NCBI GenBank assembly: GCA_026388415.1
Contig: JAPLJV010000044.1
Span: 1-64,000 of the forward strand
DNA: 64,000 nt
Direction of reading: 5' to 3'
DNA from: Deltaproteobacteria bacterium
Lineage (GTDB): Bacteria; Desulfobacterota; Syntrophia; Syntrophales; JACQWR01
Under the pieces are notes generated by a model. That model saw only the letters and a list, made by a program, of their open reading frames with translations, was not told the origin of the DNA and made no database searches. Below, in pieces: positions 1 through 64,000 of this stretch. Numbering within the stretch: the stretch's first letter is position 1; each line of letters opens with the position of its first letter. Made by a program: the position numbers and the translations under genes.

Positions 1-178
1 ATAAGTGCAAAATAAATGTTTTTTGGCAAAACCTCTTTTTTGCCGCCACGTCTCCAAAATCTTAATCATCATCACTACATATCCCAGCTCATCACGGCTC
101 ATCCCGCTTCATTTTTTGGCAATACCCCCCCTCACTTCATAATCCGGTTTAAAAATTTCCTGATAAATTTCTTGACAA

Positions 179-225
179 CCCATACATGTTGTGGCAAACA
201 TGGCACACGCCACAATATGTTGTAT
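179..225 (+). promoter_or_regulatory. Probable NrdR box pair upstream of nrdJ
   Basis: Two 16-bp sites at 179-194 and 210-225 resemble the NrdR box consensus (aCaCwATATaTwGtgt). I count about 13 of 16 matches for the second and 10 of 16 for the first. They lie 31 bp apart, three helical turns, a spacing known for paired NrdR boxes. A TTGACA at 172-177 could be the -35 element, so the first box would overlap the promoter. NrdR is the ATP/dATP-sensing repressor of ribonucleotide reductase genes. The position just before nrdJ supports this; the first site is weak. Confidence 0.6.
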
Positions 226-274
226 AAAGAAATTATTGCGCGATAATTTATCAAGTCAAGGAGCATCAGAAATC

Positions 275-2503
275 ATGACAGGAAAAGTTAAGGTCCACGA
301 CAAAATCACCGGTCTATCTCCCAACGCCATTAGCGTCCTCAACAAACGCTATCTGCGCCGGGACCATGAGGGCAAAGTTCTGGAGACAGCGGCACAAATG
401 TTTCACCGGGTTGCCGAAACCGTTGCCGCTGCCGACTTAACATTCGACAACAGGGCCGATGTGAAGAAGCTGTCCGACGACTTTTATCAGATCATGACTA
501 ATCTGGAATTTCTTCCCAACTCCCCGACGCTCATGAATGCGGGACGGGAATTGGGCCAGCTCTCTGCCTGCTTCGTTATCCCCGTAGGCGATTCCATGGA
601 AGAGATATTTGAGGCGGTAAAACAGACCGCCCTGATACACAAATCAGGCGGCGGCACCGGATTTTCTTTTTCCCGGCTCCGGCCGGCCCACGACGTTGTC
701 ATGTCCACAACCGGCATTTCCAGCGGTCCGATTTCCTTCATGCGGGTCTTCGACATTGCCACCGAAACCATCAAACAGGGGGGGACCAGACGCGGCGCCA
801 ATATGGGCATACTCCGAATAGACCATCCGGATATCATGGACTTTATCATGTGCAAGGACGATCAGCGGACCTTGAACAATTTCAATATCTCTGTCGGTCT
901 CACCGAGGCCTTCATGGCGGCAGTAGAAAAAGACCAAGAGTACAATATTATCAACCCCCGCAGTAAAGAAGCTGTGGGTTCCCTCAATGCCCGCAAGGTA
1001 TTCAGCCGCATCGTCGCTCAGGCCTGGCGTAACGGCGAGCCAGGAATCATCTTTCTGGACCGCCTGAACAAGGATAACCCCACCCCGCTGGTCGGCGAGA
1101 TCGAATCCACCAATCCCTGCGGCGAACAGCCTCTCCTTCCCTACGAGTCATGCAATCTGGGATCAATCAACCTCGGAAAAATGGTAAAGAACCATGAGCT
1201 GGACTGGCAACGCCTGAAGGAACTGGTGACCCTTGCCATCCATTTTCTGGACAATGTCATTGAGATCAATAATTATCCCCTGGCAAAAATAGCGGAGATG
1301 ACAAGGGGCAACCGCAAGATCGGTCTCGGCCTCATGGGGTGGGCAGACACGCTGATCCTGCTCAAAATCCCTTACAATTCTCCCGAGGCCATTGCTCTCG
1401 GCGAGAGAGTTATGAAATTCATCAACGACGAGGGGCATGCCGCCTCAAGGGAACTGGCCCTGACGCGCGGTCCTTTCCCCAATTTTACCGGTTCCATCTA
1501 CGACAGACCGGGGCTTTCGCCAATCAGGAACGCTACCATAACCACGATCGCCCCGACTGGCACCATCTCAATTATTGCCAACGCCTCATCGGGGGTCGAA
1601 CCTCTCTTTGCCGTATCTTTTGTCCGGCAGGTTATGGATAAAAATATTCTCGTGGAGGTAAACCCGGCCTTCGATAGTCTCGCCCGCGAGCGGGGTTTCT
1701 ACTCCCAGGAGCTGATGGAGGAGATTGCTCAACATGGCACCGTCCAGGACTTGAAGGAAGTCCCGGAAGATGTGCGCCGCATATTTGTCACCGCTCATGA
1801 CATCACCCCGGAGGACCACATCAATATGCAGGCTGCCTTCCAGAAATACACCGACAATGCCGTATCCAAAACGGTAAACTTCCCTCATACGGCCACTATC
1901 GAAGATGTAGAAAAGGTTTATCGTCTCGCCTACTCTTTGGGATGCAAGGGGGCAACCATATATCGCGACGGTTCCCGGGACGAGCAGGTCCTTTCCACCG
2001 GCAAGATGGAAGAGAAAGCGACGGCCCCGAAAGAAGAGAAAAAATTACACAAGCGGGAACGTCCCAAGGTCCTGAAGGGGTGGACTTATCAGATTCAGAC
2101 CGGTTGCGGACCGATCTATATCACCATCAACGAGGATAAAGCTGGACTGTTTGAACTATTCACCACGATGGGGAAAGCCGGGGGTTGCGCTTCCTCCCAG
2201 TGCGAGGCGATCGGCAGGATGGTTTCCCTCGCCTGGAGGAGCGGTGTCCAGGCCCGCCAGGTCGTCAAGCAGCTCCTCGGCATATCCTGCCATCTTCCCG
2301 CTGGTTTTGGCGAAAACCGGGTACTCTCCTGCTCCGACGCGGTCGCCAAGGCCATCCAGTTCCACATGACGGAGAAGGGATACGACACCGATCTGGAAAA
2401 CCAGGTCCATGAACGGGGCGCTTGCCCCGAGTGCGGGGGCAGGGTGGAACACGAAGGCGGCTGCGCTGTGTGCCGAGTCTGCGGATATTCGGAATGTGCG
2501 TAA
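275..2503 (+). CDS. nrdJ: Adenosylcobalamin-dependent (class II) ribonucleotide reductase
   Basis: Reduces ribonucleotides to deoxyribonucleotides using a radical generated from adenosylcobalamin, so it works without oxygen and without a small subunit. The ATG at 275 follows AAGGAG at 258-263 and gives 742 residues. Class II hallmarks are NSPTLMNAG (about 82-90), LSACF with the redox Cys near 99, the STNPCGEQPLLPYESCNL block around 277-294, and a C-terminal cysteine-rich tail (CPEC, CAVCRVC, about 717-738) that is typical of this subfamily and re-reduces the active site. An upstream in-frame start at 191 would add 28 residues but lies inside the NrdR box region, so I reject it. Probably NrdR-regulated. 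Identification is firm. Confidence 0.96.
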   Translation: MTGKVKVHDKITGLSPNAISVLNKRYLRRDHEGKVLETAAQMFHRVAETVAAADLTFDNRADVKKLSDDFYQIMTNLEFLPNSPTLMNAGRELGQLSACFVIPVGDSMEEIFEAVKQTALIHKSGGGTGFSFSRLRPAHDVVMSTTGISSGPISFMRVFDIATETIKQGGTRRGANMGILRIDHPDIMDFIMCKDDQRTLNNFNISVGLTEAFMAAVEKDQEYNIINPRSKEAVGSLNARKVFSRIVAQAWRNGEPGIIFLDRLNKDNPTPLVGEIESTNPCGEQPLLPYESCNLGSINLGKMVKNHELDWQRLKELVTLAIHFLDNVIEINNYPLAKIAEMTRGNRKIGLGLMGWADTLILLKIPYNSPEAIALGERVMKFINDEGHAASRELALTRGPFPNFTGSIYDRPGLSPIRNATITTIAPTGTISIIANASSGVEPLFAVSFVRQVMDKNILVEVNPAFDSLARERGFYSQELMEEIAQHGTVQDLKEVPEDVRRIFVTAHDITPEDHINMQAAFQKYTDNAVSKTVNFPHTATIEDVEKVYRLAYSLGCKGATIYRDGSRDEQVLSTGKMEEKATAPKEEKKLHKRERPKVLKGWTYQIQTGCGPIYITINEDKAGLFELFTTMGKAGGCASSQCEAIGRMVSLAWRSGVQARQVVKQLLGISCHLPAGFGENRVLSCSDAVAKAIQFHMTEKGYDTDLENQVHERGACPECGGRVEHEGGCAVCRVCGYSECA

Positions 2504-2504
2504 G

Positions 2505-2538
2505 GGTCTGTAACGCAACAGATGTTCCGTTGCAGACC
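2505..2538 (+). repeat. Hairpin immediately after nrdJ
   Basis: Inverted repeat with 11-nt arms, GGTCTGTAACG (2505-2515) and CGTTGCAGACC (2528-2538); one position would be a G-U pair, and the loop is 12 nt. It starts one base after the nrdJ stop codon. There is no T-run behind it, so it is not a classical intrinsic terminator. It may protect the 3' end or help Rho-dependent termination. Confidence 0.4.
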
Positions 2539-2685
2539 ATTAGTGACGGCGCTAGATCGCTTGAATTTCGCCTTGCCATCTCCATCCGTTCATGATAGTA
2601 CATGCCCAAAGCGGGCCCAACGAAGCATGTTAGAAATTATTTGTGGGAACACGGTTACATCATGTTCCCCGAGGAGGGATGCAAT

Positions 2686-2997
2686 ATGACGCTGCTACTG
2701 GGTGGCGCCGTTTCGGCGATTCTTGGTCTGGTCGGTTTATTTGAATGGATAAAGGATTTCATCACCCTTCTCAAAGGCGGGTTGCCCATTCTGCTGCTTT
2801 TGGGGGGCGTCATGGCAGCCTATATCGGCTTTGATGAGTTACAGAGCAAGCTGCGGGAGGAGTCGGAAAAACAGGAAGAGGAACTGGCCAAAGCCAAGGA
2901 AGAGATTGACCTCATGAAGGCCAAGGCCGAGCAGTACCGGGAAGAACTGGAACGTATGAAAGAGGAACGGCAGAAAACAGTTAATAGTGAAAGGTAA
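2686..2997 (+). CDS. Small membrane protein with C-terminal coiled coil, unknown function
   Basis: A 103-residue protein whose ATG at 2686 follows a strong GAGGAGGG (2671-2678). Residues about 1-18 (MTLLLGGAVSAILGLVGL) and 31-47 (GLPILLLLGGVMAAYIG) are hydrophobic, with a short FEWIKDFITLLK stretch between them. The remaining half is a charged heptad-like Glu/Lys helix, expected to form a cytoplasmic coiled coil. I do not recognise a named family. It stands alone, converges with lspA 21 bp away and ends in a charged tail. An upstream in-frame ATG at 2602 is less likely because it has no ribosome site. It could be a small envelope-tethered scaffold, but that is only inference. Confidence 0.75.
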   Translation: MTLLLGGAVSAILGLVGLFEWIKDFITLLKGGLPILLLLGGVMAAYIGFDELQSKLREESEKQEEELAKAKEEIDLMKAKAEQYREELERMKEERQKTVNSER

Positions 2998-3017
2998 ATA
3001 GGAGAATCCTTCGCCTT

Positions 3018-3509
3018 TTACCCTCCACCCTTAACATCTCTGTGCCTCACCATTTCCAGAAGCATGATCATGGCCCCCACAGAGATGGCGGCATCGGCCA
3101 CATTAAAAGCCGGCCAGTGATGTGAGCGGAAATAGACATCTATAAAATCAACCACTTCGCCAAAACGCAGCCGGTCAATAAGATTCCCCAGCGCCCCACT
3201 GAAAATGAGAGAAAGAGCAAAAACCAGCAAGGGCTGATCGGCCTGGCTTTTTACCAGGTAGTATAAAATCATCCCTATTGCCAATAACGTGACCAGCACA
3301 AAAAAAATGGAGCGAAAATATGGCGGGGCCTGGGAAAGAAAACCGAAGGCCGCTCCTGGGTTTCTGACATAAGTGATGCTTAAAAAACCATCAATAACCA
3401 CCCGGGAGCTATAAAGGGACATGGCCGAATGAATGAAGGCCTTGGTCACCTGGTCCAGCAGCACAACACAAATCACCGTCAGAAAAAATATGATGTATTT
3501 ATTCAACAA
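3018..3509 (-). CDS. lspA: Lipoprotein signal peptidase (signal peptidase II)
   Basis: Inner-membrane aspartyl protease that removes signal peptides from diacylglyceryl-modified prolipoproteins. Four hydrophobic segments are visible. The conserved motifs are VLLDQVTKAF in the first membrane region, the NPGAAFGF loop, and the two catalytic-Asp blocks GNLIDRLRFGEVVDF and FNVADAAISVG. I prefer the TTG at 3509, which follows GAGG at a 7-nt spacing and gives 163 residues, the usual length. An ATG at 3569 would add 20 hydrophilic residues and overlap ileS. Lies directly downstream of ileS, a common bacterial arrangement, and is probably cotranscribed with it. Confidence 0.93.
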   Translation of the reverse strand: MLNKYIIFFLTVICVVLLDQVTKAFIHSAMSLYSSRVVIDGFLSITYVRNPGAAFGFLSQAPPYFRSIFFVLVTLLAIGMILYYLVKSQADQPLLVFALSLIFSGALGNLIDRLRFGEVVDFIDVYFRSHHWPAFNVADAAISVGAMIMLLEMVRHRDVKGGG

Positions 3510-3538
3510 GCAACTACCTCGCTGATCCCGGTAATTAT

Positions 3539-6325
3539 TCAGGAAATGCTGGCCAGGCACCGATCGCAAATTTCCGGATGACCGGCGTCAGATCCTACGG
3601 AACCGCTGTATATCCAGCAGCGTCCGCATTTCTGTCCTGCCGACTTGGTAACGCCGACCTTCAAACCGCTGATTTCGCTGCTTTCGTATGCGGCCAGGAT
3701 GGCATCGTCAGCCACAATATTTACCTGCGATACGATGAGCAACGATCGCATCTCTTCCCTGTATGATGTGAGCAAGGCGCGCAAAGAATCGGGTGGACAA
3801 ATGTCCACCGCTGCATCTAAAGAATGACCGATGACCTTGTTTTGCCTGGCCGCTTCTATGGCCTTGGAGGCTTCAACCCTTACTTCCAGCATCAGCTTCC
3901 AGCGCTCGGCCAGTTCTGTGTCCACATGGACAGGATTGGGCTCCGGAAATTGCGCCAAATGGATACTCGCTTCCTTGCCGGCGTAGTCAGGCATGGCCGA
4001 CCACACTTCCTCGGCCGTAAAACTGAGCATCGGCGCTAAAAGTCTCACCATCGTATTGAGAAGCAGATACATGGCGCTCTGGGCGGAACGTCTTTGCCGG
4101 GAGCGTGCCGGAGATGTATACAGCCGGTCTTTGAGGACATCGAGATAAAGGGCGCTCAGATCCACGGTGCAGAAGTTGTAAAGGCTGTAGTAAACTACAT
4201 GAAACTGGAAACCATCATAGGCCTCCCGCACGCGATGGGCTACCTCTTCCAACCTGTTTAACGCAAAACGGTCTATTTCTTCCATGTCCTGATAGGCCAT
4301 CAAATCTGCAGCCACGTCGAAATCATAGAGGTTCCCCAGTATGTAACGGCAGGTATTGCGGATGCGCCGGTAGGCCTCCACCAAACGTTTTAGAATCTCT
4401 CCGGAAACTCTGATGTCCTCGGTATAATCGGCCGCTGCCACCCAGAGACGCAATATTTCCGCTCCGTACTGCTCGATGATTTCGTGCGAATCAATGACGT
4501 TGCCTACGGACTTGGACATCTTCTTGCCCTCGCCGTCCACCACGAAACCGTGAGTCAAGACACTCTTGTAAGGCGCCCTCCCCCGGGTCCCCACCGACTC
4601 GAGCAGGGAGGAATGAAACCAGCCGCGGTGCTGATCCGAACCTTCAAGATACAAGTCCGCCGGCGCTTTGAGATAGGGACGTTTTTCCAGCACGGCGGCA
4701 TGACTCACACCGGAATCAAACCATACATCCAGAATATTAGTTTCCTTCGTAAAGTCCGTTCCTCAGCAATGAGGACAGGTCGTACCTGCAGGCATCAGGT
4801 CGCGCGGCTCTCTTTCAAACCACACGTCGGCGCCATGCTGCTCCACCAGCCCGATTATATGCCGGAGGATATCTTCCGTCATGACCTCGCCATGACAGCC
4901 GGCGCAGTAGAAAATGGTAATCGGAACACCCCACAGCCGCTGCCGCGAAATACACCAATCAGGGCGGTTCTCTACCATGCCGTAGATGCGGTCGTGCCCC
5001 CAGGCAGGGATCCATTTCACTTCGTCTATGGCCTTGAGTGTATTTTTACGGAGATCATTCTTTTCCATAGAGATGAAATACTGCTCCGTAGAGCGGAAAA
5101 TTATCGGTTGCTTGCAGCGCCAGCAATGGGGATAGGAATGACTCATTTCCTGCAGGGCCAGTAACGATCCCATTGCCTGCAATTTTTTATTGATACTGGC
5201 ATTGGCGTCAAAAACGAACTGGCCGGCAAACTCATCCACGTCTGCTGTAAACTTTCCTGCGTCGTCAACGGGGGCGTAATTGGCCAGCCCGTACTTCATA
5301 CCGATCTCGTAATCCTCCTGACCATGCCCCGGGGCGATGTGCACTAAACCTGTTCCTGCCTCCAAGGTTACAAAGGGTGCCAGAATCAGCGTGCCTTCGC
5401 GATCAATCCAGGGATGGCGATATTTTACCCCCTCCAGCGCGGCGCCTTCGATCTCGCCCAGAACTTCAAAATCGCGGCTGCCAAAGGTCGTAAGACAACT
5501 TTCCTGCATATCCCTGGCCAGAATCAGCACTTCCTCGCCCACCTTCAACACGGAGTAGATGAAGTCCTTATGTACGGCAATCGCCAGGTTGGCAGGGAGT
5601 GTCCAAGGGGTGGTGGTCCAGATCACAAGGCTGGCCTGTTTACCCTGCAAGGCAGGCACAATGGCCGTAAGGTCGGACAGGAGGGGAAACTTGACATAGA
5701 TGGATGGCGTCTTGTGGTCCGCGTATTCGACCTCGGCCTCCGCCAGAGCGGTCTTGCAGGAGGCGCACCAGTAAACCGGCTTTTTACCCTTATAAACGCT
5801 GCCGTTCAGGAAAAGCTTCCCGAGCTCCGCCACAGTGGCCGCTTCGTAACTGTAATTCATGGTCAGATAGGGGTTGTCCCATTCGCCAAACACACCCAGG
5901 CGTTTGAACTGCTCCCGCTGAATATCCACATATTTCTCGGCATAGTGGCGGCAGGCGCGGCGCTTTTCCGTCTGCGACATGGTGCGGCGTTTCTCACCTA
6001 ATTCCTTATCCACCTGATGCTCAATAGGCAACCCGTGACAGTCCCAGCCGGGGACATATATGCTGTCCAAACCGGACATATTCCGGGATTTGATCACCAT
6101 ATCCTTGAGAATCTTATTTAAAGCCGTTCCCAGATGGATGCTGCCGTTCGCGTAGGGGGGACCATCGTGGAGGATGTAAGTCTCTCGCCCCCGGGCGCCG
6201 TCCCTGATTTTTTCGTATAGCCCCGTTTCTGCCCAATTCTTCAGAAGTTCCGGTTCCTTCCGGGCCAGGTTGGCCTTCATGGGGAAATCAGTTTTCGGCA
6301 GATTCAATGTCTCTTTATAATCCAT
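3539..6325 (-). CDS. ileS: Isoleucyl-tRNA synthetase, interrupted by one in-frame TGA
   Basis: Charges tRNA-Ile. The reading frame from ATG 6325 to 3539 is 928 codons, the normal family length, but codon 521 (4765-4763) is TGA. Before it lie the HIGH-type motif GSIHLG (61-66) and the CP1 editing domain; after it lie [10 protein letters not shown]-like sequence, KMSKS (602-606), the anticodon-binding domain and a C-terminal zinc finger (CGRCW and CDRC). The frame is the same on both sides and no sequence is missing. The TGA falls in CPHC-stop-GTDF, where relatives as I recall them have Gly, so one G-to-T change of GGA explains it. Possibilities are sequencing error, a real nonsense mutation, or recoding. 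The gene should be essential and no second ileS is visible here. Confidence 0.88.
4763..4765 (-). other. In-frame TGA codon inside ileS
   Basis: The minus-strand codons around it read TGC-TGA-GGA-ACG-GAC. The frame is open for 520 codons before and 407 codons after. No obvious stem-loop of the bacterial selenocysteine insertion type follows, and the position is a Gly rather than a Cys in relatives, which argues against a standard selenoprotein. Confidence 0.85.
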
Positions 6326-6417
6326 GCCATACACCTCAGTTATAAAAGTTGGTAGAGCACTAACATATAACATCACGACTTTCAAGACCAAGAAGGCCGT
6401 ATTTGACCTGATCAGAT

Positions 6418-6450
6418 AAAAAAAGCCCCGGCCTTTTCAGGTCAGGGCTT
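6418..6450 (-). terminator. Intrinsic terminator of groESL
   Basis: On the minus strand the arms AAGCCCTGACC and GGCCGGGGCTT pair at 10 of 11 positions (one G-U) around a 6-nt loop, followed by a run of seven T residues. It lies between the end of groEL and the start of ileS, so ileS-lspA probably has its own promoter or depends on read-through. Confidence 0.85.
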
Positions 6451-6486
6451 CTTACCAGACAGCTTAAAACAAACTGTTCTTCTTTG

Positions 6487-8148
<1,662 letters not shown>

Positions 8149-8164
8149 TCATCCTCCTTATTTA

Positions 8165-8452
8165 TTACTCTATAATTCCCAGGATATCATCTTCTCTCAT
8201 GATCAGATGCTCCTCGCCTTCGATCTTAACCTCCGTGCCGCCATACTTGCTGAAAAGTATCCGGTCCCCCTTCTTCACGTCCAGCTTGATAAGCTTGCCG
8301 TCATCGGCAATTTTCCCCTTGCCGACCGCTACCACTTCACCCTGCTGGGGTTTTTCCTTGGCCGAATCGGGGATAATAATACCACCCTTTGTCTTCTCCT
8401 CCTCGGGCAAGCGTTTCACGATTACTCTGTCCTGCAATGGCCTGATCTTCAT
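8165..8452 (-). CDS. groES: Co-chaperonin GroES (10 kDa)
   Basis: Heptameric lid of the GroEL chamber, 95 residues. It begins [14 protein letters not shown], carries the mobile-loop region [19 protein letters not shown] that contacts GroEL, and contains the [11 protein letters not shown] and [10 protein letters not shown] blocks. An AAAGGAGA ribosome site precedes the ATG. First gene of the groESL operon. I found no CIRCE inverted repeat upstream, so control by HrcA is not supported; a sigma-70-like promoter is visible instead. Confidence 0.98.
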
Positions 8453-8492
8453 ACCGCAACATCTCCTTTCTAAATAATTTTAGATCTTGAAA

Positions 8493-8518
8493 TATTTACC
8501 TATTCGCTATTTACCTAT
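8493..8518 (-). repeat. 11-bp direct repeat in the groES leader
   Basis: TATTTACCTAT occurs at 8493-8503 and again at 8508-8518, 15 bp apart start to start, between the predicted promoter and the groES start. A tandem operator or a transcript feature is possible; no known heat-shock element matches. Confidence 0.5.
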
Positions 8519-8557
8519 CCACCTTGATTATTTGCTCCCATGAACAAAACCACCTGT

Positions 8558-8585
8558 ATAATAAACATCAATTTTCACTTGTCAA
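8558..8585 (-). promoter_or_regulatory. Sigma-70-type promoter of groESL
   Basis: On the minus strand TTGACA (8585-8580) is separated by 16 bp from TATTAT (8563-8558). This leaves a leader of about 100 nt before the groES start codon. Confidence 0.65.
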
Positions 8586-8644
8586 GCCGCCGGGGGGAAA
8601 ATTTCTAACTCACTGCCCCCTACGAACGGGGATAGTTCGTTCAC

Positions 8645-8672
8645 GGATTTGCTTCCCGAAGGAAGCAAATCC
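8645..8672. repeat. Perfect 12-bp inverted repeat after radA
   Basis: The arms GGATTTGCTTCC (8645-8656) and GGAAGCAAATCC (8661-8672) enclose the tetraloop CGAA. It lies just past the radA stop codon on the minus strand and has no T-run. The phrase CTAACTCACT occurs on both sides, near 8607 and at 8672-8681, and a smaller CGAAC/GTTCG inverted repeat sits between. It may act as a 3' stabiliser or be a small dispersed palindrome. Confidence 0.6.
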
Positions 8673-8679
8673 TAACTCA

Positions 8680-10044
8680 CTAAAACATGTGGGCAAACAG
8701 CTCTCGCAAATTGTTGACTTTAATGAGTTGAATGCCGGGGAACAGGGCATCGTCGGCAGATGTGGTCCTGGGGATGATGCAACGGGTAAAGCCCATGCGG
8801 GCGGCTTCCTTGATTCTATCGCCCATGCGGGAAATGCCGCGGATCTCTCCCGTCAAGCCTACCTCACCAAAGACAGCCGTATTGACATCCACCGGGCGGC
8901 TATGGAAGCTGGAAGCAAGAGATGCGACGATGCCCATATCAATTGCCGGCTCAGCCGTCTTGATACCTCCGGCAATGTTTAGAAAAACATCATGATTGCC
9001 GAGGCTGAGACCGCATATCTTATCCATCACGGCAATCAAGAGCGATACCCGGTTATGGTCAACCCCCATGGCGGTGCGGCGCGGCATCCCCAGATAGGTG
9101 GGGCTCACAAGGGACTGGATTTCAATCATGATTGGTCTGGACCCCTCGATACTGGGCACTACTACCGAACCCGCGGCGCCTGCCGGTCGTTCCGCCAGGA
9201 AAAAAGCCGAGGGATTTTCCACCTCCGCCAGGCCATTGTCCCGCATCTCGAAGACCCCTATTTCATTGGCGGGTCCGAAACGATTTTTGATGCTCCGGAT
9301 GATGCGGTAGGCATGACCGGAATCGGCCTCAAAATACAGCACCGTGTCCACCATATGCTCCAGCACCTTCGGACCGGCAATGGAACCATCCTTCGTCACA
9401 TGCCCTACCAGAAAAAAAGGAATGTTCAGCTTCTTCGCCAGCAGGATCAGTCTTCCCGACGACTCCCTGACCTGTCCCACGCTCCCGGGTGCCGAGGAAA
9501 GGTTGCCCGTATAGACAGTCTGGATGGAATCAATGACGACTACATGTGGTTTTATGGCCACGATCTGCTGCATGATGGCTTCCAGGGATATCTCTACCAT
9601 GATGAGCAGATTATCCGAAGTTGCGCCGATCCTGGCGCCTCTGAGTTTTACCTGGCGCGCCGACTCCTCGCCCGTCACATAGAGAACCTTAAACCCTCGG
9701 GTCGCGAGGTTCTGGAAAACCTGCAGGAGCAGCGTTGATTTCCCAATCCCCGGATCGCCCCCCACCAGGACCGCCGAACCGCCGACCAGGCCGCCTCCCA
9801 GCACCCGGTCCATCTCTCCGATCCCAGTGGGAATCCGCTCCCCTTCCTCCGCCATGATCGCGGAGATGGGAACAATCTCTTCGTGAAATTGCAGTTCGGA
9901 ATTGCTCGTGGAAACGGTCTGGCCCACTTCCTCTTCCACGAACTGGTTCCAGCTTTCGCAGGAGGGACATTTGCCCAGCCACTTAGGCGATTGATGGCCA
10001 CAGTTCTGGCAAAAAAACCGGGTTTTATTTTTTTTCTGTTGCAA
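8680..10044 (-). CDS. radA: DNA repair protein RadA (Sms)
   Basis: RecA-like ATPase that drives branch migration in homologous recombination. The 454 residues show an N-terminal zinc finger (C12, C15, C26, C29), Walker A GGDPGIGKST at 95-104, the RadA-specific KNRFG motif near 255, and a C-terminal Lon-protease-like domain with the GEVGLTGEIR block. Full length and intact. Divergent from serC, and separated from groES by about 230 bp that hold the groES promoter and a hairpin. Confidence 0.96.
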   Translation of the reverse strand: MQQKKNKTRFFCQNCGHQSPKWLGKCPSCESWNQFVEEEVGQTVSTSNSELQFHEEIVPISAIMAEEGERIPTGIGEMDRVLGGGLVGGSAVLVGGDPGIGKSTLLLQVFQNLATRGFKVLYVTGEESARQVKLRGARIGATSDNLLIMVEISLEAIMQQIVAIKPHVVVIDSIQTVYTGNLSSAPGSVGQVRESSGRLILLAKKLNIPFFLVGHVTKDGSIAGPKVLEHMVDTVLYFEADSGHAYRIIRSIKNRFGPANEIGVFEMRDNGLAEVENPSAFFLAERPAGAAGSVVVPSIEGSRPIMIEIQSLVSPTYLGMPRRTAMGVDHNRVSLLIAVMDKICGLSLGNHDVFLNIAGGIKTAEPAIDMGIVASLASSFHSRPVDVNTAVFGEVGLTGEIRGISRMGDRIKEAARMGFTRCIIPRTTSADDALFPGIQLIKVNNLRELFAHMF

Positions 10045-10196
10045 GTGCCCCTCCCTATATTGTTGTGATAATATATGCTTTTATCACTCTGCCGTCAACC
10101 AGGAAAACGACATCAAAATCCCTTGAGTAATCGTCGCAATCCTGATATGAACAAGACCACACTAACAATTCTAACAGCAGTGAAAAGGAGGAGATC

Positions 10197-11324
10197 ATGC
10201 ATAATCCAAATTTCAGTTCCGGCCCCTGCAGCAAAAGACCAAATTGGAATCTCGATGCCTTAAAGGATTCCGCCGTTGGTCGTTCCCATCGTTCCGCGCT
10301 GGGAAAGGAAAAAATTGTCAAGACCATCGTCGAGAGCAAGCGGATTCTCCAAGTACCGGCCGATTACCTGCTCGGAATATTTCCCGGCTCCGATACGGGC
10401 GCCTTTGAGGCCGCCATGTGGACTTTCCTTGGTCCCAGGCCCGTTACGGTCCTGGTGTGGGAAAGTTTTGGCGAGGGATGGGCCAGCGATATCGTCAAAC
10501 AGTTGAAGTTGAATCCCACCATTCAGAAAGCTGACTACGGCAAATTACCCGACTTGAAAGCGGTGGACTGGTCCTCAGATGTGGTTTTTGTGGCGAACGG
10601 AACCACCAGCGGCGTCAAAATCCCCGATTGGGACTGGATACCCGCTGACCGGCAGGGTTTGTCCATCTGCGACGCCACCAGCGCCGCCTTTGCCATGCCC
10701 ATTGACTGGTCAAAGGTAGACGTTCTGACCTTCTCCTGGCAAAAATGTCTGGGCGGGGAAGCCGGCCAGGGCATGCTGGTCCTCAGCCCCCGGGCCGTGG
10801 CCCGCATTGAAGCTTATGACCCGCCCTGGCCAATGCCTAAGGTTTTCCGGATGAAAAAGGGGGGCACGGTAGATAAAAGCATCTTCGAAGGGGATACCAT
10901 TAATACCCCTTCCCTGCTCTGCGTAGAGGATTATCTCGATGCCCTCGCCTGGGCAGGCTCAATAGGGCTGAACGGCCTCATGGCCAGGAGCCTTGCAAAC
11001 CTGCAGGTGGTGGCCGATTGGGTGGCAAAAACCGCCTGGATTGAATTCCTCGCCCAGTCTCCTGCGACACGCTCCAGTACCTCCGTTTGCCTTTCCGTCG
11101 TCAGCGAAAAGGTTCAGGCCATGGCCAAGGAAGAGCGGGCAAAATTTCTCAAGGGCATCGCCGGTGAGTTGAGTAAAAAAGGCCTGGCACATGATGTCGC
11201 CTCTTATAAGGATGCCCCCCCGGGATTTCGCTTCTGGTGCGGTTCCACCATTGAACCCGGGGACGTCAAGGCGGCACTGGCGGCACTGGAAAAGGTATAT
11301 AACGAAAAAATTCAAGTGGTTTGA
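10197..11324 (+). CDS. serC: Phosphoserine aminotransferase, class V
   Basis: PLP enzyme that transfers an amino group between glutamate and 3-phosphohydroxypyruvate in serine synthesis. The 375-residue protein begins with the SerC-like NFSSGPCSKRPNW and contains SWQKCLGGE, whose Lys183 is the expected Schiff-base lysine, preceded by CDATSAAFAMPIDW. It resembles the archaeal/alphaproteobacterial SerC subtype more than the E. coli type. The start is fixed by AAAAGGAGGAGATC directly before the ATG. Divergent from radA, with purA 66 bp downstream, so serC and purA may be cotranscribed. The exact substrate rests on family assignment. Confidence 0.87.
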   Translation: MHNPNFSSGPCSKRPNWNLDALKDSAVGRSHRSALGKEKIVKTIVESKRILQVPADYLLGIFPGSDTGAFEAAMWTFLGPRPVTVLVWESFGEGWASDIVKQLKLNPTIQKADYGKLPDLKAVDWSSDVVFVANGTTSGVKIPDWDWIPADRQGLSICDATSAAFAMPIDWSKVDVLTFSWQKCLGGEAGQGMLVLSPRAVARIEAYDPPWPMPKVFRMKKGGTVDKSIFEGDTINTPSLLCVEDYLDALAWAGSIGLNGLMARSLANLQVVADWVAKTAWIEFLAQSPATRSSTSVCLSVVSEKVQAMAKEERAKFLKGIAGELSKKGLAHDVASYKDAPPGFRFWCGSTIEPGDVKAALAALEKVYNEKIQVV

Positions 11325-11372
11325 ACCAAGTCTCTGAAGATGTGACATTTTTACGAGTTCATCATTACTTGA

Positions 11373-12689
<1,317 letters not shown>

Positions 12690-12703
12690 AAGCCGATTTA
12701 TCC

Positions 12704-12732
12704 TTGACACCAGTTATTGTTATTGCTAAGGG
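12704..12732 (+). promoter_or_regulatory. Possible promoter of tRNA-Lys
   Basis: A perfect TTGACA at 12704-12709 is followed after 17 bp by a poor -10 (TAAGGG, 12727-12732), about 18 bp before the mature tRNA 5' end. Position and -35 are good; the -10 is weak. Confidence 0.4.
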
Positions 12733-12749
12733 ATTAAAGCTTGAGTGTC

Positions 12750-12825
12750 GGGCTGTTAGCTCAGTTGGTAGAGCAGCGGATTTTTAATCCGTTGGTCGCG
12801 GGTTCAAGTCCCGCACGGCCCACCA
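12750..12825 (+). tRNA. tRNA-Lys (anticodon TTT), CCA encoded
   Basis: Complete cloverleaf of 76 nt. The acceptor GGGCTGT pairs with ACGGCCC; the D-arm is GCTCAGTTGGTAGAGC; the anticodon stem GCGGA/TCCGT holds the 7-nt loop TTTTTAA, giving anticodon TTT; the T-arm is CGCGGGTTCAAGTCCCGCA-like. Discriminator A is followed by an encoded CCA. A P4-type integrase starts 180 bp downstream, so the 3' end of this gene is the probable attachment site. Confidence 0.97.
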
Positions 12826-12854
12826 AAAACTAATCCAATGCGGTGCAAAGGAGT

Positions 12855-12885
12855 AAAAAACCCGTTAGAAATAGCGGGTTTTTTA
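12855..12885 (+). terminator. Intrinsic terminator after tRNA-Lys
   Basis: Arms AAAAAACCCGTT and AGCGGGTTTTTT with a short loop and a T-run, 30 bp past the tRNA. It separates tRNA transcription from the integrase gene. Confidence 0.85.
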
Positions 12886-13004
12886 TTGACTTCCGTCCAT
12901 GCTCGTGTTATACAATCCAACACAATCTAACATTCTTGGAGGCGTTTTTAGCAGTAGAAAGCCCCCAAGGAAAAGTGGAAGCCCCCAAAAAGGAGAAAAC
13001 CATT

Positions 13005-14237
13005 ATGCCAAAGAGAGTAATGCCGCTTTCAGAGATCAAGGTGCGCAATGCAAAGAAACAGCAAAAAGACTATAAACTTTTTGATGGCGGTGGTCTCTTT
13101 CTCCTGGTTACATCGTCGGGCGGGAAGCTTTGGCAATTAAAATATCGCTTCGACAATAAGGAAAAGAAACTTGCCCTGGGCTCATACCCCGAAATAAGCC
13201 TTGCCGACGCAAGAGAACGAAAGGAGAACGCAAGAAAGCAGCTTGCCAATGGCATTGATCCCGGTGCGGTCAGGAAGGCACAGAAGGAAGCGAGCACAGC
13301 GGAAACAGAAACCATCGAGGTCATTGCCCGTGAATGGCATGGGAAATTTTCCCATAAATGGACACCTGATTACGGCGATAAACTTTTAAGCTCTCTGCAG
13401 CGAGATGTTTTCCCCTGGCTTGGTGAACGTCCGATCAAAGAAGTAAAAGCCCCTGAATTACTGGCAGCCTTACGACGGATTGAAAGCCGGGGTACTTTGG
13501 AAACAGCGCACAGGGTCCGGGGCCTGCTTGGTCAAGTTTTCCGGTATGCCGTAGCCACTGGAAGGGCAGAACGAGACCCGATGTCAGATCTGCGCGGCGC
13601 CCTGCCACAGCCGAACGAAAAACATCGTGCAGCAATTACTGACCCGAAAGAGGTTGCCCCACTTCTGAGGGCCATTGAAGGATATCAAGGCCACCTTGTT
13701 ACCAAGTGTGCCCTACGCCTTGCCCCAATGCTCTTTGTCCGACCTGGAGAGTTAAGGCAAGCAGAATGGGCGGAGATTGATCTTGATGAAGCTTCCTGGA
13801 ATATCCCGGCAGAAAAAATTAAGATGAAACAACCACACCTTGTTCCCCTGCCAAATCAGGCCGTTGAAATATTGAAAGAATTGCAGCCCTTAACTTGTGC
13901 AAGCCGCTATGTCTTCCCTTCCGCTCGATCTTTTGCCCGACCAATGTCAAATAACGCCATCCTGGCAGCCCTGAGACGGATGGGTTTTGAAAAAGATGAA
14001 ATGTCAGGACACGGCTTCCGGGCGATGGCTCGAACCATCATCAATGAAGTGCTGTTAATCCGGCCGGATTTCATCGAACACCAGCTTGCCCATGCCGTCA
14101 GAGACCCGAACGGAAGGGCTTATAACCGGACGGCGCACCTTGTCGATCGTCGGAAGATGATGCAGACATGGGCTGATTACCTGGATAAGCTGAAGGCGGG
14201 GGCGGAAGTGATACCATTCAAGACGGCCAAGGGATAG
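13005..14237 (+). CDS. P4-type tyrosine recombinase (integrase)
   Basis: Site-specific recombinase expected to insert and excise an element at the adjacent tRNA-Lys. The ATG at 13005 follows AAGGAG and gives 410 residues. The N-terminal arm-binding domain of the P4/DUF4102 type covers about 1-95 (LFDGGGLFLLV, LGSYPEISLADAR). Catalytic residues are visible: the Arg in RPGELR near 245, His-x-x-Arg in GHGFRAMAR near 335, QLAH near 360 and the nucleophilic Tyr in RAYNRT near 372. Full length, so possibly active. An upstream start at 12843 overlaps the terminator and has no ribosome site. The Fic gene follows at 36 bp and may share the transcript. Confidence 0.93.
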   Translation: MPKRVMPLSEIKVRNAKKQQKDYKLFDGGGLFLLVTSSGGKLWQLKYRFDNKEKKLALGSYPEISLADARERKENARKQLANGIDPGAVRKAQKEASTAETETIEVIAREWHGKFSHKWTPDYGDKLLSSLQRDVFPWLGERPIKEVKAPELLAALRRIESRGTLETAHRVRGLLGQVFRYAVATGRAERDPMSDLRGALPQPNEKHRAAITDPKEVAPLLRAIEGYQGHLVTKCALRLAPMLFVRPGELRQAEWAEIDLDEASWNIPAEKIKMKQPHLVPLPNQAVEILKELQPLTCASRYVFPSARSFARPMSNNAILAALRRMGFEKDEMSGHGFRAMARTIINEVLLIRPDFIEHQLAHAVRDPNGRAYNRTAHLVDRRKMMQTWADYLDKLKAGAEVIPFKTAKG

Positions 14238-14273
14238 CACAGAGCCATAAAACAGCATAGGAGATCACAAGAC

Positions 14274-15017
14274 ATGACAACAACATCTCTATTGAAAAAG
14301 ATCGACGCACTGCGGGCCACCATAGACAGCCACAGACCCCTTGACGCGCACATGCTCAAGCAGATCAAAGAATATTTCCGTATCGGCATGGCTTATTCAA
14401 GCAACGCCCTGGAAGGGAACTCCCTAACCGAGACGGAAACAAAGATCGTCATTGAGGACGGTATCACCATCGGCGGCAAGCCGGTACGGGATCACCTGGA
14501 AGCCTTAGGGCATTCAGAAGCCTATGACCTGCTTTACCAGTTGGCAAAGAAGCAGGACATAACAGAGGCAAACATCAAGGAGCTGCACTGGCTGTTCTAC
14601 TATCGGATCGACGCGAAGCAGGCGGGGAAGTATCGAAAGCGCCGGGTCATCATCACCGGAACGGATTTCATCCCGCCGACGCCGGACCGGATCCCGGAGT
14701 TGATGGAGTCATTCATCGCCGGGTTATCGGAAGCCAGGGCGAAGAGTCACCCGGTAGAATTCGCCGCGATCCTCCACAAGGAGCTTGTGACCATTCACCC
14801 GTTCATCGACGGCAACGGACGGACGGCGCGGTTGATGATGAATCTTGCCTTGCTGCAGGTAGGCTACCCCGTGGCGATCATCCCCCCGGTATTGCGCCGG
14901 GACTACCTGGACACCCTGAACAAGATCCATAAGGGCGACGACAAGCCGTTCATCAACTTCATTATGGGGGTCTGCTATGAATCGGCAAAGGAATATCTGA
15001 GGCTTTTAGAAGGCTGA
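14274..15017 (+). CDS. Fic-domain protein, probable AMP transferase
   Basis: The 247-residue protein carries the full Fic core motif HPFIDGNGRTAR (His at about 175), the signature of enzymes that transfer AMP or a related group from a nucleotide to a target protein. An N-terminal SSNALEGN (42-49) fits the inhibitory (S/T)xxxE(G/N) helix, whose Glu47 would block ATP binding in cis; this makes it a self-inhibited, class II-like Fic protein. No separate antitoxin gene is seen beside it, consistent with internal inhibition. Lies behind the integrase as cargo of the small island. The target is unknown; a role as toxin or regulator is inference. Confidence 0.9.
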   Translation: MTTTSLLKKIDALRATIDSHRPLDAHMLKQIKEYFRIGMAYSSNALEGNSLTETETKIVIEDGITIGGKPVRDHLEALGHSEAYDLLYQLAKKQDITEANIKELHWLFYYRIDAKQAGKYRKRRVIITGTDFIPPTPDRIPELMESFIAGLSEARAKSHPVEFAAILHKELVTIHPFIDGNGRTARLMMNLALLQVGYPVAIIPPVLRRDYLDTLNKIHKGDDKPFINFIMGVCYESAKEYLRLLEG

Positions 15018-15060
15018 GAGACCAAGATTGAGGGGGATAGGGTATGGAGGACTATAGGGC

Positions 15061-15136
15061 TCACGCCAAAGCGTGACAAAAACAAACCCCGCGGGGAGGC
15101 GCGCCGGAGGTGACCGTCAGTCCTTCCCGTGGGGTT
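15061..15136 (+). terminator. Paired hairpins after the Fic gene
   Basis: A small hairpin TCACGC-CAAA-GCGTGA (15061-15076) is followed by a long one whose 15-nt arms (15085-15099, beginning AACCCCGCGGGG, and 15122-15136) pair throughout with a few G-U pairs around a 22-nt loop. The tail is ATTT only. Probably ends the integrase-Fic transcript. Confidence 0.6.
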
Positions 15137-15160
15137 ATTTGAGCAGACCAGGGAATAAAT

Positions 15161-15388
15161 ATGGAAAACCGCATAAGAGCACTTGAAAACAAATACGCTA
15201 CGGCGATATTAAGGATAGAACGTCTTGAAAATATAGTCAATTCCCTGACGGGAATTCAGGAAGGCACTATTACCATGAGCGATTTTATCAAGGCCTGTGA
15301 GTGCGTACCGAAGGATAAGTTAACGATTCAGAAATATTGGGACCAGCGGTTAGGGCGGACATCTCCTGGAGGAAAGACGGGCAAGTGA
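15161..15388 (+). CDS. Small hypothetical protein
   Basis: A 75-residue reading frame. The first half is helical with heptad-like spacing (MENRIRALENKYATAILRIE), suggesting a short coiled coil. The second half is polar (ACECVPKDKLTIQKYWDQRL). There is no strong ribosome site, and no family is recognised. It lies between the hairpins behind the Fic gene and a convergent small gene, in the presumed integrated segment. The amino-acid composition looks protein-like, but it could be chance. Confidence 0.45.
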   Translation: MENRIRALENKYATAILRIERLENIVNSLTGIQEGTITMSDFIKACECVPKDKLTIQKYWDQRLGRTSPGGKTGK

Positions 15389-15498
15389 CCAGCTGCCCCC
15401 ATGGGGGAGAGCAACGGCATTACCTCTGTCAATAACGAAGTGGAAACGGCGAGTGAAAGTTTCCTGCTGGGGCGAGTGTGAAAGCATCCGCCATTTTT

Positions 15499-15786
15499 TT
15501 ATTTCCCCTTCTTGTTACCAGCAGGAGATAATATTCTCATATCTGATTTATTGATTATCTTCGTCATATCATGTATTTCATCAGCTAATTCATCTGAGAT
15601 GATTTCAAATTCGAGTCCTCCATCGTCAGAGATTTTTGAAAGAGCCCGCCAATCCAATTCCGGTTCAAGAAGTTTTCCGTGAATAAATAACAGCTCCCCT
15701 ATGTCCTCGTTAACAGTAACCAATTTTACGTGATCAGGTACTTCAAGCTCAAATTCAAATTCAACATTAAGAATCATCTTTTTCAT
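15499..15786 (-). CDS. Small acidic hypothetical protein
   Basis: 95 residues, start MKKMILNVEFEFELEV preceded by a strong AGGAAGGAAG ribosome site. Rich in Glu and Asp with alternating hydrophobic positions; no signal peptide or membrane segment. Base composition is lower in GC than the neighbours, as expected for acquired DNA. It resembles the small cytosolic proteins of phages and islands, but no family is recognised. A 230-bp AT-rich stretch without genes follows upstream (15787-16016) and may contain the unidentified right end of the island. Confidence 0.6.
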   Translation of the reverse strand: MKKMILNVEFEFELEVPDHVKLVTVNEDIGELLFIHGKLLEPELDWRALSKISDDGGLEFEIISDELADEIHDMTKIINKSDMRILSPAGNKKGK

Positions 15787-16016
15787 TTTTCTTCCTTCCT
15801 TTCATGTGGTAGATTACAATTCCATTTAATAAATATTACAGGAAAAAGGCCAGAATAATTTTTATATGAAAATAGAGAAGGTTCTATAATTAGGGGCGTT
15901 TTTGGGGGCTTAACTAAATAATGAACTAATGAATATTAAGTAATTACAATATTATGGTTGCTCTATTTGATAGACGCACGGCAACGCAACAGATGGCTCG
16001 AAGTTAGTCAACCGGA

Positions 16017-16979
16017 TCAGGCAGCGAAGGTATACCTCGTTCCTGCCGTATTAAGGATGAACTGGCTGGGCATCTCCTTCGAGAAGACTATTGTTGCTTC
16101 AAACCCCGTACAATGAGCCGGCACGATAAAATCGGGGTTGATGGCTTTGATATCGGCCACGGTCTTCTGGATAATTTCCGGTTTTGCATTTACGAGGTGG
16201 AAACCGCCCACGACCGCATGTACCTTCTCGATCCCCGCCATCTTCTGGACGTGCTTCACTGTGTTGACAATGCCCGCGTGAGCGCAGCCTGACAGCACGA
16301 CGAGTCCCTTGCCTTTCAAGTTGAATGCCATTGCCTGCTCTCCGGGGGATGAATCTACGACCACGGCATCACCTCTCTTAACGAGAAGTACGGGTGGCGC
16401 TTTTTCGTACTCGGTCGCCCGGTCGATATTCCCTGTAAAGTAGCCTCCGGGAACCACTTCAGTCGGGCTCTTGACCTCTACGACCCGCACCAGGCCGAGC
16501 GCCTCTATGTCGGCCCTGTTTAACTGGCCGATATCCAACCTGTCCGTAGTGCCAGGCACCAGCGAGTATCTCCTCTCGAAGGCCTCCTCGCCCAAATACA
16601 GAGGCGCTCCCTGTTTTATCCTCGACCGGTTCAGGTTGAGCGTCTCGATCAGTGCCCCCCAATGGTCGAAGTGGCCATGGCTCAACCCGAATCCGACTGC
16701 CTTTCCCACGTCAATGCCGAGGACCTCCATATTCCGCTTCACGCCCTGCGCATCCAGGCCATAGTCAAACATGAACCCGCTTGTTCTACCGTTTGACACT
16801 GTTTCAATGAAGTAGGATAAGCCGTGCTCGGCGTGCATCCATTTTCCGGGTTGAGTACGGAACCTCCTGGTCACCGCCGCGTCAGGTCTCAGTGCGTCGT
16901 AGTAGTTGTCCGTAATAATGGTAATGACCACACAGTCCACTTCCGTCATCTTCACCGAACCAAGGCATTGCTTTTTCAC
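16017..16979 (-). CDS. Metallo-beta-lactamase-fold hydrolase
   Basis: Zinc-dependent hydrolase of about 320 residues. The metal-binding HxHxDH motif is in SHGHFDHWGAL; later ligands are in GCAHAG, VGGFHL and PAHCTG. This pattern fits the branch often annotated as dihydropterin-ribofuranosylaminobenzene phosphate synthase-like; the true substrate is unknown. I choose the GTG at 16979, because AAGGAGG lies 9 nt before it. It lies 125 bp behind the TRAP substrate-binding gene on the same strand and may act on the imported compound. No signal peptide, so cytoplasmic. Confidence 0.85.
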   Translation of the reverse strand: MKKQCLGSVKMTEVDCVVITIITDNYYDALRPDAAVTRRFRTQPGKWMHAEHGLSYFIETVSNGRTSGFMFDYGLDAQGVKRNMEVLGIDVGKAVGFGLSHGHFDHWGALIETLNLNRSRIKQGAPLYLGEEAFERRYSLVPGTTDRLDIGQLNRADIEALGLVRVVEVKSPTEVVPGGYFTGNIDRATEYEKAPPVLLVKRGDAVVVDSSPGEQAMAFNLKGKGLVVLSGCAHAGIVNTVKHVQKMAGIEKVHAVVGGFHLVNAKPEIIQKTVADIKAINPDFIVPAHCTGFEATIVFSKEMPSQFILNTAGTRYTFAA

Positions 16980-17103
16980 GGTGGGGGGCCTCCTTGAGGA
17001 CATCCATGCATCAGGAGTGCACCCCCATTTTCTCTACGCGGCACAAGATAATGATACATTCCCGCGTTGGCACCTATCTATGCTAAGTCAGGACCGACAC
17101 TAA

Positions 17104-18165
17104 TTAATACTGATACGCTGTCGGTATGTTCTTAGCCTTTTCCTGACCTTTCCAGTATTCGATACGTTCCTTTACGAAGCTTAACCAACTATCAATCTCC
17201 TCGGCCTTATAGCCCTTGGAGATCAAGTCTTTTTTGTAGTCGTCGATAACGGGCTGTGTAGCTTTTACCCATCTGGCACTTTCGGCATCGGAGATAGGTA
17301 CAATCTGGCCACCCTGTTTTGTAAAGTACTCCCTGCCTTCAATATCTATGTTGTTCCACTCAACTGCCCACCGTTCGGTAAACTCTTTGGAAAATTCGTT
17401 AATGACCTTTTTAACATCGTCAGGAAGACTATCCCATTTTTGCTTATTCATGAGCACATAGAAGCAATAGGCGCTTCCTACCTTCCATGATGCAGTAACG
17501 TATTTTTGCACTTCACCTGTTTTAAAGCCCTTCAACGTTTCGAGGGGAAGCAATGCACCCTCAATAACACCCCTTTTTAGCGAATCGTAAAGGTCAGGTG
17601 TCTCAATAGGAATTGGTGTAGCCCCAAGGGCTTTCACTATATCCCCGAGCCTCCCTGTGCCTCTGAGTTTTAGTCCCTTAATGTCTTCCAGTGTTTTTGC
17701 AGGTTTATTGAGCGTCTGGATGACGTTTATAGGAGACGTGCTAAGCATGAGTACATGATACGCATCAAAATCTTTCGGTTTGAATTTGTTATAAAAGTCA
17801 TTGGCCACATGGCCGGCTATCCAGGCACTCGGGTAACCGAGGGGCAGTTCCATGATCTCCATGACGGGAAAACGTCCCCTTGTATAAGACAAATTTGAGA
17901 GACCGATATCCGCAATACCGGCGGATACACCTGCGGCGATCTTGGGTGCCGAAAGAAGTGTGCCGCCGGCGTACTGGGTCAGCTCTACCTTGCCGGTGAG
18001 CTTTTTGCTCAGTTCGTCACAGAACTTGCCCATCATTACCGAATTCATGTGGGTGATTGGAAAATAATTCGCAAACTTGAGCTTTATCACGTCTGCTGCA
18101 TAGGTCGAAGAATACGTTAAAAATAGAAGCGAAACGACAAATACCAATAATACTAACCTTCTCAT
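17104..18165 (-). CDS. TRAP transporter substrate-binding protein (DctP family)
   Basis: Periplasmic binding protein of a tripartite ATP-independent transporter that delivers an organic acid to the DctQ/DctM membrane pair. The 353 residues start MRRLVLLVFVVSLLFLTYSS, a clear Sec signal peptide cleaved near TYAA-DV. The mature part shows the DctP fold features: KLKFANYFP, MGKFCDELSKK, the LRGTGRLGDIVKALGATPIPI block with the conserved ligand Arg, and SLKRGVIEGA. The ATG at 18165 follows a GGGGG-rich ribosome site. A longer upstream frame overlaps dctM and is not used. Ligand not predictable from sequence alone. Confidence 0.93.
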   Translation of the reverse strand: MRRLVLLVFVVSLLFLTYSSTYAADVIKLKFANYFPITHMNSVMMGKFCDELSKKLTGKVELTQYAGGTLLSAPKIAAGVSAGIADIGLSNLSYTRGRFPVMEIMELPLGYPSAWIAGHVANDFYNKFKPKDFDAYHVLMLSTSPINVIQTLNKPAKTLEDIKGLKLRGTGRLGDIVKALGATPIPIETPDLYDSLKRGVIEGALLPLETLKGFKTGEVQKYVTASWKVGSAYCFYVLMNKQKWDSLPDDVKKVINEFSKEFTERWAVEWNNIDIEGREYFTKQGGQIVPISDAESARWVKATQPVIDDYKKDLISKGYKAEEIDSWLSFVKERIEYWKGQEKAKNIPTAYQY

Positions 18166-18286
18166 AATACTACCCCCTTTTTGTTTATTGTGTATCTTTG
18201 GATTGTGACATATTGCCTGCCTTCGTTCAAGCCATATTTGCAAAACAGTTGTATATACACTTGATTTCCCATTCCTGCGTCCGCTT

Positions 18287-19588
18287 TCACTTGTAAAATA
18301 CCGAGGGAAGCCAGAGGGCGAGCTGCGGAAAGACGAACAGAAGGCCCCAGACAGCAACGAGAGAGATCAGGAAAGGGGTCACCCCCTTGTATATCCGGCC
18401 GATAGGCTCCTTGGTGATATTCTTTACCACAAAGACACACACGGCCACGGGAGGAATAACCACACCGATCATAACAACAACTCCGATCAATATTCCAAAC
18501 CAGATAGGATTGAAACCGAGCTTTAGTATCGTCGGGTAGAAGATAGGCGTAGCAAGAATCATGAATGCGAGGTCGTCAATGAAAGAGCCACCTAACAAAT
18601 ACACGAGACAGATCATCACCATGATAACATAACGGTTCAGAGGCAGCGCTCCCAACCAGTCTGCCGTGTTCTGGGGGATATTGGTCACGGCGATGAAATG
18701 GCCAAGTATTACAGAACCTATAATGAGCATGAGGATCATCCCGGCAGTACTGAGGGCTTCCGCGACTGATTTAACATACCCAATGAAAGTTATATTCCGC
18801 TTGACCATCACCAGAACAAGAACAGCAAATGTACCCATTGCCCCTGCCTCAGTAGGTGTGAAAAAACCCTCCATGATCCCTCCGGTGACCAGGAAAAAAA
18901 CAAGGATGATCCAGCCAACCTCCGGTAACGAACGTATCCTTGCCTTCCACGTTGACCGCTCTGACATAGGGGCAATCTTTGGATTGATCTTTACCCAGCC
19001 ATAAATAATGCCCATGAAAAAGAGGGCTATGATTAATCCGGGGATTATCCCTGCAAGGAAAAGCTGTCCTATAGACTGTTCAGTGAGAATGCCGTATACG
19101 ATAAGAACAACGCTCGGGGGTATGATACAGCCGAGCGTTCCCACTGTTGCAACTATCCCTGTAGACAATCTTCTGTCATACCCATACCGGTCCATTTCCG
19201 GGATCGCGACGCTGGCAAATGTTGCAGCAGTTGCCGCTGCTGAACCGCAAATAGTCTTGAAAGCGGTGGCTCCGATAACGGTAGCCATTGCAAGACCACC
19301 GGGGATATGGCCAACAAACCTGTGCGCAGCATCATAAAGTCTTACTGCTATACCTGAGTTGAAGCCGATTTGACCCATCAGGATAAAGAGAGGGAAGACC
19401 GTGTACCCATAATTTGTTATGACGTCATATATGTCTCTTGCTACGAGTTGCATGGCCGGATGAAAACCGTTGAGGTAAGCAAAACCCCCAAACCCGACCA
19501 GCGCCATAGCAAAACCCAATTCGATGCCGGTTGCGAAAAGAAGTAGTAGCAGAGCAAGAGCCATAATGCCTACAGTGATCTCATTCAT
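18287..19588 (-). CDS. TRAP transporter large permease (DctM family)
   Basis: Twelve-helix membrane subunit that couples solute import to the sodium or proton gradient. The 433 residues contain the characteristic PLFILMGQIGFNSG, the GGLAMATVIGATAFKTICGS and the TVGTLGCIIPPS motifs, together with the FFTPTEAGAMG block. It overlaps dctQ by 8 bp, which suggests translational coupling, and lies 121 bp ahead of dctP. Full length. Confidence 0.95.
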   Translation of the reverse strand: MNEITVGIMALALLLLLFATGIELGFAMALVGFGGFAYLNGFHPAMQLVARDIYDVITNYGYTVFPLFILMGQIGFNSGIAVRLYDAAHRFVGHIPGGLAMATVIGATAFKTICGSAAATAATFASVAIPEMDRYGYDRRLSTGIVATVGTLGCIIPPSVVLIVYGILTEQSIGQLFLAGIIPGLIIALFFMGIIYGWVKINPKIAPMSERSTWKARIRSLPEVGWIILVFFLVTGGIMEGFFTPTEAGAMGTFAVLVLVMVKRNITFIGYVKSVAEALSTAGMILMLIIGSVILGHFIAVTNIPQNTADWLGALPLNRYVIMVMICLVYLLGGSFIDDLAFMILATPIFYPTILKLGFNPIWFGILIGVVVMIGVVIPPVAVCVFVVKNITKEPIGRIYKGVTPFLISLVAVWGLLFVFPQLALWLPSVFYK

Positions 19589-20063
19589 ATTGACCCCTCC
19601 GGATTTTTACGATATCAAAAATGAACACAAAGCACTCAAGGCAACAACAGACTCCCACGCCGTAAGCGACCGGAAAGAAAGGTAGCTTTAGTGTGGACGA
19701 AACCTCGCCTGATGTATGAAACTCACTGCCGATCAAGAAGAGGTTATAACTTATGATAGCGAATAGAATGATGCAGAGAAGCCGCGTAAAGGTGTTCATT
19801 ATGGCCCTATTCCTTTTGGAGAGCTTTTCCAATATAATGTCCATATTTACGTGCCTTCGGTCCAATGAGACATTGGGGATACTAAAACCAATAACAATCG
19901 CCAGCGATAATGCCACCATTTCGTAAGTACCCAGAATGGGGTGACCACCGGCTCGCATGAAAACATCGGCGACGGTCAAAAGCATCATCAAGGTAAGAGC
20001 CGTACCCGCAATGATATTAAGGACTTTAACCACCCTGACAAAAATGCCATATATCCTTTCCAT
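19581..20063 (-). CDS. TRAP transporter small permease (DctQ family)
   Basis: Four-helix membrane subunit of 160 residues that pairs with DctM. Typical features are an N-terminal helix, ADVFMRAGGHPILGTYEMVALSL in shortened form near the first loop, and the HVNMDIILEKLSKR loop. First gene of the dctQ-dctM-dctP set; AAGGAGGGATA precedes the ATG. Upstream DNA (20064-20745) holds IS debris rather than a recognised regulator gene. Confidence 0.92.
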   Translation of the reverse strand: MERIYGIFVRVVKVLNIIAGTALTLMMLLTVADVFMRAGGHPILGTYEMVALSLAIVIGFSIPNVSLDRRHVNMDIILEKLSKRNRAIMNTFTRLLCIILFAIISYNLFLIGSEFHTSGEVSSTLKLPFFPVAYGVGVCCCLECFVFIFDIVKIRRGQYE

Positions 20064-20137
20064 TATCCCTCCTTATTCTGTTTTTTTATAAGGCACCGCT
20101 TTTTTCACGGTGGGAGCACATGAAGTAGGATTTTATT

Positions 20138-20152
20138 TGTCAATTGAATTTT
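20138..20152 (+). repeat. 15-bp direct repeat, copy 1
   Basis: TGTCAATTGAATTTT here and again at 21782-21796. The two copies bracket the cysteine synthase gene. The continuation TGGCCACC at this copy resembles the ends of IS21-type elements, so both may be IS-end relics; this is tentative. Confidence 0.45.
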
Positions 20153-20222
20153 GGCCACCGAATTGAATCATAATAAATGTTACCCAATGTGTGACTAAAA
20201 AGAGATCGTTGACTCATAATTA

Positions 20223-20238
20223 GGTGTTACCGAACACC
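20223..20238 (+). repeat. IS leader hairpin, copy 1
   Basis: Arms GGTGTT and AACACC with loop ACCG. The second IS copy has GATGTT and AACATC with the same loop (57247-57262): both sides of one base pair have changed together, so pairing is conserved. Confidence 0.65.
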
Positions 20239-20260
20239 GACTTCCGAAGGAGGGGAAATC

Positions 20261-20332
20261 ATGAGTCCGCGATCCAAAAGAGAGTATACGGAAGCGGTCC
20301 ATTTACGTTATAAAAATGCCAGCCGCCATTGA
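20261..20332 (+). pseudogene. Truncated transposase (first 23 codons)
   Basis: Starts MSPRSKREYTEAVHLRYKNA and ends at a TGA after residue 23, whereas the copy at 57286 continues. An AAGGAGGGG ribosome site is retained. Only the N-terminal tip of the DDE/integrase-core transposase remains, so it is not functional. Confidence 0.8.
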
Positions 20333-20745
20333 TAATTGATAAGAACTTCCTTTTTCGTAGTGAGAGTATAGGGAGAACTTTTGGCTTGTCAAGGGATATT
20401 TTGCATCGCATTGCATCGAAAACCGGTGGCTGGCGATGCAGTTGGGTAAGGAAGGCGTATCGGTGGCCGCTCTTTTGAGAAATCAGCTTCCCCTTGGGGT
20501 CGAGTCACCCGGCAAGAGGGCATTATTGAACACAATTCAGACAGGTCTCTCCCGCACGACTCAAATTAGATTCGCCGAGAAAGCGGCATCATTTATAACG
20601 GATTGTAATCAAGCATTTTCATCGAGGTTGGCATTTTGCAAGAGCATTAACACCCCTCCATCATTGAGGGTCTGGTAATTCAAAAGTTGCTTCTTTAATG
20701 ATCAATCACTGATGCTGTAAAATCTATAAAAGACTATTTAAACCA
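20333..20745. other. Gene-poor stretch with repeat debris
   Basis: No convincing gene. Positions 20364-20400 match 57138-57175, including the exact run CTTGTCAAGGGATATT. An 80-codon frame at 20436-20678 has no ribosome site or recognisable family and is probably chance. The stretch separates the IS remnant from the cysteine synthase gene. Confidence 0.5.
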
Positions 20746-21663
20746 TCATGGCGGGCAGAGAGCACAGATGGACCTGAAAACCTCCGTCGAGAGGTAGCGG
20801 TCGCCCCGATCAGGAAAGATCACGACGACGGTCGAGCCACGGGAAATGTCTCTCGCGACTTGGAGGGCGCCCCACATTGCTGCTCCAGAACTGATTCCAC
20901 AAAACAGCCCTTCGCGAAGGGAAAGATCCCGCGTCGTATTAAAAGCTTCCTCATCCGCACAACTGATGATGCAGTCCAGCTTTGAGGGGTCATAAATCTT
21001 CGGGACGATTGCTTCCTTCATGTTCTTGAGGCCCTGAAGGCGATGGTTGAGTGTCGGTTCGATGCCGACTATCTTTACCGAGGGTTTCTTTTCCTTAAGA
21101 AACAGTGAACAACCCATTAGGGTGCCCGTAGTTCCCATACCAGCGACGAAGAAATCGATCTCACCGGATGTCTGCTGCAGGACCTCAGGCCCGGTCGTAT
21201 GGTAATGCGCCAGATAGCTTTGGGGATTATCAAACTGGTTAGGCATGAAGTACCGGTCGCCTTCGTATTCCATGATGTGATGGGCCCGTCTTATGGCGCC
21301 ATCAGTACGTTCACTGCCTGGGGTCAGCTCCAATTCGGCTCCCAGCGCCTGTAAAACGGTCCGGCGTTCCTCACTCACGCAGGTGGGCATGGTGAGTTTG
21401 ATTTTTAAACCCATCGCCGCCGCAATCATGGCCATTCCTATGCCTGTGTTCCCGGAAGTTGCTTCCAGTATCGTTTTTCCAGGGACCAGTTTTCCCGAAT
21501 CTATGGCTTCCTTGATCATGAAATAGGCAGGGCGATCTTTGATGGAACCGCCAGGGTTGGAACCTTCCAGTTTTGCCATGATCCGTATGCCAGTTTTTTT
21601 AGAGTCCCAGAGATGCTTGATCTCTACCAGAGGGGTGTTTCCGATGGCATCCACTACGCTCAT
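20746..21663 (-). CDS. cysM: Cysteine synthase (O-acetylserine sulfhydrylase), CysM-like
   Basis: PLP enzyme that makes cysteine from an activated serine and sulfide. The 305 residues show IGNTPLVEIKHL, the PLP lysine in NPGGSIKDRP (about 36-45), the substrate loop EATSGNTGIG and the phosphate-binding GMGTTGTLMG. The GSIKDRP form and short C-terminus favour CysM over CysK. AAGGAG precedes the ATG. A single gene between IS debris and recD; no cysE or sulfate genes are beside it. It is bracketed by 15-bp direct repeats, which hints at past mobility. Confidence 0.88.
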   Translation of the reverse strand: MSVVDAIGNTPLVEIKHLWDSKKTGIRIMAKLEGSNPGGSIKDRPAYFMIKEAIDSGKLVPGKTILEATSGNTGIGMAMIAAAMGLKIKLTMPTCVSEERRTVLQALGAELELTPGSERTDGAIRRAHHIMEYEGDRYFMPNQFDNPQSYLAHYHTTGPEVLQQTSGEIDFFVAGMGTTGTLMGCSLFLKEKKPSVKIVGIEPTLNHRLQGLKNMKEAIVPKIYDPSKLDCIISCADEEAFNTTRDLSLREGLFCGISSGAAMWGALQVARDISRGSTVVVIFPDRGDRYLSTEVFRSICALCPP

Positions 21664-21781
21664 ACCGTGTCTCCTTTATCCTTGCGGAGGATCGCTTCAT
21701 TTTTGCAGTTTAAATCAGATTTTCTTACCCCTATATAGGGTATTGCTTCTCAGCGTGGAAATACACGAGAAAAGTATTATG

Positions 21782-21796
21782 TGTCAATTGAATTTT
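21782..21796 (+). repeat. 15-bp direct repeat, copy 2
   Basis: Second copy of TGTCAATTGAATTTT, 1,644 bp from the first (20138). The flanks differ. Confidence 0.45.
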
Positions 21797-21870
21797 TGTC
21801 GCAATAATATGGGGCGTATCAGCATACAATTGATCCCGAAACAAATGAGTCACCTTTGAGGTCGAGTATG

Positions 21871-21891
21871 AAGCTCTGTATTTGAGAGCTT
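21871..21891. terminator. Hairpin abutting the recD stop codon
   Basis: Arms AAGCTCT and AGAGCTT with a 7-nt loop, touching the recD stop codon. The T-rich side lies in the plus direction, so its value as a recD terminator is doubtful. Confidence 0.3.
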
Positions 21892-23712
21892 TTATTTGCC
21901 CCCAGACCAAAGTGCCTCTCCCAGTCCCGACTTCCGGTCTATTCTCCGTGAAACGGCAGTAACAAATATTCCCTCGTTTCCCCAGATATCAACTTTATTT
22001 TTCGCCCGAGTGATGCCGGTATAGATCAGCTCCCGCGTCAGGACTGCGGCATCATTGCCGGGAAGCAGCAGATGGACCCGGTCAAACTCGGAACCCTGAC
22101 TTTTGTGAATCGTCATGGCATAGACCGTTTCGTGGGCCGGAAGGCGGACCGGTGCAACGTTACGGATCCCCCCGTCAGGGGCAGGGAAAAATACCCGGGG
22201 GTTGCCGCCTCCCTCCAGGTCGGGGAAGACGATCCCGACGTCGCCATTGAACAGTTTCAGATTATAGTCATTGATCGTGATAAGCACGGGTCGGCCCCGG
22301 TACCAGCGTTGTTGGGGATCAATGAGTCCTTTTGCCGCCAGGATTTCCTCGATGAGGGTGTTCATGCCGGCCACCCCGTAGGGTCCCTGATTCAGGGCGC
22401 AGAGAACCCGGAAGGAGTTGAAATATTTGAGAGCCTCCGCGACCGTTCCTGCCGCGAGATAGGCGCTGTACCCTTCAACCACGGAATTTGTTATGGCCTT
22501 TTTGAGGCCATCTGGTTTCGGCACGTTTCGCCAGGCAATATCCGGAAAGGCGTCACCTTTGAGGATGGCCAGAGCGTCCGCACTTTTCCCGGCATTTACC
22601 GCCCTTCCTGCAGCCCCGATGCCGCTATCGTCTGGGAAACGGTAATTCTTCTTCAGGATAACCAAAGAGTCGGTAAGCGGAGGCGATACCTGACCGGGCG
22701 GTGCGGTCGGAATCCTCGCGCCGGACACTTCGGCAAAGAGATCGCCGAACTCGGGCGAAAATATCTCCTGTTGACCGCCGCCACACATATCGCCGAGGAC
22801 TGCCCCCGCTTCTACCGAGGAAAGTTGATCCCTGTCTCCCAGAATAATAAGCCCGGCATCAGGCTTGAGCGCCGCTGCCATCTTGGCCATCAGCGGCAGC
22901 GCGATCATGGAGGCCTCATCAATGATGACCACATCGTAAGGCAGAAGATTTTCATCGGAATAGCGGAAGTGCACTGAACCGGCAATGGGGCCAAGGAGGC
23001 GATGGATGGTTGAGACCTCATTAGGGATAAGCGCTTTAACGGAATCCGCACAGTCAAGCGCATCTTTCATTGAGCTAACCGCCTCCCTGAGCCGCGCCGC
23101 CGACTTGCCGGTAGGGGCTGCCAGGGCGACCCGCAGGGATTCACCGTTGGCTTGCTCCAAAAGGAGAGCAAGTATCTTGACAACAGTTGAGGTTTTGCCC
23201 GTTCCCGGTCCGCCGGATATAATGCAGATCTTTTTCCGCAATGCGGCCAAGGCCGCCACCCTTTGCCAATCAGCGTCTTTTCCGGCAACACCGGGGAAAA
23301 GCCTGTCCAACCCCTGGGCGAATAGCGCCTTGTCAATCATGTCACAGCTAAGGGCGGCCTTCTGCAGGATGACCTGCGCGAGGTCTCTTTCATACTTCCA
23401 GTAGCGGTAGAGGTAGAGTCGGCCATCCGTGTCGAGGACCAGAGGCCGGAAGTCCCCCGGGGAGCCGACTACCGGAGTCTCCAGAAGAGCATTATGCAGG
23501 TTCTTGAACTCGGGAACGCTGAACTCCTCCCCGTCAATCCGGATGTCCCTGCCGGCAATATCCGCCAGGTTCAGGCAGATGTTGCCATTCCCCACCGAGT
23601 TGCTCAACAGTGAGACAGCAATCTTGAGGGCCGAGGATGCTCCTCCCGATTCTTTTAGGATGAAGTCGGCAAAATGCCGGTCAATTGAGTTCAGTTCGAA
23701 TACCAACGTCAC
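21892..23712 (-). CDS. recD: Exodeoxyribonuclease V alpha subunit (RecD helicase)
   Basis: 5'-3' helicase subunit of the RecBCD enzyme that processes DNA ends for repair and degrades foreign linear DNA. The 606 residues carry Walker A ISGGPGTGKTSTVVK, the Walker B VVIIDEASM, LGDRDQL, and the C-terminal VYAMTIHKSQGSEFDRV with the ITRAKNKV block. The start is GTG at 23712; its ribosome site GGAGGA overlaps the recB stop codon, which indicates translational coupling. Last gene of recC-recB-recD. Confidence 0.95.
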   Translation of the reverse strand: MTLVFELNSIDRHFADFILKESGGASSALKIAVSLLSNSVGNGNICLNLADIAGRDIRIDGEEFSVPEFKNLHNALLETPVVGSPGDFRPLVLDTDGRLYLYRYWKYERDLAQVILQKAALSCDMIDKALFAQGLDRLFPGVAGKDADWQRVAALAALRKKICIISGGPGTGKTSTVVKILALLLEQANGESLRVALAAPTGKSAARLREAVSSMKDALDCADSVKALIPNEVSTIHRLLGPIAGSVHFRYSDENLLPYDVVIIDEASMIALPLMAKMAAALKPDAGLIILGDRDQLSSVEAGAVLGDMCGGGQQEIFSPEFGDLFAEVSGARIPTAPPGQVSPPLTDSLVILKKNYRFPDDSGIGAAGRAVNAGKSADALAILKGDAFPDIAWRNVPKPDGLKKAITNSVVEGYSAYLAAGTVAEALKYFNSFRVLCALNQGPYGVAGMNTLIEEILAAKGLIDPQQRWYRGRPVLITINDYNLKLFNGDVGIVFPDLEGGGNPRVFFPAPDGGIRNVAPVRLPAHETVYAMTIHKSQGSEFDRVHLLLPGNDAAVLTRELIYTGITRAKNKVDIWGNEGIFVTAVSRRIDRKSGLGEALWSGGK

Positions 23713-23716
23713 GGCA

Positions 23717-26700
23717 TTATCCTCCGTCCTGAATCAGGCTTTTCGTCAATGCGTCAATCATTTCCACGGGCGGCATGTCCCGGAAATAACCGAATTCTTC
23801 ACCCTTCCCGGCGCTCACGCCGCGCAGGAAAATATAGATCACCCCGCCAAAGTGGGTTGCGTAATCATAGCCCTTCGCGCGGAGGGACAGGTACCTGTTG
23901 AGCGCCACCGTGTAGAGCAGGTATTGGAGCGGGTAGAGATTGCGCTCCATCGCCGTTTTGAGGGCTTCCCGTCCATAGTCCTCCACCCGGTAGCCCAGAT
24001 GATTCGATTTCCAGTCCACAAGATAGTACTTGCCGCCCTGCTCAAAAACCATGTCCATGAAGCCCCTGACCATGCCCCGCACCGGCTTGAACTTCAGGGA
24101 CGCACAAACCCTGGTAATGTCGGCGGCCTTGTAGAGTACCCCCCATTTGCTGAGACAGGCACTCATCAGATCGGAGGTGATAAACCTGAGCGGGAAATAA
24201 AATTCCAGCTCCGTAATCCAGCTTCCCTGTTTGATGCCGGCCAGATTGAAGGACCCCTCCGCTGCTGCCAGCGGGGCGGTTATGACCGCGTTGATCGTAT
24301 TGCAGACATGAGGTTGCCACTCCTTGCCGTAGCCATACTTCACCAGTCCCTTCTCCACCAGGGCACTTACTGCCTCGGGAGAGCTATTGGCAAAGTCGAG
24401 CCCCTCAAAGATTTCGTGAAAAAATATACCGGCCTGCGCCCCCCGGGGGAAGGTAAAGATGCTTATCTCCTCTGGATCTTCGGCATCAAGCGGTCCTGAC
24501 GCTTTATTCCCGGTAGCTGTTATCTCATCCCGGTCCGGAAGCTCGCTTGCTGCCGCCTCGTGGGCCGCAAAAGAGGTGTAACTGGCGATACGCCAGTCAC
24601 TGCTGATGACCCCGGAAAATTTATGGCTGGCAATCGGCTTCCCGTCATCCCGGCGCGGGAGATATGGAGTAACAGAGCCTGAAGCGGGTACCGGGACGAC
24701 AGCGATTGCCCCCCCTCCCTTTTCCTGAAGGGACTGCAACTGATCCTGCATTGCTTCTGCGGTGAGCACACGTACCTCGTCTGCCAGCAGGCTTACGGGG
24801 TTATCGGATATTCTGGTTTCGGCGGTGGCGTGGAAAAGATAAGCGAGGGAGGAAGTTTCCGGCCGGTTTTTTGGGCTTTTGCCGGTAATTTTACCCGCAA
24901 GCAGGTAACACCGGTATTTTGCCCGGGTGAGAGCAACGTAAAGGAGACGCAGATTCTCAGCAAGCATTTCCTTGCGCGCCACTATCCGGTTATTGTCATA
25001 CGCGGGGGAGCCAAAGTCCTTAACCAGGGTAAAACCGTCATGGAAGCTGATCGCTTCGTCATTGTCCATGAGGCCGCCCCAAAGGAAGGGGCAAAAAACG
25101 ATTGGATACTCAAGCCCCTTGCTGACATGAACGGTAACGATCTTAATCGCTTTTTCGTCGGTTTCCAGACGGATCTGGTATTCTTCGGCTTCATCTTCGG
25201 CGCTGACCCGTTCGCTAAACCAGGTGACGAGCCCCTCGATACCCGGCTTTTGCTCGTGTGCCTTGTGGTGGATGAGCTCAAAACAGTGCAGCAGGTTGGT
25301 CAGCCGACGTTCCCCATCGGGAAACCGGAGGAGCCGGCCCCGTATCCCTTCCTTAGCCAGCAGAGATTGAGCCATGACCATAAAGCCCCGATCGGTCCAG
25401 ACCTGGTGATACGCGCGAAAGGTCTCCAAACAATCCTCCCAGGCCAGCTCGTCGCCGCTTGGGGTCACGCGGCCTGCAATTTCATCGTCGAGGAGAAGGG
25501 CGATATCATCCCCCGACCTGCCAAGGATGTCGGTTACCAGGGCCGCCCGGACCTTGGGCTCACTTCCGGGGTTGGCGAAGGCAATAAGCAGCGTGCAGAC
25601 CTCCCGCGCCTCGTCAGTGGCAAAAATACTCATATCACTCTGTACGACGCTCGGAATGCCCAGATTTCTCAGGGCTTCCTGAATATAACCGGCCTGCCGG
25701 TGACTGCGGACGATAACCGCAATATCTCCGGGAAAGAGAGGATGGCCATCAATCATGGTCTTTCTCTCTGCACCCTCCTGAAGCAGGCGGACGATTTCTC
25801 CGGCTATTGCCGGAGGGATGAGTTCATTCGCCTGAGTTACATTAACCGGTCCTCCACCTTCAGCCGGCGGCATATACCATACCTGGAGGGGTGCCGTTTC
25901 ACCAAAAACGCGCGCTACTTCTTTTCCAGACTTATCCTTGCCCGGTGTGACCGGGTGATAGGATATCCAGTCGTACACAAAGGGGTTGGTTGCGCCGGTA
26001 AAGAGCGTGTTGAAGGCGGCCAGGAGAAGGGGCGAAGATCGCCAATTACCCGTTAGGGTGAAGAGTTTATCTTCCGTCACATCTTCCGCAGCTTCCTTAT
26101 AGGCAAAGATATCGGCCCCCCGGAAGCTGTAGATCGCCTGTTTCGGGTCGCCGATCAGAAAAAGCGGGCTGTCCGTGGCGGCGTAAATCTTCCGGAAGAT
26201 GTCGTACTGGACAGGGTCGGTATCTTGAAATTCGTCTATGAGAGCTGCCCGGTATTTTATGGGGACACCTTGCAAAAAAAGGTGTCCCCTGCTGCCGGCG
26301 AAGGCCATACCGCTGTCTCCGTAAAGCGCCTGATACAGGTCATTGAGAAGGTCATCGAAAAAGCGGATGTTTTTCTCCCGCTTCAGGATTGGCAGGCGCT
26401 CCCTGCAAAACACCACAAGTTCCCATTGCAGGGCGAGGAAGCGCTCCTCTACGCTTTTCTGTAGTTCTTCGCAACTGTCAAAGAAGGGATGAACAGGCGC
26501 TATCCCCTTGGGCTTCTTCCCCTTGGCAATGCCGGATGTGGTTAATTTGCTGAAACCCGGAAAAAGATCGAAGGGATTATTGCCGGCGAGACAAGAGTCC
26601 ATCCCCGTAAATAGTTCGGACAGCAGGTCAGGCCGATAATTTTCCGCTGACCTGCTGAGGCCCTTGTCGTTCCTGATTATCTCTTCGATCTCCTGTTTAC

Positions 26701-27388
26701 TCTCCCGCCACCCGTTCCTCGTTTTTTCATAGGCAGTACGGCATCTCTCTTCGATGGCCGCAATTTCGTCAGCAGTAAACGACGGTCTTACTTCCAGTTT
26801 CGGGTTGGATAGCATTCCCTTGAGGAAAGCCATGAACGTTGCGGGAGAGTGACCTTGACGCAGGGTATAGCCGAGGAGAGGCGACGGTTCGGTAAAAAAT
26901 CTCATCCTCCAGAAATCATCCACGATTTCCTGGAGCAATTCTGTCTGGTCGGTAATCAGTTCCGTGTCATAAAGTGAACCGCTCTCAAAGGCATTTTCCT
27001 TGAGGACACGCAGGCAGAAACCGTGGATGGTAAAGATCGAGGCCGTATCAAAAGCATTCAGCGCCCGCTCAAGCTTTTCGCGGGACTTTATCCGGCCGGT
27101 GCCTTTCCCGTTAATGTTATCAGCTAAACCAGCGAGAAACGCGTCTTTCGTTTCGTCGCCGTCCATGACCATAATAGCCTTCCGAATCTGGCTGCGGATC
27201 CTCCGGCGCAGCTCTTTTGTCGCTGCCTCGGTGTAAGTCACCACGAGGATCTGTTCCGGAGTAAGATCTTTCTCTATCAGAAGTCGCAGGTAGAGGCAGG
27301 CGATGGCATAGGTTTTTCCGGTGCCGGCGCTGGCCTCGATCAGATTCATCCCCGCGAGTTCAATGTGCAAATGATCCAGTTCAATCAT
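23717..27388 (-). CDS. recB: Exodeoxyribonuclease V beta subunit (RecB helicase-nuclease)
   Basis: 3'-5' helicase and the only nuclease of RecBCD. The 1,223 residues show Walker A EASAGTGKTYAIA (18-30), DEFQDTD (about 385), GDPKQAIYSFRGAD, VTVHVSKGLEYPIVF, the LYVALTRAKYR block, and the C-terminal nuclease signature YYLVDWKSNHLG. An unusual 12-residue insert, GSRGHLFLQGVP (365-376), is encoded exactly by a 36-bp palindromic element placed just before DEFQ. The same element occurs in recC. The frame is kept, so the protein is probably functional. It starts 8 bp after recC. Confidence 0.95.
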   Translation of the reverse strand: MIELDHLHIELAGMNLIEASAGTGKTYAIACLYLRLLIEKDLTPEQILVVTYTEAATKELRRRIRSQIRKAIMVMDGDETKDAFLAGLADNINGKGTGRIKSREKLERALNAFDTASIFTIHGFCLRVLKENAFESGSLYDTELITDQTELLQEIVDDFWRMRFFTEPSPLLGYTLRQGHSPATFMAFLKGMLSNPKLEVRPSFTADEIAAIEERCRTAYEKTRNGWRESKQEIEEIIRNDKGLSRSAENYRPDLLSELFTGMDSCLAGNNPFDLFPGFSKLTTSGIAKGKKPKGIAPVHPFFDSCEELQKSVEERFLALQWELVVFCRERLPILKREKNIRFFDDLLNDLYQALYGDSGMAFAGSRGHLFLQGVPIKYRAALIDEFQDTDPVQYDIFRKIYAATDSPLFLIGDPKQAIYSFRGADIFAYKEAAEDVTEDKLFTLTGNWRSSPLLLAAFNTLFTGATNPFVYDWISYHPVTPGKDKSGKEVARVFGETAPLQVWYMPPAEGGGPVNVTQANELIPPAIAGEIVRLLQEGAERKTMIDGHPLFPGDIAVIVRSHRQAGYIQEALRNLGIPSVVQSDMSIFATDEAREVCTLLIAFANPGSEPKVRAALVTDILGRSGDDIALLLDDEIAGRVTPSGDELAWEDCLETFRAYHQVWTDRGFMVMAQSLLAKEGIRGRLLRFPDGERRLTNLLHCFELIHHKAHEQKPGIEGLVTWFSERVSAEDEAEEYQIRLETDEKAIKIVTVHVSKGLEYPIVFCPFLWGGLMDNDEAISFHDGFTLVKDFGSPAYDNNRIVARKEMLAENLRLLYVALTRAKYRCYLLAGKITGKSPKNRPETSSLAYLFHATAETRISDNPVSLLADEVRVLTAEAMQDQLQSLQEKGGGAIAVVPVPASGSVTPYLPRRDDGKPIASHKFSGVISSDWRIASYTSFAAHEAAASELPDRDEITATGNKASGPLDAEDPEEISIFTFPRGAQAGIFFHEIFEGLDFANSSPEAVSALVEKGLVKYGYGKEWQPHVCNTINAVITAPLAAAEGSFNLAGIKQGSWITELEFYFPLRFITSDLMSACLSKWGVLYKAADITRVCASLKFKPVRGMVRGFMDMVFEQGGKYYLVDWKSNHLGYRVEDYGREALKTAMERNLYPLQYLLYTVALNRYLSLRAKGYDYATHFGGVIYIFLRGVSAGKGEEFGYFRDMPPVEMIDALTKSLIQDGG
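26261..26296. repeat. 36-bp palindromic element inside recB
   Basis: The palindromic core GGGGACACCTT-(spacer)-AAGGTGTCCCC is followed by TGCTGCC. It matches the recC element at 28289-28324 at 32 of 36 positions. Its length is a multiple of three and it occupies exactly 12 codons of recB. It resembles REP-like or protein-coding palindromic elements. Confidence 0.8.
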
Positions 27389-27396
27389 ACTTTCCC

Positions 27397-30300
27397 TTAT
27401 TCCAGGTGTTGGAGCATTGGTTCCAGCAATGCGTGGGCAATACGTTCGAATTCGGCATTAAACGGATCTACATGGCCAAAGCAGAGCCGGAAATAGGGGT
27501 CCCTGCCCTCTCCGGGTATGTCGTTATAGCCGTCTTCCCATTTCCCCCGCGCCCGCCCCAGATTCCATTCCTGCTTTTCCGCGTACGCCATGGCCGAAGC
27601 GGGGAAAAACCGGAGTGGGGTCATCAATCCCTGCCAGTAAATATCGAGGAAAATCTGCAGGATGGCGGCGGCATCTTCCACGGGATTGAACGTATTTGTG
27701 CCGTTGGTCATGATCAGCAATGTTTCCCGGGGGTATGCTTCCTTTCGCGCCGCATTGAGGACGAGGTGCACTATCCAGGCGCGAAGTTGGTCTTTCGCCT
27801 TCAGTTTTGCACAACGATAGCGAATCATCCGCTCCGGCCAGATTCCATCCAGCCGTCCGGTCAATCTGAATCCTGCCAGATCGAGTTCGAAATCGAGAGG
27901 CGCTAACGGGATTTTATCGCCGACTTTGTCTCGCACTACCTGGGCAAACGCTTCAACGTCACCGACTAAGGTTTCGAAAACCATCTCACCGTGCCTGGCA
28001 GGCGGGATGATCCCGCGACAACGGGCAACGGAGAGGTAATCATGAGCATCGCCGCCCTGAAGCACAATTTCCAGGAGATCCTTTTTCAGGTTATAAGCGT
28101 CCAGGCCATCCACTGCGAATGGTTCCCGTTCTTCCAGCGGGGCGACGACATCCTCAAGGCGAATTCCCAGCCTGTTCTCCAGGAAGAATTTAGCCGGGTT
28201 GTCGAAAAACCGCAGGAGCTTTATCAGCGGAATGTCCTTCCACTCGTCGGCAGGGGCGGCAAGGGGTTTTGCCAGAAACTCGGCAGCAGGGGACGCCCTG
28301 CAAAAAAAAGTGCCCCCTGCTGCCTGGAGCGCTGCACAGTTTTCGGCCGAATAGCTGAATAACGGCGAGTCTTCGGAAAAATAGTCCCGGCTGAAGGCTT
28401 GGAGGCGGTGTCGCGTAACGAGATGCCCTTCGATTGTATCGTCCTTCCCCGCGTTAAATCCCCGGTCAATGACATCAAGGAGTTCGCTCACCAGCACCGA
28501 GGGCGGGATCTCGCTGTTATCCTTGATGCTCTGGCCGATATAGCTTATGTACAGACAGTCGCGAGCCGAAAGAATGGACTCAAGAAAGAGGTAGCGGTCC
28601 TCATCGCGTAAGGAACGGTCACCGCGCCGGGGATTCCGGGCAATCAGGTCAAACCCAGGGGCGAAGTTCTGCCGGGGGAAACCGCCATCGTTCATCCCAA
28701 TAAGCGTAACGACCCGGAAAGGAATACTTCGCATGGGGAGCATGGCGCAGAACGTGACGCCGCCGGTGATGAAACCAAGCCCCTTTTCTTCCTGGTCCAG
28801 ACGTGCGGTGAGCCACGCCCGAATGACGCCAAGTTCCACCTTCGAGTCGAAACCGGACTGCTCCGCCAATTCACCGATGTTTGCCACCACGCCGGCGACT
28901 GTTGCCAGTTCACGGGCCATGTCTTCGTCAGCAGTGATAAAGTCTGCCAAAAGGTTGCCGCACTGATCCTGCCACTCGGCGAGGGTGCGGGGCTTTATCA
29001 GACTATCTGCTATATCCGCAACTTTGTTGATAAAATCCACAAGTTTGCCGAGGGCTTGGGCACTGGAACCTTCTATCTCATCGTAAGGGAGCTTGCCGTT
29101 GAACAGACGCCCATTTTCGTCGGGCATGGCATAGCCCAGGAGGAGACGATCAAGCCCGGCCCGCCAGGAGTTTTCGCGATAGCCGGGAAGCCCCAGGCGG
29201 ATTCGACTCTGCTCGTCTATCCCCCATCGTACCCACGTATCCTCGATCCAGCCGCGGATGATTGCGAGCTCTTCATTGTTCAAGTCGAAACGCCTTCTGA
29301 CCGGAGTTACTTCAAGGATGTCGAACAACTGGATGACGGTGAGCCGGCTGCCGGGAAGCCCCAGAATCTTAAGCAGCACCGCAGCGATCTGCCCCTCGCT
29401 CTTCAGACGCCGATCAGCAATGGAGTAAGGGATTTTCAGAGAGGCATCCTGACACCCGTCGAAGACCGACGAGATATACGGTGCATAGGTTTCAATGTCG
29501 GGGGTCATCACGACGATATCCCGCGGCACGAGGCCTTCTACACGTCCCAGGAGGGCAAGGATGTTGTCGTAGAGAATCTCTATTTCGCGCATCGGGCTGT
29601 GGCAGGAATGAATCTGGATTGACCGGTCATGCTGATCAATCAGACGTTTTTCCGTCATCTTCCCAGGATCGGAGAGGTTGAGAATATCACGTTGTATATT
29701 TTGCAGAAGCAAAGCCCCGCCAGGATCTTCGTAGAGATCTTCCTGGACGGCAGCCACATCGCCGATCTCAATGACCATGTCGGAAAAGTCACGGCCCAGC
29801 CTGCCGAGAGACGCCAGGAGTGGATGCCCTTCGATCCGCAATGCGCCAGCCTCATCTGTCAACCGCGCCTTTGCCTGCCTGGAGATGATGTCGGCCCAAT
29901 ATTCGCGGGTGGGGCTTAGAAGGAAAAGGTTGACATCCGTGATCCGGGCGATCGTTGCCAGGATTTCCATATGGTACTTCGGCAAATAGGAGATGCCGAA
30001 TACCGCGATCCTTTCCGGTATCCCGCTCTCAACCGGCTTGCCCGTCATCATCCGACGGGAAAATTCATCCTTGAGTCGCCCTCGGTGGTATCCTTTACTG
30101 CCGGTCACCAGAGCCCGCCAGAGGACCGCCTGCCACTCGCCATTTTTGCCGGTGTCTTCGGCTGCTTCCCATTCCATCATCATCTCCGGACGGAACAGGG
30201 TGTACTGGTCGAAGGTGTCGGCAATACGTTCCGCGAGCTGAAAAAGTTTGAGCCCGTTTTTGTCCCCAACGAGATAATGCTGCAATGGGGCAAATTCCTC

Positions 30301-30618
30301 ACGGTCCAGGAATCCAGGCAGAAGCCCCATAATCTTCCACGTAAAAACTTCCGGAGCAAAGGAGGATGCATCATCGGGAACATCCGGAAGCACCAGGCTA
30401 AACAGCCGCCATACCATGGAGTTCGGAAACGGATAGCTGCAGTTGGCCCAGACACCGAAATGCTTTGCCAGCTCCATCGCGACCCAGCGCTGCATCCCCT
30501 TGCTCTGTACGACAATCACTTCCGGCGCCAGGGGAGCGGTAAGGGGCTCCCTGAGCACGTGGGCAAGGGCCTCAACCAGATTTTCCATCCGGTTGCTGGT
30601 GTAGATATTGAGTGGCAT
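27397..30618 (-). CDS. recC: Exodeoxyribonuclease V gamma subunit (RecC)
   Basis: Large scaffold subunit of RecBCD that splits the strands and recognises the Chi sequence. The 1,073 residues begin MPLNIYTSNRMENLVEALA and contain VQSKGMQRWVAMELAKHFG, the VFGISYLPKYHMEIL block, LNEGGFPR-like MNDGGFPRQNFAPGFDL, and the conserved FFDNPAKFFLENRLGIRL. A palindromic 36-bp element adds a segment within AAGGTFFCRASPAAE (about 765-777) in a region otherwise of low conservation. The start is preceded by AAAGGATCC. First gene of the operon. Confidence 0.94.
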   Translation of the reverse strand: MPLNIYTSNRMENLVEALAHVLREPLTAPLAPEVIVVQSKGMQRWVAMELAKHFGVWANCSYPFPNSMVWRLFSLVLPDVPDDASSFAPEVFTWKIMGLLPGFLDREEFAPLQHYLVGDKNGLKLFQLAERIADTFDQYTLFRPEMMMEWEAAEDTGKNGEWQAVLWRALVTGSKGYHRGRLKDEFSRRMMTGKPVESGIPERIAVFGISYLPKYHMEILATIARITDVNLFLLSPTREYWADIISRQAKARLTDEAGALRIEGHPLLASLGRLGRDFSDMVIEIGDVAAVQEDLYEDPGGALLLQNIQRDILNLSDPGKMTEKRLIDQHDRSIQIHSCHSPMREIEILYDNILALLGRVEGLVPRDIVVMTPDIETYAPYISSVFDGCQDASLKIPYSIADRRLKSEGQIAAVLLKILGLPGSRLTVIQLFDILEVTPVRRRFDLNNEELAIIRGWIEDTWVRWGIDEQSRIRLGLPGYRENSWRAGLDRLLLGYAMPDENGRLFNGKLPYDEIEGSSAQALGKLVDFINKVADIADSLIKPRTLAEWQDQCGNLLADFITADEDMARELATVAGVVANIGELAEQSGFDSKVELGVIRAWLTARLDQEEKGLGFITGGVTFCAMLPMRSIPFRVVTLIGMNDGGFPRQNFAPGFDLIARNPRRGDRSLRDEDRYLFLESILSARDCLYISYIGQSIKDNSEIPPSVLVSELLDVIDRGFNAGKDDTIEGHLVTRHRLQAFSRDYFSEDSPLFSYSAENCAALQAAGGTFFCRASPAAEFLAKPLAAPADEWKDIPLIKLLRFFDNPAKFFLENRLGIRLEDVVAPLEEREPFAVDGLDAYNLKKDLLEIVLQGGDAHDYLSVARCRGIIPPARHGEMVFETLVGDVEAFAQVVRDKVGDKIPLAPLDFELDLAGFRLTGRLDGIWPERMIRYRCAKLKAKDQLRAWIVHLVLNAARKEAYPRETLLIMTNGTNTFNPVEDAAAILQIFLDIYWQGLMTPLRFFPASAMAYAEKQEWNLGRARGKWEDGYNDIPGEGRDPYFRLCFGHVDPFNAEFERIAHALLEPMLQHLE
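28289..28324. repeat. 36-bp palindromic element inside recC
   Basis: Second copy of the element in recB, 2.0 kb away, in the same orientation but read in a different codon phase. The outer arms GGCAGCAGGGG and CCCCTGCTGCC make its palindrome longer than in the recB copy. Confidence 0.8.
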
Positions 30619-30947
30619 GGATCCTTTCTTGTTCCCGATCTTCTCTTGTTATATCAAGGTCTGCACCCTATAAACTATACCCGCATACCTTTGAAAAATA
30701 TCTTTTCCATAGAGAATGGCGATCCATCCATTTTTTTAATTAGTTCTTGCCCAGGAGCTAATTGCAAAACGTTTTGCCATCCCCGGGTGCTTCTATCGGG
30801 TATATGGTTTTTTTGTGGATGTAAACCTGCCTCTATGCTTATGGTCAACAATCAAAAGTGTCCCTTAATCAGTATTGTTTATTGAATTCGGTAAGCGAAG
30901 GGGATGCATTTTTGTTATAGCTGACACTGAACAAACAATTTGCGGCC
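30619..30947. other. Intergenic stretch between recC and the Hint/Tim44 gene
   Basis: 329 bp without a convincing gene. It holds the upstream region of recC, and the end of the leftward Hint/Tim44 transcript. A perfect 14-bp palindrome GCAAAACGTTTTGC lies at 30764-30777, beside an imperfect one (TAGTTCTTG/CAGGAGCTA); neither is a clear terminator. Confidence 0.5.
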
Positions 30948-33572
30948 TCAGTTGGCGCGGGTCTGCCTATAATACCATTGCATCTGCCCTGTGCTGCTGT
31001 CTTCATCAACATTATCCACGGCGATCAGCTTCTCGCCTCGTGCCGGCTGCAAAACCTCTTTGAGTTTCCATACCTCATCCAGCCGGCCAAATGTCCAATA
31101 TTCCTCGAAAGGGGTTACGTATTGTTGCTCACTCAATATCTGGCTCCCCTTGTGGACGATTTTCTGGGCATGGGCGCTGATGCGCACAGAGAACTCATCT
31201 TTGGCAGGGTCGGTGAAATTCCTGACCAGGATTAGTTCCGCCTTGCGCACACAAAGATTCCGGTACTCCACATTCGTTCCTTCCATCTGCCATTGCAAGA
31301 TCTGCTTGCGAAGACTTGCTGCCACCTCCGGGAACAGGTCTGCTTCGGGCGCCTGCGCCGGATCGCAGGACTCGCGGGCCAGAAACACGCTTAAGAATAC
31401 CTGACGCGCCAGTTCGATCATCTGCTGACGATTCCAGAGTTTGTCCGTCCGGACAAGGAAGTTTAACATGCGATCGATGCGCGTTGCCTTTTCTTCAGTT
31501 CCCTTCTCCAACCACGGCCCCGCCTTCCCCTCTTTACCGGCCATCTCGCTATAGATTCCCTGGAGAGTCTGATCGGTCAACATCTCGACGAAATTCTCGT
31601 CCTTGAGGACATCAGATTCGCCCGCCTGTTCGATCTCGCGGAGCAACCAGCCATCGCTCGATCGTTGGAATGTCCAGAACTCCTGAAATTTTGCCGAGAC
31701 TCCATCCCCCCGCAAGAATTTATTCGTACGGTCGTCAACATAGTAATCTCGCGCGGAAGCGGTGATGAGTGCAGTGAATTCGCGCTGATCTGGCCTTTCT
31801 GTGTAGCGGATGTTGACAATGTCCACCTGTTCCACTTTAAGGCCCTCTATCCGGTTTATCTCATGATTCCTCGCCAATCCCCCAAGCTGTGACTTGTGTT
31901 GCCCGAACAGAGCGCGCACGAGAAGGGATTCCATCGGGCCGTAGTCGCGCTTTTCCCAGCATTCTTGTAGCTTGCGGAATGTCGCTTCGGCCAATGCCCG
32001 CAATTCACTCTTTGATACTGAGGAATCTTGCCTGCTGAGGAACTCCAGCAGTTTTTCAGTTTTCATTGCCTTTTTTACCACCACCGAGGGACTGTACGTA
32101 TAGTCAAGGTTGCCTTGGCCTTTATCATTGATGGTCACAAGTTTAAATTTTACCGCCAGGATTAGCACGATCACAAGAAGCAGGATGACGAAGATAAATA
32201 CCCCAAAAGATGACTCGGATTGGCCGCTGCGGCCGCTGCTGCCGCTGCTGGAACTCGATCTGAATCCTCCCCCTTTGTTATGGGTCAAAAAGCCTTCCGC
32301 GAGAAAAGTATGCGGCCCGCCTACACTGAGATTAAAGACCACTTGTCCACGTGCAACAGTTGATGTCTTAACGACTCTGGTTGGGCTTAAAGCGCCATTC
32401 ACCCATGTAAGCACCTTATCCCCGTTCTGAAGTCTGCCAGCCTCAATAAAAGTCCCGTCGAGCAGCCCGACCGGATGGTCTGAAGTGGTCCGCAGCACCC
32501 CTCCCTCCGTCTCGACTGAAAAAATATCGGCGCGAGTTGCGAAAAGTTTTTCCACCTCAGCGTGAATGATCTGTCCGTCCGGACCAACCGTCTGCACTTC
32601 ATCGCCTGCCGAAAGTATCTCGATGGAGATTTCACCTGAGGGCGTGCGGATCCTGGTTCCTGCGGGAAAGCAGCCGCCGCCTTTGTTGTGGACCGCAAGG
32701 CCGCCCGCAATAAATGTGTTCGGATAATCGGTCTGAAGGTTGAAAACGGGGACGCTTTCACGAACCTTCTCCAACGATACAATCGGTTGTTCCAAAAAGG
32801 AACGCCCATCCCAGGCGAAAATATTGTCGCCCACCTTGAGGACCTCAAGCGTCTTGAACGTGCCGCGTCCGACATAGAATGGATGCTCTGCGGTGACCCT
32901 GATGGTTTGACGATCGGTCCTGAGGATGATGTACTCATCCACCCGGTGACGAATGATGTCCTTGACTCTTGTTGAAACCGTGCGACCTTCCGGTGAATAG
33001 GCCAACAATTCATCCCCGGGCCGGACGGCGCTGATGGGCATTTCACTGCCATCGGATCTCATCACCGGGCTTTCGGGAAGAAAGCATCCTTTGTTGTGCA
33101 CCACGACGTCGGCTGAAATATAAGTCCCGCCCGGAAAGACCAGCAAATTATAAGCAGGCAGATTCGCCCGGGACGATTGGATAGACCGGACAGGAACAGA
33201 ATAGGCATTTCCTTGATTTACAAGGTAAATCATGTCGCCTATATTAAGCTGGCGGGCAACGCGGTACTCTCCTGGACCAACCATCATCGGGTGCTCCGAG
33301 GTGACGGTCACCGTCGTATTCCCGGCAGAGATTTCCAAATAACGATCCGCTGAGATTTCGGTTAGCGCCCTTACCGTTCCAACATGGATTTTGTTACCTG
33401 AAAAGCTCCAGACTCGGTCACCAACATGAAGTTTCTCAATGGCGACGACGCCCGAGGGTGTCTGAACCGGGGTACCCTTTACGAGGCAGCCTCCGCCACC
33501 TCGCGCCCATACAGGAGAAGAAGCAAGAAAAAATAAGAGAAGTATCGCCTTTAAAACAATTCCTCTATTCAT
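30948..33572 (-). CDS. Exported Tim44-like protein with three tandem Hint (intein-like) domains
   Basis: 874 residues from the ATG at 33572. A Sec-type signal peptide (MNRGIVLKAILLLFFLASSP) ends near ARGGGG. Three Hint domains follow at 29-160, 163-296 and 301-432. Each begins with Cys, has a block-B His motif (TSEHP 91-95, TAEHP 227-231, TSDHP 363-367), and ends in His-Asn followed by Lys-Gly. Then come a Ser/Gly linker (436-455), one membrane helix (about 456-474) and two Tim44/NTF2-like domains (about 500-650 and 720-870). Ordinary bacterial Tim44-like proteins have only a short Gly/Ser segment in place of the Hint block. The catalytic residues suggest cleavage or splicing. Downstream of lemA and a DUF350 gene, probably one operon. 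Function unknown. Confidence 0.88.
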   Translation of the reverse strand: MNRGIVLKAILLLFFLASSPVWARGGGGCLVKGTPVQTPSGVVAIEKLHVGDRVWSFSGNKIHVGTVRALTEISADRYLEISAGNTTVTVTSEHPMMVGPGEYRVARQLNIGDMIYLVNQGNAYSVPVRSIQSSRANLPAYNLLVFPGGTYISADVVVHNKGCFLPESPVMRSDGSEMPISAVRPGDELLAYSPEGRTVSTRVKDIIRHRVDEYIILRTDRQTIRVTAEHPFYVGRGTFKTLEVLKVGDNIFAWDGRSFLEQPIVSLEKVRESVPVFNLQTDYPNTFIAGGLAVHNKGGGCFPAGTRIRTPSGEISIEILSAGDEVQTVGPDGQIIHAEVEKLFATRADIFSVETEGGVLRTTSDHPVGLLDGTFIEAGRLQNGDKVLTWVNGALSPTRVVKTSTVARGQVVFNLSVGGPHTFLAEGFLTHNKGGGFRSSSSSGSSGRSGQSESSFGVFIFVILLLVIVLILAVKFKLVTINDKGQGNLDYTYSPSVVVKKAMKTEKLLEFLSRQDSSVSKSELRALAEATFRKLQECWEKRDYGPMESLLVRALFGQHKSQLGGLARNHEINRIEGLKVEQVDIVNIRYTERPDQREFTALITASARDYYVDDRTNKFLRGDGVSAKFQEFWTFQRSSDGWLLREIEQAGESDVLKDENFVEMLTDQTLQGIYSEMAGKEGKAGPWLEKGTEEKATRIDRMLNFLVRTDKLWNRQQMIELARQVFLSVFLARESCDPAQAPEADLFPEVAASLRKQILQWQMEGTNVEYRNLCVRKAELILVRNFTDPAKDEFSVRISAHAQKIVHKGSQILSEQQYVTPFEEYWTFGRLDEVWKLKEVLQPARGEKLIAVDNVDEDSSTGQMQWYYRQTRAN
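32277..32672 (-). other. Hint domain 3 (residues 301-432)
   Basis: Starts CFPAGTRIRTPSG, contains TSDHP and VVFNLSVGGPHTFLAEG, ends LTHN before KGGGF. Closest of the three to the polymorphic-toxin type of Hint domain. The residue after Asn is Lys, not the Cys/Ser/Thr needed for classical splicing. Confidence 0.85.
32685..33086 (-). other. Hint domain 2 (residues 163-296)
   Basis: Starts CFLPESPVMRSDG, contains TAEHPFYVGRG and VFNLQTDYPNTFIAGG, ends AVHN before KGGG. Only two residues (KG) separate it from Hint 1. Confidence 0.85.
33093..33488 (-). other. Hint domain 1 (residues 29-160)
   Basis: Starts CLVKGTPVQTPSG directly after the signal peptide and GGGG. Contains TSEHPMMVGPG and AYNLLVFPGGTYISAD, and ends VVHN before KG. 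Confidence 0.85.
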
Positions 33573-33670
33573 TGGCTCTTCCGTTCGTTTTTGATTACTA
33601 TGACGCGCCAGAGACCCCAACCAGCTCAGTTTGGATCTGCTTAAAGAGGCTTCTGTTTAACGAAGTCAAA

Positions 33671-33940
33671 CTAGTGCAGTGCGGCTATGATACCGCCCAA
33701 TACAGCAGCAGCCACAACAATGCTCAACCCAAGGATGCAGGCGCCCACCACCCTGCCGAAATATTCCGCCACAGCCACATTTCCGCGGACGATCTCCTTC
33801 TCTTCGTCAATGTTCGGCGTCAATCGGTCCATCAGCTTTGGCACGATGGCCGAAGCCAGCAGCACCAGAGCCATGCCGACCAAGCCACCAACCAGAGAAA
33901 AGATCATAGACCATCCAATGTTGCTCAATGTCGCTACCAT
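33671..33940 (-). CDS. DUF350-family small membrane protein
   Basis: 89 residues with three hydrophobic segments (about 5-27, 46-62 absent of charge only in part, and 66-87, ending ILGLSIVVAAAVLGGIIAAL). The polar DRLTPNIDEEKEIVRGNVAVAEYFG stretch, here given in parts (DEEKEIV, GNVAVAEYFG), is the DUF350/YjfL signature. Members of this family often sit with PspA, LemA or flotillin-like envelope-stress genes. A GGGGG-rich ribosome site precedes the ATG. Lies between lemA and the Hint/Tim44 gene, all in one direction. Molecular role unknown. Confidence 0.8.
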   Translation of the reverse strand: MVATLSNIGWSMIFSLVGGLVGMALVLLASAIVPKLMDRLTPNIDEEKEIVRGNVAVAEYFGRVVGACILGLSIVVAAAVLGGIIAALH

Positions 33941-34002
33941 ACAGCCCCCTTTCTCATACTGGACAAAACGCTTCCGCCGCCGTGACCTTCAGCATGGATT
34001 GA

Positions 34003-34560
34003 TTAAAACTTAACTTGTGGAACCGCACGTTCCTCGGCGCTTTCCATGTAGAAGAAAGCCTCCGTCTGGAAGTTGAACATATTAGCAATCAAGTTGCCTG
34101 GGAACATCTCCACCCGGTTTTTGTATCGCATGGCTGCATCGTTGTAATACTGACGGGAGAAAGCGATCTTGTTCTCCGTTGATGTAAGCTCCTCCTGCAG
34201 TGCAATGAAGTTCTGGTTGGCTTTCAGATCCGGGTAGGCCTCAGCCAGTGCGAAGAGAGATCGCAAGGACTGGGTCAATGCGTTTTCGATCTTTGACTTC
34301 TCTTCGACACTTCCCTTAAACGCTGCCGCCTGCTGGCGGGCCCTGACTACCTCATCGAGGGTTTGCCGTTCGTGGGCGGCATAGCCCTTGACGGACTCGA
34401 TCAGGTTGGAAATCAGGTCATGACGCCGCTTAAGCTGTACATCAATGGCGCTCCAGGCATTTTTGACCTCATTCCGGGCGCCAACGAGACTGTTGTAGAG
34501 GATCATGGCAAGAATGCCCAAAACGACGAAACCAACGATCATTATTATGAAAATCATCAT
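34003..34560 (-). CDS. lemA: LemA family protein
   Basis: 185 residues. An N-terminal membrane helix (MIFIIMIVGFVVLGILAMIL) is followed by YNSLVGARNEVKNAWS, the classic LemA beginning, and a helical bundle with QLKRRHDLISNLIESVKGYA, YPDLKANQNF and ELTSTENKIAFSRQYYND. LemA proteins are anchored at the inner membrane; their role is not settled, with links to envelope stress and protein export. The AAGGAGG lies very close to the first ATG (34560); a second ATG one codon on may be used. First gene of lemA-DUF350-Hint/Tim44. Confidence 0.93.
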   Translation of the reverse strand: MMIFIIMIVGFVVLGILAMILYNSLVGARNEVKNAWSAIDVQLKRRHDLISNLIESVKGYAAHERQTLDEVVRARQQAAAFKGSVEEKSKIENALTQSLRSLFALAEAYPDLKANQNFIALQEELTSTENKIAFSRQYYNDAAMRYKNRVEMFPGNLIANMFNFQTEAFFYMESAEERAVPQVKF

Positions 34561-35100
34561 GCCTCCTTTCAATCGAGCAGAGCAGTACCTAACGATGCTA
34601 CGGGTTGAGTTTTGTTTTCTCCGTTTGTCGCTTGCTTCCCGACGGTGCCACTGACTTCTACAGATTACCGTTCGAAATGTTGTATGGGCTCGATAAATCA
34701 AAAAAATGACGGTACGGGAAGGAGCTCTCAAGCCCGATCATCACCCGAAAATGCTATCTTTCATCTGTAGCTCAATAATATACCTTGATTAAAAAAATGG
34801 CAACTTGTATTTGGACACTTGCATTTGGACGGAACAGGTGTTGGTTCATGGAAACAAGACATACGCCAGAACTGGTCACCACCTTGATAACCATTGATTC
34901 CTGATCGAAGAAATGGCTGCCCTTTCTGTGTGGTTAAAGGCGAATTGTAGGCACAGTGCCTACAATCGGAATTGACCTGATTTATTAAGTTGTTGCGGCT
35001 TCAGGACACGATCGGTAAAGTTGTCTGAATAGCTGTCTGAATAGCTTGAATAAGAGAGTATTTTGCTGTATATCATTGCGAGTGAGAGGGCGTAAATATC
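34561..35100. other. Divergent intergenic region with direct repeats
   Basis: 540 bp between lemA and the radical SAM gene, with no gene seen. It contains near-repeats (CTTGTATTTGGACA, CTTGCATTTGGACG near 34803-34831), a perfect 23-bp palindrome at 34944-34966, and a tandem TGTCTGAATAGC pair near 35022-35045. Confidence 0.55.
34944..34966. promoter_or_regulatory. Perfect 23-bp palindrome, candidate operator
   Basis: Arms ATTGTAGGCAC and GTGCCTACAAT around a single central A, 135 bp before the radical SAM start. The symmetry and single-base centre suit a dimeric DNA-binding protein better than a terminator. No T-run follows. Confidence 0.55.
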
Positions 35101-36150
35101 ATGTATGAACAAGGAGTCATAAGGCCGCCCAGCGAGGCGTCGAGCCTGCTGGTCAGAGTTACCAGAAATTGCCCGTGGAATAAGTGCGTTTTCTGTCCGG
35201 CGTACAAAGGGACCAAGTTTTCACTAAGGACAGTGGTGGAAGTCAAAAAAGATTTAGACATTATGGCGCAGGAGTATCAAGGTTATCCTGTCCGGACGGC
35301 CTTTTTACAGGACGGGGACACCCTCGTATTAAAAACGGAAGATGTCTTGGAAATCTTGCGCTACATCAAACAAAAATTCCCCGCCATGGAACGGGTAACA
35401 TCCTATGCCAGGGCGACAACGCTCAGGAAAAAGAGCGTAGCAGAGCTGAAACAATTAAAAGACGCCGGATTAACAAGGATACATGTCGGCATGGAAAGCG
35501 GCTCGGAAAAAGTACTGAAATTGATCAATAAAGGAATAACGCCGGAAGATATTGTCGCAGGCGGCAAACATGTTAAAGAAGCCGGCATTGAACTCTCCGA
35601 ATATATCATGCCCGGCCTCGGCGGCCGTACTTTAAGTGAAGAACATGCCTTGGAAACGGCAAGGTTATTGAATATGATTGAACCGGATTTCATCAGGGTG
35701 CGCACCTTCGCCATGCATCCCAGGTCTCCCATGCAGAAGATGGTTGAAAATGGGACTTTTGTTCCGATGACCGACGAGGAGATTGTGACCGAGATCAGGC
35801 TGCTGGTGGAAAATCTCAGCGAAATGCCCGCCTATTTCTCCTGTGGCGATTTCAGCTTGAATCTTTTGATGTATGTGGATGGGTATCTCAATGCCAATAA
35901 GGCAAAAATGTTGAGTGATCTCGATTACTATCTGTCTCTTACCAAGGAGCAGAAACAGGCATACTCACTGCTGAGGCGGGGTTCCCACATAAATCATCCT
36001 GCCGATGTGGTCCGTGATGAAGAGTTGATGAAAAGGGTTCGTCCCGAAATTGAGAAAAGGGAGAAAAGCGGCCCGGATGGGTTTAATCAATACATAAGTT
36101 ATCTGATGACCTATCAGCTCCCCCAGCCACAGACGGATGACTGGCAGTGA
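35101..36150 (+). CDS. Radical SAM protein with a CX4CX2C cluster motif
   Basis: 349 residues. The iron-sulfur motif is NCPWNKCVFCPAYKG (about 24-38), spaced C-x4-C-x2-C rather than the standard C-x3-C-x2-C. Then come FLQDGDTLVLKTED, the TSYARATTLRKKS block, IHVGMESGSEKVL (SAM-binding region) and MPGLGGRTLSEEHALET. The C-terminal third is helical with YFSCGDFSLNLL. It resembles Elp3/HemN-like radical SAM proteins of anaerobes that lack a B12 domain. No substrate can be assigned. korDABC starts 57 bp downstream; the link may be only positional. The ribosome site is weak (GAGAGGG). Confidence 0.88.
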   Translation: MYEQGVIRPPSEASSLLVRVTRNCPWNKCVFCPAYKGTKFSLRTVVEVKKDLDIMAQEYQGYPVRTAFLQDGDTLVLKTEDVLEILRYIKQKFPAMERVTSYARATTLRKKSVAELKQLKDAGLTRIHVGMESGSEKVLKLINKGITPEDIVAGGKHVKEAGIELSEYIMPGLGGRTLSEEHALETARLLNMIEPDFIRVRTFAMHPRSPMQKMVENGTFVPMTDEEIVTEIRLLVENLSEMPAYFSCGDFSLNLLMYVDGYLNANKAKMLSDLDYYLSLTKEQKQAYSLLRRGSHINHPADVVRDEELMKRVRPEIEKREKSGPDGFNQYISYLMTYQLPQPQTDDWQ

Positions 36151-36206
36151 AACCTGTATATCGGGCGAAAAGAATCAGCGCCCCAGTGTGAGGCTTTTGT
36201 AAGACC

Positions 36207-36449
36207 ATGAAAAAATCGCTGACCGACGACAAGACCGAGATAGACATCTTCAAGGCCTGGTGCAAGTCCTGCGGCATCTGTGTGGCCTTTTGTCCCTCCG
36301 GCGCTTTGGCTATTGATGACGCAGGGGCGCCCTTTGTGAAGGACGCTCAAAAGTGCGTCCGTTGCGGTCAGTGTGAGCTGCGCTGCCCCGATTTTGCCAT
36401 CAGTGTATCGCCTCCGCGGGAACCAGGCAAGGGAGATAAGGTGCAATGA
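36207..36449 (+). CDS. korD: 2-oxoacid:ferredoxin oxidoreductase, ferredoxin-type delta subunit
   Basis: 80 residues with two complete 4Fe-4S motifs: CKSCGICVAFCP (about 19-30) and CVRCGQCELRCP (about 51-62). It relays electrons between the catalytic subunits and ferredoxin. Overlaps the next gene by 4 bp (ATGA), which indicates translational coupling. The order delta-alpha-beta-gamma is usual for this anaerobic enzyme. Confidence 0.92.
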   Translation: MKKSLTDDKTEIDIFKAWCKSCGICVAFCPSGALAIDDAGAPFVKDAQKCVRCGQCELRCPDFAISVSPPREPGKGDKVQ

Positions 36450-37588
36450 AAAAACGAAATCCTCAGGAATACCTGCTGCAGGGCAACGAAGCCATTGTCG
36501 AGGGCGCCCTCCGGGCCGGCTGCCGCTTTTTTGCCGGCTATCCTATCACTCCGGCCACGGACATTGCCGAACTGCTTTCCGTCCGGCTCCCCCTCGTTGA
36601 TGGGACCTTCATTCAGATGGAAGATGAAATCGCCAGCTTGGGCGCCGTTATCGGGGCATCGCTCGCCGGCCTCAAATCCATGACCGCCACCAGCGGCCCC
36701 GGCTTTTCATTGATGCAGGAGCATTTAGGATTTGCCATGATGACGGAAATCCCCTGTGTCGTAGTCAACGTCATGCGGGGGGGGCCAAGCACGGGCCTCC
36801 CCACCTCACCCTCGCAGGGCGATGTCATGCAGGCGCGCTGGGGCGTCCACGGCGACCATCCGAGCATCGTCCTGTGCCCCTCAACGGTACGGGAATGTTA
36901 TGATCTGACCATCCGCGCGTTCAACCTCTCGGAAAAATACCGCAATCCTGTGATCCTGCTGCTGGATGAGGCCGTTGCCCACATGCGGGAGAAGATGACG
37001 CTCTCCGCCCGGGAAGACATCGAGATATGCGATCGTCCGAGGCCGACGGTCCCCCCGGAGTGGTATATCCCCTACGAGGATACGCCCAGGGGAATACCGG
37101 CCATGGCGGATTTCGGCAGCGGGTACCGTTACCATGTAACCGGTCTTGCCCATGATGTACGGGGCTTCCCAACCTCGCGCCCCGATGAGGACGGTCCCCT
37201 GATTATGCGTCTCCTCCGGAAGATCAGCCAGAATCTGGGGGATATCCAGACAGCAGAACTCTTCGCCACGGAGGATGCCGAGATTACTGTTGTGGCCTAT
37301 GGCTGTGTGGCTCGTTCCGCGAAGCGGGCGGTGCGGGAAGCGCGGGCGATGGGCATCAAGGCCGGGCTGCTCCGCCCCATCACCATCTGGCCGTTTGTGA
37401 GGTCTTCGCTTACGGAAGTGCTGAAGACTTCACGCATATTGGTCGTTCCGGAGATGAATATGGGGCAGCTCTCCCGCGAGGTGAAACGCGTCAACCCCGG
37501 AGTGGCGAAGGTGTTCACCCTGAACAAGGTGGATGGAACGATTATCACCTCCGAAGAAATTCTCCGGAAGATCAAGGAGGTAGCGTGA
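36446..37588 (+). CDS. korA: 2-oxoacid:ferredoxin oxidoreductase, alpha subunit
   Basis: 380 residues. Forms with KorB the thiamine-diphosphate core that oxidatively decarboxylates a 2-oxoacid, probably 2-oxoglutarate, to an acyl-CoA and reduced ferredoxin. Family marks are GNEAIVEGALRAGCRFFAGY, PITPATDIAE, QMEDEIASLGAVIGAS, TATSGPGFSLMQE and the domain-II region VVPEMNMGQLSREV. Separate alpha and gamma genes place it in the Kor/Vor type, not the fused pyruvate type. The true substrate (2-oxoglutarate or a branched-chain acid) is not certain from sequence. Overlaps korB. Confidence 0.9.
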   Translation: MKKRNPQEYLLQGNEAIVEGALRAGCRFFAGYPITPATDIAELLSVRLPLVDGTFIQMEDEIASLGAVIGASLAGLKSMTATSGPGFSLMQEHLGFAMMTEIPCVVVNVMRGGPSTGLPTSPSQGDVMQARWGVHGDHPSIVLCPSTVRECYDLTIRAFNLSEKYRNPVILLLDEAVAHMREKMTLSAREDIEICDRPRPTVPPEWYIPYEDTPRGIPAMADFGSGYRYHVTGLAHDVRGFPTSRPDEDGPLIMRLLRKISQNLGDIQTAELFATEDAEITVVAYGCVARSAKRAVREARAMGIKAGLLRPITIWPFVRSSLTEVLKTSRILVVPEMNMGQLSREVKRVNPGVAKVFTLNKVDGTIITSEEILRKIKEVA

Positions 37589-38421
37589 TGCCGGAATTCA
37601 CCAAGCTGATCCATAAGTACCTGCGCCACGACAAGAAATTCCCCCACGTATGGTGCCCGGGATGCGGAATCGGGACTATGCTGGGCGCTCTGATCCGGGC
37701 CATAGACCGGATCGGTTACAGCAAGGACGAGGTGGTAATCGTATCCGGCATCGGCTGTTCGGGAAGACTGCCGGTCTATGTGGATTTTCACACGCTTCAC
37801 ACCACCCATGGACGGGCGCTCACCTTTGCCACCGGGATTAAGCTGGCCAAGCCCGATTTGAAGGTGATCGTGATCATGGGCGATGGTGATGCCGTCGCCA
37901 TCGGCGGCAATCATTTCATCCACGCCGCCCGCAGAAATATTGACGTCACGGCCATTATCGTGAACAACCAGATTTACGGGATGACGGGCGGTCAGATCTC
38001 GCCAACCACGCCCAGCGGCATGAAATCCACCACCACGGTTTATAATAGCATCGAACAGGCCTTTAATATTGCCGATCTGGCGACAGTGGCCGGAGCTGCT
38101 TTTGTGGCCAGGGGAACGGTCTATCATGCCAAACAGCTCGATGCCCTGATGGAAAAGGCGTTTTTGAAGCCGGGGTTTTCCGTGGTAGAGGTGATATCCC
38201 ATTGCCACACCCATTACGGCAAACTTAACCGTATGGGATCGGCTGTGGAAATGCTGAAATGGCAGCGGGATCACGCCGTATCGGTGGAACGGGCGACCGA
38301 CTTGAAACCGGAGGAACGGGTGGATAAGATCATAACCGGTGTTCTGGTGGACAGGATTATCCCCTCGTACCATGACTTGTATGCTGATTTACGAAAACGG
38401 GCCAGGGGAACGGAGGAATAG
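37588..38421 (+). CDS. korB: 2-oxoacid:ferredoxin oxidoreductase, beta subunit
   Basis: 277 residues from the ATG at 37588 (a GTG lies one codon earlier). Binds thiamine diphosphate and a 4Fe-4S cluster. WCPGCGIGTMLGALIRAID gives the first cluster cysteines, SGIGCSGRLP a third, and MGDGDAVAIGGNHF with NNQIYGMTGGQISPTT forms the thiamine-diphosphate/Mg site. AAGGAGG within the end of korA is its ribosome site. Intact and tightly coupled to korA and korC. Confidence 0.91.
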   Translation: MPEFTKLIHKYLRHDKKFPHVWCPGCGIGTMLGALIRAIDRIGYSKDEVVIVSGIGCSGRLPVYVDFHTLHTTHGRALTFATGIKLAKPDLKVIVIMGDGDAVAIGGNHFIHAARRNIDVTAIIVNNQIYGMTGGQISPTTPSGMKSTTTVYNSIEQAFNIADLATVAGAAFVARGTVYHAKQLDALMEKAFLKPGFSVVEVISHCHTHYGKLNRMGSAVEMLKWQRDHAVSVERATDLKPEERVDKIITGVLVDRIIPSYHDLYADLRKRARGTEE

Positions 38422-38423
38422 AC

Positions 38424-39026
38424 ATGGCGTGGCGTTATGAGATCCGTCTGGGCGGTTCCGGAGGACAGGGCGTGATCCTGATGGGGATTATACTGGCAGA
38501 AGCGATAGGCCTGTATGAAGGCAAATACGTTACGCAGATCCAGAGTTACGGTCCGGAAGCGCGGGGCGGGTCCAGCAAGGCAGAGGTGGTTATCAGCGAT
38601 GAAGAGATAGATTATCCCGAGGCGGAGCACCCGAATCTACTGCTCGCCATGAACCAGAAATCCTGTGACGATTTCTTCAGCGACATGAAGCCGGACGGCT
38701 TGGTGATTGTGGATTCTACCTTCGTTTCCCAGTTTCCGCCGGTCGCAACCTTTGGAATACCCTTTACCAGCATCGCCCGGGACAAGTTACACCGGGAAGT
38801 GGTAGCCAATATAGCGGCCCTGGGCGCCCTGACCCAGCTTACCCCCTTAGTGTCTCCCCAGGCCATGCGCATGGCGATTGTGAACCGCACGCCCCGAGGC
38901 ACGGAAAAACTAAATCTTGCCGCGCTGTCAGCCGGAATTCAGGCCGCCAAAAAAGCAATCAAGCAAGGTCCGACCAAGATGATTCCCGGCGATATTCCCC
39001 GCGATGGGCTGCTGGGTTATTATTGA
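38424..39026 (+). CDS. korC: 2-oxoacid:ferredoxin oxidoreductase, gamma subunit
   Basis: 200 residues. Begins MAWRYEIRLGGSGGQGVILM, the Gly-rich start typical of the gamma subunit that shapes the CoA-binding site, followed by QIQSYGPEARGGSSKAEVVI and LLAMNQKSCDDF. Two bases after korB. Last gene of the operon; no clear terminator in the 260 bp before the next gene. Confidence 0.91.
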   Translation: MAWRYEIRLGGSGGQGVILMGIILAEAIGLYEGKYVTQIQSYGPEARGGSSKAEVVISDEEIDYPEAEHPNLLLAMNQKSCDDFFSDMKPDGLVIVDSTFVSQFPPVATFGIPFTSIARDKLHREVVANIAALGALTQLTPLVSPQAMRMAIVNRTPRGTEKLNLAALSAGIQAAKKAIKQGPTKMIPGDIPRDGLLGYY

Positions 39027-39285
39027 TCTGAAATATCACCTCCACATTCTATTTGTGCATCAGGGTTCAAGATTTGAAATGGCAATGTGCATGCAAGCGA
39101 CTATTCCATTTGACACATAACCCAAACTGTGTTTATCCACAGCAGCAGAATCTATACTGTCTTGACGGAGTGGTCGGCACATGCCGTTTCGCTGAGCGAT
39201 AGTGTGATTGTTTCTATCAAAAAATCAGACGCTGGCAGTGGGAAAAGGGGGGTGGACATCAACCTCTCGAAAGGAGTCGCAGCAC

Positions 39286-41667
39286 ATGGAGAAAGGGACA
39301 ATGAGTAATTTCTTTAGAAGTTACGGAAAACATATCGTTATTCTCTTTCTTTTCATAGCGGTCGGCAATGTCCTGCTTTATATAACCTATGAGAATGTCA
39401 GGCAGGAAATGATCGAGGGTCTCAATGCCAGACAACTGATACACGCGAAGCAGGCTGCCAGAGGCATTGAGACTTTTTTGGGCGATAACATCAATATTCT
39501 GCAGAATTATTCAAAAAATGAACACCTTGTCGCCATAGATGAATCAGGAAAAAGATTGATGCGTGAATTTCTTTCGTCCCACGTCGGAGGGGTAAGCATC
39601 ATCTCTAGAGAGGACAGCCATGGCCGGATTCTTTACGCCGAACCTTACGACCGGAAGGTGATCGGTCAGCCTGTAACAAGAATGGAAGATTTTCTGAAAG
39701 CCAAGCGCACACATCAAATCACTGTCAGCGACGTCTTCACAAACCGGCGTGGTTTCCAGTCCATAATTGTTCGTGCCCCCATTTTCAGACGTGGCTCTTT
39801 TGATGGCACTTTAGCAATGCTATTCTCATTCGATTTCATCGCCAAGCGGTACATAGATGATATCCGGATCGGCAAGGATGGTTATGCCTGGGTGATCAGC
39901 AGGAATGGCATTGAACTCTCCTGTCCGGTCCCTGGTCATGTGGGCAACTCCGTCTTCGACAATTGTCGGAAATTTCCCGACATCCTTGCCATGGCGCAAA
40001 GGATGATCCGGGGCGAGCAGGGTGTTACGACTTACTTGTTTGATCGAATACGGGGAGACGCCGTCAGTAAAACGATCAAACACGCCGTGTTCATGCCCAT
40101 CCGCGTGGGAGATAACTTTTGGTCCATTGTGGTTGCCACTCCCGAGGACGAGGTTACAAGTACCCTAAGTGGATTCCAGGACAGGATCTTATTGATCGCC
40201 ATTTTTTTCGTAATCGGCATTGGATTCTTCCTCTATATGTTAATTAAGACCGGGATTGTCATTAAAGAAGTGGAGCGGAGACGTAAGGTTGAGGAGGAGT
40301 TGCGGAAGAGCGAGAAGCGCTTCCGGGAGTTGGCCGAACTGTTGCCTGAAGCCGTTTTTGAAACAGATGCACAGGGCACTCTGACCTTTACTAACAAGAA
40401 TGCCTTTGATCGCTTTGGATATACCCCAGAGGACTTTGCGGGTGGTTTGAATTTGTTGGACACGGTTACTCCCCATGACCGTGGTCGGGCATTGGAAAAC
40501 ACCCAAAGAATGATGAATCGGGAAAATATTGGCTCGAACGAATACACAATGCAGAGAAAGGATGGGACTATCTTCCCGGCCATGATCCATTCAACGGCCA
40601 TTATCCAGGACGGCAAGCCTGTCGGGTTGCGGGGTTTCGCTATTGATATCACCGAGAGCAAGCAGGCGGAGGAAGCATTGCGGGAGAGCGAAGAGAAATA
40701 CCGCTCTATCTTTGACAATGCCATTGAAGGTATCTTCCAGACAACGCCTGAAGGACGTTTTCTTGCTGTCAATCCCGCCATGGCACGTATACACGGGTTT
40801 GCATCCCCGGAAGAGATGTTAGCGGGTATTACCGAAATCGGTAAGCAATTGTATGTAAATCCTGAAGACAGAGAAAAATACCTCGGTTACCTCAATGAAA
40901 ATGGAGAAGTAAATAATTTTGAGGCACAGGTATACCGGACAGACGGGAGTACCATATGGACATCAGCCAGTACCCGTGCCATGAATGATGCCGCCGGGAA
41001 CATCTCCCGTTTAGAAGGTACGGCAGTGGACATCACCTACCGCAAGCGAGCGGAGGAGGAACTTCAGCGTACAGTCGAAAACCTCAGAAGAGCGGTTCAA
41101 ACGACCATCCGGGTCATGGTATCCGCCGTGGAAACACGAGATCCCTATACCGCCGGTCACCAGGTCCGGTCCGCGAATCTTGCCCGGGCCATCGCCATGG
41201 AGATGGGATTGCCGCAGGAGAAAATCGCCGCCATCCGGATGGCCGGTTCGATCCATGACATTGGCAAACTATCCATCCCTGCTGAGATATTGTCGAAGCC
41301 TACCAAGCTGTCGGAAATCGAGTTTTCGTTGATTAAGGAGCACGCCCGCAGAGGATTCGAGATGCTGAAAGACGTGGAATCACCCTGGCCCCTGGCCGAG
41401 ATTGTCTTTCAGCATCATGAACGAATGGATGGCTCCGGTTATCCAAGAAATCTGAAAGGGGATGAAATTTGCATGGAGGCACGCATTCTTACTGTTGCCG
41501 ACGTCGTGGAAGCCATGGCCTCGCACCGGCCTTATCGTCCCGGTTTGGGTATTGATGCGGCTCTGGAAGAAATCGAGAAGAACAGAGATATATTTTACGA
41601 CAGCGCCGTTGCCGATGCCTGTCTGAGATTATTTCGGGAAAAAGGGTTCAAACTTGAAGGAGCTTGA
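39286..41667 (+). CDS. Cache-PAS-PAS-HD-GYP sensor, probable cyclic-di-GMP phosphodiesterase
   Basis: 793 residues from the ATG at 39286, which follows AAAGGAG. A membrane helix (about 15-35) is followed by a periplasmic Cache-like sensor to about 295, a second helix (about 300-325), two PAS domains (about 345-470 and 475-600), and a C-terminal HD-GYP domain. The metal motif HDIGK (near 657) and the HHERMDGSGYP signature are intact, so cyclic-di-GMP hydrolysis is expected. The external ligand is unknown. Monocistronic, with a long 259-bp upstream region. Confidence 0.92.
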   Translation: MEKGTMSNFFRSYGKHIVILFLFIAVGNVLLYITYENVRQEMIEGLNARQLIHAKQAARGIETFLGDNINILQNYSKNEHLVAIDESGKRLMREFLSSHVGGVSIISREDSHGRILYAEPYDRKVIGQPVTRMEDFLKAKRTHQITVSDVFTNRRGFQSIIVRAPIFRRGSFDGTLAMLFSFDFIAKRYIDDIRIGKDGYAWVISRNGIELSCPVPGHVGNSVFDNCRKFPDILAMAQRMIRGEQGVTTYLFDRIRGDAVSKTIKHAVFMPIRVGDNFWSIVVATPEDEVTSTLSGFQDRILLIAIFFVIGIGFFLYMLIKTGIVIKEVERRRKVEEELRKSEKRFRELAELLPEAVFETDAQGTLTFTNKNAFDRFGYTPEDFAGGLNLLDTVTPHDRGRALENTQRMMNRENIGSNEYTMQRKDGTIFPAMIHSTAIIQDGKPVGLRGFAIDITESKQAEEALRESEEKYRSIFDNAIEGIFQTTPEGRFLAVNPAMARIHGFASPEEMLAGITEIGKQLYVNPEDREKYLGYLNENGEVNNFEAQVYRTDGSTIWTSASTRAMNDAAGNISRLEGTAVDITYRKRAEEELQRTVENLRRAVQTTIRVMVSAVETRDPYTAGHQVRSANLARAIAMEMGLPQEKIAAIRMAGSIHDIGKLSIPAEILSKPTKLSEIEFSLIKEHARRGFEMLKDVESPWPLAEIVFQHHERMDGSGYPRNLKGDEICMEARILTVADVVEAMASHRPYRPGLGIDAALEEIEKNRDIFYDSAVADACLRLFREKGFKLEGA

Positions 41668-41854
41668 TTTTAAACGGTTCAGATGATTGCCGAATGGGGC
41701 GCGTATCACCATGAGAGGCTGGAGCAGGCTCGTTACAGCTATCAGGTTGAGCGTGAGAAATCAGAATAACCCCCCTGTGATGGAGACTCAGAGTTGTCAA
41801 TGCCGGGGGCAACGGAAAAGGGATTCCAGTTCGAGGCGCTAAGCTAAAATGGTT

Positions 41855-41877
41855 TGTTTTCATTGACAATGAAAACA
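41855..41877. promoter_or_regulatory. Perfect 23-bp palindrome over the -35 of the DUF4143 gene
   Basis: Arms TGTTTTCATTG and CAATGAAAACA around one central A. It contains the TTGACA -35 element (41863-41868), so a protein bound here would block the promoter. Confidence 0.7.
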
Positions 41878-41891
41878 TTAGACGGTATTAT
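41863..41891 (+). promoter_or_regulatory. Promoter of the DUF4143 gene, apparently leaderless
   Basis: TTGACA (41863-41868), a 17-bp spacer and TATTAT (41886-41891). The expected transcription start, 6-7 bp after the -10, falls at the A of the start codon (41898), and no ribosome site is present. Confidence 0.7.
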
Positions 41892-41897
41892 TTCGCT

Positions 41898-43193
41898 ATG
41901 AATGAAAACAATTGGCAAGCCAAGTGGTCAAAGGAACAGATCAGGGCCATGCTCCGGGAGCAGTTACAGACATTCTGGAAGCGGGAGACCGGTGTGGTTC
42001 GAGAAAAGCTCCCGCAACTGCTGAAAGCGGCCGCACTGCCCCACGCGGTGATCATCTCCGGTCTGCGCCGGGTCGGGAAGTCAACTCTGTTAGCGCAAAT
42101 CGCCCACCAGTTGGGAGAAAACACCTTTTATTACCTTAACTTTGAAGATGAGCGCTTCCTCGGTTTCCAGGCCGAAGACGCCAATTCCCTTTATCAGGCG
42201 CTGATAGAAAGCTTCGGTGAGAAAACCGTCTTTATGATTGACGAAATCCAGAATGTCATCGGCTGGGAACATTTTGTCCGCCGCTTCATGGACATGGGAT
42301 TGAAATTCTACATCACCGGTTCAAACGCCTCGTTGCTCAGTGATGAATTGGGAAGCCGCTTGACCGGTCGTTACCTCCCCTTCGATTTGCTGCCCTTTTC
42401 CTTCCGCGAGTTCCTGACTTTTAAGGGACATGATCTGCCCGATCTGGATCGCCTGACCACGGCTGAAAAAGCCCTCCTGCAGCGCCAGTTGGATGAATAC
42501 CTCGAACAGGGCGGTATTCCCGAACCGGTCAAGTATCCCGATCTTCCGTTGCACCGGGCGCTCTACGACGACGTTTTGTACCGTGATATTGCAGCGCGCT
42601 ATCGTTTCGATGACCTGAGGGCGTTGAAAGAACTAGCCTTCTATCTGATGAGCAACCCGGCGGGCATGATATCTTTCAATAAACTCAAAGGACAGCTTAA
42701 ACTGGGCAGCGTCAATACGGTAAAGAATTATATCGGGTACCTGGAAGCCAGTTGGTTGCTGTTCACCATTAACGTCCATGATTACTCGGTAAAGCGTCAG
42801 CAGATTGCCCCGAAAAAGATATACGCCATAGACACAGGTCTGGCCCGCGCCGTGGGATTTGCCTTCTCCCCCAATCGCGGCAGATTGTTGGAGAATCTCA
42901 TTTTCCTTGCCCTGCGGCGCCAGGGACGGGACATCTACTATCTTACCCTCAAGGACGGCTATGAGGTTGATTTTTATCTGCCTCATGCGGGTCTGCTCAT
43001 CCAGGTCGCTGAAAATCTCCAACAGGAGCAGATCAGGGAAAGAGAGATCCGGGCATTGAAGGCGGCCATGTCGTCGTTGAATTTGCAGGAAGGCTTGATT
43101 CTAACAGCAAACGGAGAAGATTCTCTCCAGTCAGGCAACATGACCATTCATATACAACCGATAGCCACATGGTTGTTAAGGAATATATGTTAA
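41898..43193 (+). CDS. AAA ATPase with DUF4143 domain
   Basis: 431 residues. Walker A is ISGLRRVGKSTLLAQIA (about 53-69), Walker B FMIDEIQNV near 113-121, and a sensor-like FYITGSNASLLSDELGSRLTGR follows in short blocks (ITGSNAS, GRYLPFDLLPFSFREF). The C-terminal DUF4143 region carries the nuclease-like DGYEVDFYLP. Such ATPases are common in bacteria and archaea; their function is undefined. The gene is alone, with a palindrome over its promoter that suggests tight control, possibly by itself. Confidence 0.9.
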   Translation: MNENNWQAKWSKEQIRAMLREQLQTFWKRETGVVREKLPQLLKAAALPHAVIISGLRRVGKSTLLAQIAHQLGENTFYYLNFEDERFLGFQAEDANSLYQALIESFGEKTVFMIDEIQNVIGWEHFVRRFMDMGLKFYITGSNASLLSDELGSRLTGRYLPFDLLPFSFREFLTFKGHDLPDLDRLTTAEKALLQRQLDEYLEQGGIPEPVKYPDLPLHRALYDDVLYRDIAARYRFDDLRALKELAFYLMSNPAGMISFNKLKGQLKLGSVNTVKNYIGYLEASWLLFTINVHDYSVKRQQIAPKKIYAIDTGLARAVGFAFSPNRGRLLENLIFLALRRQGRDIYYLTLKDGYEVDFYLPHAGLLIQVAENLQQEQIREREIRALKAAMSSLNLQEGLILTANGEDSLQSGNMTIHIQPIATWLLRNIC

Positions 43194-43583
43194 TCCGGAT
43201 GTCCCCGGATTACACCCCCCTTCAATGGTCTCAAGTATTCCTTTGATGATTCATGACATAAGACCTTTGAATTTCTCTTGAATGCTGCAAAATCGTCATT
43301 CCGATGCAAATCGGAATCCAGTATTTTCAATACATTCTGGATTCCGGATCAAGTCCGGGATGACAAAATGAAGAGATTTTCAAAGGTCTCGACATAATCT
43401 CTGCATTTCATATTGCCTCCGCCGTTAAAATTAATTCTCGCAACTCAAATATAAGCCCAGTTCCGGGATTGTCAACGATGAATAGGTCTGCAGCACCTCA
43501 CTGCGCCGCAAGGAAATGCTGTTCATTGATATCTGAATCATGTACAATGCCCGGCCGATGGAACAAGTTACCGAGAGACGTTG
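43194..43583. other. Intergenic region carrying a MITE-like repeat
   Basis: 390 bp without a gene. Most of it is the 129-bp palindromic element at 43261-43389. The remainder holds the upstream region of the acyltransferase gene, with no strong promoter recognised. Confidence 0.55.
43261..43389. repeat. MITE-like palindromic repeat, copy 1
   Basis: The outer arms AGACCTTTGAATTTCTCTT and AAGAGATTTTCAAAGGTCT match at 17 of 19 positions. Nested inside is a core from GTCATTCC (43295) to GGATGAC (43364) with GGAATCCAG/CTGGATTCC. A related element lies at 51576-51700. No coding capacity. Confidence 0.75.
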
Positions 43584-44801
43584 ATGCAAGAGATAGTTAT
43601 CGCCAAACCTTACCGTTTTGTACCGCCGCGCCACGGCAACTTCTGGTCGCAACTCCTGCTGCCGGCCCTGCCTTTCTACCTGCGCCAGAGCCATGGTGTG
43701 ACCGCCGTCACCTGCCGAGGCGCCGACCACATTCGCGCCTCTCTATCCGCCGGTCACGGCGTCATCCTGGCGGCCAATCATACCCGGCCGTGCGACCCCT
43801 TTGTCGTCGGCTTGCTGGCCGAACAAGTGAACTGCCTGCTCTATATCATGGCGAGCTGGCATGTGTTCATGCAGAGCCGGTTCTATGCTTGGCTCCTGCC
43901 GCGCCTCGGGGTGTTCAGTATCTACCGGGAAGGCCTGGACCGGGAAGGCCTGAAATATGCCATCCGACTGCTGACGGCGGCCCGGCGGCCGCTGCTGCTG
44001 TTTCCGGAAGGCGTCCTTTCACGACACAACGATCGCCTAAATCATCTCATGGAAGGTACGGCGATCATGGCCCGCGCCGCGGCCCGGCAACGCGCCGCCC
44101 TCACCCCTCCCGGCCGGATCGTGATCCATCCGGTGGCTATCCGTTATGTTTTCGAGGGCGATATCGAGGCTACCGTAACTCCCGTCCTGGCAGATCTGGA
44201 AGCGCGCCTGGCCTGGCGCCCGCACCGGGAGCTGTTTCTGACCGAGCGGGTGCTGAAAGTCGGCAGTGCCATGCTGGCCCTCAAGGAGATCGAGTATTGC
44301 GGAGAGCCGCAGGGCGGTCAGATTGTCGCCCGCGTGCAGCAGCTCATTGAACGCATCCTCCGGCCGCTCGAGGAGGAGTGGCTGAAAGAGCGGCAAAGCG
44401 GCGACGTGGTCCATCGTGTCAAAGCGCTGCGGAAGGCCATCCTGCCCGACATGACGGGCGATGCCTTGCCCCCGCCGGAGCAGGAACGCCGTGAAAAACA
44501 CCTGGCCGACATCTACCTCGCCCAGCAATTGTATAACTATCCGGCCGGCTATTTCACACCAGCGCCGACGCCGGAACGTATCCTGGAAACGGTGGAGCGT
44601 TTCGAAGAAGATACGACCGACATTGCGCGCATCCACAGGCCGCTCCGCGCGATCGTGGATGTCGGGGAAGCCATTGATGTGGCGCCGGAAGGTGAATATG
44701 GCAGCGACGGCGATCCGCTCATGGGTGAGATCAGGTCACAATTGCACGCCCTGCTGGCGGCATCGCTGGCGGAAGTGCATCCGGGCGCGGAGATGCTGTG
44801 A
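43584..44801 (+). CDS. PlsC-like lysophospholipid acyltransferase with C-terminal extension
   Basis: 405 residues. The acyltransferase motifs are NHTRPCDP (NHx4D, about 65-72), GVFSIYREG and LLFPEGVLSRH; they define the glycerolipid acyltransferase fold. PlsC enzymes are usually about 240 residues, so the last 150 (rich in Glu/Arg, with YLAQQLYNYPAGYF and ERFEEDTTDIARIHRPL) form an extra domain with no recognised name. The ATG at 43584 is chosen; a TTG lies one codon upstream. The MFS gene follows at 12 bp, so the two are likely cotranscribed. The substrate is not known. Confidence 0.85.
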   Translation: MQEIVIAKPYRFVPPRHGNFWSQLLLPALPFYLRQSHGVTAVTCRGADHIRASLSAGHGVILAANHTRPCDPFVVGLLAEQVNCLLYIMASWHVFMQSRFYAWLLPRLGVFSIYREGLDREGLKYAIRLLTAARRPLLLFPEGVLSRHNDRLNHLMEGTAIMARAAARQRAALTPPGRIVIHPVAIRYVFEGDIEATVTPVLADLEARLAWRPHRELFLTERVLKVGSAMLALKEIEYCGEPQGGQIVARVQQLIERILRPLEEEWLKERQSGDVVHRVKALRKAILPDMTGDALPPPEQERREKHLADIYLAQQLYNYPAGYFTPAPTPERILETVERFEEDTTDIARIHRPLRAIVDVGEAIDVAPEGEYGSDGDPLMGEIRSQLHALLAASLAEVHPGAEML

Positions 44802-44813
44802 GCTGATTAATTT

Positions 44814-46088
44814 ATGAATAAAAAACAGATCTTCAGTTGGTGCCTTTTCGATTTCGCCAATTCGAGCTATTCGGCGGTCATTCTGGCCGTCATTTTCCAA
44901 GTCTATTATATCAACGTTATCGTGGGGAATGCCGCAGGTCAAGGCGACCTCTGGTGGGGCCGGGCCATTTCGGCAAGTATGCTCCTGGTCTCGCTGACTT
45001 CACCTTTCCTTGGCGGCATATCCGACTATTCTGGTTTGCGCAAGCGGCTGCTGGCCCTCTACACGACGGTCTGCATTGCCGCCGTCGCGGGCTTCAGCCT
45101 CCTCACCGCCGGGGCGATCCTGCCGGGCTTTATTTTGATTGTGCTGGCCACCGTCGGCATGGAGGGCGGGCTGGTCTTTTATAACTCCTTCCTCCCCGAG
45201 ATCGCGCCGGCCCATCATCAGGGGCGCGTGTCGGGCTGGGGTTTTGCCGTTGGCTATGCAGGTTCCATCATCTCCCTGCTCATCGCAATTCCTCTGGCAA
45301 AAACCGGCCGGTTTGAACTGATTTGGCTGATGGCGGCAGGCTTCTTTGCCCTCTTCTCTCTACCCGCCTTCCTTTTTTTGCCCCAGGATGTGCAGTCGGC
45401 AATGACCGCTTCCCAGGCCGGTCGCACGGGTATCAGTAAGGCTTGGGAGACCCTGCGGGAGATCTGGGGGAACAGGGAAGCCCGAAAGTTCCTTCTGGCC
45501 TACCTGATCTATGAAGACGGGGTGAACACGGTCATCGTCTTCTCGAGCAGCCTGGCCACCACTACCTTCGGTTTCCGGCAGAATGAACTGATTATCATGT
45601 ATCTGGTGGTTCAGATCACGGCCCTCGCGGGTGCCTTTCTGCTTTCAAAACCAACTGACACCTGGGGACCGAAACGGGTGGTCAGCCTCTCCCTGCTGCT
45701 TTGGTGTATAGTTTCGATTTCGGCCTTCCTGGTCCAGGGGAAATCCTGGTTCTGGTTGGTGGCCTGCATTGCCGGCCTCGGTTTGGGATCGGTCCAGGCC
45801 GGCACCCGCGCCTTCTTCACCCAGTTCATCCCCAAAGGTAAAGAGGGGGAATACTTCGGCATCTATTCCTTAGTGGGGAAGACGGCGGCGATTATCGGCC
45901 CGCTCGTTTTTGGCCAGGTTTCCGTGGCCTTCGGCAGCCAAAGGCCGGCCATTCTCTCCATTGCCGCCTTTTTCATCGCGGGGCTCGCCATTCTCAGCCG
46001 CGTCAAAGGTGGCGGGCCGAATGTGCTGCGCCAGGCAGGAAATGGTTCTCTACTTGTGATTGATCAGCAGGCTGGTGGTAGTCCATGA
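44814..46088 (+). CDS. MFS transporter, UMF1/Atg22-like family
   Basis: 424 residues with about twelve membrane helices. It starts MNKKQIFSWCLFDFANSSYS, the WxLYDWANSAY-type opening of the UMF1 (Atg22-like) branch, followed by SPFLGGISDYSGLRKR and NSFLPEIAPAHHQGRVSGWG, both typical. The C-terminal half has GLGSVQAGTRAFFTQFIPKG. Bacterial members have no settled substrate. Directly behind the PlsC-like gene, so a lipid or lysolipid connection is possible but unproven. Confidence 0.9.
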   Translation: MNKKQIFSWCLFDFANSSYSAVILAVIFQVYYINVIVGNAAGQGDLWWGRAISASMLLVSLTSPFLGGISDYSGLRKRLLALYTTVCIAAVAGFSLLTAGAILPGFILIVLATVGMEGGLVFYNSFLPEIAPAHHQGRVSGWGFAVGYAGSIISLLIAIPLAKTGRFELIWLMAAGFFALFSLPAFLFLPQDVQSAMTASQAGRTGISKAWETLREIWGNREARKFLLAYLIYEDGVNTVIVFSSSLATTTFGFRQNELIIMYLVVQITALAGAFLLSKPTDTWGPKRVVSLSLLLWCIVSISAFLVQGKSWFWLVACIAGLGLGSVQAGTRAFFTQFIPKGKEGEYFGIYSLVGKTAAIIGPLVFGQVSVAFGSQRPAILSIAAFFIAGLAILSRVKGGGPNVLRQAGNGSLLVIDQQAGGSP

Positions 46089-46094
46089 CGTCCC

Positions 46095-47282
46095 TTAATG
46101 GGTGAGATCATGCTCGGGCAGGTTATGCAGATGCCGGACGTATGAGCTCAGCGTCTCGGGCAGGTACCTTCCCCACAACTTGATCGGCGCCTGATCAATA
46201 TCAATCCTGGGGCTGAATCCGACCGCGAAAAGGGATTCGACCAGGAACTCGACGTTCATAGGAATAAAGCCCCGGTAGTTTTTATTATCCCTCTGGGCGA
46301 TTATCCTCTCCTCATGGATGCTGTTACCGAATTCGGATTCGACCATGTCCGGGAAGGTGGAGAGTATTAACTCGATGTTTATCTTCGACTCCGCATCGCC
46401 CAGGAAGAGTTCCAATCCCTTTTTCAATTCCTCTTCAGGAATTCCACGCCCCAGATACCGTACCCAGGCCATGTCCTCCCGATATCGTTGACAGGCATAT
46501 TCAGCATCCCAGGGGACTTCAAGGATCATATTGGTGGCTTGATACTTGCCATTGAAGTCCTCCTGTTCAATAACCGTAATGTCCGGATTCTGCATCAGTG
46601 CGTTTTTGAGCTGCTGCAGATCATCGCTTTCTGCCACGATCTTTATCGCGCCCACGTCGTTTATCGTTGAAGCGGCTCTATCAAACCTGATACTACCGTC
46701 TCGAAAGCCCCCGGCGATGAACTCTTCCGCCCGGATGAATTCTGTTACCATGCCTTCAGCAGTGGTTACGAACCCGTCGAGTGGGACTCCTGAGAGTTGC
46801 GCCCTCTCCTGGGCCATTTCCTGAGCCCGTCCGATGACTTTTTCAAAAATCCAGTCAGCGATTCTGCGATTCGCTTTTTCAGCAATTCTTTTCGGTCGCT
46901 TCATTCTGAACGATCCAAGCAAATGATTCTGCTCATCAAGGCAGACCACTCCATTTATGGGGGCTTCCCGGTAGTAATAGTCCGGGTTTTCCCGGTAGCG
47001 ATTAAAAAGCGCCGCCACCCGAGGCTGCGCATCCCGGTTATCATTGCAGATAATATCGCGCAGTTCCCCCTTGGAGCGGATGCACTGCTGATGGAATGGT
47101 CTCTGGTGTATCATGTTGAGCAGGCGCCTGGTCAGTACCGCCAGTGTTTCATTGATGACAAAGCCGTCACAGATGAGAATTTCGGTAAGGGAGCGGCAGT
47201 CACCCGGCTCCGGGCGATTACAGAACCAGCGTTCGGCAATATTGAACAAAGCATTCCGGTGTATAAATGAAGTTAGATACAC
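46095..47282 (-). CDS. Hypothetical protein with faint RelA/SpoT-like pattern
   Basis: 395 residues from the GTG at 47282, which lies 9 nt after AGGAGG; a TTG at 47303 is the longer alternative. Soluble, with no signal or membrane segment. I do not recognise the family. The middle part reads RFDRAASTINDVGAIKIVAE, then FNGKYQATNMILEV, then INIELILSTFPDMVESEFG with NSIHEERI. These come in the order and spacing of RelA/SpoT nucleotidyltransferase blocks (D..GiRi, nGYq..h, EiqirT...E..H), but several key residues differ. Convergent with the MFS gene. Treat any link to alarmone synthesis as a hypothesis. Confidence 0.75.
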   Translation of the reverse strand: MYLTSFIHRNALFNIAERWFCNRPEPGDCRSLTEILICDGFVINETLAVLTRRLLNMIHQRPFHQQCIRSKGELRDIICNDNRDAQPRVAALFNRYRENPDYYYREAPINGVVCLDEQNHLLGSFRMKRPKRIAEKANRRIADWIFEKVIGRAQEMAQERAQLSGVPLDGFVTTAEGMVTEFIRAEEFIAGGFRDGSIRFDRAASTINDVGAIKIVAESDDLQQLKNALMQNPDITVIEQEDFNGKYQATNMILEVPWDAEYACQRYREDMAWVRYLGRGIPEEELKKGLELFLGDAESKINIELILSTFPDMVESEFGNSIHEERIIAQRDNKNYRGFIPMNVEFLVESLFAVGFSPRIDIDQAPIKLWGRYLPETLSSYVRHLHNLPEHDLTH

Positions 47283-47422
47283 GTTTGTACCCCTCCTGAC
47301 CAAGCGATGTTATAATACGCGCTGCAGCGCCTAAGCGCAAATGGAATTTACGTGACGAAGCAAAACTATTTGACAGGTTATTTTACGGATGCTACAATCC
47401 GGGCCGTCGAAAGGAGTTCACG

Positions 47423-48814
47423 ATGAAAAAAGAAGATATGATCGCCGAACTGACTCGCCTGGCAGGTAAGGACAATGTACTGGATTCGGAGATGCAGCTC
47501 AGGCTCTACGAGTATGATGCCTCGCTGATCCGTTCGAGACCGGACTGCATTGTCTTTCCGACTTCCACGGAGGCGGTGTCCAATATCCTGAAATTTGCCT
47601 GCAAAAACGGTATTCCCGTTATTGCCAGGGGAGCGGGGACAAACCTGAGCGGGGGCAGTATCTGCCTGCCGGGCGGCATTTGTCTCGTCATGACCAAAAT
47701 GAACCAGATCATCGAGCTTGATATTGAGAATCAGCGGGTCGTAGTGGAGCCCGGCGTAATTACGCTGGATCTGAAAAATATGCTGGCCCGGCACGGCTAT
47801 CTGTACCAGCCCGATCCCGCCAGTGAAAAAGTGAGTACGATTGGAGGGAATATCGGCGAAAACTCCGGAGGCCCCCATTGCCTTAAGTACGGGGTCACGA
47901 GCAACCATGTCCTGGGGGGCGAGTTGGTCCTTTATGATGGAGAGGTCGTGCAGATCGGCGGCAAGACCCTGGACAACCCCGGTTATGACCTGACGGGCAT
48001 CATTGTCGGGTCCGAGGGAACGCTGGGCGTCATGACCAAAGTCATCCTCCGTATTATGCCGAAGACGGAAGCCGTGAAGACGATGATGTGCATCTTCAAT
48101 TCCATCGGCGAGGGAGGCAATGCCGTGTCAGCCATCATTGCCGATGGCATTATACCCGCCACCCTCGAGATGATGGATAACCTGACCATCAAGGCTGTGG
48201 AAGAAGCTTACCACCTGGGATTTCCCACCGATGCGGAGGCCATCCTGATTATTGAGCTCGACGGCCTGAAGGACGGCATGGAACGGCTGACGGAGCGCAT
48301 CATGGAAATTTGCAGAATACACAACGTTCGTGAGATCCGGGTTGCCCGGGACCAGGCGGAACGCGATAAGATCTGGGCCGGTCGCAAGGGTGCCTTTGGC
48401 GCGGTAGGCAGACTGCGTCCCAATTACCTGGTCAATGACGGCACGGTGCCCCGTACCCGGCTGCCCGAAACGCTGGCCGGGGTGGTTGCCATCGGCAAGA
48501 AGTACAACCTGCCTATCGCCAATGTTTTTCATGCGGGGGACGGGAATCTGCACCCGCTCATACTTTTTGACGAACGGGACAAAGACGAGTTGGAGCGGGT
48601 TCACGCCGCCGCAACGGAGATCATGAAGCTCTGTGCGGAGATGGGGGGGACGATCAGCGGCGAACATGGCATCGGTGCGGAAAAGCTGCGCGGGATGCCT
48701 CTGGTTTGCAGCGTTTATGATCTGGCCGCCATGGCAAAGGTAAAACAGGCATTTGATCCTGCCAACATCTACAATCCGGGCAAGGTGCTGCCGGAACAGG
48801 AAAAAGCGGCATAA
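47423..48814 (+). CDS. glcD: FAD-linked oxidase, GlcD-like (glycolate/D-lactate dehydrogenase subunit)
   Basis: 463 residues with an N-terminal FAD-binding domain of the PCMH type (IPVIARGAGTNLSGGSICL, STIGGNIGENSGGPHCLKYG, VGSEGTLGVMTKV) and a C-terminal domain with VFHAGDGNLHPL and GEHGIGAEK, which carry the active-site histidines. Oxidises an alpha-hydroxy acid such as glycolate or D-lactate and passes electrons on. AAAGGAG precedes the ATG. First of three genes glcD-glcE-glcF. In an anaerobe the acceptor is more likely a quinone or an electron-transfer flavoprotein than oxygen. Confidence 0.9.
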   Translation: MKKEDMIAELTRLAGKDNVLDSEMQLRLYEYDASLIRSRPDCIVFPTSTEAVSNILKFACKNGIPVIARGAGTNLSGGSICLPGGICLVMTKMNQIIELDIENQRVVVEPGVITLDLKNMLARHGYLYQPDPASEKVSTIGGNIGENSGGPHCLKYGVTSNHVLGGELVLYDGEVVQIGGKTLDNPGYDLTGIIVGSEGTLGVMTKVILRIMPKTEAVKTMMCIFNSIGEGGNAVSAIIADGIIPATLEMMDNLTIKAVEEAYHLGFPTDAEAILIIELDGLKDGMERLTERIMEICRIHNVREIRVARDQAERDKIWAGRKGAFGAVGRLRPNYLVNDGTVPRTRLPETLAGVVAIGKKYNLPIANVFHAGDGNLHPLILFDERDKDELERVHAAATEIMKLCAEMGGTISGEHGIGAEKLRGMPLVCSVYDLAAMAKVKQAFDPANIYNPGKVLPEQEKAA

Positions 48815-48833
48815 GCAGGAAGGGAGACCGTGC

Positions 48834-50186
48834 ATGTCCAATTCCAACCAGTTAGCTTCCGTCCTTAAAGGGATTGTTGGAGAGTCCAATGTGATACAGG
48901 ATTCCGACAGGCTTCAGGCCTGTGCGGTGGACGGCCTGGCGCCGCAGGCCATCGTCTGCCCCGGGAGTGCGGCCGAAATATCCAGCCTGTTTCTCTATGC
49001 CAATACGGAGAAGCTGGCGATCGTACCGCGCGGCAGCGGCACCAAGATGGCGGCGGGCGGGATTCCCACCAGGATTGACCTGGTACTGTCCACGGCGCGT
49101 CTGAATCGGATCGTTGATAATGACATCGCCAACTTGAGCTTGACCGTGGAATCAGGGCTTACTCTGGCCGCTGTGCAGAAGCTTCTGGCCGGGGAAAAGA
49201 AGGGATATTTCCTGCCGCTCGATCCCCCCTATTCGGAAAAAGCCACCCTGGGCGGCATCATCGCCGCCAACGCCAGCGGGCCGAAGAGGTTCGTCTACGG
49301 CTCTGCCCGGGACCTGCTGCTGGGTCTTAAGGCCGTTACGCCCACGGGAGATATCGTCTCTTTCGGCGGTAAGACGGTAAAAAACGTCTCCGGATACGAC
49401 ATGACCAAGCTCATGATCGGTTCCTGGGGAGGTCTGGGCGTCATAACCGAAATTACGACGAAACTCCTGCCGCTCCCGGAGGCCTCGGCGACGGTGCTGG
49501 TATCCTTCGCGACGCCGGCGGCAGCCGGCCAGTTCATCCGGAAAATCATCCATTCCGCCCTCTTGCCCTCCGCCGTGGAGCTTCTCGAAAGTAAGGCCGC
49601 CGCCCGGCTGGGCGAAAAGACCAATTATCTTGCGGCCTTCAGTCTGGAAGGTGTTCCGGAGGCGGTGGAACGGCAGATCACCGCAATCGGTGAAGATGCC
49701 CGGAAGGAAGGGGCTGTCGCGGTAAAGGTCCTGAAAGGGACGGAAGACCAAGCCTTTTGGATCCAGATTCGCGACTTCGCCCTTGATCTCACGGAGGAGT
49801 TTACCCATCCCGTTATCCTCAGATCCAATTTCCTCATTTCGCGGCAGGCAGCAATTATGGAGAGTTACGAAGCAATGGCGCAGGCGGCGGGGGTCGCTGC
49901 CGCCTTCATTGCCCATGCCGGCAGCGGCATCATCTATACCTGCCTGCTTTTGAACACCGGCGCCTCGACAAGTATGGAGGGAATAATCGCGCTCATCGGC
50001 AAACTTACGACTGAGGCGCGGAAACAAGGCGGCAATCTCGTCGTCGAGTTATGCCCGCGGAAGATTAAAGAGACGGTCAGTGTCTGGGGAGAGCCCCGGA
50101 GCGATTATGTGGTCATGCGCCGCCTGAAGGAAAAAATGGACCCGGCAGGCATTCTGAACCCGGGCCGGCTGGCGGGAGGCATTTAG
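48834..50186 (+). CDS. glcE: FAD-binding subunit, GlcE-like
   Basis: 450 residues from the ATG at 48834. A second PCMH-type FAD domain is visible: AIVPRGSGTKMAAGG, ATLGGIIAANASGPKRFVYG, GGKTVKNVSGYDMTKLMIGS and GGLGVITEITTKLLPLPEA. The C-terminal half ends with MDPAGILNPGRLAGG, as in GlcE. Works with GlcD and GlcF as one complex. It lies 19 bp after glcD and 59 bp before glcF. Confidence 0.87.
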   Translation: MSNSNQLASVLKGIVGESNVIQDSDRLQACAVDGLAPQAIVCPGSAAEISSLFLYANTEKLAIVPRGSGTKMAAGGIPTRIDLVLSTARLNRIVDNDIANLSLTVESGLTLAAVQKLLAGEKKGYFLPLDPPYSEKATLGGIIAANASGPKRFVYGSARDLLLGLKAVTPTGDIVSFGGKTVKNVSGYDMTKLMIGSWGGLGVITEITTKLLPLPEASATVLVSFATPAAAGQFIRKIIHSALLPSAVELLESKAAARLGEKTNYLAAFSLEGVPEAVERQITAIGEDARKEGAVAVKVLKGTEDQAFWIQIRDFALDLTEEFTHPVILRSNFLISRQAAIMESYEAMAQAAGVAAAFIAHAGSGIIYTCLLLNTGASTSMEGIIALIGKLTTEARKQGGNLVVELCPRKIKETVSVWGEPRSDYVVMRRLKEKMDPAGILNPGRLAGGI

Positions 50187-50245
50187 CGGCGGCACGGACG
50201 CCTTTATTTGCATTCCGTGCTTTGGTTCATAAAAAAGGAAGAATT

Positions 50246-51550
50246 ATGCCAGACGGGTCGTTATTCAGTGAAAATACGAAGGAAAATATCTATCACTGCA
50301 TCAAATGCGGTTTATGCATTGCCCACTGCCCGGTTTACAAAGAGGAGCTCATAGAAGAAGCGACGCCCCGCGGCAAGGTTCAGCTTTCCCGGTACCTCTC
50401 CGAAGGCAGCCTGCAACTTTCCGAAGAGGTGAAAAACGCTTTTTTCTCCTCCTGCCTGCTCTGCGGTTCCTGCGTGGCCAATTGTCCCAGCGGTGTTCAC
50501 GGAGACCACCTTTTTTCCGGCGTCCGCTGGCGGGCCGTGCAGCAGTATGGCATTGACTGGAAAAAGAAAGTGATGTTCCAACTGCTGGCCAATCAGTGGA
50601 TGATGTCCCCCTCGGCCTGGTTCGGCAAATGGGCGCTGAAGATGTTTGGGGGTTCCCGGATGGAATCGTCACTGCACGCCGGCGCTCTGGATGTGGCGCG
50701 GATCCCGGCCTTCAACGAAAAACCGTTCTCCCGGATGGTTCTTGAGGTGGTGAAACCCGCAGGAACCGTCAGGGCGAAAGTCCTCTATTTCCATGGTTGC
50801 GCAACCAATTACCTCTACGGTGATATCGGGATCGCGGTAGTGGCTGTGCTTAACAGCATGGGTGTAGAAGTCATCATTCCCCCGGAGCAGACCTGCTGCG
50901 GCCTTCCCATTTTTATGTCCGGTGATCGCGAGACGTCGCTAAAGTGTATCCGGTCCACGCTTGCCACCTTTGCCCGCCCGGACATTGACGCCGTCGTGGT
51001 GGACTGTGCCACCTGCGGCGCTGCCCTGAAAAACGAGTATGCCCACCTGCTACTCGATCTGCGCCAGTTGGGCGAAGATGTGAAGGATGAGGAAATCAAG
51101 GCGGCGGAACTGCTCTCGGCCAAGTTGCAGGATGTTACCGTCTTTATCGAAGAGCACCGGGACTGGCTGCCCGCGATGAAGCCCACAATAAAAGAAGGCG
51201 GCCCCACGGTCCGGGTCACCTACCACGATCCCTGCCATCTCATCAAGGGGCAAAAGATAAGCATTCAGCCCCGGAACATCCTGAAGTCCCTGCCCGGGGT
51301 GGAGTATGTGGAATTGCCGGGTGCCGGTGATTGCTGCGGCGGCGGCGGTTCCTTCCAGGTGGAGCATGCGGAGATATCGCGGAAGATCACCAAACGCAAG
51401 GTGGACAACATCCACGACACGAAGGCCAATATACTGGCCACCTGCTGCCCGGGCTGCAATCTGACCATTGCCAACCATCTCGACCCCACGCAGGGTGTGA
51501 AAGTAATGCACCCGGTGCAACTGCTCCAGATGGCGATCGCCGGAAAATAA
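50246..51550 (+). CDS. glcF: Iron-sulfur subunit with CCG domains, GlcF-like
   Basis: 434 residues from the ATG at 50246 after AAAGGAAG. Two 4Fe-4S motifs, CIKCGLCIAHCP (about 18-29) and CLLCGSCVANCP (about 75-86), are followed by two cysteine-rich CCG domains (GCATNYLYGDIG, EQTCCGLPIF, DPCHLIKGQ, GAGDCCGGGGSF, CCPGCNL) that probably bind a further cluster. It carries electrons from GlcD/E to the membrane pool. Last gene of the operon, followed by a MITE-like repeat. Confidence 0.9.
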   Translation: MPDGSLFSENTKENIYHCIKCGLCIAHCPVYKEELIEEATPRGKVQLSRYLSEGSLQLSEEVKNAFFSSCLLCGSCVANCPSGVHGDHLFSGVRWRAVQQYGIDWKKKVMFQLLANQWMMSPSAWFGKWALKMFGGSRMESSLHAGALDVARIPAFNEKPFSRMVLEVVKPAGTVRAKVLYFHGCATNYLYGDIGIAVVAVLNSMGVEVIIPPEQTCCGLPIFMSGDRETSLKCIRSTLATFARPDIDAVVVDCATCGAALKNEYAHLLLDLRQLGEDVKDEEIKAAELLSAKLQDVTVFIEEHRDWLPAMKPTIKEGGPTVRVTYHDPCHLIKGQKISIQPRNILKSLPGVEYVELPGAGDCCGGGGSFQVEHAEISRKITKRKVDNIHDTKANILATCCPGCNLTIANHLDPTQGVKVMHPVQLLQMAIAGK

Positions 51551-51575
51551 CAACGCGATTTGTCATAACATTGAG

Positions 51576-51700
51576 GCAATTGCAAAAGTCGCATAAATGC
51601 CCCGTAGGTCATTCCGGCGGAGGCCGGAATCCAGAAATTTGAATGCGTTACGAGCGCGCTGGACACCGGTTTTCACCGGTGTGACGAGTTTTGCAATTGG
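51576..51700. repeat. MITE-like palindromic repeat, copy 2
   Basis: The outer arms GGCAATTGCAAAAGTCG and CGAGTTTTGCAATTGGC match at most positions. The core runs from GTCATTCCGG (51608) through CCGGAATCCAG to CTGGACACCGG and GGTGTGACG. It has the same plan and size as the element at 43261-43389. It lies between glcF and the dehydrogenase gene; its end reaches about 24 bp before the latter's start. Confidence 0.75.
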
Positions 51701-51723
51701 CTCCATCTACAGAGGATATAGTT

Positions 51724-52683
51724 ATGAAGCCCGTTATCCTTGTTACCCGCAAGCTGCCCGAGGCCGTGGAGGCTCGTCTGCAACGGGACTATGCCCCCCG
51801 TTTCAATCCCGGGGACGTTCCCTATGCAAGCGACGAGATGATCGAACGCGCCGGTGGCGCCGACGCCATTCTTGCCTGTCACACGGAAACATTCAGCGCC
51901 GCAGTGATTGCCCGTCTGCCCAAAAGTGTCCGCGCCATTGCCAATTTTTCCGTAGGCTACGACCACGTTAACACCGCGACCGCCAGATCGAGGGGGATCA
52001 TCGTTACGAACACCCCCGATGTGTTGTCCGATGCCACAGCGGAACTGACCTTGATGCTGATGTTGGGTGCTGCGCGGCGCGCCAGCGAGGGAGAGCAATT
52101 GGTCCGCACCCGCCAGTGGAAGGACTGGAGCCCCAGTTTCATGGTGGGCGTCCAGGTTACGGGCAAGCGGCTGGGTATTATCGGATTTGGCCGCGTCGGT
52201 CGGGTCGTCGCCAAACGCGCCCGCGGCTTGGACATGGAGATCCACTATACCGACATACAGAGAATGCCGCCTGCGCTTGAGGAAGGAGCAATCTATCACG
52301 AGACCCCTGAGGATATGCTGCCGCACTGCGATTTTTTAACGCTCCACTGCGTGTCCACCCCGACAACCTTCCGGTTGCTGAACGCCGAGCGCATCGCCCT
52401 CCTCCCGGACGGCGCCATTGTGGTCAATGCGAGCCGCGGCGCCGTTATTGACGATGAAGCGCTGATAGCGGCGCTCAAATCAGGGAAGCTGACCGCCGCC
52501 GGTTTGGACGTCTACAATAACGAACCGGACATTCATCCGGAATACCGGCAGTTGCCGAACGTATTCCTGATGCCGCACATCGGCAGCGCCACCAAGGAAA
52601 CAAGGGACGCCATGGGGTTCCGGGCGCTCGACAACCTGGACGCCATCTTTGCCGGACGGGAGCCCCGCGACCGCGTGGCCTGA
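51724..52683 (+). CDS. D-2-hydroxyacid dehydrogenase (glyoxylate/hydroxypyruvate reductase type)
   Basis: 319 residues, cytoplasmic NAD(P)H enzyme. The cofactor motif is GIIGFGRVGRVVA; the catalytic triad lies in NASRGAVIDDEAL (Arg), DVYNNEP (Glu) and MPHIGSAT (His). The AANFSVGYDHVN block with TPDVLSDATAELTL is typical of D-glycerate dehydrogenases. It follows the glcDEF genes, so it may reduce glyoxylate or hydroxypyruvate in the same pathway. The start is the ATG at 51724 after AGAGGAT; a longer frame overlaps the repeat. Confidence 0.9.
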   Translation: MKPVILVTRKLPEAVEARLQRDYAPRFNPGDVPYASDEMIERAGGADAILACHTETFSAAVIARLPKSVRAIANFSVGYDHVNTATARSRGIIVTNTPDVLSDATAELTLMLMLGAARRASEGEQLVRTRQWKDWSPSFMVGVQVTGKRLGIIGFGRVGRVVAKRARGLDMEIHYTDIQRMPPALEEGAIYHETPEDMLPHCDFLTLHCVSTPTTFRLLNAERIALLPDGAIVVNASRGAVIDDEALIAALKSGKLTAAGLDVYNNEPDIHPEYRQLPNVFLMPHIGSATKETRDAMGFRALDNLDAIFAGREPRDRVA

Positions 52684-52824
52684 GAATGTCCGCCACCTCT
52701 CTTATTATACAACAAATGAAGCTGGATGGTTTTATTCTGGGATTGAGTAACGTGATATGCGTGCTTGCTTGCGCTTTCGCGCCATGGTATAAGTAATCAT
52801 CAGTTGCAGGGAAAGGAAAAGGCA

Positions 52825-53730
52825 ATGGAAAGGCTTGGGGTGGTGTCTACTATCTGGGCCAAGTGTCTATTGGCTGGAGACCAGTTTGAGGATCTGGCCC
52901 TGTGCTTTGGAAGGGAAGGCTTCTCGGATATCGAGATCAGGGACGGCGATTACCTGAGAAATTCGGACTTTGGCCTTTTTTTAAGCGAAATTGAGAAGGT
53001 GTCCGAACATTACCCGGCAGCCGCATGGAGAGGGGTGTGCGAGGCGCTCTCAGCGGGCGGCGATCCCGCCGCAGCTATTAGGCAGGTGGATCGCCCCTTT
53101 TTTCAGCGGATCCGTCGTTTCCAGGAAAAAACATTGGGCATTACCTTCACCTATGCCCTGCAGCATCCCTGGTTGAGCAGGCCGGACGATGAGGAGGCGC
53201 ATGACCGGCAGATCATTTCCGCAAAAAAACTCGCTTTTCTTCTTTCTCCCCCCTGTGCCCGGATACGCCTCGTGGATCTCAGTTCCCCGGAGCCGATTGA
53301 CACGTCGGCCGCCGCCGCCAACTTGGGCCGCTACCTCTCTTTGGCAAGCGAAATTCCCGTAATCCAGGCGGTGGAAAACTCGAACCAGTCCGCGCTTTTC
53401 ACCGGGAAAATAGCCACCGGGGCCGGCTTTTTCATGGTCTACGATGAGGCCAATCTTTACCTTCCGGGGGGCCGGATTCTCGAACCGCCGGTGCGTTTTT
53501 GGGAATCGCTCGCACCTCGCTCGCTGGTCTCGGTTCATTTGAAACAAAAATCGGCCGAGGGAATATTGCCCCACCTCGGCCCTGGCCGGGTAGATCTTTC
53601 CGGCATCCTGAGTTGGGTCCGGAAAATTTCTTTCACCGGCGATCTCCTGCTCGAGAACGCGGCTTCGGAAAATCCACTCCAGGAAGCGGAAAGGAGCCGG
53701 AACTACTTATTGGGTTTGGCCGGGGTTTGA
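52825..53730 (+). CDS. TIM-barrel protein, sugar phosphate isomerase/epimerase-like
   Basis: 301 residues from the ATG at 52825, which follows GGAAAAGG. It begins MERLGVVSTIWAKCLLAG and has the alternating strand-helix pattern of the xylose-isomerase-like TIM barrel, with EGFSDIEIRDGDYL near the N-terminus, VENSNQSALFTG, MVYDEANLYLPGG and VSVHLKQKSAEGILPHLG, which supply acidic and His residues for a metal. No specific substrate. Same strand as its neighbours and 140 bp behind the dehydrogenase. Confidence 0.7.
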   Translation: MERLGVVSTIWAKCLLAGDQFEDLALCFGREGFSDIEIRDGDYLRNSDFGLFLSEIEKVSEHYPAAAWRGVCEALSAGGDPAAAIRQVDRPFFQRIRRFQEKTLGITFTYALQHPWLSRPDDEEAHDRQIISAKKLAFLLSPPCARIRLVDLSSPEPIDTSAAAANLGRYLSLASEIPVIQAVENSNQSALFTGKIATGAGFFMVYDEANLYLPGGRILEPPVRFWESLAPRSLVSVHLKQKSAEGILPHLGPGRVDLSGILSWVRKISFTGDLLLENAASENPLQEAERSRNYLLGLAGV

Positions 53731-53777
53731 GGCTGGTGGGCCTTACATCATCAAACAACGATTTATAGGAGAGAGAA

Positions 53778-54221
53778 ATGAATGATTTAGCAATACCACC
53801 CCCAAAATTGACAGCGCCAACTACGACAACTGGCGTGCAGCTCATGAACGATATTCCTGATGTACCTAAAGCAGTTGGCCCTTATTCTCAGCTATCTATT
53901 GCGGGCGATACAATATATCTTTCCGGTCAGTTACCATTAGACCCTAAAACCGGAAAATTAGTCAGCGGCACGATTGAGGAGCAAACTGAACAAGTATTTA
54001 ATAACATCGAGGCGGTGTTAAAAGGTGTAGGGTTGGGATTGATTGATGTTGCCCGTTCCAGCGTGTATCTCACTGATATGAGCACATTCCCGAATATGAA
54101 CGCAATTTATGCAAAAAGATTTGGCGATAATAAACCAGCTCGAGAAACCATTGGAGTTAGTGCGCTTGCATTAGGAGCAGCCATTGAGATAACGGTTATT
54201 GCCCATAAAAGAAAAGAATAA
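53778..54221 (+). CDS. ridA: RidA family protein (YjgF/YER057c/UK114)
   Basis: 147 residues. RidA proteins deaminate reactive enamine/imine intermediates made by PLP enzymes. The core starts at KAVGPYSQLSIAGDTIYLSG and includes LPLDPKTGKLV, EEQTEQVFNNIEAVL and the family-typical DVARSSVYLTDM. The conserved Arg expected in the pocket (often in ARxxxGV) appears as PARETIGV. An unusual 22-residue N-terminal extension precedes MNDIPDVPKA; it is kept because TAGGAGAGAG lies just before the first ATG. The region is more AT-rich than its neighbours, which hints at transfer. Confidence 0.9.
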   Translation: MNDLAIPPPKLTAPTTTTGVQLMNDIPDVPKAVGPYSQLSIAGDTIYLSGQLPLDPKTGKLVSGTIEEQTEQVFNNIEAVLKGVGLGLIDVARSSVYLTDMSTFPNMNAIYAKRFGDNKPARETIGVSALALGAAIEITVIAHKRKE

Positions 54222-54361
54222 AAAGTATGTCAGAGAAAATCGCATGATGCTTCATTTCCAATCATTGCTCTTTTGGACAGAAGCAATGCCTTATCAAAGA
54301 GCGCAGCGGGCGGCAAAATTAAGATTTTAATAAGCGCTTAAACATTGAACGGGGTTGGAAT

Positions 54362-55117
54362 ATGAAATTAAAGGGAAAAGTGGCCTTCCTGACGGCGGCA
54401 GCCGGGGCGGGGATCGGTCAGGCAGTCGCGCGCACGTTCGCACGGGAAGGCGCCTGCGTTGTTGTGACCGATGCGCACAGGGAGAGGGCGACTGCAGTAG
54501 CAGAGGCGATACGCGTGGAATACGGCACGGAAACCCTCGGCATGACATGCGATGCAGCAAACCGGGACGATGTTGAACGTACCGTGGGCGCAACCATTGA
54601 ACGTTTGGGCCGTATAGACATCCTCTTTAACAATGCCGGTACAAACCGTCCTTCCCGGATCGTAGATATGAGTGATGAAGACTGGGAGCTTGTCATCAAT
54701 GTGTCGCTGCGGGGGGTCTTTTATTGCTGCCGGGCGGTTCTGCCTGTGATGATGAAGCAAGAATATGGACGTATTGTGAGTATGACATCTGTGGCGGGGT
54801 TTAGGGGTCTTAAGGCCGGACATGCCCATTATGCTGCGGCAAAGGCCGGCGTCATGGCATTCACACGCTGCCTTGCCATGGAGGCGGCGCCTTACCATGT
54901 TACCGCCAACACAATTGCTCCGAGCTTTATCTATAATGAATTTATCCCGAACATCTATCCGGAAGAAGAAATTGAAAGGATGCGCGAAGAGATCCCCTAC
55001 CCCCGCAAAGGAACGCCGCAGGACATTGCCAATACAGTCCTGTTCCTTGTTTCTGACGAAGGCGAATATGTTACGGGCCAGACCATCTGCGTAACAGGCG
55101 GGAGCTGGATGAGATGA
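54362..55117 (+). CDS. SDR-family oxidoreductase
   Basis: 251 residues, classical short-chain dehydrogenase. Cofactor motif TAAAGAGIGQAVA, the NNAG structural motif (about 90-93), the catalytic Ser in VSMTSVAG and Tyr-x-x-x-Lys in HYAAAKAGV. The C-terminal PRKGTPQDIANTVLFLVSD and TGQTICVTGG follow the FabG-like pattern. The substrate is not evident. Convergent with the GGDEF gene 79 bp away. Confidence 0.88.
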   Translation: MKLKGKVAFLTAAAGAGIGQAVARTFAREGACVVVTDAHRERATAVAEAIRVEYGTETLGMTCDAANRDDVERTVGATIERLGRIDILFNNAGTNRPSRIVDMSDEDWELVINVSLRGVFYCCRAVLPVMMKQEYGRIVSMTSVAGFRGLKAGHAHYAAAKAGVMAFTRCLAMEAAPYHVTANTIAPSFIYNEFIPNIYPEEEIERMREEIPYPRKGTPQDIANTVLFLVSDEGEYVTGQTICVTGGSWMR

Positions 55118-55196
55118 AGAAGGGCGGAAGATAGAACTACAATCTTGAAATGCGCATCGCGCATCGCGAAGTCCCTGGAAACGTAAATCGTAAAAT

Positions 55197-56966
55197 TCAA
55201 TGAATACTGTTTGAAAGGGAGTTCCCTTGAGGGAGAAGGCTCTTCTTGTTTTGCTTCTGCTCATACATCAATTTGTCCGCAGAGACCATGAGTTCTTCAA
55301 TAGAACAGGGATTTTCAGGATCATAGTGAGAGCAACCGACACTGATTGAAAGTTTGTATCTCCGGTTTTCCTGATTGTTTCTTGTGTCAATCAGAGACTG
55401 CAACCGGATGGTAAAGACACTATAATTTTCTTTGGCTATATCTACGGCAAGGGCGGCATATTCATCTCCTCCCAGACGAGCAATTATGTCGGAGGCTCTG
55501 AAGGTCTCTTTTAACACGGTGGCTGCTTCAATGAGCGCCTTATCTCCTTCTTCATGACCCAGCGTATCATTAACCCACTTCAGTCCGTCCAGATCCGCAA
55601 AAAAGAGCAGCATTTCAGTCTTATTCCTTATTGACAGTTTAAGCTGCTGCTCCGCAAGAGATAAAAACCCCCTTCTGTTATGCAGTCCCGTGAGCTGGTC
55701 GGTGATTGAAAGGGAAAGGATTTGCTCCTCCATCCGCTTGCGCATTATTGCCTCGCCTATGTGCGATGCTATTCCTTCCAGGAGCTCAATCGTCTCCAGG
55801 GAGAAGCTTCCTTTGCGCCGGTCGTTGAGATGGAGCAAACCAACAATCATTTCCTTGTTCCGAATGGGAACCAGGGCCACAGAGGCATAGCCTTCATGTA
55901 TGCATCGGTTGCGTGGATGAAGTCGGGGACCCTGATCGGACGGAAGGTCGAGGAGAGGGAAGGAATCGTTTATCCAGAAACTCCCCCCCGGTGTGAAGAG
56001 TGGGCTGGCTGAATCGAGCTTGCCGGAAATGACCAGACCGCAAGTGCATTCGAGCCTGACGCTACCATCCTCGCTCCGGCAGATTCCGCCATCCGTGGCA
56101 TGCTCGATTAGCGAGTTTTCCGTCAGCAGAAAATCATTGGAAAAACCATCCTGGGCGAAATACGGGAAGTCATCCCCATCTTGCAGGCGAATACCCACGG
56201 CATCGAATCCTGTCCCTTTCTTCAATACTTCGAGGACGAGCTGGATGGCATCCTGCAGATCTCTTGACTCGTTTAGTATCTGTAGGATTTCCATTCCCAT
56301 TTCTCTATATGCTTCCTGCAACTTGCTGTCAGTGATGTCGCGAACAATACTCAGATACCCGCTCAGTTCCCCATTTTTTAAATAATAACAGGAGGATGAA
56401 ATTGAGCAGATGATTTTCTGACCATCTTTTCTTTTCTGAATTATCTCATAATTTTTAATGCCCTTATTTTTCTCGATAACATTGCGAAATTTTACACGAT
56501 CCTCCGGATTGTCATAAAATTGAGTGATCGATTCACCAATTATCCCTTCGACGTTACAGCCTAAAATGTCGCAGAATGCCTGATTGGCTTCAACAATTTT
56601 TCCATCAAGCGTTGTCTGGCATACGCCATCCATCGAATCAATAAACAATTTGTGGTACTTCTCTGCGACATCCAAGAGAGATGCTTCAAATTGCATCCGC
56701 TTCTCAGTTTCCACAATCTTTTCAAGCGATAGTTGTTCTTGTCTTTTCTGCACCCGGTAAGCTGTAGCACCTATAACCATTACACCAAAAGTAATCCCGA
56801 TAATGTGCGAATAAAATATCGTCATTCCTGGAAATATCAGATAATTAGCATATTGAAATGCGGCGATCACAGTAAGGACCAGCAACATCACTTCCAATAA
56901 AGAGCGGAGCAGTGTCTTTTGTTTAGGGGATTGATTCATCGGCGTGTGATTGTTTTCTTCCATCAC
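55197..56966 (-). CDS. PAS-GAF-GGDEF sensor, probable diguanylate cyclase
   Basis: 589 residues. Two hydrophobic helices (about 20-45 and 50-72) anchor the protein. A PAS domain follows (about 105-215, with GVCQTTLDGKIVEANQAFCD), then a GAF-like domain (about 225-400), then GGDEF (about 420-575). The active-site motif reads GGDEY instead of GGDEF; a Tyr there is a mild change, so activity is plausible. The inhibitory site RxxD is present as RASD five residues earlier. Makes cyclic-di-GMP if active, the opposite of the HD-GYP protein at 39.3 kb. Confidence 0.9.
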   Translation of the reverse strand: MMEENNHTPMNQSPKQKTLLRSLLEVMLLVLTVIAAFQYANYLIFPGMTIFYSHIIGITFGVMVIGATAYRVQKRQEQLSLEKIVETEKRMQFEASLLDVAEKYHKLFIDSMDGVCQTTLDGKIVEANQAFCDILGCNVEGIIGESITQFYDNPEDRVKFRNVIEKNKGIKNYEIIQKRKDGQKIICSISSSCYYLKNGELSGYLSIVRDITDSKLQEAYREMGMEILQILNESRDLQDAIQLVLEVLKKGTGFDAVGIRLQDGDDFPYFAQDGFSNDFLLTENSLIEHATDGGICRSEDGSVRLECTCGLVISGKLDSASPLFTPGGSFWINDSFPLLDLPSDQGPRLHPRNRCIHEGYASVALVPIRNKEMIVGLLHLNDRRKGSFSLETIELLEGIASHIGEAIMRKRMEEQILSLSITDQLTGLHNRRGFLSLAEQQLKLSIRNKTEMLLFFADLDGLKWVNDTLGHEEGDKALIEAATVLKETFRASDIIARLGGDEYAALAVDIAKENYSVFTIRLQSLIDTRNNQENRRYKLSISVGCSHYDPENPCSIEELMVSADKLMYEQKQNKKSLLPQGNSLSNSIH

Positions 56967-57195
56967 ATTGTCAAAAATTCATAGTCGTTTATTCCTGATC
57001 GAAAGAGTGAACCTCTGCCAGAATTGCAGGGGGCCTTGTTTCAGGAAGCTATCCACACCCTCGTTCATCCGAAAAATTCCCTCCGAAATCTGCACATTTC
57101 AATTGGATATTGACAAGATATTGCTTACGATGGGCGGGAGTATAGAGGGGCCGTTTTTGCTTGTCAAGGGATATTATACGCCCGAATTGCCTCAA
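56967..57195. other. Intergenic region before the IS copy
   Basis: No gene seen. It holds the upstream side of the GGDEF gene, and at 57138-57175 a copy of the repeat also found at 20364-20400. Confidence 0.5.
57138..57175. repeat. Dispersed repeat, second copy of 20364-20400
   Basis: Begins GAGTATAG and ends with the exact 17-nt run GCTTGTCAAGGGATATT in both copies. Both lie close to members of the same IS family, but on opposite sides of the IS start. Confidence 0.6.
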
Positions 57196-57246
57196 ATAAA
57201 ATGTTACCCAAGGAGGGGTTGAAAAGGGATCGTTGACTCATAATTT

Positions 57247-57262
57247 GATGTTACCGAACATC
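57247..57262 (+). repeat. IS leader hairpin, copy 2
   Basis: Arms GATGTT and AACATC, loop ACCG. Compare GGTGTT/AACACC in copy 1: a G-C pair has become A-T on both sides. Confidence 0.65.
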
Positions 57263-57285
57263 GACTTCCTAAAGGAGAGATAATT

Positions 57286-58066
57286 ATGAGTCCACGGTCC
57301 AAACGAGAGTATCGGGAGGCAGTCTATTTACGATATAAAAAAGCCACCCGCCATGAAAAGACCGCCATCCTGGATGAATTCTGCGACACCTGCGGATGTC
57401 ACCGCAAACATGCCATAAGGGTTCTCAAAAGATTCAAGCGCTTTACCAAACCAAAGCCAAAAAGAAGAGGGAAACCTTCCATTTATCGGAACGAAGCCAC
57501 CATCAACCCTATGAAAGAAATCTGGCTTGCTGCGAATCTGCCCTGTTCAAAACGCCTCAAAGTAATGCTGCCGATCTGGCTGCCCGGATATGTTGAGCTC
57601 TTCGGCAAACTTTCTTTCGAGGTTACCAATGCCTTACTGAAAATCTCCCCCTCAACCATGGACAGGATTCTTAAACATATCCGATTCCATTACACAAAAC
57701 GAGGCCGGAGCACCACCAAGCCAGGAACCCTTTTACGAAAACAGATTCCCATTAAAACACTACCACCTCCTAAGGCATTTTACCGAAAGAAAACAACCCG
57801 TCCAGTTCACGAGAAGCAGAGCCTATCACAAAGATGACAACGCCCATATCGAACAGAAAAACTGGACTCACATCAGGCAGTGGCTCGGATACGATCGCTT
57901 AGATAACCCAAACGTCGTACCACTCCTCAACAACCTCTCTACCAAGGAATGGAGACACTTCCCCAACTTCTTCTGCCCATCCGTAAAACTCATCGCAAAA
58001 CAAAGAGTCGGCTCCAAAATCATCAAACGTCATGATCCTCCCCAAACCCCTTACCAGAGAATCATG
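57286..58066 (+). pseudogene. Transposase (integrase-core DDE type) with internal deletion
   Basis: The first 155 or so residues (MSPRSKREYREAVYLRYKKA onward, LDEFCDTCGCHRKHAIRVL, KQIPIKT near 57750) form the N-terminal HTH part. The frame then shifts and resumes as HYHLLRHFTERKQPVQFTRS, DDNAHIEQKNWTHIRQWLGY and KQRVGSKIIKRHDPPQTPY. In intact relatives, as I recall them, these two parts are joined by the segment with both catalytic Asp residues; here it is deleted, leaving only the Glu in AHIEQKNW. Without the catalytic Asp pair the enzyme cannot work. Confidence 0.85.
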
Positions 58067-58959
58067 GAATCTTTACCCAGATTGTTTCCCATCAGGCGCT
58101 TGACGCCGATCAGAAGGGCTTTGAAGATGCCTTGAGCGGCAGCGGCTACAAGGAAGGTGTAAATGTCACCTACGACCGTCAAAACGCCCAGGGTGACATG
58201 AACAAAGCCAACGCCATTGCCCAGAAGTTCATCAACGATAAAGTTGACCTGATTCATGCCATTGCCACGCCGACGACCCAGTCGGTGGTGAAGATTACGA
58301 AGAATATTCCCGTTGTCTTTTCATCAATCACCGATCCGGTCAGTGCAGGAATTGTTCCGAAGGACAGTGCTCCGGGCAGAAAGACCGGCACCAATGTGAC
58401 GGGCGTGAGCGATCGCTGGCCCGTATCCCGCCAGATGGAGATGTACGCCAAGATCGTTCCCAAAGCAAAGCAATGGGGTACCATTTACAATCCCAGCGAG
58501 GCCAATTCTGTCGTTCATATCAAGGAAATGAAGGAAGCCGCGATTAAACTTGGCCTGGAACTTGTTGAGGTGACGATTGCCGACCGTTCAGAAGTTCCAA
58601 AAGCTGTAAGCTCTCTTGTCGGCAAAGTGCAGGCCATTGCGATGACATCCGACAATACGGCCATTTCCAATTTCGAGGCCATCGTAAAAGTATGCAATGA
58701 GAAAAAGATTGCGCTTTTCACGGGGGACCTGGAAAGCGTCGCGAAGGGATCAATCGCCTCGTACGGATTGGACTATTTCCTGGTCGGCTACTCGGCAGGA
58801 AAGAAGGCTGTGGTGGTTCTCAAGGGTCTGAAAGCCGGAGAAGTTCCCTGGGGACCGATGGAAAAATTCAGTTTGGTCATCAATCAAAGCGCTGCGAAAA
58901 TCCAGGGGGTGACCATTCCGCCCGATATCCTGAAGAAGGCCGACAAGGTGCTCAAGTAA
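58067..58959 (+). pseudogene. ABC transporter substrate-binding protein, 5'-truncated
   Basis: The frame reads TQIVSHQALDADQKGFEDAL and continues VNVTYDRQNAQGDMNKANAI, PTTQSVVKITKNIPVVFSSI and VLKGLKAGEVPWGP to the stop codon at 58959. This is the COG2984-type (TrpX-like) periplasmic binding protein, normally about 320 residues with a signal peptide. The signal peptide and first strand are missing; IS sequence stands in their place. Without export the product cannot serve transport, so I call it a pseudogene. A TTG at 58132 could start a shorter cytoplasmic product. No permease or ATPase gene follows. Confidence 0.82.
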
Positions 58960-58983
58960 GGAAACAAAGAGGAAAGCAGGCAA

Positions 58984-60180
58984 ATGCGATTCTTCAATAG
59001 CGTCAAGGCGTTGTATGCGGCGGTCGGGATACTGTTTCTCACCTTTGTCCTTGGCTACTACCTGGATGTGCAGAACGTAGCCATGAATGACCGGCATCTG
59101 AAAATAAGCACGGCATTGGAACGGATGATGCGGTTGGATCAAGAGCTGACGAGCATGCTCTCGCTGGCGGTGGTGGAGCACAATGAGCTGCGCGTAACGC
59201 GTTATGAAACGGTTCTCCAGAATGCGGAGACAACTATCAAAGAAGTAGTTGATTTCACCAAAGATCAGAAGATGCAGCAGGAAGTCGCTGCGATGACTGA
59301 GGGCCTGAAAAAAATTCGCGATATTGAGACAGCTGCCCTCCAGCAGCTCAGAGCAGACAAGTGGAAAGAGGCAGGGGAGATACTCTTTGGCCAATATTAT
59401 CTGAGTGCGAAAAAAACCTATGAAATTGACAGTGAAACAATTCCGGGCATTGTATTAGGAGAAATCGGCAAGATCGAAAAGCGGTTCAACAGAATCAAAT
59501 CGGCGGCGCTGGCGGCCCGCATCGGCGCCCTTTTTCTTTTGCTGTGGACGGGCATCATGTTTTCGCGCCGAACCAAAGCCGACCTGGCCGAACAAGTACG
59601 ATTACAGACGGAGATTTCCGCGGCAAACAAATTATTGGAAGAGCGCGTACGAGAGCGGACCGAGGAACTCCGGCTCCTGCTGCAGTCGGCCGGCGAAGGC
59701 ATGTTCGGTGTGGATGCCGCCGGGGAGGTAACGTTCGTCAATCCCGTCGCCCTGAACCTGCTGGGTTTTACGGAAGAGGAGATGATCGGCAAAGAAGTGC
59801 ATGGCCTTTTCCACCACTCTCACAAGGACGGCTCTCACTACCCAAAGGAGGATTGCCCCATACTCGCCACCTGGACCTATGGCACCCAAAATCGTGCGAC
59901 CAACGACGCGTTCTGGCGCAAGGACGGCCGGAGCTTCCCCGTGGAGTATACGAGCACGCCGATCATGAAGGACGAGAAGGTCAGCGGGGCGGTCGTGACC
60001 TTTCGCGACATCACGGAGCGCAAGCAGGCGGAAAAGGAGCTCAAGGAACATATGGATGAATTGGAGAGCTTTACCCGCCTGACCATTGACCGGGAGGAAA
60101 AAATGATCGAGCTCAAAGAGGAAATCAATAATCTTTTGGAGCAAACAGGCCGGGAGAAAAAATATACGATTGTTGAGTAA
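58984..60180 (+). CDS. Membrane PAS-domain sensor without output domain
   Basis: 398 residues. One helix at about 9-28, a periplasmic helical sensor, a second helix (about 175-197), a coiled coil (EERVRERTEELRLLLQSAGE), a PAS domain (about 230-345, GEGMFGVDAAGEVTFVNPVA, ending AVVTFRDITERKQAEKE) and a C-terminal coiled coil. No histidine kinase, GGDEF or methyl-accepting domain is present, so it must act through a partner. The CheB-CheR gene starts 21 bp downstream and the two may be one unit. AAAGGAAAGCAGG-like ribosome site before the ATG. Confidence 0.85.
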   Translation: MRFFNSVKALYAAVGILFLTFVLGYYLDVQNVAMNDRHLKISTALERMMRLDQELTSMLSLAVVEHNELRVTRYETVLQNAETTIKEVVDFTKDQKMQQEVAAMTEGLKKIRDIETAALQQLRADKWKEAGEILFGQYYLSAKKTYEIDSETIPGIVLGEIGKIEKRFNRIKSAALAARIGALFLLLWTGIMFSRRTKADLAEQVRLQTEISAANKLLEERVRERTEELRLLLQSAGEGMFGVDAAGEVTFVNPVALNLLGFTEEEMIGKEVHGLFHHSHKDGSHYPKEDCPILATWTYGTQNRATNDAFWRKDGRSFPVEYTSTPIMKDEKVSGAVVTFRDITERKQAEKELKEHMDELESFTRLTIDREEKMIELKEEINNLLEQTGREKKYTIVE

Positions 60181-60200
60181 CCCCGATAAATGGATCGATA

Positions 60201-61646
60201 ATGCATTCGGATTTATTAACGAAATATCTTCACGTTGTTGGTGTCGGTGCTTCGGCCGGCGGGCTGGAAGCGATGGGAGCGCTATTTTCCAAACTATTGC
60301 CATCGGGACGTGTTGCTTATGTCATCGCCCAGCATATGGCCAAGGATGGCCATAGTGAACTGGTAGCGCGCACGCTCAACCGGCAGTCACCGCTTCCCGT
60401 TGTGGAAGCCAGCGGCAGCGACCTGCTTGAACCTGATAAGGTCTATCTCATCCCATCGGGATCTGACGGTGAGGTGAAGAACGGGCGCATTTACCTGCTG
60501 CCTCCTGCACCGGAACATCTGTCCACTCCGTCGGTGAATTTCTTGTTTGCCTCGATTGCTGGGGAGTACGGCAAACGGTCCATCGGTATCGTTCTTTCCG
60601 GTGCGGGGTCAGACGGCGCTGCCGGGTGCCGGGCAATCAAAGCGTGCGGGGGAAAAACGATCGTGCAGACACCGCAATCGGCCCAATATTCCGGCATGCC
60701 ATTAGCCGTGATCAGAGCCGGTGCAGCGGATGCGGAGATGGATATTGCGGGCATCGCCCGGCATCTGACCATCCTGTTCCCACCTGCTCAACCCGTGCCG
60801 GCGGCCGCAGTGCAACCTGCTGCATCAGCCACCGCTGCTCCACCGAATCCGTATCTGGCCACATTGCTTAAACGCGTGTTTGACGCGACGGGAGTGGACT
60901 TCACCAGTTACAAGGAAGAAACCCTGCAGCGCCGATTAGACCGGCGACTTGCTACGTTGAAGATCGAGTCCGTCGAACAATACCTGCGGTACACCGAGCA
61001 GAATCCCCGCGAGTTGACCATTCTTCAGCGCCTTTTCCTGGTGTCCTTGTCGTCCTTCTTCCGCGATAGCGCAGCCTTTGCCTTAGTCGAAAAATATCTG
61101 GCCGAACTGGTCAGGCAAAAGAAACCCGGCGACGCCATACGCCTCTGGGTGCCGGGCTGTGCCTCGGGAGAAGAGTGCTACACCTTCGCCATCATGCTTG
61201 CCGAAATACTGGGTGAAAACTTCAGGAATTTCAACATCACCATCCTCGGCAGCGACCTCAGCCCCGACGCGCTGGCATTGGCCCGGGACGGTATCTATCG
61301 TCAAACCGCGTTCAAGGAAACCGACCCAAAGATCCTAAAAGGCTATTTTGAGCACAAGGGCCAGCAGTATCACGTATCCCCGCCCATACGCGCCGTCTGC
61401 GAGTTCATGCAACAGGACGTGGCGAGCGCCAAAGCGCCGGAAAATCTGAATGTCATCAGTTGCCGCAAACTGCTCATCTACATGAAGAGCAATTTGCAGG
61501 ATCAACTGTTCAAAAAGTTCCATCAGGCATTATTGCCCAACGGGCTGCTTTTCATCGGGCAATCGGAAAATATCGGCCTGCTCGGTAATTCCCTGTTCAC
61601 GCCGGTAGACCATTACCACAGGCTCTACCGGCGCAGGGGGGCGTGA
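60201..61646 (+). CDS. CheB-CheR fusion protein (methylesterase plus methyltransferase)
   Basis: 481 residues. The N-terminal CheB esterase domain (about 10-200) has its catalytic Ser in GASAGGLEA, His in AQHMAKDGH and Asp in SGAGSDGA. A Pro/Ala linker (about 200-215) leads to a CheR methyltransferase domain (about 225-480) with SAM motif VPGCASGEECYTFAIML and SLSSFFRD; the usual CRNVLIYF block is altered to SCRKLLIYM. There is no receiver domain. Such fusions usually join a PAS/kinase-containing chemosensory protein; here that part is absent and separate PAS proteins flank it. Confidence 0.9.
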   Translation: MHSDLLTKYLHVVGVGASAGGLEAMGALFSKLLPSGRVAYVIAQHMAKDGHSELVARTLNRQSPLPVVEASGSDLLEPDKVYLIPSGSDGEVKNGRIYLLPPAPEHLSTPSVNFLFASIAGEYGKRSIGIVLSGAGSDGAAGCRAIKACGGKTIVQTPQSAQYSGMPLAVIRAGAADAEMDIAGIARHLTILFPPAQPVPAAAVQPAASATAAPPNPYLATLLKRVFDATGVDFTSYKEETLQRRLDRRLATLKIESVEQYLRYTEQNPRELTILQRLFLVSLSSFFRDSAAFALVEKYLAELVRQKKPGDAIRLWVPGCASGEECYTFAIMLAEILGENFRNFNITILGSDLSPDALALARDGIYRQTAFKETDPKILKGYFEHKGQQYHVSPPIRAVCEFMQQDVASAKAPENLNVISCRKLLIYMKSNLQDQLFKKFHQALLPNGLLFIGQSENIGLLGNSLFTPVDHYHRLYRRRGA

Positions 61647-61729
61647 GTTATCCCCCGGGTTCTTGGTGGTAATAACACAAAATATAAGATAGTTAGGGAG
61701 TTAACTCAGCATAAGGAGAGGGTGAAATC

Positions 61730-63514
61730 GTGGGAAGATTAATGGTCGTTCTGGAAAAACTAAAACTGTCAACCAAGCTGTTGATAGGCTTTAGCGTGGG
61801 GCTGCTCATTGCCATATTGATCGGTGCCAATGCCATCAGCTCCCTGAATGAGATGAGCGAGCAAGCCCAGGTTCTTTATGAGCTGGATTTGCTCGGGATT
61901 TCACACCTCAAGGAAGCCAATATCAATCTCATCTACATGGGGAGAAGTATGCGGCAGATGATGCTGGCGTCCGATGCCGAGGGTCGGGAAAAAGCCCTTG
62001 CCATGATAAACAAGGCAACCGTCACCTTGCAGAAGGAATTGGCCGAAGCCCGCAAAACCATTTTCCGTGAAGAAAACAAAAAACTGTTGCTCAAGTTCGA
62101 AGCCCAGTTCGATCAATACAGGCGCAATGTGAATCGGGCGGTAACATTGCTGGAAAAAGACGGCTTCCGGGCAGGCGAGGCGGTGGCATACATTTCCAGC
62201 CCGGAATTCATAAAAGTTGGTAACGATGCCGACGAGACCATAGACGCGATTTCCAAAATCAAGGAAGAAGGCGCGGGGAAGACGGCACAGGCACTAGCAG
62301 CTTTGAGCAAGAAAAGCCGCTATATTTCGTTGATATTGATACTGGCAGGAATGGTATGTGGAGGCATTGGCGGATTGATTATGGGCGCATCCATCAAGCG
62401 ACCGAACGACAGACTGCGCAATTCCGTCGAAGGACTGGCGGCCGGAAAACTCAACAACGCCATCCCCCATGCGGACTATAACAATGAAATCGGCGTCATG
62501 GCCCGCGCTATCCAGGTGTTGCAAAATGTCTGCCGCAACATGGATAACCAGCGGTGGATCAAGACGAATGTGGCAGAGATTGCCTCCCGATTGCAGCATG
62601 CCGAAGACTACAGCGGTCTGGCGCGAGAATTCATGTCCGCAGCTTGCCCATTGCTGGGGGCTGGTCTGGGCGCTTTATACCTTCATGAGGGAAATGAATT
62701 GCGACTGCTCGGCACCTATGGCTGGCGCGAGCGCAAGAACCTGAATCTGAAATTGGCGCTGGGCGAAGGGTTGCTCGGTCAAAGTGCGCTGGAGAAACAA
62801 CCCATCACGATTACCAATCCACCGGAGGATTACATCAAGATCGGCTCGGCCCTGGGAGAAGCAACGCCCCGAACCGTTTCGGTATTGCCGATCATGCAGT
62901 TGGACGAGCTTCTCGGCATGCTGGAACTGGCGTCTTTCCAGCCTGTCAGCGAGCGCGAAACCGAGTTGCTCGATGCGCTGATACCTGTTCTGGCGACGAG
63001 CATGCAGATTCTGGAGCGGAACATCAACGCGCGGCGGCTGATGCAGGAGGCCCAGGAACGGGCCACGCAGATGGAAACGCAGGCGGCACAATTGGAAGAG
63101 CAATCCGTGGAGATGGAAGCCCAGCAGGCCGAGCTTCTCAAGATGGAGGATTGGTACCGCAGTATCGTGGAAGCCGCCAACGCCATGTTGGTGGTTGATG
63201 AGCAAGGCGTCATCATCCTCTGCAACCCCCAGGCCGAAACCATTTTTGGCTATGCAGAGGGTGAACTTGCCGGTCAGCGGGTGGACGCACTGCTGCCTTC
63301 CTGGGCTCAGGCAGATGCTCAGGCCAGGCTCATGGCAGCAGACGATCCATTGAAAAAGCATGCCATCATGAATTTGAATGCCCTTAGCAAGGATGGGAGC
63401 GAGGTTATCATCGAAGTGGCATTAAACAGGCTGCCGGACTCCGGGGACAAGGGCGCCTGTACATGCGTATCGGTCAGGGATTTGACGGGGCGTGGGGAAA
63501 CACCGGTGACTTGA
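61730..63514 (+). CDS. Four-helix-bundle/HAMP/GAF/PAS membrane sensor
   Basis: 594 residues from the GTG at 61730 (AAGGAG upstream); an ATG four codons on is possible but lies too far from that site. A first helix (about 17-37) precedes a periplasmic four-helix bundle of the methyl-accepting type, a second helix (about 197-220), HAMP (about 220-270), a GAF-like domain (about 285-430), a coiled coil (ERATQMETQAAQLEEQSVEM) and PAS (about 470-590). No kinase or chemotaxis signalling domain follows. Part of the same sensor cluster as the CheB-CheR protein. Confidence 0.87.
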   Translation: MGRLMVVLEKLKLSTKLLIGFSVGLLIAILIGANAISSLNEMSEQAQVLYELDLLGISHLKEANINLIYMGRSMRQMMLASDAEGREKALAMINKATVTLQKELAEARKTIFREENKKLLLKFEAQFDQYRRNVNRAVTLLEKDGFRAGEAVAYISSPEFIKVGNDADETIDAISKIKEEGAGKTAQALAALSKKSRYISLILILAGMVCGGIGGLIMGASIKRPNDRLRNSVEGLAAGKLNNAIPHADYNNEIGVMARAIQVLQNVCRNMDNQRWIKTNVAEIASRLQHAEDYSGLAREFMSAACPLLGAGLGALYLHEGNELRLLGTYGWRERKNLNLKLALGEGLLGQSALEKQPITITNPPEDYIKIGSALGEATPRTVSVLPIMQLDELLGMLELASFQPVSERETELLDALIPVLATSMQILERNINARRLMQEAQERATQMETQAAQLEEQSVEMEAQQAELLKMEDWYRSIVEAANAMLVVDEQGVIILCNPQAETIFGYAEGELAGQRVDALLPSWAQADAQARLMAADDPLKKHAIMNLNALSKDGSEVIIEVALNRLPDSGDKGACTCVSVRDLTGRGETPVT

Positions 63515-63585
63515 ACACTATCTACAAGCCAATCCCGCTAACCGATAAGGTCGCAGGTAAACGGGATAAGCAAGCGGGAGCAAGT

Positions 63586-64000
63586 ATGAATAAACTGAAT
63601 GCCTACTTTCAAAGATTGACCGTGGTTCAGCGCGTGGCTGGCTTTGCCGCCATCTCCATTATCGCCGTCATGTTTGTCGGGCTGACAACATTTCCTGAAC
63701 TCAACAAGCTGGCGGCAATCAACCAGCGTTTCTACGAACATTCCCTTACTACGACCAATACCGTCAGGGATATGAAATTCACGCTTCTCTACATGCGGCG
63801 CGTGACGCGGGATGCCATCTTTGAAACCGATCCCGGTAAACGGGCTGAACAAATCGCCAGCCTGGAAACGTATCACCGCACGTTTTTCGATCAAACTGCC
63901 ATCCTCCGCAAATCGTTTCTCGGGGAGCAGCAACTGGTTTCCGATGCGGAAACACAGTATCGAAACCTGGTTGCCTATACCAACGAGTCGCTGGCGATAC
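63586..64000 (+). CDS. Membrane sensor, N-terminal part (runs off the window)
   Basis: 138 codons are visible from the ATG at 63586, preceded by GGGAG. It begins MNKLNAYFQRLTVVQRVAGF, then has a hydrophobic helix (about 18-36) and a helical periplasmic segment (ELNKLAAINQRFYEHSLTTT, TLLYMRRVTRDAIFETDPG) of the four-helix-bundle methyl-accepting type. It resembles the preceding gene in plan and probably belongs to the same cluster. The output domain lies outside the window. Confidence 0.75.
   Translation, partial: MNKLNAYFQRLTVVQRVAGFAAISIIAVMFVGLTTFPELNKLAAINQRFYEHSLTTTNTVRDMKFTLLYMRRVTRDAIFETDPGKRAEQIASLETYHRTFFDQTAILRKSFLGEQQLVSDAETQYRNLVAYTNESLAI

Follow-up and report, generated by a model that had tools for sequence, protein, structure and literature searches.

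Tandem Hint domains resembling A-type BILs at a conserved site behind the signal peptide of a bacterial Tim44-like protein family

Accounts of intein-like domains usually treat them either as sporadic parasites or as BILs housed in variable proteins. BIL domains are reported from the hypervariable parts of proteins that are not conserved (PMC5874633; PMC7765530). A-type BILs are able to splice when the +1 residue is no nucleophile; in the proposed mechanism, Asn cyclisation releases an amine that attacks the N-terminal thioester (PMC4031507). Ligation without a +1 Cys, Ser or Thr has been reported for the CthBIL domain (2lwy; PMC4031507) and for the Tetrahymena BIL2 domain (6y75; PMC8616854), and the products of A-type BILs are mainly those of cleavage, with inefficient ligation (PMC4031507, PMC7765530).

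The gene described here lies in a window of 64,000 nucleotides (positions 1 to 64,000 of contig JAPLJV010000044.1) from a member of the Syntrophales and is the sole PF07591 Hint gene found in the window genome. Its product carries three Hint units of 132-134 aa, each with Cys first, a TxxHP motif inside and His-Asn last, followed by Lys-Gly (Table 1). Signal peptidase I would cut between Ala and Arg of V-W-A-R, and the KGGGFRSSSSSGSS.. linker stands directly after Hint 3, followed by a strongly hydrophobic helix. The limits that the initial annotation had set for the three units are exact in the translation, and the layout it had proposed, from the signal peptide through the three Hints, linker and membrane helix to the Tim44 domains, was borne out by Pfam, NCBIfam and a structure model.

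Table 1. Features of the Hint-Tim44 gene and its upstream neighbours in the window.
Feature	Position	Strand	Basis
Hint-Tim44 gene, 874 aa	30948..33572	(-)	ATG at 33572, stop at 30948
Signal peptide, residues 1-23 (ending ..SSPVWA)	33504..33572	(-)	sequence, hydrophobic core, family junction [A/G/S] before RGGGGC
N-extein RGGGG, residues 24-28	33489..33503	(-)	family-wide invariance outside Elusimicrobia
Hint 1 (class A), residues 29-160, Cys29..His159-Asn160	33093..33488	(-)	Pfam, conservation, tree, model
Inter-Hint extein KG, residues 161-162	33087..33092	(-)	sequence
Hint 2 (class B), residues 163-296, Cys163..His295-Asn296	32685..33086	(-)	Pfam, NCBIfam, tree, model
Inter-Hint extein KGGG, residues 297-300	32673..32684	(-)	sequence
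Hint 3 (class C), residues 301-432, Cys301..His431-Asn432	32277..32672	(-)	Pfam, NCBIfam, PDB match, tree, model
C-extein start KGGGFRSSSSSGSSGRSGQSESS, residues 433-455, putative periplasmic Gly/Ser linker	32208..32276	(-)	sequence, hydropathy
Membrane helix, residues about 456-478	32139..32207	(-)	hydropathy; helix 454-485 in model
Tim44-like domain 1, residues 513-649	31626..32036	(-)	PF04280
Tim44/TimA-like domain 2, residues 689-837	31062..31508	(-)	NF033779 stretch below curated cut-off; NTF2-like fold in model
DUF350-type small membrane protein, 89 aa, directly upstream	33671..33940	(-)	PF03994, 27.5 bits vs cut-off 26
LemA family protein, upstream of DUF350	34003..34558	(-)	PF04011, E 4e-58

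The proposed Hint and Tim44 domains were checked by HMM search, and Hint-type models and PF04280 both scored over cut-off. With Pfam, PT-HINT matched with three stretches (E 9e-23, above the curated cut-off), the Hint, Hint_2 and Intein_splicing models also exceeded their curated cut-offs, and Tim44 (PF04280) reached 67.7 bits against a cut-off of 29.6 (E 2e-18). Intein N- and C-terminal splicing regions were above cut-off with NCBIfam, and the Tim44/TimA adaptor model NF033779 matched the second Tim44-like stretch at 39.6 bits, below its curated cut-off of 80. The top PDB sequence match was the Clostridium thermocellum BIL 2lwy (E 2.6e-11); the sequence match to Tetrahymena BIL2 was weak (E about 0.001). 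An AlphaFold model built on 18 aligned family members (mean pLDDT 76.8) displayed three Hint beta-folds, a long helix and two NTF2-like helix-plus-sheet domains, and because its pTM was 0.46 the arrangement of the domains relative to each other is not to be read from it. Foldseek ranked Tetrahymena BUBL1 BIL2 6y75 (TM 0.79 on target), 2lwy (0.81) and mini-inteins first, with the yeast Tim44 C-terminal domain after the BIL and intein structures. Chance or low-complexity similarity is ruled out by several independent Pfam and NCBIfam models, the PDB matches and the fold model.

Judged by sequence, the Hints of this protein are A-type-BIL-like in their catalytic features and new in their location and conservation. 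They share with A-type BILs the Hint fold, a length of about 130 residues (BIL range about 130-155), the Cys1, block-B TxxH and terminal His-Asn in all three units, and a +1 position not restricted to Cys, Ser or Thr, which is Lys at all three exits here; unlike A-type BILs, they number one to four per protein and occupy the same fixed site of a conserved host in more than 10 phyla, with a near-invariant Lys+1. BUBL1 BIL2 (6TMM/6Y75) resembles the family in its two-BIL locus, in the RGG before Cys1 (RGGGG here) and in its reported lysine acceptor, but it is eukaryotic with ubiquitin-like flanks, whereas the Hint-Tim44 protein gave no Ubl match in Pfam. Class 1 inteins have the same catalytic residues, a conserved host site and Hint-less forms with the site intact, but the Hints described here lack a +1 nucleophile and an endonuclease and stand in tandem. 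A homing intein was rejected, as there is no room for an endonuclease. Bacterial exported Tim44/TimA-like proteins agree with the window protein in having a signal peptide, a mature N-terminus with RxGG, a linker rich in Gly, a membrane helix and a Tim44 domain; these relatives carry one Tim44 domain and no Hint, whereas the window protein carries two together with the Hints, beside DUF350. Hedgehog Hog and PT-HINT pretoxins also have the Hint fold, but the Hint-Tim44 protein has no cholesterol region, and Tim44 domains rather than a C-terminal toxin follow its Hints. Hog also lacks a terminal Asn. A toxin or Hog reading was rejected on the same grounds, there being no toxin domain and no sterol region.

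A scan of 84,980 species genomes with two peptide patterns from the Tim44 part (FQEFWTF and PFEEYWT) resulted in 100 relatives, of which 80 were kept, spread over more than 10 phyla; Hint-less relatives are under-counted among them, because the scan ranking used a Hint-bearing query. Nearly all 80 loci had 1-4 Hints right behind the signal peptide and an adjoining DUF350-type gene. By record titles the family occurs in Thermodesulfobacteriota, Myxococcota, Verrucomicrobiota, Lentisphaerota, Kiritimatiellota, Planctomycetota, Elusimicrobiota, Nitrospirota, Acidobacteriota, Pseudomonadota (Legionella), Auribacterota, Sumerlaeota and Riflebacteria, and since the records are mostly metagenome bins, individual labels may be wrong. 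In the window organism's order, three orthologues had two Hints and the others three. The same three-Hint gene was found on a contig of another assembly (L064; 96% identity to the window protein), and 1-4 Hints per protein were found in other assemblies. This contig is titled Anaerolineales and is probably a mislabelled bin, as the other close relatives are Syntrophales. An assembly duplication or artefact was rejected because the three-Hint gene recurs in other assemblies and its three Hints fall in separate old clades. Three consecutive copies, which the initial annotation had found unfamiliar, are therefore real, and the arrangement belongs to a widespread family of variable copy number. 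A search of the available literature found no paper combining Tim44 with a Hint domain.

The Hint tree contained three clades, one per window position (SH-aLRT 95 for A, 96 for B and 88 for C), and by this tree the three positions are three ancient clades. A recent tandem duplication was rejected for the window and holds only for some relatives (ABCC, ABB and BB types). The most frequent architectures were ABC (22, window included), AB (20), C (12, Elusimicrobia) and B (6), with ABCC (2), ABB (2), BB (1), BC (1) and BBC (1) being rarer and the A-B-C order always kept; the h3/h4 position labels were shifted in a few loci by the double counting of a split class A Hint. On the Tim44 tree, architecture required at least 27 changes compared to a shuffled mean of 40, with one locus of C type (L126) scored Hint-less owing to a frameshift. 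Close sisters differed by one Hint (L065 ABC, L085 AB), which indicates that each Hint is individually dispensable over evolution. The HN-KG junctions stayed exact through repeated copy-number change, and the Hints that remain are, as far as their residues predict, catalytically perfect.

Conservation was assessed on 145 Hints that matched the whole model, from 73 proteins. Cys1, the block-B His and the terminal His-Asn were each present in 145/145, with no further fully invariant column inside the domain; the full-model requirement could favour intact ends, and the block-B His lies outside that selection. At the junctions, +1 was Lys in 144/145, +2 was Gly in 145/145 and -1 was Gly in 143/145. 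Partial matches that were inspected lay at contig ends, gaps or frameshifts or were length-variable first Hints, and the latter still begin with C and end with HN. Class A Hints with long mid-domain insertions or deletions and intact Cys1 and His-Asn were seen at L079, L082, L083, L107, L112 and L136. Synonymous codons varied at Cys1, His, Asn and Lys+1 (AAG 96, AAA 60 at the last), and, with Lys+1 and Gly+2 so well conserved, such free variation indicates that selection acts on the protein; dN/dS was about 0.09-0.2 across the Hints, roughly as in the Tim44 part. As a control, Hints of the same phylum in other hosts that also end in His-Asn had Cys (5), Ser (3), Lys (2) or Asn (1) at +1, and because these are mostly Cys or Ser, Lys+1 is a mark of the Hint-Tim44 family. 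The sole +1 exception (HN-Met) comes from Elusimicrobia (L126 / L177), in a copy whose Hint and Tim44 domains are separated by a frameshift, possibly a decaying gene.

The site occupied by the Hints is itself conserved. All members outside Elusimicrobia with a complete start have RGGGG-Cys after the signal peptide, and Elusimicrobia members mostly have RAGGG..-Cys. In Hint-less single-Tim44 proteins from the same order, the Ala at the cut is followed by R-x-G-[GS]-[GS]-[R 23, M 3, G 2, K 2]-S in 30/30 that matched; one further Hint-less protein with the R-x-G-[GS]-[GS] start after Ala occurs at L048, and the window genome has a Hint-less single-Tim44 protein of its own with this start (L031). 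In three Hint-less Elusimicrobia proteins the Ala is followed by RAGGGGGGGGGGG (L191, from a genome that also carries a three-Hint copy), RAGGSGGGFSGG (L142) and RAGGGEGYGYSGG (L184), and Rhizobium Tim44 proteins have RRAGG. The Hints thus break up a mature N-terminus that is conserved, and cutting them out precisely with ligation of the ends would bring back RGGGG-K; the RxGG motif could, however, owe its conservation to export or processing and not to the mature protein. The earlier description of the units as inserts in a low-complexity segment was thereby sharpened to a conserved post-signal-peptide motif, RxGG..., found uninterrupted in Hint-less relatives.

The most likely reading, which we hold with moderate confidence and on sequence evidence, is that the three Hints are A-type-BIL-like, predicted to be catalytically intact, and would excise themselves after export with ligation of their flanks. 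After Sec export and the signal-peptidase cut, the mature protein would start with RGGGG and Hint 1; the Hints would lie in the periplasm and the Tim44 domains in the cytoplasm, with one membrane helix between them. This topology is suggested by the signal peptide, the membrane helix (in 72/75 proteins with a suitable stretch) and the mostly non-negative flanks after the helix (64/72). Cys1, aided by the block-B His, would convert the preceding Gly-Cys bond to a Gly thioester, and the terminal Asn would cyclise, freeing each Hint from the following Lys. The amine of the freed Lys, either the alpha amine proposed for A-type BILs or perhaps that of the side chain, would then attack the Gly thioester, a Gly thioester being the least hindered acceptor. 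The product would be an RGGGG-K(G)-GGG tail resembling the RxGGG(R/K) N-terminus of Hint-less relatives. Splicing would follow export in this order of events; the Hints could also act before export.

Excision with ligation is favoured because the N-terminal catalysis of Hint 1 is invariant though N-cleavage would free only the pentapeptide RGGGG, and a C-terminal cut alone would need neither Cys1 nor the block-B His in Hint 1. Against ligation, Lys+1 is not a classical nucleophile, and the mainly-cleavage outcome of A-type BILs would by analogy count the same way. That Lys+1 makes classical splicing unlikely, as initially annotated, holds for class 1 chemistry and does not extend to splicing generally, since A-type BILs splice without a +1 nucleophile. 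A cleavage chemistry had been favoured on that basis, whereas the evidence leans to excision with ligation, with both catalytic ends invariant despite the RGGGG-only N-extein. Crosslinking of N-terminal fragments, also suggested earlier, would need a real fragment, and only five residues are left after signal peptidase.

Autocleavage without ligation, in which the Hints would cut at one or both ends to leave a Tim44 protein starting KGGGFRSS.. and free periplasmic Hints, is unlikely but to be taken seriously, cleavage being the dominant BIL outcome according to reviews (PMC4031507, PMC7765530) and HN being invariant in the family Hints. It leaves the invariant N-terminal catalysis of Hint 1 with nothing but RGGGG to release, and RGGGG, itself without variation, corresponds to the N-terminus seen in Hint-less relatives.

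An improbable reading is that of a conjugation platform, in which the RGGGG thioester, or an upstream Hint, would pass to a Lys side chain or other envelope amine and give isopeptide products. The RGGGG before Cys1 parallels the BUBL RGG motif (PMC9200820), a Lys-epsilon isopeptide bond is the reported product of BIL2 splicing (PMC8616854), BIL2 also heads the fold matches, and Lys+1 is invariant (144/145); however, Pfam found no ubiquitin-like domain, the N-extein has only five residues, and Lys+1 may be host-derived, as Arg or Lys stands at the matching place in Hint-less relatives. It is likewise quite improbable that the Lys+1 side chain is the true catalytic acceptor of the RGGGG thioester, which would form Gly-epsilon-Lys isopeptides in the envelope without ATP or enzymes. 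If true, bacteria would have a counterpart of the ciliate BUBL reaction, taking place 1-4 times per protein. It is very hard to credit that the Hints lack catalysis and serve as structural spacers or for adhesion. Their clades, each specific to one position, and their long retention do show that they have some role, but the sole invariant residues are the four catalytic ones, and a structural role would not keep these together with both junctions.

Tandem Hints have been retained at one site across more than 10 phyla and fall into three lineages specific to position, which speaks for a function in the host. The near-invariant Lys at the exit junction poses the chemical question of whether natural Hints ligate via a lysine amine, and if they do splice, the family would supply many small natural splicing domains working without a +1 Cys, Ser or Thr. 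A DUF350-type gene adjoins the Hint-Tim44 gene in 70/72 loci with room to see it (downstream in one, L143), some of the relatives' genes scoring below the PF03994 cut-off of 26. LemA lies upstream in 17 family loci, mostly of Desulfobacterota relatives. The Tim44/DUF350 host is probably an envelope-associated membrane unit; the literature search gave nothing useful on LemA/DUF350 and no paper explaining such a unit.

Hints were also seen outside the Tim44 family. A large Cys-rich repeat protein has one internal Hint ending HN-Lys (L058; 372-506 of a 910-aa frame). A separate, unrelated group of exported proteins (L022, L026, L061, L147), among them two with lipoprotein-like signals and one FecR-like, has a single C-terminal Hint ending HN-Cys or HN-Ser; the short Gly-rich tail after it makes a tiny C-extein, and for these proteins a hedgehog-like release or lipid transfer is conceivable.
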